Assembly (NCBI RefSeq): GCF_013185065.1
Contig: NZ_JAAVTO010000019.1
Location: forward strand, 1 to 42,413
Direction: 5' to 3'
Source of the DNA: Adlercreutzia sp. ZJ473
GTDB lineage: Bacteria; Actinomycetota; Coriobacteriia; Coriobacteriales; Eggerthellaceae
DNA length: 42,413 nucleotides
The position numbers and the translations under genes were made by a program. The notes under the pieces were generated by a model. It was not told the DNA's origin. It did not search any database and saw only the letters and a program-made list of their open reading frames with translations. Shown in pieces: positions 1-42,413 of the stretch. Each line of letters opens with the position of its first letter. Position 1 is the stretch's first letter.

Positions 1-1837
1 CGGGGCCGCCTGCGCCCGCCGCGCTCCCGGGGCTCGCCGCGCGCGCACCCGCCGCCGCGTCGCCCGCATAGGGATCCGCCGCCTGGGCGTACTCCCCCAC
101 GAAGCGCGCCGCGCCCGCGTCCTGCCCGTTGAGCACGCGAAACGCCGCCACCGTGTCGCGATAGCGCGCTGAGAGCGGGTTCATGATGGGCATGTCGAGC
201 CCCGCGCCGAACGCCGCCGCCAGAAACGTGGCGTTCAGCAGGTTGCGCTGGGGCATCCCGAAGCTCACGTTCGACACGCCGAGCACCGTGCGCACGCCAA
301 GGCGCTCCTTCACGAGCGTCACCGCACGCAGGACCTGCGCGATCTCGGCCTGGTTGGTAGCCGCCGCCATGACCAGGCAGTCGATGGCGATGTCGCAGCG
401 CGGGATGCCCGCCGCCTCGGCCGCGCGCACGATGCGCTCGGCCACGCGCAGGCGCCCCTCGGCCGTGGGCGGGATGCCCTCGTCGTCGAGCGTGAGCCCC
501 ACGAGCGCGCACCCGTAGCGCTTCGCGATGGGCAGCACCGCCGCCAAGCTCGCGCGCTTGCCGTTGACGGAGTTGATGAGCGGCTTGCCCGCGTACCCGC
601 GCACCGCCGCCTCCACCGCCGCCGGGTCGGACGAGTCGATCTGCAGGGGCGTGGTGACGGTGGCCTGCAGCGTCTCCGTGACCGCGCGCAGGACCGCGGG
701 CTCGTCGATGTCAGGCAGGCCCGCGTTCACGTCGAGGATGTCCGCGCCCGCATGCTGCTGGGAGACCGCCTCGCCCACCACGTAGTCGTAGTCGCCCGCG
801 CGCAGGGCCTCCTTGAGCTTCTTCTTGCCCGTGGGGTTGATGCGCTCGCCGATGACGGCCACCTGCGACGCGCCTGCGGGGAGCACCACCGCCTCCTGGG
901 CGCTCGTGACCACGAACGCCTCCTCGGCGCGGCGCGGCGCGGGCTTCCGGCCCGCCGCCAGCTTCGCCAGCTCGGCGACGAACGCAGGCGAGGTGCCGCA
1001 GCAGCCGCCCACGATGGAGGCGCCCGCCGCGATGAGCGGCTCCATGGCGCGCGCGAAGTCGGCGGGGTCCACGTCGTAGGCCGTCTCGCCGTCGATCAGG
1101 TGGGGCAGCCCCGCGTTGGGCTTGGCGATCACCGGGCAGCGGGCGAACCGCGCGATCTCGCGCACCGCGCCGGCAAGCTCGGCGGGGCCCAGCGAGCAGT
1201 TCACGCCCATGGCCGCCACGCCGAGCGAGGTGAGCGTCGCCGCTGCGACCGCCGGCGTGGTCCCGAGGAACGTGCGCCCGTCCTCGCCGAAGGTCATGGT
1301 GACGAACACGGGCAGGTCGCAGCCTTCCGTCGCCGCGAGCACCGCCGCCTTCGCCTCGCGCAGGTCGGTCATCGTCTCGATCACGATGAGGTCGCAGCCC
1401 GCCGCGTCCGCGGCGCGCACCTGCTCGGCGAACAGGTCGTACGCCGCCTCGAACGACAGCGTGCCGAGCGGCTCTAAGAGCGCGCCCGAAGGCCCGATGT
1501 CGCCCGCCACGTAGCGCGCGCCGGCCGCCCGCGCGTTCTCGGCCGCGGCGGCGAACACCTCGGCCACCGTGGCGCGGCCCTCGAGCTTGAGCGCGTTGGC
1601 GCCGAACGTGTTGGTGGTGACGAGCTCGGCGCCCGCCTCCACGTAGGCGCGCTGGATGCCCGCGATGGCGTCGGGATGCGTGAGGTTGAGCAGGTCGGGG
1701 AGCTCGCCCGAGTCGGTGAGGTGCGCCGCCTGCAGCATGGTGCCCATGGCGCCGTCCTCCACGAGGAAGGCGCGCCCCTCGAGCACCTCCTTGAGGTGGG
1801 CGTCCTTGATGCGAAGCTGGTTGAGGTCAGCGGCCAT
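1..1837 (-). CDS. metH: Cobalamin-dependent methionine synthase, N-terminal part (runs off left edge)
   Basis: Transfers a methyl group from methyl-tetrahydrofolate through cobalamin to homocysteine, giving methionine, in the cytoplasm. About 612 codons are visible. Residues 1-300 form the homocysteine S-methyltransferase barrel, with the zinc-ligand cysteines at about C214 (GVNCS) and C279/C280 (GGCCGT). From about residue 320 a pterin-binding barrel follows (GERINPTGKKKLKEAL, then HAGADILDVNAG and DSSDPAAVEAA). The visible part ends in an Ala/Gly-rich linker, so the B12-binding domains must lie beyond base 1. ATG at 1837 is preceded by an AAGGA-type ribosome site. It overlaps the end of the activation-protein gene by 11 bp and is the third gene after metF. 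Since the activation domain is a separate gene, this MetH probably lacks its own, as in many Firmicutes; that part is outside the window. Confidence 0.93.
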   Translation of the reverse strand, partial: MAADLNQLRIKDAHLKEVLEGRAFLVEDGAMGTMLQAAHLTDSGELPDLLNLTHPDAIAGIQRAYVEAGAELVTTNTFGANALKLEGRATVAEVFAAAAENARAAGARYVAGDIGPSGALLEPLGTLSFEAAYDLFAEQVRAADAAGCDLIVIETMTDLREAKAAVLAATEGCDLPVFVTMTFGEDGRTFLGTTPAVAAATLTSLGVAAMGVNCSLGPAELAGAVREIARFARCPVIAKPNAGLPHLIDGETAYDVDPADFARAMEPLIAAGASIVGGCCGTSPAFVAELAKLAAGRKPAPRRAEEAFVVTSAQEAVVLPAGASQVAVIGERINPTGKKKLKEALRAGDYDYVVGEAVSQQHAGADILDVNAGLPDIDEPAVLRAVTETLQATVTTPLQIDSSDPAAVEAAVRGYAGKPLINSVNGKRASLAAVLPIAKRYGCALVGLTLDDEGIPPTAEGRLRVAERIVRAAEAAGIPRCDIAIDCLVMAAATNQAEIAQVLRAVTLVKERLGVRTVLGVSNVSFGMPQRNLLNATFLAAAFGAGLDMPIMNPLSARYRDTVAAFRVLNGQDAGAARFVGEYAQAADPYAGDAAAGARAASPGSAAGAGGP

Positions 1838-2651
1838 GACAGGTCCTTCCTTGGGCGTGAAGCGTGCAGACGGGCGCGAGGCGGCAGGTCGCGCAGCGGC
1901 GCGCCGAAGGGGCGGGGACGACGGGCCCGCCCTCGGGGGGAGCGAAGGCGCGCGGGGCGCCTTCGGCGCATCCGGCAGATTCGGGCTCGGGCTCGGCAGA
2001 GCCACGCGGGGCGTCCTCGCCGCGGGGCCCTCCCGCCGCGTCGGCGCGGTAGAGCCCCGCCACCGCCGTGATGCTCTTCGCAGGCACGAGCAGATCCCCG
2101 CGCGTCACGGAGATGCCGAGCGCACGCCCCGCGCCGAGCGCGTCGAGGAAGGCGCGCTGGATGCCGAGCGGCAGGTCACCGTAGCCGGGGCTGAAGCGCG
2201 CGCCGGCGCGCAGACCGCGCGTGCGGGCACGCTCCTCCACCAGGCGCGAGAGCTCGTTGGCCGCGTCCTCAACGAGCGCCGAGGCGCAGGCGTCAACCAG
2301 AAGCCCGTCGGTGGGGTTGAGCGCGGCCTCGCGGCGCAGGATCGACTCGCTGCCCAAGCCGAGCGTCACCGCCATGAGCACCACCTCGCACGCGCCCGCC
2401 AGATGATGCGCCACGTCATAGCCCTCAAGCTCGAGCGCGCAGCCGCGCAGGCGCACGCCGCAGGGCGCGCCCCGCCCGTCGCAGGCGAATGACTCCAGGG
2501 GGAAGGCGCGCGCCATGCCCGATGGTGCCATGCCCTCGCACAGCGCCGCCGCGCGCTCAAGGCGCGCTGCGAGATCAGGGCCGAGATCCTGGCCCGCATG
2601 CCCCAGGTAGCTCAACGCCTCCGCCACGTCGACGCGGGCCTCAAGGCGCAT
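1827..2651 (-). CDS. Stand-alone methionine synthase activation-domain protein
   Basis: 274 residues. Matches the family of separate activation proteins that reductively remethylate cob(II)alamin in MetH enzymes lacking the C-terminal activation module. The segment RFSPGYGDLPLGIQ near residue 180, followed by VPAKSITAVAGLYR, is the conserved adenosylmethionine-binding region. The C-terminus is unusual: after an acidic/Pro-rich linker there is a cysteine cluster, CATC-x5-C-x8-C, just before the stop, which could hold an Fe-S cluster. The start is ATG at 2651, two bases after the metF stop; GTG at 2657 overlapping that stop (GTGA) is an alternative. The gene lies between metF and metH, so translation is likely coupled. 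Family assignment is firm; the Fe-S role is inference. Confidence 0.85.
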   Translation of the reverse strand: MRLEARVDVAEALSYLGHAGQDLGPDLAARLERAAALCEGMAPSGMARAFPLESFACDGRGAPCGVRLRGCALELEGYDVAHHLAGACEVVLMAVTLGLGSESILRREAALNPTDGLLVDACASALVEDAANELSRLVEERARTRGLRAGARFSPGYGDLPLGIQRAFLDALGAGRALGISVTRGDLLVPAKSITAVAGLYRADAAGGPRGEDAPRGSAEPEPESAGCAEGAPRAFAPPEGGPVVPAPSARRCATCRLAPVCTLHAQGRTCHGR

Positions 2652-2653
2652 GC

Positions 2654-3523
2654 TCACGCCCCGCAGAAGCCCGCTTGGCGCAGCGCCCGCGCCGTCGACT
2701 CCGCGATGTCGGAATGGTTCATCGAGTACACGTGCACGCCCGCCACGCCATGCGCCGCCAAGTCGACGAGCTGCCTGCACGCGTACTCCACGCCCGCCTG
2801 ACGCAGCGCCGCGGGGTCGTCCTCGTGCTTCGCCAGGAGCTTGATGACCGGCGAGGGAAGCGACGCGCCGCACAGAAACACCATGCGCGAGATCTGCGAC
2901 TTGCTCATGAAGGGCATGATGCCGCAGGTGATCGGCGCCGTGACGCCCGCCGCGTCCGCCGCGTCGAGGAAGCGGTAGATGCACTCGTTGTCGAACGCGA
3001 GCTGCGTGACGAAGAAGTCGGCGCCCGCGTCCTGCTTCGCCTTCAGGTGCTCGATGTTGAGCGCGTCGTCCTCGCAGGTGATGTGCCCCTCGGGGTAGGC
3101 TGCGGCGCCCACGCAGAAGCCCGCGTCCTTGAGCAGCGGGATGAGGTCGACCGCGTAGCGGAAGCGCGAGGGCTCCTGGCCCTCCGTCAAGTCGCCGCGC
3201 AAGGCGAGCACCGTGGTGACGCCGCGGGCGCGCATGTCGGCGACGGCCGCCTCAAGCGACGCGTCAGTGGCGCTCACGCAGGTGAGGTGCGCGACGCTCG
3301 GAATGCCGAGCTCGTCTTGGATCATGGCCGCGATGGCCGTGGTGGCCTGGCCGTTGCCGCTGCCGCCCGCCGAGTACGTCACCGAGATGAAGTCGGGGGC
3401 GACGCGCGCGATGCCGCCCGCCACCTCGCGCGCGACCTCGAGCGTGAGCTCCCCCTTCGGCGGGAAGATCTCGAACGACACGGGGCAGGCGCGGCTTTGG
3501 AATATGTCCTTTACGTTTCTCAT
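2654..3523 (-). CDS. metF: 5,10-methylenetetrahydrofolate reductase
   Basis: Reduces methylene-THF to methyl-THF with a flavin, feeding MetH encoded two genes downstream. The protein is a single TIM barrel of about 289 residues, the normal bacterial MetF length. Visible landmarks: the N-terminal SFEIFPPKG carrying the catalytic Glu, TYSAGGSGNG, CVSATD, ALRGDLTEGQ with the flavin-contacting Asp, the PEGH segment and QLAFDN. Two ATGs are possible (3532 and 3523). I chose 3523 because a perfect TATAAT box occupies 3536-3531: transcription would start at or next to 3523, so the upstream ATG would not be in the mRNA. No Shine-Dalgarno is visible, so the message is probably leaderless. First gene of the metF - activation protein - metH operon. 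Confidence 0.93.
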   Translation of the reverse strand: MRNVKDIFQSRACPVSFEIFPPKGELTLEVAREVAGGIARVAPDFISVTYSAGGSGNGQATTAIAAMIQDELGIPSVAHLTCVSATDASLEAAVADMRARGVTTVLALRGDLTEGQEPSRFRYAVDLIPLLKDAGFCVGAAAYPEGHITCEDDALNIEHLKAKQDAGADFFVTQLAFDNECIYRFLDAADAAGVTAPITCGIMPFMSKSQISRMVFLCGASLPSPVIKLLAKHEDDPAALRQAGVEYACRQLVDLAAHGVAGVHVYSMNHSDIAESTARALRQAGFCGA

Positions 3524-3530
3524 GCGGATC

Positions 3531-3536
3531 ATTATA
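3531..3536 (-). promoter_or_regulatory. -10 box of metF promoter (leaderless start)
   Basis: TATAAT on the minus strand, followed by exactly 7 nt (GATCCGC) and then ATG at 3523. With the usual 6-7 nt distance to the start site, the mRNA would begin on the A of the start codon. No good -35 hexamer is seen. Confidence 0.6.
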
Positions 3537-3622
3537 CGGTGACCGCACGCGAACGCATGCCTTCGCGCCGCATTGCGGATGCTTTGAATTTGCGAAAGCG
3601 CGCGTTCTGTTTCACCGATGGC

Positions 3623-4957
3623 TCACGCGCGCTCAGGCTGCCCGTGGCGCGCCGAGCGGCGAAAGGCGCGCACGCGCAGGAAGCTGCCCTGCGGGACGGG
3701 CGCTTCGAGCCCCTCGGCCTCGAAGCGGTAGGCGTTGCACGAGCGGTTGGCCACCGGCACGGGGACGGGCGCGGGGGCCGGGTCGTCCTCGGTCGGGTCG
3801 GGCAGCCACGTGAGGCTGCGCACGCGCACGGTGCGGACGGGCGCGTGCGGGCTCAGCACCTCGAGCTCGTCGCCCTCCGCGAAGCGGTTGCGGCAGCGCG
3901 CGAGCAGGCGGAAGGGGGCGGTGCCCTCGCGCGCGGCAGCTGCGACGGCCGCGGGCGCCGTCTCACGCGCGACAGCTGCCACGGCCGCGACCACGCCCTC
4001 GCAGCCCGTCACGTCGGCCACGTGCATCGCCTCCTGCTCGTAGCCGTCGTAGGCGCACGCCTGCTCAGCCTCGCCGAAGTAGAACCCCGTGCCGTACGGA
4101 CGGTGCGACACCGCGTAGAGCTCGGGCACCACCTCGTCGGCGGGCGCGCCGTCGAGCGCGCGGCGATAGGCCCCCACCACGGTGGCCACGTAGAACGCCT
4201 TCTTGTTGCGCCCCTCGATCTTGATCGAGTCCACGCCCGCGCGCGCGAGCGCGTCGAGGTGCTCGATCATGTTGAGGTCCTTCGCGTTCATGATGAACGT
4301 GCCGCGGCCGTCCTCCTCGATGGGGAAGTGCTCGCCCGGGCGCTTCTCCTCCTCGAGCGTGTAGCTCCAGCGGCACGGCTGCGTGCAGTGGCCCCTGTTG
4401 CCGCTGCGCCCCGTGAGGTAGCTGCTGATCAGGCAGCGCCCCGAGACCGCCATGCACATGGCGCCGTGCGCGAACGCCTCGATCTCCAGGTCGGGCGGGG
4501 CGTCTTGGCGCAGGCGCGCGATGTCGCCGAGGCTCATCTCGCGGGCGCACACCACGCGCTTCGCGCCGAGGGAGTGCCACACGCGCGCCGCGGCGGCGTT
4601 GGCCACCGACGCCTGCGTGCTCACGTGCAGGTCCACGTGCGGCGCATGCTCGCGCGCGAGCGCGAACGCGCCCAAATCGCCGATGATGAGCGCGTCGACG
4701 CCCGCCGCGTCGAGCGCGCGCAGGTAGGCCGGCAGCGCGTCGATGTCGTCCGGGCCCATGAGCACGTTGCAGGTGACGTGCACCTTGCACCCCGCCGCGT
4801 GCGCGAACGCCACCGCCTCCGGGATGTCGGCCAGCGCGAAGTTGGCCGCGCGGGCGCGCATGCCGAAGCGGTCAGCCGCCAGGTACACCGCGTCAGCCCC
4901 GAAGCGCACCGCGGCGCGCAGCTGCTCCATGCCGCCCGCCGGCGCCAGAAGCTCCAT
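3623..4957 (-). CDS. U32-family peptidase / tRNA hydroxylation-type protein
   Basis: 444 residues with the U32 signature. It begins MELLAPAGGMEQLRAAVRFG, typical of the family, and carries the hallmark EAFAHGAMCMAVSGRCLIS with further conserved cysteines in GNRGHCTQPCRW (likely a metal or Fe-S site). Members include collagenase-like proteins and the RNA-hydroxylation enzymes TrhP and RlhA; RNA modification is now the better supported role for bacterial members of this size, but the substrate cannot be read from sequence. The C-terminal third is a beta-rich domain interrupted by Ala/Val- and Pro-rich runs. ATG 4957 is preferred because AGGAG precedes it at good distance; ATG 4978 (7 codons earlier) is an alternative. 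A TATCAT hexamer just upstream may be the -10. Confidence 0.85.
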   Translation of the reverse strand: MELLAPAGGMEQLRAAVRFGADAVYLAADRFGMRARAANFALADIPEAVAFAHAAGCKVHVTCNVLMGPDDIDALPAYLRALDAAGVDALIIGDLGAFALAREHAPHVDLHVSTQASVANAAAARVWHSLGAKRVVCAREMSLGDIARLRQDAPPDLEIEAFAHGAMCMAVSGRCLISSYLTGRSGNRGHCTQPCRWSYTLEEEKRPGEHFPIEEDGRGTFIMNAKDLNMIEHLDALARAGVDSIKIEGRNKKAFYVATVVGAYRRALDGAPADEVVPELYAVSHRPYGTGFYFGEAEQACAYDGYEQEAMHVADVTGCEGVVAAVAAVARETAPAAVAAAAREGTAPFRLLARCRNRFAEGDELEVLSPHAPVRTVRVRSLTWLPDPTEDDPAPAPVPVPVANRSCNAYRFEAEGLEAPVPQGSFLRVRAFRRSARHGQPERA

Positions 4958-5382
4958 GTCTCTCCTCTTCGCATTCATAGTGCGCCTATGATAGCAGCTT
5001 TTCCGCGGCCGGCCCCTCGGCTGCGGCGACACGGCCAGCGGAGCCCGCCGCCGCTGCGACGCAGCGGAGCCCAACGCCGCCGCGCCGCAGCGGGGCGTCG
5101 CAAGCACAATCGGCCCCTCAAGCGTGGCGTAGCAAAGTGTCCTGCCCCCTTCCGCAACCGGGTCAACGCGCTACCATGTGTAAGATGGCGAGAAACACGC
5201 GATCTGATACCAAGCAAGGCCCCAAATCAGCCCAAATGTCATCCAGGGCAAACACTGACCAGGGGTTTTCAACGGCTGCTCGACTATCGGAAACGCTGGC
5301 GACGCGAGCGATCCCCCAAAGCGGTATCAGATCGCGCGTTTCTCGCTACTTCGCAAGCGAAAACGTGCAGGGAGGGACGCCC
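4958..5382. other. Intergenic region between U32 gene and tetR
   Basis: 425 bp between divergent genes. The first 150 bp hold the likely U32 promoter and GC-rich sequence with repeated GCAGCGG-type words. The rest is dominated by the inverted-repeat element at 5188-5346. I see no gene in it. Confidence 0.6.
5188..5346. repeat. 159-bp element with 24-bp terminal inverted repeats
   Basis: Left arm 5188-5211 (GCGAGAAACACGCGATCTGA then TACC) and right arm 5323-5346 are inverted copies with a single mismatch in 24 bp. The interior has no convincing reading frame. It looks like a MITE or large palindromic intergenic repeat. It lies immediately before the tetR start and ends 24 bp upstream of the ribosome site, so it could supply regulatory sequence. 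Confidence 0.75.
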
Positions 5383-6180
5383 ATGACCAAGCATGGCAAC
5401 ATCGACGCGCTGCCCGAGGCGCAGCGCGAGGCCATCGTCGCCGCAGGCGTGGAGGCGTTCGGCCGCTTCAGCTACAAGGACGCCCGCACCGAGGACATCG
5501 CCCGGCGCGCGGGCATCTCGAAGGGGCTTCTGTTCTTCTACTTCCGCAACAAGCGCGAGCTGTACCTGTACCTCATGGACTACCTGATGGAGAAGGCAAC
5601 CGAGGTCGTGGTGGACGAGCGCTTCTGGGAGATCGACGACTTCTTCGAGCTTCTTCGCTACACCGTCAGCCAGAAGAGCGCCGCGCTCAAGCGGTTCCCC
5701 TACATGCTGGAGTTCACCCTCCGCGCGTTCTACCCCAGCCACCGCGACATCCGCGACGTGATGAACCGCTGGAACTGGGAGCAGGTCGACGTGCTGACCG
5801 ACCGCTACTTCTCCCACGTGCGCCGTGACAAGTTCCGCGCGGGCGTCACGCCGAACCGCGTCATGCGCATGCTCATCTGGATGGGCGACGGCTACCTGCA
5901 CGAGAAGCGCGCCCTACGCCAGCCCATCGACGTCGACGACCTGGTACGCGAGTTCGACGTCTGGCTCGACATGACGCAGCTGTGGGCCTATCGGCCAAAG
6001 TTCGCCGAGCGCCCTGCCGACAGCTTAGACGGAGTCTCGGATGACGACCTTGCCGACGGCTCGGGTGAAGCCTTGGACGACGGCCCCGCCGCCGGCCCGG
6101 GCGCTGACCCGGACGACGACGCGGACGGGATTCCGGGCGCTGATCCAGACGACGGCCCCGCCGCCGGCCTGGGCGCCTGA
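5383..6180 (+). CDS. TetR-family transcriptional regulator with acidic low-complexity tail
   Basis: 265 residues. Residues 1-55 form the TetR helix-turn-helix: EAIVAAGVEAFGRFSYKDAR, then TEDIARRAGISKGLLFFYF and RNKRELYLYL. The helical ligand-binding half runs to about residue 205. The last 60 residues are Asp/Gly/Pro/Ala-rich and partly encoded by a duplicated 28-bp segment (6076-6103 and 6148-6175). ATG at 5383 is set by GGAGG seven bases upstream. The gene faces the ABC transporter genes tail to tail with only 13 bp between stops. Control of that transporter is plausible, as for many TetR/ABC-efflux neighbours, but there is no shared promoter to prove it. Confidence 0.85.
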   Translation: MTKHGNIDALPEAQREAIVAAGVEAFGRFSYKDARTEDIARRAGISKGLLFFYFRNKRELYLYLMDYLMEKATEVVVDERFWEIDDFFELLRYTVSQKSAALKRFPYMLEFTLRAFYPSHRDIRDVMNRWNWEQVDVLTDRYFSHVRRDKFRAGVTPNRVMRMLIWMGDGYLHEKRALRQPIDVDDLVREFDVWLDMTQLWAYRPKFAERPADSLDGVSDDDLADGSGEALDDGPAAGPGADPDDDADGIPGADPDDGPAAGLGA

Positions 6181-6193
6181 CCCTGGCGCCGGG

Positions 6194-6991
6194 TCACACG
6201 CTGAGGTCGCGCCGCGCGAAGGCCGCAACGCCCGCCGCGAAGAGCGCCGCGCCCGCCGCCGCGAGGGCAAGCGCGCCCGCCACAGCAGCTGCCTCACCCG
6301 CCACCAGCCCGTACGCGTCGTAGAGCGCGAACGGCGTCACGTCGCCGAGAAGATCGAGGCCCTCGCCCACGCCCGCGGCCATCTGCATGAGGTAGAACGC
6401 CAGGCACGCCCCGCCGCCCACGCCGAGCGCCGCGCCCGAAGGCGCGAACGCGCACGCCGAGGCGAACACCACGCCCGCCATGAAGAGCCACAGCCCGAAG
6501 AGCCCCGCGTTGGCGCGCACGAGCCCCGCGACGTCGAGCTCCCCGGGGAACAGCGCCTCCGAGCACGCCACCTCCGCGACGGTGGAGAGCGCCAGCAGCG
6601 CTGCGAGCAGCAGCACGATGGCCGCCGCGAAGCTCGCCGCAAGCCGCACGCGGCTCGTCGGCAGCGCGAGCAGGCACGCCAGGGAGCCGCGCTCGGCGGG
6701 GCGCACCACCGTCCTGCTCACCATCATGATGACGAGCACGAGCGGGAGCAGCGTGAGTATGAGCCCCTGCAGGTAGTTCAGCAGGAATTCCGTGAGCGTG
6801 GTGGCCGCCGTGGCCATGCCGAAGGCGGCGAAGAGCTCGGGCATGGCGGCCATCATGGCGTCGAGGCTCTCGGCGAGCGACGGGTCGAACAGGTAGACCA
6901 CCATGACCGCGTAGAAGGCGATCACGACGAAGAACGCGCCGACGGCGGGCGCGTTGGCGCGCAGGAGGCGCCCTATCAGCGTTGCGCTCAT
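6194..6991 (-). CDS. ABC-2 type transporter permease
   Basis: 265 residues and strongly hydrophobic, with about six membrane segments: residues 15-35, 60-95 with a re-entrant loop, 115-140, 160-185, 188-205 and 230-258. A charged cytoplasmic loop (RTVVRPAERGSLACLLALP) after the second segment is typical of ABC-2 permeases that work with bacitracin- or lantibiotic-type ATPases. It starts at ATG 6991, overlapping the stop of the ATPase gene by 4 bp (ATGA), so the two subunits are translationally coupled. The substrate is unknown; export of an antibiotic, peptide or lipid is the usual job of this class. Confidence 0.85.
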   Translation of the reverse strand: MSATLIGRLLRANAPAVGAFFVVIAFYAVMVVYLFDPSLAESLDAMMAAMPELFAAFGMATAATTLTEFLLNYLQGLILTLLPLVLVIMMVSRTVVRPAERGSLACLLALPTSRVRLAASFAAAIVLLLAALLALSTVAEVACSEALFPGELDVAGLVRANAGLFGLWLFMAGVVFASACAFAPSGAALGVGGGACLAFYLMQMAAGVGEGLDLLGDVTPFALYDAYGLVAGEAAAVAGALALAAAGAALFAAGVAAFARRDLSV

Positions 6992-7839
6992 GAAGCCCTC
7001 CCTTCCCCAGACGACGACCGGGCCGCGCGGTCCGGCTCAGGGGCGGAGGCGTCCTCGGAAACACGGGCAGAGGCATCCCCGGGAACACCCTCGGAAGCGC
7101 AAACGACCCGCGCGTCCCACGAGCGCCCCACGTTGCCCGCGCCGTAGAGGTGCGCGAGCGTCTCCTCGAGCGTGAGGCTCGCGGCAGGCGCCTCGGACAC
7201 GAGGCGGCCGCCGCGCACGAACAGCGCCCGGTCGCAGGTGCGCTCCACCTCGCCGAGCAGGTGCGACGAGAGCAGGATGGTGGCGCCGCGGCGCTTCTCG
7301 GCGCGCACGAGCTCGACGAAGCGCTGCTGCATGAGCAGGTCGAGGCCGCTCGTGGGCTCGTCGAGCAGCAGCACGCGCGGCGCGTGCGCGAAGGCGGCCA
7401 CGATGCCCACCTTCTGCTTGGTCCCCTTCGACATGCGCCCGATGCGCGTGCGCACGTCAAGCTCGAAGAAGTCGGCGAGCGCGCGCATGCGGCGCCGCTG
7501 CGCCTCGTCGGCGCCGCGCATCCGCGCCACGAACGCGAGGTAGCGCTTCGCCGTCATGTCCTCGGGAAGCGACAGCTCGCCGGGAAGGTAGCCGAGCGTC
7601 TCCTGGATGCGCGCCCGGTCGGAGAAGCAGCGCCGCCCCTCGATGCTCACGCTGCCGGCGCCGGGGCGTATGAACCCCATGAGCGCGCGCATGGTCACCG
7701 TCTTGCCCGCGCCGTTCGCGCCGAGGAACCCCACCGCCTCGCCGCGCGCGACCGCGAACGTCACGTCGAACACGCCGCGGCCCCGCCCGTAGTCCTTGGT
7801 CAGGCCGCACGCCTCTATCACCGCAGGTGGTACGCTCAT
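6988..7839 (-). CDS. ABC transporter ATP-binding protein
   Basis: 283 residues. Walker A is GANGAGKT near residue 40, Walker B is RVLLLDEPTSGLD near residue 160, and the H-loop is ILLSSHLLGEVE. The signature loop reads MSKGTKQK, a degenerate form of LSGGQ common in the BcrA/DrrA-type export ATPases. The C-terminal 60 residues are a Ser/Asp/Ala-rich tail. ATG 7839 is fixed by AGGAGG five bases upstream. It partners the permease that follows with a 4-bp overlap, and expression may be controlled by the neighbouring TetR protein (inference). Confidence 0.93.
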   Translation of the reverse strand: MSVPPAVIEACGLTKDYGRGRGVFDVTFAVARGEAVGFLGANGAGKTVTMRALMGFIRPGAGSVSIEGRRCFSDRARIQETLGYLPGELSLPEDMTAKRYLAFVARMRGADEAQRRRMRALADFFELDVRTRIGRMSKGTKQKVGIVAAFAHAPRVLLLDEPTSGLDLLMQQRFVELVRAEKRRGATILLSSHLLGEVERTCDRALFVRGGRLVSEAPAASLTLEETLAHLYGAGNVGRSWDARVVCASEGVPGDASARVSEDASAPEPDRAARSSSGEGRAS

Positions 7840-7923
7840 AGCGCCCTCCTTTCCCCGCCTTCGGAAACGTCTTTCCAAGCTTCAGCTTACGCCGTTGACC
7901 CGTTTGGGGAAGACCCCTCGGCG

Positions 7924-7955
7924 AAAAAAGGCGGACGGCCCTGTGGCCGCCCGCC
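7924..7955 (-). terminator. Rho-independent terminator after the TspO-like gene
   Basis: On the minus strand an 11-bp GC-rich hairpin (7955-7930, ACAG loop) is followed by six T at 7929-7924. It lies 158 bp downstream of the stop at 8114 and before the ABC genes, so it separates the two units. The remaining sequence to 8113 shows only GC-rich, alanine-like repeats of GCGCTCGCC type. Confidence 0.8.
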
Positions 7956-8113
7956 CGAAGGAGGGGGATGCGCTCGCGCGAGGAGCGCTTTCGTGAGTTT
8001 GCGTGGGTCCGTGCCGACGTTCGCGCTCGCCGCCAGCGCCCGAGCCCGCAGATCGAAGCTCGAGCCCGCGCTGACGCTCAAGCCCGCAGGCGCCACGTCG
8101 CGCGTCAACGCGC

Positions 8114-9058
8114 CTAGCGCGCGGCGGCCTGCGCCCTCAGGGCGCGCAAGGCGTCGGCTGGCACGTACGTCACCACGGCGCCGAACGCAGCCAGCACGAA
8201 CAGCATGACCGCCACGAGCGGCGACGCGTCGAGCACGTGCACGCCCACGCCCACGATCGCCCACAGGAACACCGCCTGCATCACGCCGTCAGCGTAGCGC
8301 GAGCGCATGAAGTAGCCCAGGAGCAGCACGCCCGCCGCCAGAACGAGCGTGGAGAGCTCGCCGACCAGCGGCACGCCCTCGCCCGCCATGCGCGTGGCGA
8401 CGTGCGACGCGTTGGCGATGACCGCCACGGTAGCCCATGCCGCGTAGAGGGAGATCGGCGCCCAGCCGAGCGCAGCCATCGCGCGCTCGCGCAAGCCCGC
8501 GCCCGCCGGCGCGCCCGCGCGCCCCGACGCGCCGTCACGGCGCACCGCGGCGTAGAGCGCCGCCAGGTCAACCCACAGCGCCGCGATGACGACGAGCGCA
8601 ACAGCCGTCTGCCCGAAGTGGAAGAGCGCGAGCCACGCCACGTTGAGCACGCAGCTGGCCACGAACAGAGCGGTCGCGCTGCGGCCGCCCGGGACGCCCT
8701 GCGCGCCAGCCGCCCCTCCTCGGCCCGCGCGGCCCGTGCGCCTGGCGCGCGTCGCCGGGCTCGTGCCCCACGTGGCGTACGCGAGCCATGCGAACAGCGC
8801 CAGGTAGATGGCGCCCCAGATGGCGAACACGTAGCCCGCGGGCGTGAACCACGCGAACACCTGGTTCGACATCTCGCTCGAGGTGGTGCCGCCGAGGCGC
8901 AGCGCCTCGAAGAGCCCGTTGCACAGCACCATGACCGCGTACGCGACCCACATGGCCGCCACGGAAGGCGTCAGGTAGCGGCGCACCCCGCGCAGCCACC
9001 GTGCCGCGCCCGACGACGACGCGCGCGCCTTCCCCCGTGATGTCTTGCTGCTTCTCAT
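8114..9058 (-). CDS. TspO/MBR-related integral membrane protein
   Basis: 314 residues with about eight hydrophobic segments. Segments such as FTPAGYVFAIWGAIYLALFA and LNVAWLALFHFGQ, plus APISLYAAWATVA, resemble the TspO/MBR tryptophan-rich fold, which binds porphyrins and other hydrophobic ligands. The protein is about twice the length of classic TspO (about 160 residues), so it belongs to the longer bacterial branch with extra C-terminal segments. It starts at ATG 9058 with GGAGGT at correct spacing. A basic N-terminus (about 20 residues) precedes the first segment. Function is not known; family assignment is by motif recognition only. Confidence 0.6.
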   Translation of the reverse strand: MRSSKTSRGKARASSSGAARWLRGVRRYLTPSVAAMWVAYAVMVLCNGLFEALRLGGTTSSEMSNQVFAWFTPAGYVFAIWGAIYLALFAWLAYATWGTSPATRARRTGRAGRGGAAGAQGVPGGRSATALFVASCVLNVAWLALFHFGQTAVALVVIAALWVDLAALYAAVRRDGASGRAGAPAGAGLRERAMAALGWAPISLYAAWATVAVIANASHVATRMAGEGVPLVGELSTLVLAAGVLLLGYFMRSRYADGVMQAVFLWAIVGVGVHVLDASPLVAVMLFVLAAFGAVVTYVPADALRALRAQAAAR

Positions 9059-9146
9059 AAGGCAACCTCCTTCGCACTGGGCGCCGAGGCGCCACGCCGT
9101 CTTGACTCAGACTCCCAGTGTAGAGGCGGCATGTGGAGGACGGAAA

Positions 9147-9177
9147 ACGGCCCGCCCTCAGCCAGAGGGCGGGCCGT
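9147..9177 (-). terminator. Terminator of cysS
   Basis: Perfect 13-bp inverted repeat (ACGGCCCGCCCTC, 5-nt loop, then its complement), followed on the minus strand by TTTT. It lies 114 bp after the cysS stop and ahead of the TspO-like gene. Confidence 0.75.
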
Positions 9178-9290
9178 CAACGAAACCCAGCGTGGGGGAT
9201 GGGGGCGTGCCTTCCTCCCCGTATCGAAGCGCAGCGAAGCCGACGTCGCACCGCGCGCCTTCAGCGCCACGGGCGACAAGCGCGCCGGCG

Positions 9291-10820
<1,530 letters not shown>

Positions 10821-11163
10821 GGTCAGGTTCTCCTTGTGGTAAGCGAATGGCGAAATTGTAGCACGGGAAGCCCCACGGCAAGAGAAGCCGCACGAGAACG
10901 GCCGCTGCCTCCGAAAAACGCAAGGCGGCGAGCCTCGCATGCGCGCATGTCCAGCTGGCAGCACCCGCAAGCGGAAGCTACCCGTCCTGCTCGTTCGCAT
11001 ACTTCCAACATGCTTGCATAATTTGCATAAAACGTATAAATCGCCTCATCTCGCATAATTTGCATACAAGATACGTCACAAAGCGCAAGATGACACTACG
11101 AGCAGCATCGGCAACACCAAGCAAATAACCCAGAAAGCGAAAGGCTCGCGCTCCACGCGCAGC
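10821..11163. other. AT-rich cysS upstream region with paired operator-like repeats
   Basis: 343-bp gap between ispF and cysS. The stretch 11000-11085 is strikingly AT-rich for this genome and contains the two GCATAATTTGCATA copies listed separately plus an AT-rich block (ACGTATAAA) between them. I see no T-box-like specifier or antiterminator. A short open frame over 10823-11065 has no recognisable protein character. Confidence 0.5.
11016..11066. repeat. Two direct copies of a 14-bp near-palindrome upstream of cysS
   Basis: GCATAATTTGCATA occurs identically at 11016-11029 and 11053-11066, 37 bp apart. Each copy is itself an imperfect palindrome (TGCA...TGCA). Placement upstream of cysS in an AT-rich promoter region suggests paired regulator binding sites. 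Confidence 0.6.
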
Positions 11164-11706
11164 TTACCATCGCGCCACCAGGCAGGTGGCGTAGGCGGTT
11201 ATGCCCTCCTCGCGGCCCTCGTAGCCGAGCCACTCGGTGGTGGTGGCCTTCACGCCCACGTTCTCCACGTCCACGCCCATGGCGCGGGCGAGGTTCGCGC
11301 GCATGGCCTCGCGGTGCGGCGAGAGCTTCGGCGCCTGGCACGCCACCACGCTGTCCACGTCGAGGATCTCGAAGCCCTGCGCGCGCACGTGATCCGCCAC
11401 CGCGGCCAGAAGCTTGAGCGAGTCGGCGTCCTTGTAGGCCGGGTCGGTATCGGGGAAGAGCTTGCCGATGTCGCCCCCGCGGATGGCGCCGAGCAGCGCG
11501 TCGGCCACCGCGTGCGCGAGCACGTCAGCGTCGGAGTGCCCGAGCAGGCCCTTCTCGTGCGGGATGTCCACGCCGCCTAGGATGAGTCTGCGGCCCTCGG
11601 CGAACGCGTGGACGTCCATGCCGAGACCCGTGCGCAGGGCGCGCAGGTCGGTTGCATGCGGGCCAGGCGCGCGCAGGTCGGCCGCACGCGGGTCAGCTGC
11701 GGCCAT
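11164..11706 (-). CDS. ispF: 2-C-methyl-D-erythritol 2,4-cyclodiphosphate synthase
   Basis: Makes the cyclodiphosphate intermediate of the MEP isoprenoid pathway. The core matches the family: GMDVHAF with the metal-binding Asp and His, HSDADVLAHAVADALLGA with the third metal His, DIGKLFPDTDP, and TTTEWLGYEGREEGI. The protein is 180 residues versus about 157 usual. The extra 25 N-terminal residues come partly from a 30-bp tandem duplication (11641-11700) giving two 10-residue units. Its ATG at 11706 overlaps the ispD stop by one base (TGATG), so the two are coupled. No Shine-Dalgarno is needed inside this overlap. Confidence 0.95.
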   Translation of the reverse strand: MAAADPRAADLRAPGPHATDLRALRTGLGMDVHAFAEGRRLILGGVDIPHEKGLLGHSDADVLAHAVADALLGAIRGGDIGKLFPDTDPAYKDADSLKLLAAVADHVRAQGFEILDVDSVVACQAPKLSPHREAMRANLARAMGVDVENVGVKATTTEWLGYEGREEGITAYATCLVARW

Positions 11707-12545
11707 CACTCGGCACCCTTCAGCACGAACGCGCGCACCGCCGAGGCCAGGATCGCGTAGTCCTCCGGCACGGTGAGCTTGATGTTGTCGCGCTTGCCCT
11801 CGACCACCAGCACGCGTCCGCCGAGGCGCTCGATGAGCGCCGAGTCGTCGGTGCCCACGAAGCCGTCGGACAGCGCGCTCGCATGCGCGCGGCGGTAGAT
11901 GCTCGTGCGGAACACCTGCGGCGTCTGCGCGTTCCAGAACACGCTGCGGTCGGGCGTGCCCATAATCACGCCGTCCTCCACCACCTTGAGCGTGTCGACC
12001 GCCGGGTGCGCCACCACGGCCCCGTCGGCGTCGAAGTTGCCCTTCACGGTGTTGATGGTGTGCAGGATGAGGTCGGGCGAGATGAGCGGGCGGGCGCCGT
12101 CGTGCAGCACCACGTACTCGAACTCCTCGCCCACGTACTCGAGCCCCGAGAACGCCGACTCCTGGCGGATGGAGCCCGCAGGCGCCATCACCACCGGCGT
12201 CACGAAGGGGAACGGGTCGATGGCGCGCTTGAGGTACTCGTCGGCGCGCTCCTGCGGGCACACGATGACGATGAGCCCCACGTCGCCCACGGCATCGAAC
12301 GCCTCGGCCGACCACGTGAGGATGGGCTTGCCCGCGATCTCCACGAGCTGCTTGCCGCCCTCCTTGCCGAACCGCTCGCCCGTGCCACCTGCCAGGATGA
12401 TGGCCGCCGTCTGGGGCTTCTTGTCAACCACGCCCTTCAGGGTCAGCGTCGTCTGGCTGAGCGCGTCGAAGTCAAGCTCCTCCACCGCGAAGTCAGGCGC
12501 GCGCAGCGCTTCCGGCTCAAAGATGGGATCGATCGTCCTGGACAT
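11706..12545 (-). CDS. ispD: 2-C-methyl-D-erythritol 4-phosphate cytidylyltransferase
   Basis: Third step of the MEP pathway: MEP + CTP to CDP-ME. The nucleotidyltransferase glycine-rich loop AAIILAGGTGERFGKEGGKQ starts near residue 46, later followed by HDGARPLISPDLI, the PQVFR segment and TDDSALIE. It has an unusual 45-residue N-terminal extension (acidic, with DFDALSQTTLTLKGVV) not needed for the fold. ATG 12545 is supported by GGGGAG at good spacing; the family core would also allow a later start, but none has a ribosome site. Followed by ispF with a 1-bp overlap. Confidence 0.95.
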   Translation of the reverse strand: MSRTIDPIFEPEALRAPDFAVEELDFDALSQTTLTLKGVVDKKPQTAAIILAGGTGERFGKEGGKQLVEIAGKPILTWSAEAFDAVGDVGLIVIVCPQERADEYLKRAIDPFPFVTPVVMAPAGSIRQESAFSGLEYVGEEFEYVVLHDGARPLISPDLILHTINTVKGNFDADGAVVAHPAVDTLKVVEDGVIMGTPDRSVFWNAQTPQVFRTSIYRRAHASALSDGFVGTDDSALIERLGGRVLVVEGKRDNIKLTVPEDYAILASAVRAFVLKGAE

Positions 12546-12580
12546 GAAAACTCCCCTCGTCCTCAAAACACAATGTTCCC

Positions 12581-12586
12581 AGTATA
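12581..12586 (-). promoter_or_regulatory. -10 box of ispD-ispF promoter
   Basis: TATACT on the minus strand, 36 nt before the ispD start codon, in a short AT-richer stretch. No strong -35 hexamer is seen at 17 bp. Confidence 0.5.
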
Positions 12587-12620
12587 CGAGAAAATCCCAC
12601 CTCAGCGCGAAGGGAGCCGC

Positions 12621-12657
12621 AAAAAACGGGAGGACCGCGGGCTTGCGCGGCCCTCCC
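12621..12657 (-). terminator. Rho-independent terminator downstream of clpC
   Basis: Hairpin GGGAGG-x-CCGCG...CGCGG-x-CCTCCC at 12657-12628, followed on the minus strand by six T (12626-12621). It lies 238 bp beyond the clpC stop, after the tandem repeat block, and just before the ispD promoter. Confidence 0.8.
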
Positions 12658-12684
12658 CTCAAGACAGCCCGCGGTCACGTCCCG

Positions 12685-12805
12685 CAGCGGCGCCCGATGC
12701 GCAGCGAGAACAGCTCGCGGGGACGGGGCCAGCGGCGCCCGATGCGCAGCGAGGGCAGCTCGCGGGGACGGGGCCAGCGGCGCCCGATGCGCAGCGAGGG
12801 CAACG
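12685..12805. repeat. 45-bp tandem repeat, about 2.7 copies
   Basis: Units begin at 12685, 12730 and 12775 with CAGCGGCGCCCGATGCGCAG; the first two are 45 bp and nearly identical. The third runs into a 14-bp perfect inverted repeat (12794-12807 with 12827-12840). It sits in the 3' untranslated region of clpC, between its stop and terminator. A period divisible by three keeps frames open, but I see no ribosome site or protein family. Confidence 0.85.
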
Positions 12806-12894
12806 GGCGGCGCGGTCTTGCGCTCTCCCGTTGCCCTCGCACTGCCTTCGCGTCAGGCTCCTTGCTCGGCTCGCCGCCCGCTCGTCGCCGCCCG

Positions 12895-15486
12895 CTAGTC
12901 GCTTGCGCCGTCGGTGAGGCTGCCCGCGGGGACGGGGCGGCCGCCGGCGCCGCCGGCATGGCCCAGGTCGAAGTTCGTGAGCAGAAGCTCCGCCTCGCGC
13001 GCGATGGAGTCGCGCTTGCGCGGCGCCGGGATGGCCCCGAAGCCCTGGTTGAACACCAGGTGGGCGTCCTCCCCCTCGCCCTCCACGTCCACGTCCACCA
13101 CCGAGCCGCTCGTCCAGCGGCCTTCCAGGATCTGCTCGGAGAGCGGGTCCTCCAAGAGGCGCTGGATGGCGCGGCGCAGCGGGCGCGCGCCGAAGGCCAC
13201 GTCGGTGCCCTCCTTGGCGATGAGCGTGCGCGCGGCCTCGCTCAGGTTGATCGACATGTTCTGGGCGATCATGCGGTCGCGCAGGTCGGACACCATGAGC
13301 TCGACGATCTGGCCGATCTCCTCGGCGGTGAGGCTCTTGAACACGATGATCTCGTCGATGCGGTTCAAGAACTCGGGCCTGAACAGCTTCTTCATCTCCG
13401 ACATCACGCGGCTCTTGATCTCCTTGTCGGACAGCCCCTCCTTGCCGGAAGCCGAGAACCCGAGCGTGGTGGTCTGCGCGATGTCGCGCGCGCCCACGTT
13501 CGACGTCATGATGATGACCGTGTTGCGGAAGTCGACCGTGCGGCCCTGCGCGTCGGTGAGGCGCCCCTCCTCCAGGATCTGGAGCAGGATGTTGAACACG
13601 TCAGGATGCGCCTTCTCGATCTCGTCGAACAGCACCACCGAGTAGGGGCGCTGGCGCACGGCCTTGGTGAGCTGGCCGCCCTCGTCGAAGCCCACGTAGC
13701 CCGGAGGGCTTCCCACCAGGCGCGACACGCTGTGCTTCTCCATGTACTCGGACATGTCGAAGGACAGCAGCGCCTCCTCGGAGTTGAACAGGAACTCGGC
13801 GAGCGCCTTGGAGAGCTCGGTCTTGCCCACGCCCGACGGGCCCAGGAAGATGAACGAGCCGGCGGGGCGCTTCGGGTCCTTCAGCCCGCTGCGCGAGCGG
13901 CGGATGGCCTTCGACAGCGCCGTGACGGCCTCGTCCTGCCCGATCACGCGCTCGTGCAGCACGCCCTCCATGCGCAGGAGCTTCTCGGTCTCGGCCTCGG
14001 TGAGGCTCGACACCGGCACGCCCGTGGACATCGACACCACGTCGGCGATGTCCTCCACGGTGACCTGCTGGACGGTCTTCGAGGAGTCCTCCTGCCACTG
14101 CTTCTCGGCCTCCTCGCGCTTGGCCCGCACCTGCGTCTCCTCGTCGCGCAGCTGGGCGGCGCGCTCGAAGTCCTGCTCGCCGATCGCGCGGTCCTTCTCG
14201 GCGCGGATGCGGCGCAGCTCGTCGTCGAGCTCGCGCAGCTCCTTGGGCAGCGTCATGTTGCGGATGCGCATGCGCGCGCCCGCCTCGTCGAGCACGTCGA
14301 TGGCCTTGTCGGGCAGGTAGCGGTCCTGGATGTAGCGGTTCGACAGCGACACGGCGGCCTGCAGCGCCTCGTCGGTGAAGTGCACCTGGTGATGCGCCTC
14401 GTAGCGGTCGCGCAGGCCCTCCATGATGCGCACGGCCTGCTCCTCGTTGGGCTCGTTGATCGTGAGCGGCTGGAACCTGCGCTCGAGCGCGGAGTCCTTC
14501 TCGAGGTGCTTGCGGTACTCCTCGAGCGTGGTGGCGCCGATGATCTGGATCTCGCCGCGCGACAGCGGCGGCTTCAGGATGGCGGCCGCGTCGATGGAGC
14601 CCTCCGCCGAGCCCGCGCCGATGATGGTGTGGATCTCGTCGATGAACAGCAGCACGTCGCCCGCGTCCATGACCTCTTTGATGACCTTCTTCAGGCGGTC
14701 CTCGAACTCGCCGCGGTACTTCGAGCCCGCCACGAGCGCGCTCACGTCAAGCGTGACGAGGCGCTTGTTGCGCAGGAGGTCGGGCACCTGGTTGGCCACG
14801 ATGAGCTGCGCGAGGCCCTCGGCGATGGCGGTCTTGCCCACGCCGGGCTCGCCCAGGATGAGCGGGTTGTTCTTCTGGCGGCGCGAGAGGATCTGCATGA
14901 CGCGCTCGATCTCGGCCGCGCGCCCGATGACCGGGTCGAGCTGGCCGTCCCGCGCCTTCTTCGTGAGGTCGGTGCCGAACTCCTTGAGCATGCTGTCGGA
15001 GCTGCCGCCCGCCGGCTCGAAGCCCGTGCGGCCCGCGTAGACGGCGCTCTGGCCCACGAGGTCGTTGAGCGCGCCGCGCACGTCGTCGCCCGTGACGCCC
15101 ATGCGCCCCATGACCTCGAGCGCGGTGCCCTCGCCCTCGCGCACGATGCCGAGCAGCAAGTGCTCGGTGGAGATGTAGGACTGACCCATCTGCATGGCCT
15201 CGCGCAGCGAGTTCTCCAGCACGCGCTTCACGCGCGGCGTGAACGAGAGGTGCCCCGACACGTCGGCCGACTCGTCGATGGTGACCACCTGGCGGATGGC
15301 TTGCACCACCCCGTCGTAGGTGACGTTCAGGCGCGCGAGCGCCTGGGCGGCCAGGCCGTCCTTCTCCTGGATGAGCCCCAGCAAGATGTGCTCGGTGCCC
15401 ACGTAGGGCTGGTGCAAGGCCCGCGCCTCATCCTGAGCCAGGACAAGCACCTTGCGCGCCTTGTCCGTGAATTTCTCGAATGACAT
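12895..15486 (-). CDS. clpC: ClpC-type AAA+ unfoldase of the Clp protease
   Basis: 863 residues, the normal ClpC length. Two N-terminal Clp repeats ([31 protein letters not shown]) bind adaptors. AAA1 has Walker A GEPGVGKT near residue 211. A middle coiled-coil carries a UVR-like motif ([14 protein letters not shown]). AAA2 has GPSGVGKT near 547 and ends with the ClpC sensor region ([15 protein letters not shown]). Some 60 residues of Ala/Gly-rich tail follow. It unfolds substrates and feeds ClpP in the cytoplasm. A CIRCE operator at 15551-15577 shows that it belongs to the HrcA heat-shock regulon rather than CtsR control, and no ctsR/mcsAB operon is present here. Confidence 0.97.
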
Positions 15487-15550
15487 TGGTGTTGCCTCGT
15501 TTCCTGCTTGCGCGCCTACCGTGGCGCGCCTTTCGTGTATCTAGGCCATA

Positions 15551-15577
15551 TTAGCACTCCTGCCACCCGAGTGCCAA
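15551..15577. promoter_or_regulatory. CIRCE operator (HrcA) upstream of clpC
   Basis: TTAGCACTC-N9-GAGTGCCAA (plus-strand reading): the canonical TTAGCACTC-N9-GAGTGCTAA with one mismatch. It lies 65-91 bp upstream of the clpC start codon in the likely promoter, so HrcA should repress clpC until heat shock. Confidence 0.88.
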
Positions 15578-15689
15578 AGCAAGCCCCTATGTTACGCCAC
15601 CGCCATAGAATGCTCATGAGCAAGGTTTATTCACCCTTTCATGCAAGCACGGCATAAAATATACATATCTTTGGTAAGATAAGCATCAA

Positions 15690-15910
15690 GTTCATGGCAG
15701 AGGAGCAGCCCTCATCAGTAGCCTTGGAGACACGTCGAGCAACGTCAAGGTGAAAGGGTAGGCTGCCGAAGGCCGTGCGGACGCTCAAATCCGCATGGAC
15801 CTGGGGCGCGGCAGAACATGTCGCGCACTGTCGCGTAAAGCGGAGAGCTGCCGTGGTCGAGCGCCAGCTCCCTGTGACGCCCAGCCATGGCGAGGCTTTC
15901 CACGGAAAGG
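15690..15910 (+). promoter_or_regulatory. Lysine riboswitch (L box) with Shine-Dalgarno-sequestering platform
   Basis: Leader of the NhaC-type transporter. It carries L-box core strings in the right order: AGAGGAGC near 15700, TTGGAGA at 15724, AAGGTGAAAGGG at 15747-15758, GCTGCCGAAG at 15762-15771, CTGGGG at 15801 and ACTGTCGCG at 15827. Stem P1 can form between ATGGCAG (15694-15700) and CTGCCGT (15848-15854). A short hairpin CTTTC-CACG-GAAAG (15896-15909) covers the ribosome site. The P1 3' strand overlaps CCGTGG (15851-15856), which can instead pair with CCACGG (15900-15905). That suggests a translational OFF switch: lysine keeps P1 closed and the ribosome-site hairpin forms. The aptamer is recognised by pattern; the platform is inference. 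The AT-rich stretch 15640-15680 probably contains the promoter. Confidence 0.85.
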
Positions 15911-15911
15911 A

Positions 15912-17471
15912 ATGGAAGTGGAATTTGTCAACACCGCCTGGGCGTTGGTGCCGGCGCTCGTCGCCATCGTGCTCGCCCTGGCAACCAAGGAAGTCTATGT
16001 GTCGCTGTTCGTCGGCATACTCATGGGCGCCTTGCTGGTCGCCGGGTTCGACCCCGTGGCCACGCTCGACGCCATCATCAACGACGGCATGATCCCCGCC
16101 GTGGCCGACAACGCGGGCATCTTCATCTTCCTGGTCCTCCTCGGCATGATGGTGGCCCTCGTGAACAAGGCCGGCGGCGCCAGCGCGTTCGGCAAGTGGG
16201 CCGCCGAGCACGTGACGTCACGCGTCGGCACGCAGATCGCGGCGTTCGCGCTCGGCGTGCTCATCTTCGTGGACGACTACTTCAACTGCCTGACGGTCGG
16301 CTCGGTCATGCGCCCGCTGACTGACTCGAAGAACGTCTCGCGCGCGAAGCTGGCGTTCATCATCGACGCCACCGCGGCGCCCATCTGCATGATCGCGCCC
16401 GTGTCCTCGTGGGCGGCCGCCGTCTCCGGCGTGGCCTCCGACCTCAACGTCAACGGCATCGAGCTGTTCATCAACGCCATCCCGTTCAACTTCTACTCGC
16501 TGCTCATGATCGTGTTCGTGGTCGGCCTCATCTTCCTCAACTTCGACTACGGCCCGATGGCCAAGGCCGAGATCGAGGCCTACAAGAACGGCAAGCTCGG
16601 CTCGCTCGGCGGCGACGCGGCCGTGAAGAACACCCGCGCGAGCCTGTGGGACATGCTCGTGCCCATCATCGTGCTCATCGTGTGCTGTATCGGCGGCATG
16701 CTCTACGTGGGCGGCTTCTTCGGCGGCGAGACCGCCGGCAGCGTCATCGACGCGTTCGGCAACACCGACGCCTTCGTGGCCCTGCCGTGGGGCTCGCTGA
16801 TCGCGATCACGTTCGCCTTCCTGTACTTCCTGGCGCGCCGCCTGCTCACGCTGCGCGAGGCGTCTGAGTCGTTCGTGAGCGGCTTCAACGCCATGGTGCC
16901 CGCGATCCTCGTGCTCACCTTCGCCGTGACGCTCAAGAACATGACCGGCCTGCTCGGCGCCGACGTGTTCGTGGCCGGCCTCATGGAGGGCGCGGCCCCA
17001 GGCCTGTTCAACCTGCTGCCCGCCGTGATCTTCCTGGTCGCCGTGTTCCTCGGCTTCTCCACGGGCACGAGCTGGGGCACGTTCGGCATCCTGATCCCCA
17101 TCGTGATGCCCATCTTCTCGAACGACCCGACGTTGCTCATCATCGGCATCTCCGCCTGCCTGGCGGGCGCCGTCGCAGGCGACCACTGCTCGCCCATCTC
17201 GGACACCACCGTCATGGCGTCGGCCGGCGCGAACATGAAGCACGTCGACCACGTGTCCACGCAGCTGCCCTACGTGATCACCATGGCGGCCATCTCGTTC
17301 GTGATGTTCGTGATCGCGGGCTTCGTGCAGAACGCGTTCATCTGCCTGCCGATCGGCATCGTGCTCACCCTGGGCACCCTGGTCGTGCTGAAGAAGACCG
17401 TCGGCAAGAGCGTGAAGGACCTCGGCCCCGCGAAGGTCATCGACCCGGAGGCGGAAGCCGCCCAGGCGTAG
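15912..17471 (+). CDS. NhaC-superfamily transporter, probable lysine transporter (LysW-like)
   Basis: 519 residues with about 11-12 membrane segments. Typical NhaC-superfamily strings: LLGMMVALVNKAGGASAFG, IFVDDYFNCLTVGSVMRPL with conserved Asp pair, IDATAAPICMIAPVSSWAA, and FSTGTSWGTFGILIP with GDHCSPISDTT. General annotation would be Na+/H+ antiporter. The lysine riboswitch in its leader argues that the real substrate is lysine, in line with LysW proteins of this superfamily reported under L-box control. ATG 15912 has AAAGGA only one base upstream; GTG at 15918, six bases from it, may be the true start, shortening the protein by two residues. Ends at a strong terminator. Confidence 0.85.
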   Translation: MEVEFVNTAWALVPALVAIVLALATKEVYVSLFVGILMGALLVAGFDPVATLDAIINDGMIPAVADNAGIFIFLVLLGMMVALVNKAGGASAFGKWAAEHVTSRVGTQIAAFALGVLIFVDDYFNCLTVGSVMRPLTDSKNVSRAKLAFIIDATAAPICMIAPVSSWAAAVSGVASDLNVNGIELFINAIPFNFYSLLMIVFVVGLIFLNFDYGPMAKAEIEAYKNGKLGSLGGDAAVKNTRASLWDMLVPIIVLIVCCIGGMLYVGGFFGGETAGSVIDAFGNTDAFVALPWGSLIAITFAFLYFLARRLLTLREASESFVSGFNAMVPAILVLTFAVTLKNMTGLLGADVFVAGLMEGAAPGLFNLLPAVIFLVAVFLGFSTGTSWGTFGILIPIVMPIFSNDPTLLIIGISACLAGAVAGDHCSPISDTTVMASAGANMKHVDHVSTQLPYVITMAAISFVMFVIAGFVQNAFICLPIGIVLTLGTLVVLKKTVGKSVKDLGPAKVIDPEAEAAQA

Positions 17472-17594
17472 GCGCACGTGGAAGCCGCCCGGGCGTAGGC
17501 GCGTCCAGGCGCAGGCGCGCACCCGAGCGTGGGCGCACGTCCTTACGCAAGCACGCACCCCTACGCTTGCTTCTTGCACTTGCTCCAGAAACAC

Positions 17595-17623
17595 GAGAAG
17601 GCCCCGCGGGGCCTTCTCTTTTT
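17595..17623 (+). terminator. Terminator of the NhaC-type transporter gene
   Basis: Perfect 24-bp palindrome GAGAAGGCCCCG/CGGGGCCTTCTC followed by TTTTT, 124 bp after the stop codon. Confidence 0.9.
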
Positions 17624-17710
17624 GCAATTCGCAGAGGGGCAAGGAACGGGACAAGCCGTTTCCCAGGCCGCCCCATCCGAGCCGCCTCGTCCGCCCTAGG
17701 CCCTTGGGAG

Positions 17711-17919
17711 CCGAAGCACCGACAACGCCCTTTTTGCATCCATGATTCTGAAAAGCTGGATGGAAAATGCCCGTTATCGGCGATCCGAGCCCCGAAAACC
17801 ACCGACAACGCAGGTTTTCCATCCACTTTTTCCGAGAAATCACCGACAACGATCCCTTTTCATCCAGAATCACTTGAGAGGTGGATGGAAAAGCATCGTT
17901 GTCGGTAACGTTGTCGGAA
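17711..17919. repeat. Cluster of CCGACAACG / GGATGGAAAA palindromic repeats
   Basis: CACCGACAACG occurs at 17717, 17800 and 17841. Its complement CGTTGTCGG (one copy degenerate) occurs at 17772, 17898 and 17909. Each pair flanks TTTTCCATCC or its complement GGATGGAAAA. The block thus forms nested hairpins. It is AT-richer than its surroundings and resembles REP/BIME-like palindromic units. No gene product is supported. Confidence 0.75.
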
Positions 17920-17998
17920 ATCAGCAAATCCGCGCCGGGAACGCGGCCGGGCCGCGCCGGGAGATGCGGTTTGCCGCCCCCGGCGCGGGGCTGACGGG

Positions 17999-20080
17999 CT
18001 AGTAGAGCTTCGCGCCGGCGGGGATGCGGTCGCTCACCATGAGGAGGTTCAGGCGCTCCTCGGGCTGGCCGTCCTCGCCCGGCTCCTCGTGGATGGCCGA
18101 CAGCAGCATGCCGCAGGAGTAGACGCCCATCATCTTGCGCGGCGGCAGGTTGGTGATGGCGATGAGCGTGCGGCCCACCAGCTCCTCGGGCTCGTAGTAC
18201 GCGTGGATGCCCGAGAGGATGACGCGGTCAGCGTCCGTGCCGTCGTCGAGCGTGAACTGCAGCAGCTTCTTGGACTTGGGGACGGCCACGCACTCCTTCA
18301 CCTTCACGGCGCGGAAGTCCGACTTGCTGAAGGTGTCGAAGTCGACCTCCTCCTCGAAGAGCGGCTCGATGGCCACCTTCGAGAAGTCGATGGGCGCGGG
18401 AGCCTCAGCCGCCGAAGCGGAGGCGTCTGCAGCCGAGGACGGAGCCGTAGCCGCTGCTGAGGCGGGAGTCGCCGTAGCAGTCGCGGTCGCCGCCGTAGCC
18501 GAGGCCGGAATCGCAGCCGCCGTAGCAGCCGTCTCCACTGCCGCAGCCGCAACAACTCCCGCAGGCTTCGCGCCACCTGCCGGTACTTCGTCCTTCATGT
18601 GCGGGAAGAGCAGGACGTCGCGAATGGTCGGCGCGTCGGCGAGCAGCATGACCAAGCGGTCGATGCCCACGCCCACGCCGCCGGCCGGCGGCATGCCGTA
18701 CTCGAGCGCGCGGATGTAGTCGTGGTCGAAGCCCATGGCCTCGTCGTCGCCCATGTCCTTCGCCTCAACCTGCGCGCGGAAGCGCTCGGCCTGGTCAACC
18801 GGGTCGTTGAGCTCGGTGAAGGCGTTGGCGTACTCGTGCCCGCAGATGAACAGCTCGAAGCGCTGCGTGAGCTCGGGGTTGTCGGCCTTCTTCTTCGCGA
18901 GCGGGCTCACCTCGAGCGGGTGGTCGACCACGAAGGTGGGCTGCACGAGCTTGCTCTCGGCCACGGCCTCGAAGATCTCGGCGATGAGCTTGCCCTTGCC
19001 CCACGCGTCCTCCGCGTGCCCGCCGCTTCGCTCCAGGATGGCCACGAGCTCCTCGCGCGTGCGGTCGAAGCTCACGTCCTCGCCCGCGCCCTCGCTTGCC
19101 AGCTCGACCATGGACGCGCGGCGCCACTCGCCCGACAGGTCGATCTCCGTGCCCTGGTAGGTGATCTGCAGCGTGCCGCACGCCGCCAGCGCCGCCGCCT
19201 GGACGTAGCCCTGCGTGAGGTCCATCATGCCGTTCAGGTCGGAGAACGCCTGGTAAGCCTCCATGGTGGTGAACTCGGGGTTGTGGTACGGGTCCATGCC
19301 CTCGTTGCGGAACTGGCGCCCGATCTCGAACACCTTCTCGAAGCCGCCCACGAGCAGGCGCTTCAGGGGCAGCTCGGTGGCGATGCGCAGGTAGTAGTCG
19401 CGGTCGAGCGCGTTGAAGTGCGTGGTGAAGGGCTTGGCGTTCGCGCCGCCGATGATCGGGTGCAGAAACGGCGTCTCGACCTCGTAGAAGCCCTGGTCCT
19501 CCATGTAGCGGCGGATGGCCGACACGATCTTGAAGCGCTTCTCGAACACGCTGCGCACCTCGGGGTTGACCACCAGGTCAACGTAGCGCTGGCGGTAGCG
19601 CGTCTCCTTGTCGGTCAGGCCGTGGAACTTCTCGGGCAAAGGACGCAGGCTCTTGCTGAGCAACTCGAAGGACTCCACCGCCACGGACAGCTGGCCGCGC
19701 CTCGTGCGCATCATGGTGCCGTGCACGCCGATCCAGTCGCCCACGTCGAGGTCCTTGCACCGCGCGAAGGCGTCCTCGCCGAGCGCGTTGATGCGGCAGA
19801 ACAGCTGGATGGTGTCGGTGGCGTCCTGCAGCTCCAGAAACGCGATCTTGCCCTGCACGCGCTTGGCCATGACGCGGCCGGCCACGTCGACGGCGTCCTC
19901 GGTGGAGTCGCCGTCCTCGAGGTGCCCGTACAGCTCGTTCAGCTGCGCCACGTGGTGCGAGCAGGCGAAGGCGTGCCCGTAGGGGTCCTCCCCCGCCGCG
20001 ATGAGCGCGGCGCGCTTGGCGCGGCGCACCTCGATGGGGTCGTCTTCGATGGCCTCGGGGGCCTTGTTGTTCTCGGTCAT
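17999..20080 (-). CDS. lysS: Lysyl-tRNA synthetase (class II) fused to a C-terminal tRNA-binding domain
   Basis: 693 residues; usual bacterial LysRS is about 500. Residues 60-170 form the OB-fold anticodon domain (GRVMAKRVQGKIAFLELQD). The class II core has motif 1 around FKIVSAIRRYMEDQGFYEVE, motif 2 in FRNEGMDPYHNPEFTTMEAY and motif 3 in GVGVGIDRLVMLL. After LFPHMKDEV near residue 494 comes an Ala/Thr/Ser-rich linker of about 65 residues. A second OB domain of Trbp111/EMAP-II type follows from about 575 (DFRAVKVKECVAVPKSKKLL, RTLIAITNLPPRKMMGVYS), the kind usually seen at the C-terminus of MetRS. It should increase tRNA affinity. ATG 20080 has AAGGA 5 nt upstream. Confidence 0.95.
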   Translation of the reverse strand: MTENNKAPEAIEDDPIEVRRAKRAALIAAGEDPYGHAFACSHHVAQLNELYGHLEDGDSTEDAVDVAGRVMAKRVQGKIAFLELQDATDTIQLFCRINALGEDAFARCKDLDVGDWIGVHGTMMRTRRGQLSVAVESFELLSKSLRPLPEKFHGLTDKETRYRQRYVDLVVNPEVRSVFEKRFKIVSAIRRYMEDQGFYEVETPFLHPIIGGANAKPFTTHFNALDRDYYLRIATELPLKRLLVGGFEKVFEIGRQFRNEGMDPYHNPEFTTMEAYQAFSDLNGMMDLTQGYVQAAALAACGTLQITYQGTEIDLSGEWRRASMVELASEGAGEDVSFDRTREELVAILERSGGHAEDAWGKGKLIAEIFEAVAESKLVQPTFVVDHPLEVSPLAKKKADNPELTQRFELFICGHEYANAFTELNDPVDQAERFRAQVEAKDMGDDEAMGFDHDYIRALEYGMPPAGGVGVGIDRLVMLLADAPTIRDVLLFPHMKDEVPAGGAKPAGVVAAAAVETAATAAAIPASATAATATATATPASAAATAPSSAADASASAAEAPAPIDFSKVAIEPLFEEEVDFDTFSKSDFRAVKVKECVAVPKSKKLLQFTLDDGTDADRVILSGIHAYYEPEELVGRTLIAITNLPPRKMMGVYSCGMLLSAIHEEPGEDGQPEERLNLLMVSDRIPAGAKLY

Positions 20081-20120
20081 ATGAATCCTTGTCTCATATC
20101 ACAGGCAGTTCGCAACGTCA

Positions 20121-20226
20121 GCGAGAAGGGCTGAGGCGCCCCGCGTTGCCGTGAAAGCTCGAGGAAGCGCACTTCGTGCGCGACGAAAGCTCAGAGCGGC
20201 AAGGCGGGGGTGCCCCAGCCCTTCGC
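20121..20226. repeat. 106-bp long imperfect hairpin between greA and lysS
   Basis: Left arm 20121-20151 and right arm 20197-20226 are inverted copies with a few mismatches (GAAGGGCTG with CAGCCCTTC; GTTGCCG with CGGCAAGG). The central loop carries a second hairpin, GCGCAC-TTC-GTGCGC. No T-run follows on either strand, so it is not a standard terminator. It may be a structured leader of lysS or a palindromic repeat. Confidence 0.65.
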
Positions 20227-20270
20227 AGCATCGGCCAGCTTCATCGCCGCATGGGCGACGGCAAGCGCCC

Positions 20271-20741
20271 TTAGTGCTCGATCTTCAGGATCTCCATCGT
20301 GATCTCGCGGCCGGTCGGGCCGGTGGTCTCGATGTGGTCGCCCTTCTTGTGGCCCAGAAGCGCCGCGCCCACCGGCGACTCGTTGGAGATCTTGCCGGCA
20401 GCCACATCGCTCTCCGCGCCGCCCACGATGCTGAAGACGCGCTCGCGGCCGTTCATGTTGACCGTGACGGTCGAGCCGATGTTCACCTTGCTCGAGCGCT
20501 TCGGCGTGTTCACCACGGTGGCCTCAGACAGGATGCGGCTGATCTCGGCGATGCGCGCCTCCATCATGCCCTGCTCGTTCTTCGCGTCATCGTACTCGGA
20601 GTTCTCGGAGATGTCGCCGAACTCGCGCGCCACCTTGATGCGCTCGCCGATCTCGGCGCGCTTCTCGGTCTCGAGGTAGTGGAGCTCGTCCTCGAGCTTC
20701 TCACGGCCTTCCTGCGTAAGGATGTAGTTGCTGTCTGCCAT
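20271..20741 (-). CDS. greA: Transcription elongation factor GreA
   Basis: 156 residues, normal length. Stimulates RNA polymerase to cleave backtracked RNA. The N-terminal coiled coil ends in the acidic tip FGDISENSEYDDAKNEQ, with the catalytic Asp/Glu. The C-terminal FKBP-like domain contains GSTVTVNMNGRERVFSIVG and ISNESPVGAALLGHKKGD. ATG 20741 (MADSNYILTQEG) is the family start, with AAGGGGA upstream. It lies 190 bp upstream of lysS on the same strand, an arrangement (greA-lysS) seen in many Gram-positive bacteria, so cotranscription is plausible across the hairpin region. Confidence 0.97.
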   Translation of the reverse strand: MADSNYILTQEGREKLEDELHYLETEKRAEIGERIKVAREFGDISENSEYDDAKNEQGMMEARIAEISRILSEATVVNTPKRSSKVNIGSTVTVNMNGRERVFSIVGGAESDVAAGKISNESPVGAALLGHKKGDHIETTGPTGREITMEILKIEH

Positions 20742-20851
20742 TGACTTGCGTCCCCTTCTAACAAAGCAGCACGCTTGAGCTGACAAGCGTGCCACCTATC
20801 CGCTATGGAAGCGCCCAGCCGCGCGAGGCGGCTCGGCGCGCGTAACCTGCC

Positions 20852-21103
20852 CTACTCGGGCTTCTTCTTGACGACCTTCTTGGTGACCTTCTTCTGAGCA
20901 GGCTCCTCCTCGACGACCTCGACGACCTCGTCGTCGGCGGCCTCCTCGACCTCCTTCTCGCCTGCGCCCATGCCTTCGCGCAGGTTCTTCACCGTCTTGC
21001 CCAGCGCGCTGCCAAGCTTCGGAAGGTTCTTCGGGCCGAAGATAAGCAGGATGACCACGAGAATGATAAGAAGCTCGGGCACGCCCATTCCCAGAATTCG
21101 CAT
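20852..21103 (-). CDS. tatA: Sec-independent translocase subunit TatA
   Basis: 83 residues. One N-terminal membrane helix (GVPELLIILVVILLIFGPKN) is followed by the FGPKNLPKLGSALGKTVKNL amphipathic helix that defines TatA, then a highly charged Glu/Lys tail ending KKVVKKKPE. It forms the pore-like oligomer that exports folded proteins together with TatC, encoded at 41433-42218. ATG 21103 has GGAGG at good spacing. It stands alone here, 20 kb from tatC. Confidence 0.93.
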   Translation of the reverse strand: MRILGMGVPELLIILVVILLIFGPKNLPKLGSALGKTVKNLREGMGAGEKEVEEAADDEVVEVVEEEPAQKKVTKKVVKKKPE

Positions 21104-21496
21104 CAGATCCTCCGTAAAGGCTCACGCAGGGCGGAGCCCCGCATATGTGGGCAGGGCTGCAAGCCCCGCGATTTCTACCGCTCGTCAGGGTAGCACAACA
21201 TGCCCACCGCGACGCGCTCTCCCTTACAAAGAACACAGGCGCCCCGCATACGGCGCCTGCGAGCGCCTGCTGCCGAGGCACGGGGGCATAGGCGCGCTCC
21301 ACGAGGCAGCCATCCTTGGCCATGGCGGGCGCTCGCCGCCTCCGCAGCCAGGGACAAGCTGACGACGGCAGACAGCCTGCGAGCGCCCGCTGCCGAGGCA
21401 CAGCGCCCGAAGACGCGAAAGCGCCCTCCCGGCGGGAGGGCGCTTGGCTGGCCGCTTGCCTCTCGGCCGCGCTTCCCGGCCGAGCTTCTCGGCTGG
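21104..21496. other. Intergenic region with 27-bp direct repeats and eno terminator
   Basis: 393 bp. Two near-identical 27-bp copies (GCCTGCGAGCGCC-Y-GCTGCC..., at 21255-21281 and 21375-21401) are 120 bp apart. The hairpin 21419-21445 (AGCGCCCTCCC / GGGAGGGCGCT) followed by TTTC on the minus strand is the probable eno terminator. No gene seen. Confidence 0.6.
21419..21445 (-). terminator. Probable terminator of eno
   Basis: Perfect 12-bp stem with a 3-nt loop region, followed on the minus strand by only three T. It lies 52 bp after the eno stop. Confidence 0.6.
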
Positions 21497-22798
<1,302 letters not shown>

Positions 22799-22832
22799 CT
22801 AGCAGACAACGGATGCTTCCTTGCAGGTCAAA

Positions 22833-23558
22833 TCATAGCACGACTGCGAGCGCGGCGCACAGGGCGCACCCCCCTGCGAGCACGATGGCGCTGCGCGCGG
22901 TGAAGCGACGCGGGGAGAGGGCGGTGCGCGGGCCTGCGCCGTAGCAGCGCGCGTCCATGGCCTGCGCGAGCACGTCGGCGCGGCGGAACAGCCCCACGAG
23001 CACCGGCACGAACACGCCGCCCCAAGCGCGCAGGCGCGCCATGAGGCCGCCGTCGAACGCCGCGGCGCGCGACCGCTGGGCGTCGCGCACGCAGACGAGC
23101 TCCTCGTACATGAGCGGGATGAAGCGCAGGGCGACCGAGCAGACGGCGGCGACGTCGTCTGCGGGCAGGCCGACGCGGCGCGCGGGGCGCAGAAAGCCCG
23201 CGAGCGCGTCTGAGAGCTCGGTTGAGGTCGACGTGAGGCTCACCGCGAAGCTGGCGAGCACGAGCGCCACGATGCGCGCGCCGAGAAAGCAGCCGCGCAG
23301 CGGGTCGGCGAGGTTGAACAGCACGGAGAGCGCCGCGAGCGCAAAGGCCGGAGCGCCGAGGCGCAGCACGCGCGAGGGCGGCAGGCGCGCCATGAGCAGC
23401 GCGATCGCGAGAAAGGCCGCCATGCAGGCCATGCCCGCCCAGGTGTCGACGAAGAAGAGCGCGGCCGAGTACGCCGCGAGGATCGCGACCTTCGCGCGCG
23501 CGTCGAGGCGGTGGACGGGCGAGGCGCCCGCGGGGCTGGCTGGCATGTGCGTCTGCAT
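22833..23558 (-). CDS. Energy-coupling factor (ECF) transporter transmembrane protein EcfT / CbiQ-like
   Basis: 241 residues with about five membrane segments. Starts in the family style with HRLDARAKVAILAAYSAALFF (short coupling helix then first membrane segment). Ends with the diagnostic cytoplasmic coupling motif FRRADVLAQAMDARCYG, which contacts the ATPase dimer. ECF transporters take up vitamins or metals. No EcfA ATPases or substrate-binding S component are encoded next to it, so this is a solitary T component of unknown substrate. ATG 23558 has no clear Shine-Dalgarno; a CATACT hexamer ends seven bases upstream, so this could be another leaderless start. A short Met/Pro-rich N-terminus precedes the motif. 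Confidence 0.85.
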   Translation of the reverse strand: MQTHMPASPAGASPVHRLDARAKVAILAAYSAALFFVDTWAGMACMAAFLAIALLMARLPPSRVLRLGAPAFALAALSVLFNLADPLRGCFLGARIVALVLASFAVSLTSTSTELSDALAGFLRPARRVGLPADDVAAVCSVALRFIPLMYEELVCVRDAQRSRAAAFDGGLMARLRAWGGVFVPVLVGLFRRADVLAQAMDARCYGAGPRTALSPRRFTARSAIVLAGGCALCAALAVVL

Positions 23559-23675
23559 GCGAGCAGTATGCCACATCGCGCCCGCGCGCGCAGCAGCGCG
23601 CAGCAGGACCGCGCGCTCAGGGCAGGGCGCCGCCCTCCGGACATGCCGCCGCGCGCGCAGCAGCACGGCGGGACG

Positions 23676-24821
23676 CTAGCTCGTCACCTTGAGCGCCACG
23701 AGGGTGCGGAACTCGCGCCCCGCGCGCTCGGCCTCGAACGTGCCGTCGTAGCGCTCGGCGATGGCGTCGAGGATGATGGTGCCCCACCCGTGCTCGCGGA
23801 AGGGCGCGCGAGGCTCGGGCACGGGGAGGGAGGGTGCGCCGTCGCCCGCGGCCGCCGGGCCGCCCGCCAGGCCGCCTGCAGCCGCCGCTCCGACCGTCCC
23901 AGCCGCTTGACCGTCCGCGGCCGCCGCCCCAGCCGCAGCCGCCTGACCGTCCGCGGCCGCCGCCCCAGCCGCTCCAGCCGCGGCCGCCTTCGCCGCGATC
24001 CTCGCGTCCAAGATCTCATCAGCTGCGCTGCGGCAGCTGTTCGTCGCCTCGAGCATGAAGAACCCGCCCGCCACGCGCGCCTTCATGGTGATGAAGCGCT
24101 CCGAGGCGGGGTTCACCTGCGCGCATGCCGCGATGGCGTTGTCCATCACGTTGGAGAACACGGCGCACAGATCGACGTTCCGCACCGCCAGGTCATACGG
24201 CACCTGCAGCGCGAGGTCCGTGCGGATGCCCTGCTGGGCGCACAGCTCCAGCTTCGAGTCGAGCAGCGCGTCGACCACCGGGTGCCCGCACGAGCTCGGG
24301 CGCACGCGCACCCAGGCAGAGGCGCTCCTCATCTGCCGCCTCACGTTCTCGACCATGTCCTCGGGCGCCTCGCCCGCCTCAACCGCCTCGAGCTCGTCGA
24401 GCGCGCGCACCACCCGCTCGAGGCGCCCGGCGATGTCGGCCTTGGCGTGGCGCGCGTCGGCCGCGTCGGCCTCGAGGCGCGCGAGGTGCTCGACCTGCAG
24501 CTCCATCTGCTCGCGCAAGACGCGCTCGCGCTCCTCCACGAGGTCCTTCTCCTCGGATGCGTTCAGCGCCTTCACCAGCACCACGTCACCCGCCGCGCAC
24601 AGGCCGCCCGACGCCACGACCAGCGCGTAGAACCACGTGGGGACGTCGTTCATGATGAAGCACACCAAGAGGAACGCCATGATGACGACCTGCATGCCGG
24701 GGATGAGCACGTTCGCCCACCAGCGCAGGCGCGAGTAGCGGCGCAGGCGGCGCGCGAACATCACCGTCACCACCGCAAGCACGAGCACCACCGCGCAGGC
24801 TATGGCGAGGCGCACCGTCAT
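23676..24821 (-). CDS. Membrane-anchored GHKL ATPase protein (histidine kinase partner)
   Basis: 381 residues. Three membrane segments (about 4-22, 39-58, 62-83) are followed by a coiled coil (85-120) and a degenerate dimerisation helix at 121-145, where the His is kept (ARHAKADI, H125) but the following acidic residue is not. The HATPase_c domain follows: N box NVMDNAIAAC at 224-233, G box GWGTIIL at 345-351. The ATP lid between them is replaced by about 65 Ala/Gly residues with the repeat AAAADGQA (270-335). The gene overlaps the preceding membrane protein gene by 4 bp (ATGA). It is likely the catalytic half of a split AgrC-type sensor. Confidence 0.8.
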   Translation of the reverse strand: MTVRLAIACAVVLVLAVVTVMFARRLRRYSRLRWWANVLIPGMQVVIMAFLLVCFIMNDVPTWFYALVVASGGLCAAGDVVLVKALNASEEKDLVEERERVLREQMELQVEHLARLEADAADARHAKADIAGRLERVVRALDELEAVEAGEAPEDMVENVRRQMRSASAWVRVRPSSCGHPVVDALLDSKLELCAQQGIRTDLALQVPYDLAVRNVDLCAVFSNVMDNAIAACAQVNPASERFITMKARVAGGFFMLEATNSCRSAADEILDARIAAKAAAAGAAGAAAADGQAAAAGAAAADGQAAGTVGAAAAGGLAGGPAAAGDGAPSLPVPEPRAPFREHGWGTIILDAIAERYDGTFEAERAGREFRTLVALKVTS

Positions 24822-25765
24822 GAGCGCTCCCCTTCCGCCCGCGCGCCCGCACCCGCAGCCGCCCCCACGCTCTGCTCGAGCGCGTCGCCCCGCTCCTCGC
24901 AGCAGGTCTCCATGGCCTCGACGATCTCGCGAGCGCGCACGAGGTCGCCGCGCACGATGAGGTCGTTGACCACCTGCAGCTGGTTGCGCACGTCATGGCG
25001 CAGGCGCGCCACGCCCTCGATGCTCTTCACCACATGCTGGTATCGTTCCAGATATACGCTCAGCTGCTCCTCGAGCATGCGCACGCGCCCCTCGGCGCGC
25101 CGCCGGCGCTCGAACCGGTCGACGACCACCATCAGGTACACGTCGACCACCACGCATGCCAGGCTCAGCGTCATGCTTCCCATGCTGAGGAAGAGCTTCT
25201 CGCCCCCGAGGAACTGCATGGCGTAGATGCACAGCGACAAGAGCAGCGTCTGCGTGATGAGAAGGCCGGCGATGAAGGGGAACCCGTGCCCGTGCCCCTC
25301 GCCCGAGAGCTTTCGCAGCGCCGCGCCCGAAGCACCCATAAGCAGCGCCACGAGGAGCAGGTGCATCACGCGCACCAGCCAGAACTCCGGCATGAGCGCG
25401 CCGAGGTCATCCCCGCGCGCCATCAACATGCCCGTGAGCGCATACCACAGGACCATGCCGAGCACCTCGGACACCGACATCGCGATGAACAGGATCACCA
25501 AGGCGAAGATGCGGTAGCCCGCACGCCCCTTCGACATGACGTACGGCAGAACGAAGTACTCCGCCAGGCCGATGACCACGCGAACGAGCGGCGAGACGTC
25601 CAAGCGGACGAACGAGACGCTTATGCAGGCAGCCATGCGCAGCACCCAGAACAACGGGACGTTGCGCATGTTGAGCACTTTCGTGCAAGCAAAGGCGTAC
25701 ACGATCTCCACGGGAAGAACGCTCAGCGCCTCGATTGCGTCAATCCACGTCAACCCCGCTCGCAC
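24818..25765 (-). CDS. AgrC-like membrane sensor with H box but no ATPase domain
   Basis: 315 residues. Six or seven membrane segments (about 12-30, 40-56, 60-78, 85-110, 128-146, 162-186, 192-214), then a basic coiled coil (218-250) and a typical phospho-acceptor helix RLRHDVRNQLQVVNDLI with H257. The protein then stops after a 30-residue Ala/Gly tail: there is no N box, G1 or G2 box. It therefore cannot phosphorylate itself. It starts 17 bp after the response-regulator gene. The GTG start at 25765 lies very close to AGGAAGG; TTG at 25753 is an alternative. It probably pairs with the ATPase protein encoded next. Confidence 0.8.
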   Translation of the reverse strand: MRAGLTWIDAIEALSVLPVEIVYAFACTKVLNMRNVPLFWVLRMAACISVSFVRLDVSPLVRVVIGLAEYFVLPYVMSKGRAGYRIFALVILFIAMSVSEVLGMVLWYALTGMLMARGDDLGALMPEFWLVRVMHLLLVALLMGASGAALRKLSGEGHGHGFPFIAGLLITQTLLLSLCIYAMQFLGGEKLFLSMGSMTLSLACVVVDVYLMVVVDRFERRRRAEGRVRMLEEQLSVYLERYQHVVKSIEGVARLRHDVRNQLQVVNDLIVRGDLVRAREIVEAMETCCEERGDALEQSVGAAAGAGARAEGERS

Positions 25766-25781
25766 CCTTCCTCGTGGCGCG

Positions 25782-26498
25782 CTACAAGCCAGCGCGCAAA
25801 TGCGACAGAAGCTCTTCCTTCACGTACTTGCGGCGCTTCTGGCTCACCGGCACGCTCGCGCCGGAGAGCAGCACCACCTCGTCAGCGCGCAGCTCGGACA
25901 CGTTGTCCATGTTGACGAGGAAGCTCTTGTGGCACTGCATGAACGACGCAGGCAGAAGCTCGGACATGCGCGCGAGCGAGCCGTACGTCTCCACCACGCC
26001 GTCGGCGCCGTGGATGCGGATCTTGCGGCGGTCGCTCTCGACGTAGTCGACGCGCTCGGGAAGGATGCGGATGATGTTGCCGCCCACCGACACGGCCAGC
26101 GGGCGGGACAGCGCGGCCTCCAGGTTGCGCAGCGCCTTGTCGATGGCGTCGAACAGCTCAGCCTGGTCGATCGGCTTCACGAGGAAGTAGATATGGCTCG
26201 ACTGGTACACGCGCGTGCAGTTCTCAGCATAGCCCGTGGCGTAGATCACCTGCGTCGAGGAGCCCTCCGGGAAGAGCTCCCTCACCAGCTCCACGCCGTC
26301 CTCGTCAGCCAGGCAGATGTCCATGAACACGATGCCCGGCGCCGCGTCGGAGCTGCCGCGCGCCATGAGCTTGCGCAGCTGAGCAGCGCTCTCGACATGC
26401 GTCAACGCGAAAGTCGCGCTCTCGGGATGCTCGCCGACCATGCGCTCCAAGATGCGCGCCTGCTCGAGGTCATCCTCGACTATCAATACGTTCACCAT
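25782..26498 (-). CDS. LytTR-family response regulator
   Basis: 238 residues. The receiver domain (1-120) has the acidic pocket VEDD (D9/D10), the phospho-acceptor D60 in FMDICLADEDG, and conserved Thr and Lys in YATGY and LVKPIDQ. The LytTR DNA-binding domain (about 130-238) shows IIRILPERVDYVESDRRKI, MQCHKSFLVNMDNV and VPVSQKRRKYVKEEL. Proteins of this AgrA type bind paired direct repeats in promoters, often of peptide or virulence genes. ATG 26498 has GGGGA six bases upstream. First gene of the three-gene signalling operon; its promoter contains a G10 tract. Confidence 0.93.
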   Translation of the reverse strand: MVNVLIVEDDLEQARILERMVGEHPESATFALTHVESAAQLRKLMARGSSDAAPGIVFMDICLADEDGVELVRELFPEGSSTQVIYATGYAENCTRVYQSSHIYFLVKPIDQAELFDAIDKALRNLEAALSRPLAVSVGGNIIRILPERVDYVESDRRKIRIHGADGVVETYGSLARMSELLPASFMQCHKSFLVNMDNVSELRADEVVLLSGASVPVSQKRRKYVKEELLSHLRAGL

Positions 26499-26535
26499 GT
26501 TCGATCCCCACGTCACTTCAATGTTGCCAAAAAGT

Positions 26536-26567
26536 ATTATACAGAACGACACCCCCCCCCCGAGCAA
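26536..26567 (-). promoter_or_regulatory. Promoter of the LytTR operon with a G10 homopolymer in the spacer
   Basis: On the minus strand TTGCTC (26567-26562) is followed by GGGGGGGGGG and then TGTCGTTCTG before a perfect TATAAT (26541-26536). The spacer is 20 bp, about three more than optimal. Slippage in the G10 tract would change the spacing. Confidence 0.6.
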
Positions 26568-26633
26568 GACCGCCGCAAACCGCGCGGCAAACGGGGGGAA
26601 GCTGCATTTTAACCCATTATCATGGGAAAGCGC

Positions 26634-26669
26634 AAAAAAGGGACCGCAGGCGGTATCGCCTGCGGTCCC
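26634..26669 (-). terminator. Terminator of the infA-rplQ ribosomal operon
   Basis: Perfect 13-bp hairpin GGGACCGCAGGCG-loop-CGCCTGCGGTCCC followed on the minus strand by six T, 90 bp after the rplQ stop. Confidence 0.9.
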
Positions 26670-26758
26670 CCCTGCTTTGCATAGAGCTCTCAGCGTCCCG
26701 CTCGCCGTCTTGCGGCTGGGCCAGCGGACGCCCCTCGCACCCAAAAGGAAGCGAGCAG

Positions 26759-27325
26759 CTACTCGGCCTTCTCCTCGGCCTTCTCCTCGGCCGGAGCCTC
26801 AGCCTCAGCGGGCTCCTCAGCCGGAGCTTCCTCAGCCTCAGCGACCTCGGCAGCCTTCTCCTCGGCCTCGGGCTCCTCAGCGGACTCCTCGACCTTCTTC
26901 GGAGCGGCCTTCTTGGCCTTCGCCGGCTTCTCCTCGGCCTTCTCTGCGTCAGCCTTGAACTTCACGGGCTCGGTCACGAGCTCCATGATGACCATGGGGG
27001 CGTTGTCGCCCTTGCGGTTGCCGAGCTTCATGATGCGGGTGTAGCCGCCCGGACGATCCTTGAACATGCCCTGCTCGACCTTCTCGAAGATCTCGCGGAC
27101 CAGGTCCTTGTCGTTCAGGTAGGCGATGGCCAGACGACGGGAGTGCAGATCGCCGCGCTTCGCCCAGGTGATAATCTTGTCAACGTCGGGGCGGATTTCC
27201 TTAGCACGGGATTCGACCGTCTTGATGCGGTCGTTCAGGAACAGGGCGGCAACCAGGCTGCGCTTCATAGCCTTGGTGTGGCTCCAGTCGGTGCCCAGCT
27301 TGCGCCCCTTCTTGTAGTGTCTCAT
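26759..27325 (-). CDS. rplQ: 50S ribosomal protein L17 with long acidic tail
   Basis: 188 residues. Residues 1-122 are classic L17 (MRHYKKGRKLGTDWSHTKAM, RIKTVESRAKEIRPDVDK, PGGYTRIMKLGNRKGDNAPM). The last 65 residues are a Lys/Glu/Ala-rich low-complexity tail with repeats of PAEE and AEE that normal L17 (about 120 residues) lacks. Such tails occur in some actinobacterial L17 proteins. Last gene of the infA-rpmJ-rpsM-rpsK-rpsD-rpoA-rplQ operon, 13 bp after rpoA. Confidence 0.97.
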   Translation of the reverse strand: MRHYKKGRKLGTDWSHTKAMKRSLVAALFLNDRIKTVESRAKEIRPDVDKIITWAKRGDLHSRRLAIAYLNDKDLVREIFEKVEQGMFKDRPGGYTRIMKLGNRKGDNAPMVIMELVTEPVKFKADAEKAEEKPAKAKKAAPKKVEESAEEPEAEEKAAEVAEAEEAPAEEPAEAEAPAEEKAEEKAE

Positions 27326-27338
27326 GATCTTAAGTCTC

Positions 27339-28289
27339 CTAAAGCTTCAAATTGAGGTCCATGGAAATGAGCTTGTCCTTCACTTCCTCGATGGACTTCG
27401 CACCAAAGTTTCTGATGTTCAGCAGGTCGTTCTCGGAGAACTCCACGAGCTGGCGCACCGAGTGGATGCCCGCGCGCTTCAGGCAGTTGTAGGAGCGGAC
27501 CGACAGGTCCAGATCCTCGATCTGCTTGTCGAGCTCGGCGTTGGTCTCCTGACCCTCCGGCGCGAAGATGGAGGGAACCTCGCCCTCCTCCTCGTCAGAC
27601 GCATCGGAGAGGCTCAAGAACGCCCCCATGTACTGGTTGATGATGTTGGCGGCGCGGCACACGGCCTCGGTCGGGGCGATGGAGCCGTCGGTCTCAACCT
27701 CAAGGACCAGCTTGTCGTAGTCGGTGCGCTGACCAACGCGCGTGTCGGTCACGTTCATGGTGCAGCGGCGCACGGGCGAGAACAGCGAGTCGACGTGGAT
27801 GACGCCGATGGGGTCCTCGGTGCGCTTGTTGCGCTCGGCGGAAACGTAACCGCGGCCGATGCCGATGCGGATGGTCATGTCGAGCTGACCGCCGTCAGCC
27901 ACCGTGGCGATGACGTGCTCGGGGTTCACGAGCGTGAACTCCGTGGGGACCTCGAGGTCGGCGCCGGTGACGGTGCAGGGGCCCTCGGCCAGCACGTGGG
28001 CGGTGGCCTCCTCGACGTCCTCGGTGAGGGCGCTGAAGACCAGGCCCTTGACGTTCAGCACGATGTCGGTGATGTCCTCGATCACGCCCTCGGCGGTTGT
28101 GAACTCATGCTGCACGCCCTCGATCTGGATGGCCGTAGCCTTCGCGCCATCCAAGGAGGACAACAGCACGCGGCGCATGGAGTTGCCCAACGTGTTGCCG
28201 TAGCCACGCTCGAGCGGTTCCACGATGTAGCGAGCTACCGTGTCGTTTACTTCTTCCGTTGTAACAGTCGGCCTCATGAACTCCGTCAT
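27339..28289 (-). CDS. rpoA: DNA-directed RNA polymerase subunit alpha
   Basis: 316 residues, expected length. The N-terminal dimerisation domain shows PLERGYGNTLGNSMRRVLLSS. The flexible linker near residue 225-245 is acidic. The C-terminal domain (LDLSVRSYNCLKRAGIHSVR, LLNIRNFGAKSIEEVKDKL) contacts UP elements and activators. In the usual ribosomal-protein operon position between rpsD and rplQ. Confidence 0.98.
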   Translation of the reverse strand: MTEFMRPTVTTEEVNDTVARYIVEPLERGYGNTLGNSMRRVLLSSLDGAKATAIQIEGVQHEFTTAEGVIEDITDIVLNVKGLVFSALTEDVEEATAHVLAEGPCTVTGADLEVPTEFTLVNPEHVIATVADGGQLDMTIRIGIGRGYVSAERNKRTEDPIGVIHVDSLFSPVRRCTMNVTDTRVGQRTDYDKLVLEVETDGSIAPTEAVCRAANIINQYMGAFLSLSDASDEEEGEVPSIFAPEGQETNAELDKQIEDLDLSVRSYNCLKRAGIHSVRQLVEFSENDLLNIRNFGAKSIEEVKDKLISMDLNLKL

Positions 28290-28318
28290 GTGTGAGTAGC
28301 CTCCTTACTTTGCCGCGG

Positions 28319-28945
28319 TTATTTCGAGTAAAGCTCGACGATAAGCTGTTCGCGGATGTCGGAATCGATCTGATCGCGCTGCGGAAGAGCGAGCACGCTG
28401 CCCTGCAGCTTCTCGATGTCAACCTCGAGCCAAGCCGGAACCTGGGTGCGCTCGTTGGAGATCAGAGCGCTCTTGATGACGAGCATGTCGCGGGCCTTGG
28501 GGGCCACGGCGACGAGGTCGCCCGGGCGAACGCGGAAGGACGGGATGTCAACGCGGCGGCCATTCACCTGGATGTGGCCGTGACGGACCTGCTGGCGGGC
28601 CTCAGCGCGAGACTTCGCGAAGCCGAGGCGGTACACCACGTTGTCGAGGCGGGACTCGAGCACGCGGAGCAGGTTCTCGCCGGTGATGCCCTGCTGGCGG
28701 TTGGCGATGTCGTAGTAATGGCGGAACTGCTTCTCGAGCACGCCGTAGATGCGCTTGGTCTTCTGCTTCTCACGCAGCTGGGTGCGGTATTCGCTTTCCT
28801 TCACGCGCTTCTTGCCGGCCTCGCCCGGTGCGTAGTTGCGGCGCTCGAGTGCGCACTTCTCGCTGTAGCAGCGATCGCCCTTCAGGAAGAGCTTCGCCCC
28901 CTCGCGACGGCACAGACGGCAGTCCGCTCCAGTATAACGAGCCAT
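28319..28945 (-). CDS. rpsD: 30S ribosomal protein S4 (zinc-binding form)
   Basis: 208 residues. The N-terminus keeps four zinc-ligand cysteines, CRLCRREG and CYSEKC. The RNA-binding S4 domain follows ([40 protein letters not shown]). It initiates 30S assembly and in many bacteria represses its own operon. No second, cysteine-free copy is seen in this window. Confidence 0.98.
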
Positions 28946-28963
28946 AAGTATCGATCCTTTCAG

Positions 28964-29359
28964 TTACACGCGACGACGCTTGCGCGGACGGCAACCGTTG
29001 TGCGGGATGGGGGTGCAATCCTGAATGCTGGCAATCTCAAGGCCGGCAGCCTGCAGAGAGCGGATAGCCGTCTCGCGGCCGGAGCCGGGGCCCTTGACGA
29101 ACACGGAGACCTTGCGCAGGCCGTGCTCCATAGCCGTCTTGGCAGCGGCCTCCGCAGCCATCTGCGCCGCGAACGGCGTGGACTTGCGGGAGCCCTTGAA
29201 GCCCACCGTGCCGGCGGACTGCCAGGAGATCACATTGCCCTGGGGATCGGTGATGCTGACAATGGTGTTGTTGAACGTAGACTTGATGTGAGCAGCGCCC
29301 ACGGCAATGTTCTTACGCTCGGAACGCTTGATGCGCGTACGTACGTTTTTCTTAGCCAC
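28964..29359 (-). CDS. rpsK: 30S ribosomal protein S11
   Basis: 131 residues. Family strings [40 protein letters not shown] and the C-terminal [13 protein letters not shown]. The start codon is GTG (29359). It lies 12 bp after rpsM. Confidence 0.98.
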
Positions 29360-29371
29360 GATGCTCCCTCA

Positions 29372-29740
29372 CTACTTCTTCTTGCCGCCGATTTGCTTGC
29401 GCGGACCCTTGCGGGTGCGAGCGTTCGTGTGCGTGCGCTGACCGCGAACGGGCAGGCCCTTGCGGTGACGCAGGCCACGATAGCAGCCGATCTCCATCAG
29501 GCGCTTCACGTTCTGGGAAACCTCGCGATGCAGGTCGCCCTCAACGTGGAGGTTCGCCTGGATGTAGTCGCGGAGCTTGACGAGCTCCTCTTCGGTGAGG
29601 TCGTCGGTGCGCGTGTCGGGGTTGATGCCGGTCTCGGCGAGAACCTTCTTCGAGGTGGTCAGGCCGATGCCGTAGATGTAGGTCAAGGCGATCTCAATGC
29701 GCTTATTGCGAGGAAGATCGACGCCAACAAGACGTGCCAT
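29372..29740 (-). CDS. rpsM: 30S ribosomal protein S13
   Basis: 122 residues. [38 protein letters not shown] and the C-terminal [20 protein letters not shown] identify it. ATG 29740, preceded by AGGAAG. It lies 20 bp after rpmJ. Confidence 0.98.
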
Positions 29741-29760
29741 GTTATCTGCTTCCTTTCTTC

Positions 29761-29874
29761 CTAGCCCTGACGCTGCTTATGGCGCGGGTTCTCGCAGATG
29801 ACGAGCACCTTGCCATGGCGTCGGATGATCTTGCACTTGTCGCACATTTTCTTGACCGAAGGACGTACCTTCAT
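29761..29874 (-). CDS. rpmJ: 50S ribosomal protein L36
   Basis: Small 37-residue protein starting [20 protein letters not shown] and ending NPRHKQRQG. It has the zinc-ligand pattern CDKC...C...H of the primary (zinc-dependent) L36 form. ATG 29874 is preceded by GAAAGG. It lies between infA and rpsM as in most Gram-positive genomes. Confidence 0.97.
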
Positions 29875-29981
29875 ATCACTTTCCTTTCGGTTATGCGGTT
29901 TGCTCTATACATTAACGCCCAGCCGCTGGCGATAATTTTCGAACTGCTTCTCGGCTTGCTTACTTGAACCTTGCTTGTACC

Positions 29982-30200
29982 TTACTTGAACCGGTAGGTG
30001 ATACGCCCGCGGTTCAGGTCGTACACGGACAACTCGACGGTCACCTTGTCGCCCGGCAGGATCTTGATGTAGTGCATGCGCATCTTGCCGGAAATGTGGG
30101 CCAGGATGCTGTGCCCATTCTCAAGCTCGACCTTGAACATGGCGTTCGGCAATGCCTCAAGCACCGTGCCCTCAAGCTCGATTACGTCTTCTTTAGCCAA
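29982..30200 (-). CDS. infA: Translation initiation factor IF-1
   Basis: 72 residues, one OB fold: [40 protein letters not shown] and [20 protein letters not shown]. The start codon is TTG (30200), with GAGAGGG upstream, a weak start for an abundant factor. First gene of the ribosomal protein operon; its promoter should lie in 30201-30292, where I see no consensus boxes. Confidence 0.97.
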
Positions 30201-30292
30201 AGCCGCCCTCTCTTTACGAGTAGTCAGTAAACAGCGACCGTAAATGCTACCAGAAAGTCAAGCGGTTGTTAAGGAAAAACAGCGTAGAGCGC

Positions 30293-30322
30293 AAAAAACC
30301 AACAAACCGGCGTCTGCTGGTT
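30293..30322 (-). terminator. Terminator after the tRNA pair
   Basis: On the minus strand AACCAGCA, a 10-nt loop and TGTTGGTT (one G-T wobble) run into a T6 tract. It lies 205 bp downstream of tRNA-Gln and ahead of infA. Between it and the tRNA is GC-rich sequence with a hairpin CCTGCTCGG...CCGAGCAGG (30482-30515) that may aid 3' processing. Confidence 0.7.
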
Positions 30323-30526
30323 CCAAAATGACCTGCTTGCCAGGCCCGCGGTACTGAAGCCGCGCAGCTCGTCGGGCAGGGCCCGGGAGCCGCCAGGTAC
30401 GCGCGCCGCGCTGCGCGATGCAGCCGGCGCCACCGCCTTGTCGGTGGGAGGGGAAGCGCGAGGCCCTGCGGCCCGCGCCCGCCTGCTCGGGCGAAGCGAG
30501 AAACCGCCGAGCAGGGCCGAGAAGCC

Positions 30527-30600
30527 TGGCTGGGGTACCAGGATTCGAACCTAGATAGCTGGTACCAAAAACCAGAGTCCTGCCGTTGGACGATACCCCA
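30527..30600 (-). tRNA. tRNA-Gln (anticodon TTG)
   Basis: Acceptor stem TGGGGTA/TACCCCA with discriminator G and encoded CCA. Anticodon stem CTGGT/ACCAG with loop TTTTGGT gives anticodon TTG. The T arm contains GGTTCGAATCC. Confidence 0.95.
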
Positions 30601-30620
30601 AGGGCTTCCTCATGCGCAGG

Positions 30621-30696
30621 TGGTGGGCCGTGAGGGAATCGAACCCGCGACCTTGGGATTAAAAGTCCCCTGCTCTGCCAGCTGAGCTAACGGCCC
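30621..30696 (-). tRNA. tRNA-Lys (anticodon TTT)
   Basis: 76 nt with encoded CCA. Acceptor stem GGGCCGT/ACGGCCC, D arm TAGCTCAGCTGGCAGAGC, anticodon loop CTTTTAA (anticodon TTT), T arm GGGTTCGATTCCC. It lies 20 bp upstream of tRNA-Gln and is probably cotranscribed. Confidence 0.97.
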
Positions 30697-31074
30697 ACTT
30701 TGATACGCGAAGTTGTATTGTACCCGCTCGCACGGGCGAGGTCAACGGGAAACGCGCTCCGCGAGAAATGTTTCGGGCGCGCCGCGGCGGCGTTTCGGCG
30801 GCGTTTCGGCTGCGTTTCGGCGGGTGCTCCACGCCGAAAAGGCCCGCACGCGCGCAGCTGCGGGGCTACAATAGCCCCAAGGCAGACCCGATCAGGCCCG
30901 AGCAGGCCCGGGGCGAGCCTGCTGCGGACCCGCTGCGGGCCCGCCCTGGGGCTGCTGCGGCCCGCTGCGAACTTGGAGCGAGCCCGCCCTGGGGCTGCTG
31001 CGGACCTGGAGCAAGCCCGCAGCGGGCCCAGGGCGGACGGCTCCGGCAGGGCGGACGGCTTGAAGGAGGAACTC
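30697..31074. other. Upstream region of the UspA gene with GC-rich repeats
   Basis: 378 bp between tRNA-Lys and uspA. The AT-richer 30700-30720 is the likely tRNA promoter. From 30880 it consists of repeated CTGCGGGCCCG-type words, including an exact 22-bp direct repeat (GCCCGCCCTGGGGCTGCTGC...; 30939-30960 and 30982-31003, 43 bp apart). No gene supported. Confidence 0.55.
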
Positions 31075-31506
31075 ATGTGGTGCAACAAGATACTGGTGGC
31101 GTACGACGGCTCGGCGCCCTCGCGCGCGGCGATCGACCTGGCGCTTGAGGTGGCCAAGCCCAGCGAGCGCATCGAGCTTTTGCTCGTGCACGTGATGCGG
31201 CTCTACTCGGCGGGCGCCGACTCGGTCGGCATCAACAGCGTCATCGCCGAGGACGCCGAGCGCGTGCAGAGCGAGCTGCAGAGCATCGCCGACAGCTCCC
31301 GCAACCCCGCGACCGTGAAGCTCTTGAAGGGGACCTCCCCCGCTGACCTCATCGTGCGCTGCGCCGTCGAGGAGGGCTGCGACCTCATCATCATGGGCAG
31401 CCGCGGCAAGGGGGGCGTGAAGGGCTACCTCGGCAGCGTGAGCTACGCGGTCACCAAGGACTCCCCCCTCTCGGTGCTGGTGGCGAAGGAGGCTGGCGCA
31501 CGCTGA
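31075..31506 (+). CDS. Universal stress protein (UspA family)
   Basis: 143 residues, single Usp domain. It starts KILVAYDGSAPSRAAIDLAL, with the ATP-site Asp, and has the nucleotide-binding signature GSRGKGGVKGYLGSVS followed by SPLSVLVAKE. The ATP-binding motif is complete, so it belongs to the ATP-binding subclass. ATG 31075 has AAGGAGGA four bases upstream. Its stop overlaps the start of the MFS transporter gene by one base (TGATG), so the two are coupled; the biological link between them is unknown. Confidence 0.95.
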   Translation: MWCNKILVAYDGSAPSRAAIDLALEVAKPSERIELLLVHVMRLYSAGADSVGINSVIAEDAERVQSELQSIADSSRNPATVKLLKGTSPADLIVRCAVEEGCDLIIMGSRGKGGVKGYLGSVSYAVTKDSPLSVLVAKEAGAR

Positions 31507-32747
31507 TGTCGGAAAGCGAACAGCCTGGCGCGGCGCGCCTGTGGACGCGCGACTTCATCGTGGGCACGCTGGTCAACTTCGTGCTCATGGTGAACTACTA
31601 CATGCTCATGGTGGTCATGACCACCTACGCCATGGACGCCTACGCCGCGCCCGCCTCGCTCGCCGCGTTCTGCGCGAGCATCTTCATCATAGGCACGCTC
31701 GTGGCGCGCTTCGCCAGCGGGCCGATCGTCGAGCGGCTCGGGCGCAAGCGCGTCCTCATCGCGGGCGCGTGCTTCGAGATACTGTTCTCGTGCCTGTACC
31801 TGAGCGGCGCGGCGCTGCCCGTGCTGTTCGCCATCCGCCTTCTGCACGGCGTCGCGTACGGCATGTGCTCGACCGCCATCACGACCGTGGTCACCTCCAT
31901 GGTGCCGCGCGAGCGCAAGGGCGAGGGCGTGGGCTACTACATGCTGTCGGTGACGCTGGGCTCCGCCGTGGGCCCGAGCATCGGCATCTTCGTGTCGACG
32001 AGCTACGACTTCCGCCTGCTGTTCGCGCTCGCCGCGGCCACCGCCGCAGCGGCGCTCCTCGGCGCGCTCACGCTGCGCGTGCCGAAGGAGGGCGCGAAGG
32101 GGGCGAAGGGAGCGGAGCCGGCAGCGTCGGACGCGAGGTCGGGAGCGCGCTCGGCAGGCGCAGGCGGGGGGCGCGGCGCGACAGCGCTCGCGAGCCGCGT
32201 GCTGGAGCTTCCCGTGCTGCCCATCTCGCTCGTGTGCGGGCTCGTGTTCTTCGGGTACTCGAGCCTGCTCACCTTCCTCACGCCCTACGCCGCGAGCCTT
32301 GGCCTCGTGCAGGCGGCGAGCTTCTTCTTCGTGGTGTACGCCCTCATCATGTTCGTCACGCGCCCCTTCACCGGGCGCACGTTCGACCGTAGGGGCGCGC
32401 GCTGCGTCATGGTGCCGGCGTTTCTGTCGTTCGCGCTCGGCATGGTGGTGCTGGGACTCGCGCATGCGGGCTGGATGATCCTGCTCGCGGCGCTCTTCCT
32501 GGGGTTCGGCGTGGGCACCGTGCAGTCGAGCGGGCTCGCCATGGCGGTGCGCGCCACGCCCGACGCGCGCCTGAGCTTGGCGAACTCCACGTTCTACATC
32601 TGCCTGGACGTCGGCGTGGGCGTAGGCCCCGTCATCCTCGGCATGCTCGCGCCTGCGGTGGGATACGAGAGCCTGTTCCTCATCATGGCCGCGGTGGCGC
32701 TCGTCGCCCTGGGGTTGTTCTTCCTCGTCGAGCGGAAGGGGGCGTGA
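31506..32747 (+). CDS. Major facilitator superfamily transporter
   Basis: 413 residues with 12 predicted membrane segments. The conserved loop between segments 2 and 3 reads SGPIVERLGRKRVLIAG, the standard MFS motif (G-x-x-x-[DE]-[RK]-x-G-[RK]-[RK]). The central cytoplasmic loop (about 195-230) is Ala/Gly/Lys-rich. Equivalent loop 8-9: TGRTFDRRGARCVMV. It resembles drug/metabolite efflux carriers, but the substrate cannot be inferred. Coupled to uspA. Converges with the HD-domain gene, 23 bp between stops. Confidence 0.9.
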   Translation: MSESEQPGAARLWTRDFIVGTLVNFVLMVNYYMLMVVMTTYAMDAYAAPASLAAFCASIFIIGTLVARFASGPIVERLGRKRVLIAGACFEILFSCLYLSGAALPVLFAIRLLHGVAYGMCSTAITTVVTSMVPRERKGEGVGYYMLSVTLGSAVGPSIGIFVSTSYDFRLLFALAAATAAAALLGALTLRVPKEGAKGAKGAEPAASDARSGARSAGAGGGRGATALASRVLELPVLPISLVCGLVFFGYSSLLTFLTPYAASLGLVQAASFFFVVYALIMFVTRPFTGRTFDRRGARCVMVPAFLSFALGMVVLGLAHAGWMILLAALFLGFGVGTVQSSGLAMAVRATPDARLSLANSTFYICLDVGVGVGPVILGMLAPAVGYESLFLIMAAVALVALGLFFLVERKGA

Positions 32748-32770
32748 GGCGCGCGGGGGCGCCTTCCCCG

Positions 32771-33370
32771 CTACTCCCTCCCGAACGTGTCCTTATCGGG
32801 CGCGAAGGACTGCATGGCCTTGATGGTGCGGTCGAAGAGCTCGTCGAGCTCCCAGCCGAGCAACGCCGCGCCCTCGCGGATGACGTCGCGGCTGACGCCG
32901 GCGGCGAAGCGCTTGTCCTTGAACTTCTTCTTGAGCGACTTCACCTCGAAGTCCATGACGCTCCTGCTCGGGCGCATGACCACCGCCGCGCCGATGAGCC
33001 CGGTGAGCTCCTCGGTGGCGAACAGGATCTTCTCCATCTTAAGCTCCGGGCGGGGCAGCTCGGGGTTGTAGTCGGACGTGTGGCTCTGGATGGCGCGGAT
33101 GAGCTCGGGCGTGCCGCCGGCCGCCTCTATGTCGGCTGCGGCGTAGATGGTGTGCATCTCGGGCTCGTCGTCGTGCTCCTCCCAGTCGAGGTCGTGCAGC
33201 AGGCCCACGATGCCCCAGAACTCCTCGTTCTCGGGGTCGAACTCGCGCGCGAAGTAGCGCATGGTGGCCTCGACCGTCTCGCCGTGCTCGATGTGGAACG
33301 GCTCCTTGTTGTGCGCGCAGAGCAGCTCGAACGCCGCCTCGCGCGTCATGCCCGCGTTGAGTGTAGCCAT
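32771..33370 (-). CDS. HD-domain phosphohydrolase
   Basis: 199 residues. Metal-binding His/Asp pattern: HIEHGETVEATMRYFA, then GLLHDLDWEEH (the HD pair) and IQSHTSDY. These proteins hydrolyse phosphate esters of nucleotides or similar small molecules; the substrate is unknown. The C-terminal half contains a basic helix (KSLKKKFKDKRFAAGVSRD). ATG 33370 follows GGGGAGG. It is a well-known type of stand-alone predicted hydrolase in Gram-positive anaerobes. A 12-bp palindrome, TAATCTAGATTA, at 33450-33461 lies about 80 bp upstream and may be an operator for this gene or the divergent one. Confidence 0.85.
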   Translation of the reverse strand: MATLNAGMTREAAFELLCAHNKEPFHIEHGETVEATMRYFAREFDPENEEFWGIVGLLHDLDWEEHDDEPEMHTIYAAADIEAAGGTPELIRAIQSHTSDYNPELPRPELKMEKILFATEELTGLIGAAVVMRPSRSVMDFEVKSLKKKFKDKRFAAGVSRDVIREGAALLGWELDELFDRTIKAMQSFAPDKDTFGRE

Positions 33371-33449
33371 GAGGCCTCCCCTTCCAAGATTCTCACCGTG
33401 TTCGAAATGCGCTTCTGGCCACCAATGTGCTCAGAAGCCTCAACCTCTC

Positions 33450-33461
33450 TAATCTAGATTA
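33450..33461. promoter_or_regulatory. 12-bp palindrome between divergent genes
   Basis: Perfect TAATCTAGATTA in the 140-bp gap between the HD-domain gene and the nuclease-like gene, in an AT-rich patch. Possible operator; no protein assigned. Confidence 0.35.
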
Positions 33462-33497
33462 AGCAAGAGCCTACCACAAGGTCCCGTCACCACGGCG

Positions 33498-33503
33498 TAT
33501 AAT
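33498..33503 (+). promoter_or_regulatory. -10 box of leaderless nuclease-like gene
   Basis: TATAAT followed by 7 nt (CACCCGC) and the ATG at 33511, the same geometry as at metF. No Shine-Dalgarno precedes the start codon. Confidence 0.6.
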
Positions 33504-33510
33504 CACCCGC

Positions 33511-33900
33511 ATGGTTAAGCATGAGGGAAAGATAATCCTTGCTCCCGGCCTTGACGTCTGGCCGCATGAGCTGCTGACCGCAAAAGCCTTGGCTGAAGCA
33601 GGGCACGTTGTCGAATTCATCCCGAAAAGCAACGTCGACCGTCAGAAAACGGCAGACGCTCTTATCGACGGCACTCGATATGAGATGAAGGCTCCCACCT
33701 CATCGCATATGCCCGTCGTTGGCAAAAACATCAAGAAAGCCATGAGTCAGTCGCACTGCATAGTATTTGACTCCAAGCGCATGAAGAACGTCAAGGATTA
33801 CCAGGTTCTCCGCGAACTTCAAAAGCAGCTCGCCGAGAACCGAAAGATCAAATCCCTTTTGTTTGTAGACAAGAAACGAGAGGTGCACCGGCTCAAGTAG
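33511..33900 (+). CDS. Orphan CdiA-CT tRNase-like PD-(D/E)XK nuclease domain protein
   Basis: 129 residues. The middle reads HVVEFIPKSN...TADALIDGTRYEMKAPTSS, fitting the D...ExK active site (Asp in ALIDG, Glu and Lys in YEMKA) of the PD-(D/E)XK fold. The following KNIKKAMSQSHCIVFDSKRM also resembles the C-terminal tRNase domain of contact-dependent CdiA toxins and related domains carried by phage and conjugative-element proteins. It is only about half G+C, against two thirds around it, with many AAA, ATC and AAG codons, so it is probably acquired. No delivery domain, signal peptide or immunity gene is visible. Transcript probably leaderless. Assigned by fold-level pattern only. Confidence 0.65.
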   Translation: MVKHEGKIILAPGLDVWPHELLTAKALAEAGHVVEFIPKSNVDRQKTADALIDGTRYEMKAPTSSHMPVVGKNIKKAMSQSHCIVFDSKRMKNVKDYQVLRELQKQLAENRKIKSLLFVDKKREVHRLK

Positions 33901-33919
33901 CTGCTACAATAAGGGCATC

Positions 33920-33964
33920 AGAACCGAAGCACGGCGGCGATTGTGCCCCTCCCGTTTCGGTTCT
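33920..33964 (+). terminator. Hairpin terminator after the nuclease-like gene
   Basis: AGAACCGAA (33920-33928) pairs with TTCGGTTCT (33956-33964), enclosing a GC-rich loop, and is followed by CTTCATTTT. It lies 20 bp after the stop. Confidence 0.6.
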
Positions 33965-34012
33965 CTTCATTTTCCGAACGCCTGAACGGCGCACGCGACG
34001 CCGTTCTTGCCG

Positions 34013-35014
34013 CTAGAAGACGATTCCCAATGCGTTGATTATAAGGCCCCAGGCCACGCCGGTTGCGTAGAGCACGCCGATGATCGCGAGGTTCTCACGC
34101 GCGTGGCGGTTGGCGCGCACGAGGACGAGCAGGCCCACGCCGGCCGACACCAGAAGGCCCGCCATCATGGCGCCCGCGCCGAGCACGCCCTCCAGGTAGA
34201 GCTGCGCGATCACCACGCTGGCCGCGCAGTTGGGGATGAGGCCCACGAGCGCCGACGCGAGCACCGAGAGCGCCTCGTTCGCGCCGATCACGCGGGCGAG
34301 CGCGTCCTCGCCCACCACCTCGAGCACGCCGTTGAGCACGAGCGTGATGGCGAAGATGAAGGCCGTGACCTGCGCGGTGTGCACGAGCGCGCTCTTCGCG
34401 ATGCCGGCCCACCCGTGGGCGTGGTCATGGTCGTGCGCGTGGTCGTGCGCATGGTGCTCGTGCATGCAGCCGTGGGCGCAGTCGTCGCGGTGCTCGTAGA
34501 CCAGCTCGGGGTTGTCCGCGCACGTGGCGCAGTCGCCCGCGCAGCGGCAGCGGTCGCGCTCGCAGAGCTCGTGGATGCGCAGGCGCTGCTTGTCGCGCTG
34601 GGCCAGGCGCAGCACGGCGTCCACCACGAACCCCATGCACAGGCCGATGATCACCTTCGCGCCCACGACCTTCACGATGGTCAGGGGCGGGACCTGCTCG
34701 GCCAGAAAGATCGGCAGCATCTCGTCGGAAGTGGACAGAAGCACCGCGAACAGCGTGCCGAGCGTGACCACGCGGCCCGCGTACAGCGTGGACGCGGCCG
34801 CCGAGAAGCCGCACTGGGGCACCGCGCCGAGCAGCGCGCCGACGAGCGGGCCCGCCGCCCCCGCGCGCTGCACCGCCTCCTGCGTGCGCTTGCCCGAGGC
34901 GTGCTCGAGCCACTCCATGGCCACATACGTCACGAACAGGAACGGGATCAGGTAGAGCGTGTCGGCGACCGCGTGCTCGAGCGTGTGCGTGATGATGTGC
35001 GTGATCTCTTCCAT
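34013..35014 (-). CDS. Putative 10-TM heavy-metal exporter (ArsP_2-like)
   Basis: 333 residues, about 10 membrane segments in two halves. N-terminal DTLYLIPFLFVTYVAMEWLE is a family hallmark, and each half has a repeated amphipathic signature: LLGAVPQCGFSAAASTLYAG and LVGLIPNCAASVVIAQLYLE (P-x-C motifs). Between the halves (about 145-200) lies a soluble Cys/His-rich loop, CERDRCRCAGDCATC then DCAHGCMHEHHAHDHAHDHD, an obvious metal-binding segment. Role: export of a toxic cation or oxyanion, metal unknown. Start ATG 35014; GTG 35023 is possible. No Shine-Dalgarno, and TAGAAT ends 10 bp upstream, so it may be leaderless. Confidence 0.85.
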   Translation of the reverse strand: MEEITHIITHTLEHAVADTLYLIPFLFVTYVAMEWLEHASGKRTQEAVQRAGAAGPLVGALLGAVPQCGFSAAASTLYAGRVVTLGTLFAVLLSTSDEMLPIFLAEQVPPLTIVKVVGAKVIIGLCMGFVVDAVLRLAQRDKQRLRIHELCERDRCRCAGDCATCADNPELVYEHRDDCAHGCMHEHHAHDHAHDHDHAHGWAGIAKSALVHTAQVTAFIFAITLVLNGVLEVVGEDALARVIGANEALSVLASALVGLIPNCAASVVIAQLYLEGVLGAGAMMAGLLVSAGVGLLVLVRANRHARENLAIIGVLYATGVAWGLIINALGIVF

Positions 35015-35033
35015 AGCTGTCACATTCTAGCGC

Positions 35034-35065
35034 AAAAGGGGCGCCCGCAAACGCGAGCGCCCCTT
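35034..35065 (-). terminator. Terminator of groESL
   Basis: Stem GGGGCGCTCGC/GCGGGCGCCCC (one G-T pair) followed by TTTT on the minus strand, 30 bp after the groEL stop and directly ahead of the exporter promoter. Confidence 0.85.
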
Positions 35066-35094
35066 TCGTTACGCAAGCTTATGCCATTCGCGGC

Positions 35095-36738
<1,644 letters not shown>

Positions 36739-36834
36739 TCAGAAAGAGATTCAACAACGATAATCACAGGCTTCTCGTGGTGAGTCGCAAAGCCGTGAGA
36801 GACCGACTGCGCGAGGCAAGCGGCCTTCGCGCCG

Positions 36835-36862
36835 CGTCCGAGCCCAACAATGGGTTCGGACG
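36835..36862 (-). other. Intercistronic hairpin between groES and groEL
   Basis: CGTCCGAACCCA pairs with TGGGCTCGGACG around a 4-nt loop (one mismatch). No T-run follows. It may serve mRNA processing or stability between the two chaperonin cistrons. Confidence 0.5.
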
Positions 36863-36897
36863 GCGAGGCGGCCGCCACGGAAAGCCGTCAGGTTGCC

Positions 36898-37185
36898 TTA
36901 CGCGAAGACAGCGTAGAGGTCGTCGGCGCGCATGATCAGCACGTCCTCGCCGTCAACCGTGACCTCGGTCCCGCCGTACTTGCCGTAGAGCACGCGGTCG
37001 CCCACCTTGACGGGCACCTCGATCCTGTTGCCGTCCTTGTCGAGCTTGCCCTCGCCCACGGCCAGAACGGTGCCGGTCTGGGGCTTCTCCTTGGACTCGG
37101 TGGCCAGGTACAGCCCCGATGCCGTGGTGGTCTCGGCCTCGTCGGCACGGATGATGACGCGGTCGCCCAAAGGCTTCAGATTCAT
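36898..37185 (-). CDS. groES: 10 kDa chaperonin GroES
   Basis: 95 residues: MNLKPLGDRVIIRADEAETT, GTVLAVGEGKLDKDGNRIEV and GDRVLYGKYGGTEVTVDGED. Co-chaperonin cap of GroEL. Preceded by AAAGGAAGG. First gene of the operon after the CIRCE pair. Confidence 0.98.
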   Translation of the reverse strand: MNLKPLGDRVIIRADEAETTTASGLYLATESKEKPQTGTVLAVGEGKLDKDGNRIEVPVKVGDRVLYGKYGGTEVTVDGEDVLIMRADDLYAVFA

Positions 37186-37235
37186 AGCGCTGCCTTCCTT
37201 TCATTCGAGTTAAAGCGTTGCCGCCTGTTACCTTT

Positions 37236-37285
37236 TGAACACTCGCGTTGTGCGAGTGCTAGCACTCAATGGGTGCGAGTGCTAA
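37236..37285. promoter_or_regulatory. Two overlapping CIRCE operators upstream of groESL
   Basis: On the minus strand TTAGCACTC-N9-GAGTGCTAG (37285-37259) shares its last four bases with a second site CTAGCACTC-N9-GAGTGTTCA (37262-37236). The two inverted repeats thus share the central GAGTGCTAGCACTC palindrome. The site lies 51-100 bp upstream of groES. Confidence 0.93.
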
Positions 37286-37460
37286 AGACGTGAGCTATGA
37301 TACCAGCCCTCTTCGAGGATGCAAGCGCTTTGGGGAAATCCCGGCGAAGGGCGCGCGTATTTTCACGCGTTCGCCATATTGGGAGGCAGCGCGGGACGAG
37401 TGGCGTAGCCGCGCACATCGCGCGGCGCTGAGGCCAGCGTCGGGACCAGAGCCAGAGCAT

Positions 37461-37669
37461 CGTGCAGATTTGGTAGGGCGTTTTGGCAGAAATCTTCAGA
37501 TATTTGTCTCTCCAAGGCCGAAACATCACCAATCGAGAGGCTCACGCCTCGCAGCGCTCAACATATCCGCAGGTCAGGAATTCTCATCCACGAGCTGACC
37601 CCCAAAACCTAGCGATGAGACGACCAATATCTGAAGATTTCTGCCAAAACAGCCCTGAAAATCTGCACG
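37461..37669. repeat. 209-bp element with about 47-bp terminal inverted repeats
   Basis: Left arm 37461-37508 begins CGTGCAGATTTGGTAGGGCG and continues TTTTGGCAGAAATCTTCAGA. The complement of 37622-37669 begins CGTGCAGATTTTCAGGGCTG and then matches the same 20 bases. Only a few mismatches occur over about 47 bp. The interior carries no gene. MITE-like or large palindromic repeat. Confidence 0.75.
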
Positions 37670-37715
37670 CCCCTCAACGCGAAGGGCCCAGAACCTCTTC
37701 GGCGCCGTTCCCTCC

Positions 37716-37955
37716 TATGCCATCCCGAGCGCGGCTGCCCCCTTACGTCGTCCTGAGCAGGTCGCCCTCCCCTATGTCATCCCAAGTGAGTCGACGCCCG
37801 CCGTGTCATCCCGAGCAAGCCGCCCCCCGTAGCGCCCCGAGCGAGAATGCTCTTCATGTCATTCCGAGAGAGTCGCCGCCCTTACGTCGTCCCAAGTGAA
37901 GCTGCCCCCCCCCCGCGCGTCATACTGAGCGAGCGAAGCGGGTCGAAGGATCTGG
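37716..37955. repeat. Array of about eight degenerate 28-bp GTCATCCCGAGC-type units
   Basis: Units start near 37716, 37744, 37772, 37802, 37829, 37855, 37884 and 37919, with cores such as GTCATCCCGAGC, GTCGTCCTGAGC, GTCATCCCAAGTG and GTCATACTGAGCG separated by C-rich spacers (one is C10). The last unit is a full repeat arm ending GGTCGAAGGATCTGG. Confidence 0.75.
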
Positions 37956-38035
37956 TCCCGGGCACAGCGCGCCCGCGTGCGCATTCCGCTCGCAGCCAGA
38001 TCCTTCGACTCCGCGCCCTGCGGGCGCTCCGCTCA
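37919..38035. repeat. Dispersed palindromic repeat interrupted by IS110
   Basis: Left arm 37919-37955 (GTCATACTGAGCG... GAAGGATCTGG) faces right arm 37996-38035 (CCAGATCCTTCGACTCCGCG...GCTCCGCTCA). The right arm's expected final bases, AGGATGAC, are missing here and appear instead at 39400-39407, on the other side of the insertion element. Confidence 0.75.
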
Positions 38036-38050
38036 AACGCTCCTATAACG

Positions 38051-39145
38051 TCAAGGGGCAGTTCGCGCGGGCCCGCCGTCGGCGCCGGAGGCGCCCGCGA
38101 GACGCGCGAGGTCGCGCCTGAGGGCATGGAACACCTGGCGCGCGATGTAGCGCTTGAGCATGCGGGTCGCCTCCCTCTTGGTCTTGCCCGAGGCCATCCG
38201 CGCGGCGACGAAGTCCCTCGACTCCCCCGGGGAGCGCATGCGGCCGATCGCTATGAGGTAGAGCGCGGAGTTGGCCCGCCTGTCCCCCGCGAGGCTCAGG
38301 CGGTGCCTGTCGGTCCTGCCGCTCGATACGGGCACCGGGCTCGCCCCGCACAGCGCCGAGAAGGACGCCTCGCTCGCGAGCCTGCCGGGGCTCGCGCCCG
38401 CGCACAGGACGAGCGCCGCGGCGCACTGGGGCCCCACCTGGGGCAGCGCGCGCGTGGCGGGGGCGAGCTCGAGGGTCATCGCGTCGATCAGAGCGCCGAG
38501 CTCCGCGGCCTCCCCGTCGAGCGCCCGGACGCGCCGGGCGACCGAGCGCAGGGCGGCCTCGGCGGCACGCTCGGCGTCCAGGGGCCCCTCGCCGGGGGCG
38601 CGCAGGGACGCGCAGGCGCCCACCAGCTCCCTGGCGGGCAGCGCGCGCAGCCTCGCGCGCATGCGGTCGGGCGCCGCCGCGACGAGCGCGTGGAGGGAGT
38701 TCCTCGCGGCGGTCCGCGCCTTCACGGCCCCCTCGCAGGCGACCCTCAGGGCGCGCAGGCCCTCCACGTCCCCCCGGCGGTCCTTCGCGGGGCCGTGCGC
38801 CCGCCCGGAGAGGACCGACGCGGCGGCGTGGTAGGCGTCCATCTGGTCGCTCTTCCCCCGGCGGCGCCGCTCGGCCCTGTCGGGCCAGCTCACCTCGACG
38901 ACGGGCGCCCCCCGGCCCTGGGCGTAGGCGCACAGGCCCGCCCCGTAGCCGCCGCTGCCCTCGACCCCCAGGGCGCGCAGCTCGCCGAGGCCCTCGAGCC
39001 ACGAGACGAGCTCGGCGCAGCCCCCGCCGTCGGCCGCGAAGAACCTGCACCCGAGCTGCGCCCCCGTCGCGTCGACGGCGGCCGCGCAGTGGCGGTCCCT
39101 GTGCGTGTCCGCTCCCCCGACGACAAAGCGTCTCTCTTCTGCCAT
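38051..39145 (-). CDS. IS110-family DEDD recombinase (transposase)
   Basis: 364 residues. The N-terminal RuvC-like domain shows the DEDD residues D13 (GADTHRDRH), E62 (GVEGSGGYG), D100 and D103 (KSDQMDAYHAA). A coiled-coil middle (105-225) follows, then the C-terminal transposase_20 domain with LPQVGPQCAAALVLCAGA and PVPVSSGRTDRHRLSLAGD, where S274/S275 is the position of the catalytic serine. Unusually Ala/Arg-rich, consistent with adaptation to a high-G+C host. ATG 39145 is preceded by AAGGAG. All key residues are present, so it looks active. Confidence 0.95.
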   Translation of the reverse strand: MAEERRFVVGGADTHRDRHCAAAVDATGAQLGCRFFAADGGGCAELVSWLEGLGELRALGVEGSGGYGAGLCAYAQGRGAPVVEVSWPDRAERRRRGKSDQMDAYHAAASVLSGRAHGPAKDRRGDVEGLRALRVACEGAVKARTAARNSLHALVAAAPDRMRARLRALPARELVGACASLRAPGEGPLDAERAAEAALRSVARRVRALDGEAAELGALIDAMTLELAPATRALPQVGPQCAAALVLCAGASPGRLASEASFSALCGASPVPVSSGRTDRHRLSLAGDRRANSALYLIAIGRMRSPGESRDFVAARMASGKTKREATRMLKRYIARQVFHALRRDLARLAGASGADGGPARTAP

Positions 39146-39164
39146 TACGGGCTCCTTCCCGAGA

Positions 39165-39386
39165 GGGCGCGCAGGGGGGTCGGCCGGGACGATCCTATAT
39201 GAGTGCGGCTGGTGGCGAAGCTCCTACGAGGCCACCGCCCCGACCCGCCTGCGCGGGTCTGCGAGGGGCCCCGCCCGAGCCGGCGACAAGCCTGAGCTAG
39301 GGCATGCGCGACGCGCAGCCGGGATGACACCGTGTCAGCCGGGGGCGGGGCCCCGCCTTCCCTGCATGATACGCCCGGGAAGGCGA
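39165..39386 (-). ncRNA. Candidate bridge RNA of the IS110 element
   Basis: In the 5' end of the element, transcribed toward the recombinase gene. 5' stem-loop CGCCTTCCC/GGGAAGGCG (39385-39354). Target-binding loop closed by GGGGCCCCGCCC/GGGCGGGGCCCC (39354-39343 with 39276-39265), holding TGTCATCC (39329-39322) and GCTCAGG (39297-39291). Donor-binding loop closed by CGCAGGCGGGTCGG/CCGACCCCCCTGCG (39253-39240 with 39183-39170), holding TAGGAGC (39226-39220) and ATATAGGATC (39200-39191). The guides match the flanking target and the element's own ends. A TATATAAC box at the very end of the element would start the RNA near 39386. Confidence 0.8.
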
Positions 39387-39439
39387 CTCCATGTTATATA
39401 GGATGACATGGGAGGATGGCGCAGCCAGCGCTTAGCGCT

Positions 39440-40258
39440 TTATTCGTAGAACCTCACGTCCGGGCAGGGCGGCTCGAGGGCGCGCTTGAACGCGTAGGAG
39501 TCCGTGCGTCGGATCACGTAGTCGACCTGCGCGGCGTCAAACCCCTCCGCGACGAGGGCGGCGGCGTCGCGCCCGCGCTCCACGTAGGATAGAAGGATCG
39601 CGTCGAGCGTGGCGTAGTCGATCCCCATGGAGTCCTCGTCGCTCTGGTTCGGCGCGAGCTCGGCGCTCGGCAGCTTCACGAACACGTTCACGGGGATGGG
39701 CAGCACCGCGCCCTCCTCGGCAGCGCGGCGGTTGCGCCAGCGCGCCATGGCGTACACGTCGGTCTTGTACACGCCGCCCATCGGGGCGAACGCGCCCGCG
39801 GTGTCGCCGTAGAGCGTGGAGTAGCCCATGCACGCCTCGGACTTGTTGCCCGTGTTCAGCATCATCCAGCCGCGGGCGTTCGATATGGCCATGAGGCACA
39901 CCATGCGGCAGCGCGCCTGCGTGTTCTCGGCCGCGAGGCCCGCGAGCTCGCCGCCGCACGCGCGCGCGAGCACGTGCTCGAACGCCTCGAACGGCTCGCA
40001 GATCGACACGATGCGCACGTCGATGCCGAGGTTGGCGGCAAGCGCCTCGGCGTCGTCGACCGAGTGGTCCGACGAGTAGGGCCCGGGGAGCAGGACCCCG
40101 TGCACGTGGTCCGCCCCGAAGGCGTCAACCGCCATCACGGCCACCACGCTCGAGTCGATGCCGCCCGACAACCCGATGACGACGTCCTCGAATCCCGCGC
40201 CGCGCACGTAGGCGCGCAGGGCGTCGACGCACGCTTGGTACATCTGCTGGGGCTGCAT
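39440..40258 (-). CDS. nadE: NAD+ synthetase, ammonia-dependent
   Basis: 272 residues. Last step of NAD synthesis: amidation of deamido-NAD. The PP-loop LSGGIDSSVV lies near residue 37. Further family strings are YSSDHSVDDAEALA, LNTGNKSEACMGYSTLYGD with the substrate-binding loop, and GGVYKTDVYAMARW. It lacks the N-terminal glutaminase domain of the long NadE form, so it should use free ammonia. ATG 40258 has GGGAGG five bases upstream. It follows hypB by 160 bp and precedes the IS110 element. Confidence 0.95.
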   Translation of the reverse strand: MQPQQMYQACVDALRAYVRGAGFEDVVIGLSGGIDSSVVAVMAVDAFGADHVHGVLLPGPYSSDHSVDDAEALAANLGIDVRIVSICEPFEAFEHVLARACGGELAGLAAENTQARCRMVCLMAISNARGWMMLNTGNKSEACMGYSTLYGDTAGAFAPMGGVYKTDVYAMARWRNRRAAEEGAVLPIPVNVFVKLPSAELAPNQSDEDSMGIDYATLDAILLSYVERGRDAAALVAEGFDAAQVDYVIRRTDSYAFKRALEPPCPDVRFYE

Positions 40259-40324
40259 GGGGCCCTCCCCTCTCCGTTTCCCTCTTCGCTTGCGAGTGAG
40301 TGAGTTAGCGAGAACAGTATGAAG

Positions 40325-40360
40325 CCCCCGTGTTTCCGCCATGTTGCGAAACCACGAGGG
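40325..40360 (-). terminator. Hairpin downstream of hypB
   Basis: CCCTCGTGGTTTC pairs with GAAACACGGGGG around an 11-nt loop. No T-run, so either a factor-aided terminator or a transcript end stabiliser, 58 bp after hypB. Confidence 0.5.
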
Positions 40361-40417
40361 CCGGAAAAGTCATCGGCGTCGCAAGGGGCGCAGCGTCGAC
40401 GCAGCTCGCAACTGCGC

Positions 40418-41068
40418 TTAGCAGCAGCGTATCCTCGATGCGAGCCAGCTGGCCCACGCGTCCACGCCGTCGCCCTTCGTGGCGGCTATGGGGAAGATGG
40501 GCGCGCCCGGGTTCAGCTGGCGCACGGAGGCGTCGAACGCCTCGCGGTCGAAGTCGAACACGGGCATGGTGTCCACCTTGTTGAGCACCACGGCCTCGGC
40601 GATCTGGAACACGCCGGGATACTTGAGCGGCTTGTCATCGCCCTCGGGCACCGAGAGGATCATCACCTTGGCGTTCTCGCCGAGGTCGAAGTCGGTGGGG
40701 CACACGAGGTTGCCCACGTTCTCGATGATGATGAGGTCGAGCCGCTCGAGGTCGAGCACGTCGACTGCGCGCTTGACCATGGCGCTCTCAAGATGGCACG
40801 CCCCGCCCGTGTTGATCTGCACGGCGGCGATGCCCTGCGCCTTGATCTTCTCCGCGTCCACGCTCGAGGCGATGTCGCCCTCGATCACGGCGATGTTGAA
40901 CTCGTCGCGCAGCGCGTCGATGGTGGCGAGGATGGTGGACGTCTTGCCCGAGCCGGGGCTGGCCAGAAGGTCGAGCACGAACACGTGGTTGGCGGCGAAG
41001 CGGGCGCGCAGCTCGGCGGCCAGCGTGTCGTTCTTGTCAAGAATGGGCTGCTTGATGTCGATTTGCAT
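40418..41068 (-). CDS. hypB: Hydrogenase nickel incorporation GTPase HypB
   Basis: 216 residues. Delivers nickel to [NiFe]-hydrogenase precursor with HypA. P-loop LLASPGSGKTS near residue 35. The metal-site Cys-His is in TGGACHLES, further conserved NVGNLVCPTDFDLGE, and the GTPase specificity motif NKVD. It lacks the N-terminal His-rich nickel store seen in some HypB. ATG 41068 follows GAGGAG at good spacing. It lies 3 bp after the hypA stop. Confidence 0.96.
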   Translation of the reverse strand: MQIDIKQPILDKNDTLAAELRARFAANHVFVLDLLASPGSGKTSTILATIDALRDEFNIAVIEGDIASSVDAEKIKAQGIAAVQINTGGACHLESAMVKRAVDVLDLERLDLIIIENVGNLVCPTDFDLGENAKVMILSVPEGDDKPLKYPGVFQIAEAVVLNKVDTMPVFDFDREAFDASVRQLNPGAPIFPIAATKGDGVDAWASWLASRIRCC

Positions 41069-41071
41069 CGG

Positions 41072-41431
41072 TTACTCCTCATCCGGCAGGTCGACTTCGA
41101 TCGAGTCGATCTGCATCTCTCGGCCGGCTATGAGCTCGGTGGCGAAGCTGTCGCACTCCGGGCAGAACATGTGGAAGCGGTCGTGCTCGAACTCCGCCCC
41201 GCACTCGAGGCAGCGGCTTTTCGGCCTCACCATGTTCACCTCGAGCGCGGCGCCCTGCGTGAACGGGTCGTCCTCGGTGAGCGCCTCCCATGCGAACACG
41301 AGCGCGTCCTCGATGGCCTCGGTCATCTCACCGATGGAGAGCCTCACGCCGAGGAGCTTGGTGGCTCCCGCGTCGCGCGCGGCCGTGGTGGACGCCTCCA
41401 GGACGCCCGTCATGATTCCCAGCTCGTGCAT
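41072..41431 (-). CDS. hypA: Hydrogenase nickel metallochaperone HypA
   Basis: 119 residues. Starts MHELGIMTGV, where the N-terminal Met-His binds nickel. The zinc site is CLECGAEFEHDRFHMFCPEC (two CxxC pairs). ATG 41431 lies one base after the tatC stop, so tatC-hypA-hypB form one operon. I picked this start because the mature family begins MHE. Confidence 0.96.
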   Translation of the reverse strand: MHELGIMTGVLEASTTAARDAGATKLLGVRLSIGEMTEAIEDALVFAWEALTEDDPFTQGAALEVNMVRPKSRCLECGAEFEHDRFHMFCPECDSFATELIAGREMQIDSIEVDLPDEE

Positions 41432-41432
41432 G

Positions 41433-42218
41433 CTACTCGTCCTCTTCCGCCGCAAGCTCTTCGTTCTGCCGCTTGATGCGCCGCGCGAGCACGACGCGCG
41501 CCATCGCCAGGCTGACCTCGTAGAGGCCGACCATCGCGGCGAACATGAGCATCATGGTGACCGGCGAGGCGTCGGGCGTGACCATGGCGCAGAGGACCAT
41601 GAGCACCACGTAGATGGTGCGCCAGCTCTGCCTGAGCTTCTTGTACGGGACCACGTCGAAGATGACCAGGTAGAAGATCACGAGCGGCAGCTCGAAGGCG
41701 AAGCCGAAGGCGATCTCGAACTTGATGATGATGTCAATGTAGGTTGACATGCGCGGCGACACGTACCCCAGGCCAGCGGCCTGGTCGGTGAGCCACTGGA
41801 ACGCCGCGTTCAGGATGATGGCGTAGCAGAACACCACGCCCAGGATGAACAGCAGCACGGCCACGACGAACGTGGGGATGAACCACTTGCGCTCCTTGGG
41901 CTTGAGCGCCGGGAGGAAGAACGCCAGGAGCTGCCACAGGATGACCGGCGAGGTGGCGATGAGGCCCGCGAACAGCGATATCTCGAAGCGCACGGAGAAC
42001 GCCTCGAACGGGTCGATGGCCTGCAGCGACGCCATGCCGCTCGCCGGGTCCATGGGGAGGAACTCCGCGATGGGCAGAAGCAGGAACTGGCCCATGATGG
42101 GCGTCGCCATGTAGAACACCACCACCGCGATGGCGAGGCACGCCACGATGCGCACGAGGCGCATGCGCAGCTCGCCGAGGTGATCGAAAAGGGGCATGCG
42201 TGCCGGACCGATGGGCAT
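41433..42218 (-). CDS. tatC: Sec-independent translocase subunit TatC
   Basis: 261 residues, six membrane segments. N-terminal hallmark PLFDHLGELRMRLVRIV, then PFEAFSVRFEISLFAGLIAT, then FEIAFGFAFELPLVIFYLV with the conserved Glu/Phe. It recognises twin-arginine signal peptides. ATG 42218 lies 3 bp after the stop of the preceding gene. The Glu/Asp-rich C-terminus is cytoplasmic. Confidence 0.97.
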   Translation of the reverse strand: MPIGPARMPLFDHLGELRMRLVRIVACLAIAVVVFYMATPIMGQFLLLPIAEFLPMDPASGMASLQAIDPFEAFSVRFEISLFAGLIATSPVILWQLLAFFLPALKPKERKWFIPTFVVAVLLFILGVVFCYAIILNAAFQWLTDQAAGLGYVSPRMSTYIDIIIKFEIAFGFAFELPLVIFYLVIFDVVPYKKLRQSWRTIYVVLMVLCAMVTPDASPVTMMLMFAAMVGLYEVSLAMARVVLARRIKRQNEELAAEEDE

Positions 42219-42221
42219 GGC

Positions 42222-42413
42222 TCATGCCTCCTTTCCGTCGGCGGAGGCGCCCGCGGGAGCCTCCGGGGAAGCGGCGCCTGCGGAGGCCGCGGCGCCCGAG
42301 GCGCTCGAGGCGCCCGAGGCGCCCGCGTCTGCGGGAGCGCCCGCGTCCGCGCTCGCGGGAGCCGCGTCGGCCGCCTCGATGACCGCCTTGCCCGCGACCT
42401 CGGCCACGGGCTC
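42222..42413 (-). CDS. C-terminal tail of a gene upstream of tatC (TatA/TatB-like, partial)
   Basis: Only the last 63 residues are in the window: Ala/Ser/Gly/Pro-rich with EPVAEVAGKAVIEAADAAP at the visible start. Position directly before tatC (3 bp) and the low-complexity tail suit a TatA/TatB protein with an extended C-terminus, but no transmembrane or amphipathic helix is visible here, so the name is a guess from context. Confidence 0.5.
   Translation of the reverse strand, partial: EPVAEVAGKAVIEAADAAPASADAGAPADAGASGASSASGAAASAGAASPEAPAGASADGKEA

Follow-up and report, generated by a model that had tools for sequence, protein, structure and literature searches.

A probable IS110-group insertion sequence with a four-guide bridge RNA in Adlercreutzia sp. 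ZJ473

Introduction

The mechanism by which a bridge RNA directs the recombinase of IS110-group elements is already known from Durrant et al. 2024 (PMC11208160) and Siddiquee et al. 2024 (PMC11187229). The best comparison for the locus described here is IS621 of Escherichia coli (PMC11208160, PMC11208158), which it resembles in the DEDD/serine recombinase, in the RNA located in the left end and composed of a 5' stem-loop, a target loop and a donor loop with four guides in the same order, in the CT core, handshake bases and joined-end promoter, and in the insertion into repetitive extragenic palindromes, although the repeat target itself differs. In contrast to this shared organization, the sequences are distant and are matched by profile but not by single-sequence search; furthermore, the IS621 RNA has 177 nt compared to about 220-230 nt for the region studied here, and the right core is TT in our case. 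ISEc21 and the other seekRNA elements (PMC11187229) likewise form a circle with a joined-end promoter, but they target IS3 transposase genes, and their RNA is described as a shorter seekRNA (PMC11187229).

The window analyzed in this work is a stretch of 42,413 nucleotides from Adlercreutzia sp. ZJ473. It almost certainly carries an intact IS110-group insertion sequence with a bridge RNA, and the element would act by circle formation, guided pairing, strand exchange and insertion.

Results

The recombinase and the element boundaries

Judged from its sequence, the minus-strand segment at 39401-38037 is an IS110-group element of 1,365 bp with an intact recombinase gene and a bridge RNA (Table 1). 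Both PF01548 (DEDD_Tnp_IS110, RuvC-like N-terminal domain) and PF02371 (Transposase_20, C-terminal domain with the catalytic serine) are found in the protein above the gathering score, and all five catalytic residues are intact (D13, E62, D100, D103 and S275, corresponding to D11, E60, D102, D105 and S241 of IS621). The match to the NCBIfam model NF033542 (IS110; E 4.5e-38, 131 bits) lies under the model's cut-off of 140, in keeping with a distant branch of IS110. Indeed, a profile of six relatives matches the IS621 transposase (8wt6, 2.6e-13) and ISCro4, whereas a single-sequence search of solved structures with the recombinase gave no match.

A single-protein search of the genome contigs gave no match to the recombinase either; a two-sequence alignment used as query matched only five loci, all of them in Gordonibacter sp. 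Marseille-P2775 (LT827128.1; G103). This genome harbors five near-identical copies whose recombinase is 58% identical to that of the window. Further relatives were found in viral contigs (four) and, in larger number and with less than 50% identity, in plasmids. The five Gordonibacter copies are located at five places, all in the same repeat target (TGTCATC-CT / CT-GAGCG), and every copy reads TGTCATC-CT-ATGGGAC at its left junction and CATAGGAGCGT-CT-GAGCG at its right one. Because the five copies agree at both junctions, the core is CT, as in IS621.

The junctions of the window were read by the same rule. Both possess a CT-like dinucleotide with T in the second position, which we counted as the core typical of the group; nevertheless, the two cores are unlike each other (CT left, TT right), which counts against our reading. 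IS621 tolerates TT cores (PMC11208158), and the TT of the right junction may be the donor's own core. The boundaries of the original prediction were nearly correct, being shifted only slightly by this assignment of the cores.

Table 1. Features of the IS110-group element (window coordinates).
Feature	Position	Strand	Basis
IS110-group element, left core CT plus body, 1,365 bp	38037..39401	-	comparison with five relative copies (58% identical) and uninterrupted repeats
Element proper without core	39399-38037	-	same rule as Gordonibacter copies
Core CT, left junction: target TGTCATC / CT / left end ATATAAC	39400..39401	-	Gordonibacter copies
Core TT, right junction: right end TAGGAGCGT / TT / target GAGCGG	38035..38036	-	TT also at the right-end scar G002 C5:57362
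Right part of target, palindromic repeat pair (GAGCGGAGCGCCC...GGATCTGG...CAGTATGACG)	37918..38034	-	pattern searches
IS110 recombinase, 364 aa	38051..39145	-	PF01548 1.7e-15, PF02371 3.8e-12
Bridge RNA region, predicted, ends approximate	39165..39392	-	folding z -2.68; constrained fold
5' stem-loop GCCUUCCC...GGGAAGGC	39355..39384	-	folding, constrained fold
Target-binding loop, predicted, 12-bp closing stem	39265..39354	-	constrained fold
Donor-binding loop, predicted, 7+7-bp closing stem	39169..39254	-	constrained fold
Left target guide TGTCATCC	39322..39329	-	identical to left target with first core base; tracks targets in relatives
Right target guide GCTCAG plus first target-loop handshake base (next base C)	39291..39297	-	complement of CTGAGC
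Left donor guide TAGGAGC	39220..39226	-	identical to right end 38045-38039
Right donor guide ATATAG, then handshake GA, then T	39192..39200	-	ATATAG complements CT+ATAT of left end
TTGACG, -35-like box in right end; faces TATAAC (39398-39393) on circularization	38049..38054	-	sequence

The target repeat and traces of earlier insertions

The target TGTCATCCTGAGCG marks the border of a palindromic repeat that is dispersed and often occurs as inverted pairs ~112 bp apart. Pattern searches, which also provided the element copy counts, revealed nine copies of TGTCATCCTGAGCG in the own genome (G000; possibly an undercount, as the assembly is a draft of 119 contigs), 151 in a genome of the same genus (G002) and 185 in G103, with none for the reversed-pattern control. 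Among the matches listed, the uninterrupted repeats have CT at the core position. The region beside the element is matched on contig C5 of G002. One repeat there shares the left flank (CCTCCCGTGTCATC-CT-GAGCGGAGCG), is uninterrupted and likely represents the empty site; this assignment is less than certain because several repeats lie in that region.

Left-end scars are present twice in the own genome (C42:19268, L002:1501; C22:15774, L003:1501) and in G002 (C5:57775, L142:2276). They have the layout TGTCATC-CT-ATATAACATGGAGTCG, directly followed by the repeat's own AAGGATCTGG, and the G002 counterpart of the C22 site is an ordinary repeat. The motif GGAGTCG is common to the left end of the element and the right arm of the repeat, and the scars end there; a deletion between these two copies would therefore leave the observed scar. 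In G103, whose element has a left end without GGAGTCG, no such scar was found; apart from one decayed left end, the similarities extended over five bases only. In appearance, the scars thus resemble traces left behind by earlier insertions, with gene conversion between repeats as another possible source. We also considered whether the solo left ends might be very small non-autonomous elements and rejected this, as they have no right end alongside.

As the own genome has a single copy, the mobility of the ZJ473 element is deduced from its relatives, the scars and the uninterrupted repeats. This single copy, together with the lack of a full copy in two same-genus genomes and the presence of short end scars instead of copies in other repeats, would also fit a fossil, i.e., an inactive element whose bridge RNA is read correctly and whose guides are kept by recent ancestry. 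However, the reading frame and the catalytic residues are intact, the four guides are exact, both ends are preserved, and a same-genus genome has end scars elsewhere in the same repeat cluster, so that we regard an inactive element as rather unlikely, if worth keeping in mind. It is considerably less probable that the bridge recombinase itself recurrently generates the left-end scars as a by-product, instead of an ordinary GGAGTCG deletion. If this were true, the recombinase-made scar would be a fixed mark, and a repeat copy bearing it could no longer serve as a target.

A right-end scar, CCCCTTGACGTTATAGGAGCGT-TT-GAGCGAGCG, with the remainder of the element missing, is present in G002 at C5:57362 (minus strand; L009:1501-1529). 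It occupies the opposite arm of the repeat pair adjoining the place that matches the window's insertion. Independent insertions are a simpler explanation for this arrangement than a site-specific inversion.

The bridge RNA and its four guides

The predicted RNA is more stable than its shuffled versions (z -2.68, 1 of 200 shuffles being as good), and Rfam has no family match in this region. (Elsewhere in the window, Rfam detects a lysine riboswitch at 15690-15858, plus strand, RF00168, 91.7 bits, and two adjacent tRNA genes at 30530-30696, minus strand.) If the guides are held unpaired, the RNA folds into a 5' stem-loop, a target loop and a donor loop, with closing stems of 12 and 7+7 bp, in agreement with the two loops and the stems of 12 and 13-14 bp proposed originally. 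In constrained folds, this three-module fold is common to the RNAs of the window, of the G103 element and of 40%-identical relatives. Note that a MAFFT alignment of the window and G103 RNAs misplaces the donor-loop stem; for the comparison of stems, each RNA was therefore folded separately under constraints.

All four guide segments of the original prediction are present exactly and in the stated order on the minus strand (5'-LTG-RTG-LDG-RDG on the RNA, i.e., left and right target guides followed by left and right donor guides). The target guides match the insertion site (the left one as the top strand, the right one as its complement), and the donor guides match the element's own joined ends, as is characteristic of bridge RNAs. 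The left target guide was recognized correctly as the left target plus the first core base (exact match at 39329-39322), whereas minor corrections concern the others. GCTCAGG is indeed found at 39297-39291, but GCTCAG is the guide, and the last G is better read as a handshake base; the same position in the G103 copy reads CGCTCAGG (constrained fold). TAGGAGC, taken for the 3' end of the element, equals 38045-38039 but falls two bases short of the true 3' end, its match stopping two bases before the core. This left donor guide is almost invariant among relatives and thus adds little covariation. The right donor guide was given as ATATAGGAT, which matches exactly at 39200-39192, but only ATATAG is the donor guide. 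The "ATC" that opens its proposed partner ATCCTATAT falls in the target flank, and the matching RNA bases are better explained as a handshake guide and its neighbor. The guide had seemed to overrun the core into the target because the handshake bases pair there: GA of the donor loop complements the target bases TC. Two of the originally proposed guide bases are better read as handshake guides, whose pairing with the target after strand exchange was described by Hiraizumi et al. (PMC11208158). The donor-loop bases after the core-pairing AG are GA where the pre-core target is TC (window, G103) and TG where it is CA (L047, L049, L050, L052, L054). Because this change follows two clades, it is supporting rather than decisive.

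The target repeat is common in the lineage, and an eight-base copy of it in the RNA region could have another cause; the loop-target matches might even be due to chance. However, the four matches occur in the predicted strands and order, and when the 222-nt RNA was shuffled 20,000 times with dinucleotides preserved, 18,701 shuffles had no guide, 1,285 had one, 14 had two, and none had three or four. Moreover, in relatives inserted at other sequences, a different target or end is accompanied by a corresponding change of the guide, and we give a coincidence or a mere repeat copy hardly any credence. Loops of homologues that do not track their targets had been named as the observation that would speak against the original prediction; in fact, they track both targets and ends.

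This tracking is evident for the right donor guide and the left end, which read ATATAG/CTATAT in the window and CCATAG/CTATGG in G103 (8/8 each, including the handshake bases) and ATCAG/CTGAT in L047, L048 and L052. The window and G103 elements share the repeat target and the RNA architecture but differ in their left ends (CTATATAAC and CTATGGGAC, respectively), with the right donor guide altered to match, and in their right cores (TT and CT, respectively). The left target guide matches the target in 9/9 positions in G103, in 8/9 in L054 (ACACCAAC), L049 (TTGGGGAC) and L050 (TTTCCGTC), in 7/9 in L046 and L055, and weakly (5-6/9) in L047, L048 and L052. In a target-loop scan of ten elements, a set that includes 40%-identical relatives at other targets, own guide-target pairs gave 75 matches, and permuted pairs gave 59 on average (fraction about 5e-6 to 1e-5). 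When each lineage was represented by a single element, the fraction was 1/720, the minimum attainable for six lineages.

Several related IS110 elements (L047, L048, L042, L044) are located in or beside apparent IS3-type transposase genes, as reported for ISEc21, judged by eye from their flanks. Furthermore, a decayed left end with a bridge RNA remnant and an altered left target guide (GTTGTCGTT) is present in G103 without a recombinase match (L078, C1:1463313).

An IS1111-group element, with the guide order reversed, would share the protein family, but in our element the RNA lies upstream of the gene in a long noncoding left end (254 bp, 39399-39146), as in the IS110 group, the target guides are in the IS110 order, and the noncoding right end has only 14 bp (38050-38037), contrary to the downstream RNA and long right end of IS1111 elements (PMC11208160, PMC11187229), which makes this assignment extremely improbable.

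Discussion

As the original prediction had held, our element agrees with the bridge RNA system of Durrant et al. 2024 (PMC11208160) in its fold, gene, ends, core and target. In the mechanism that we propose, in which transcription, circle formation and catalysis are inferred, the element would excise as a circle. When the right end is joined to the left one, a -35 box would come to lie beside a -10 box and so presumably lead to RNA expression, an arrangement published for IS621 (PMC11208160, PMC11208158). The spacer in the joined ends is 15 nt from TTGACG to TATAAC, or 17 nt to the weaker TAACAT; the joined ends of the G103 element read TTGACA - 18 nt - GACAAT. Within the integrated left end itself, we found no sigma-70-like promoter that is complete. 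The target loop would then pair with TGTCATC-CT-GAGC of the dispersed palindromic repeat, and the donor loop with the joined ends (...TAGGAGCGT-core-ATATAAC). Cutting by the recombinase beside the core would be followed by strand exchange and insertion of the element. Once the strands are exchanged, the handshake guides by the core (donor loop, GA; target loop, GC) would base-pair with the DNA of the partner.

The known mechanism is unchanged by this element, which is a very well supported, clean new example in a gut-type actinobacterium. Its natural bridge RNA is far from that of IS621 in sequence, a close relative exists in multiple copies, and the target repeat is both defined and abundant. 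The element thereby offers an additional system for probing the drift of guides, core and handshake bases, and targeting of extragenic palindromic repeats recurs in Actinomycetota.
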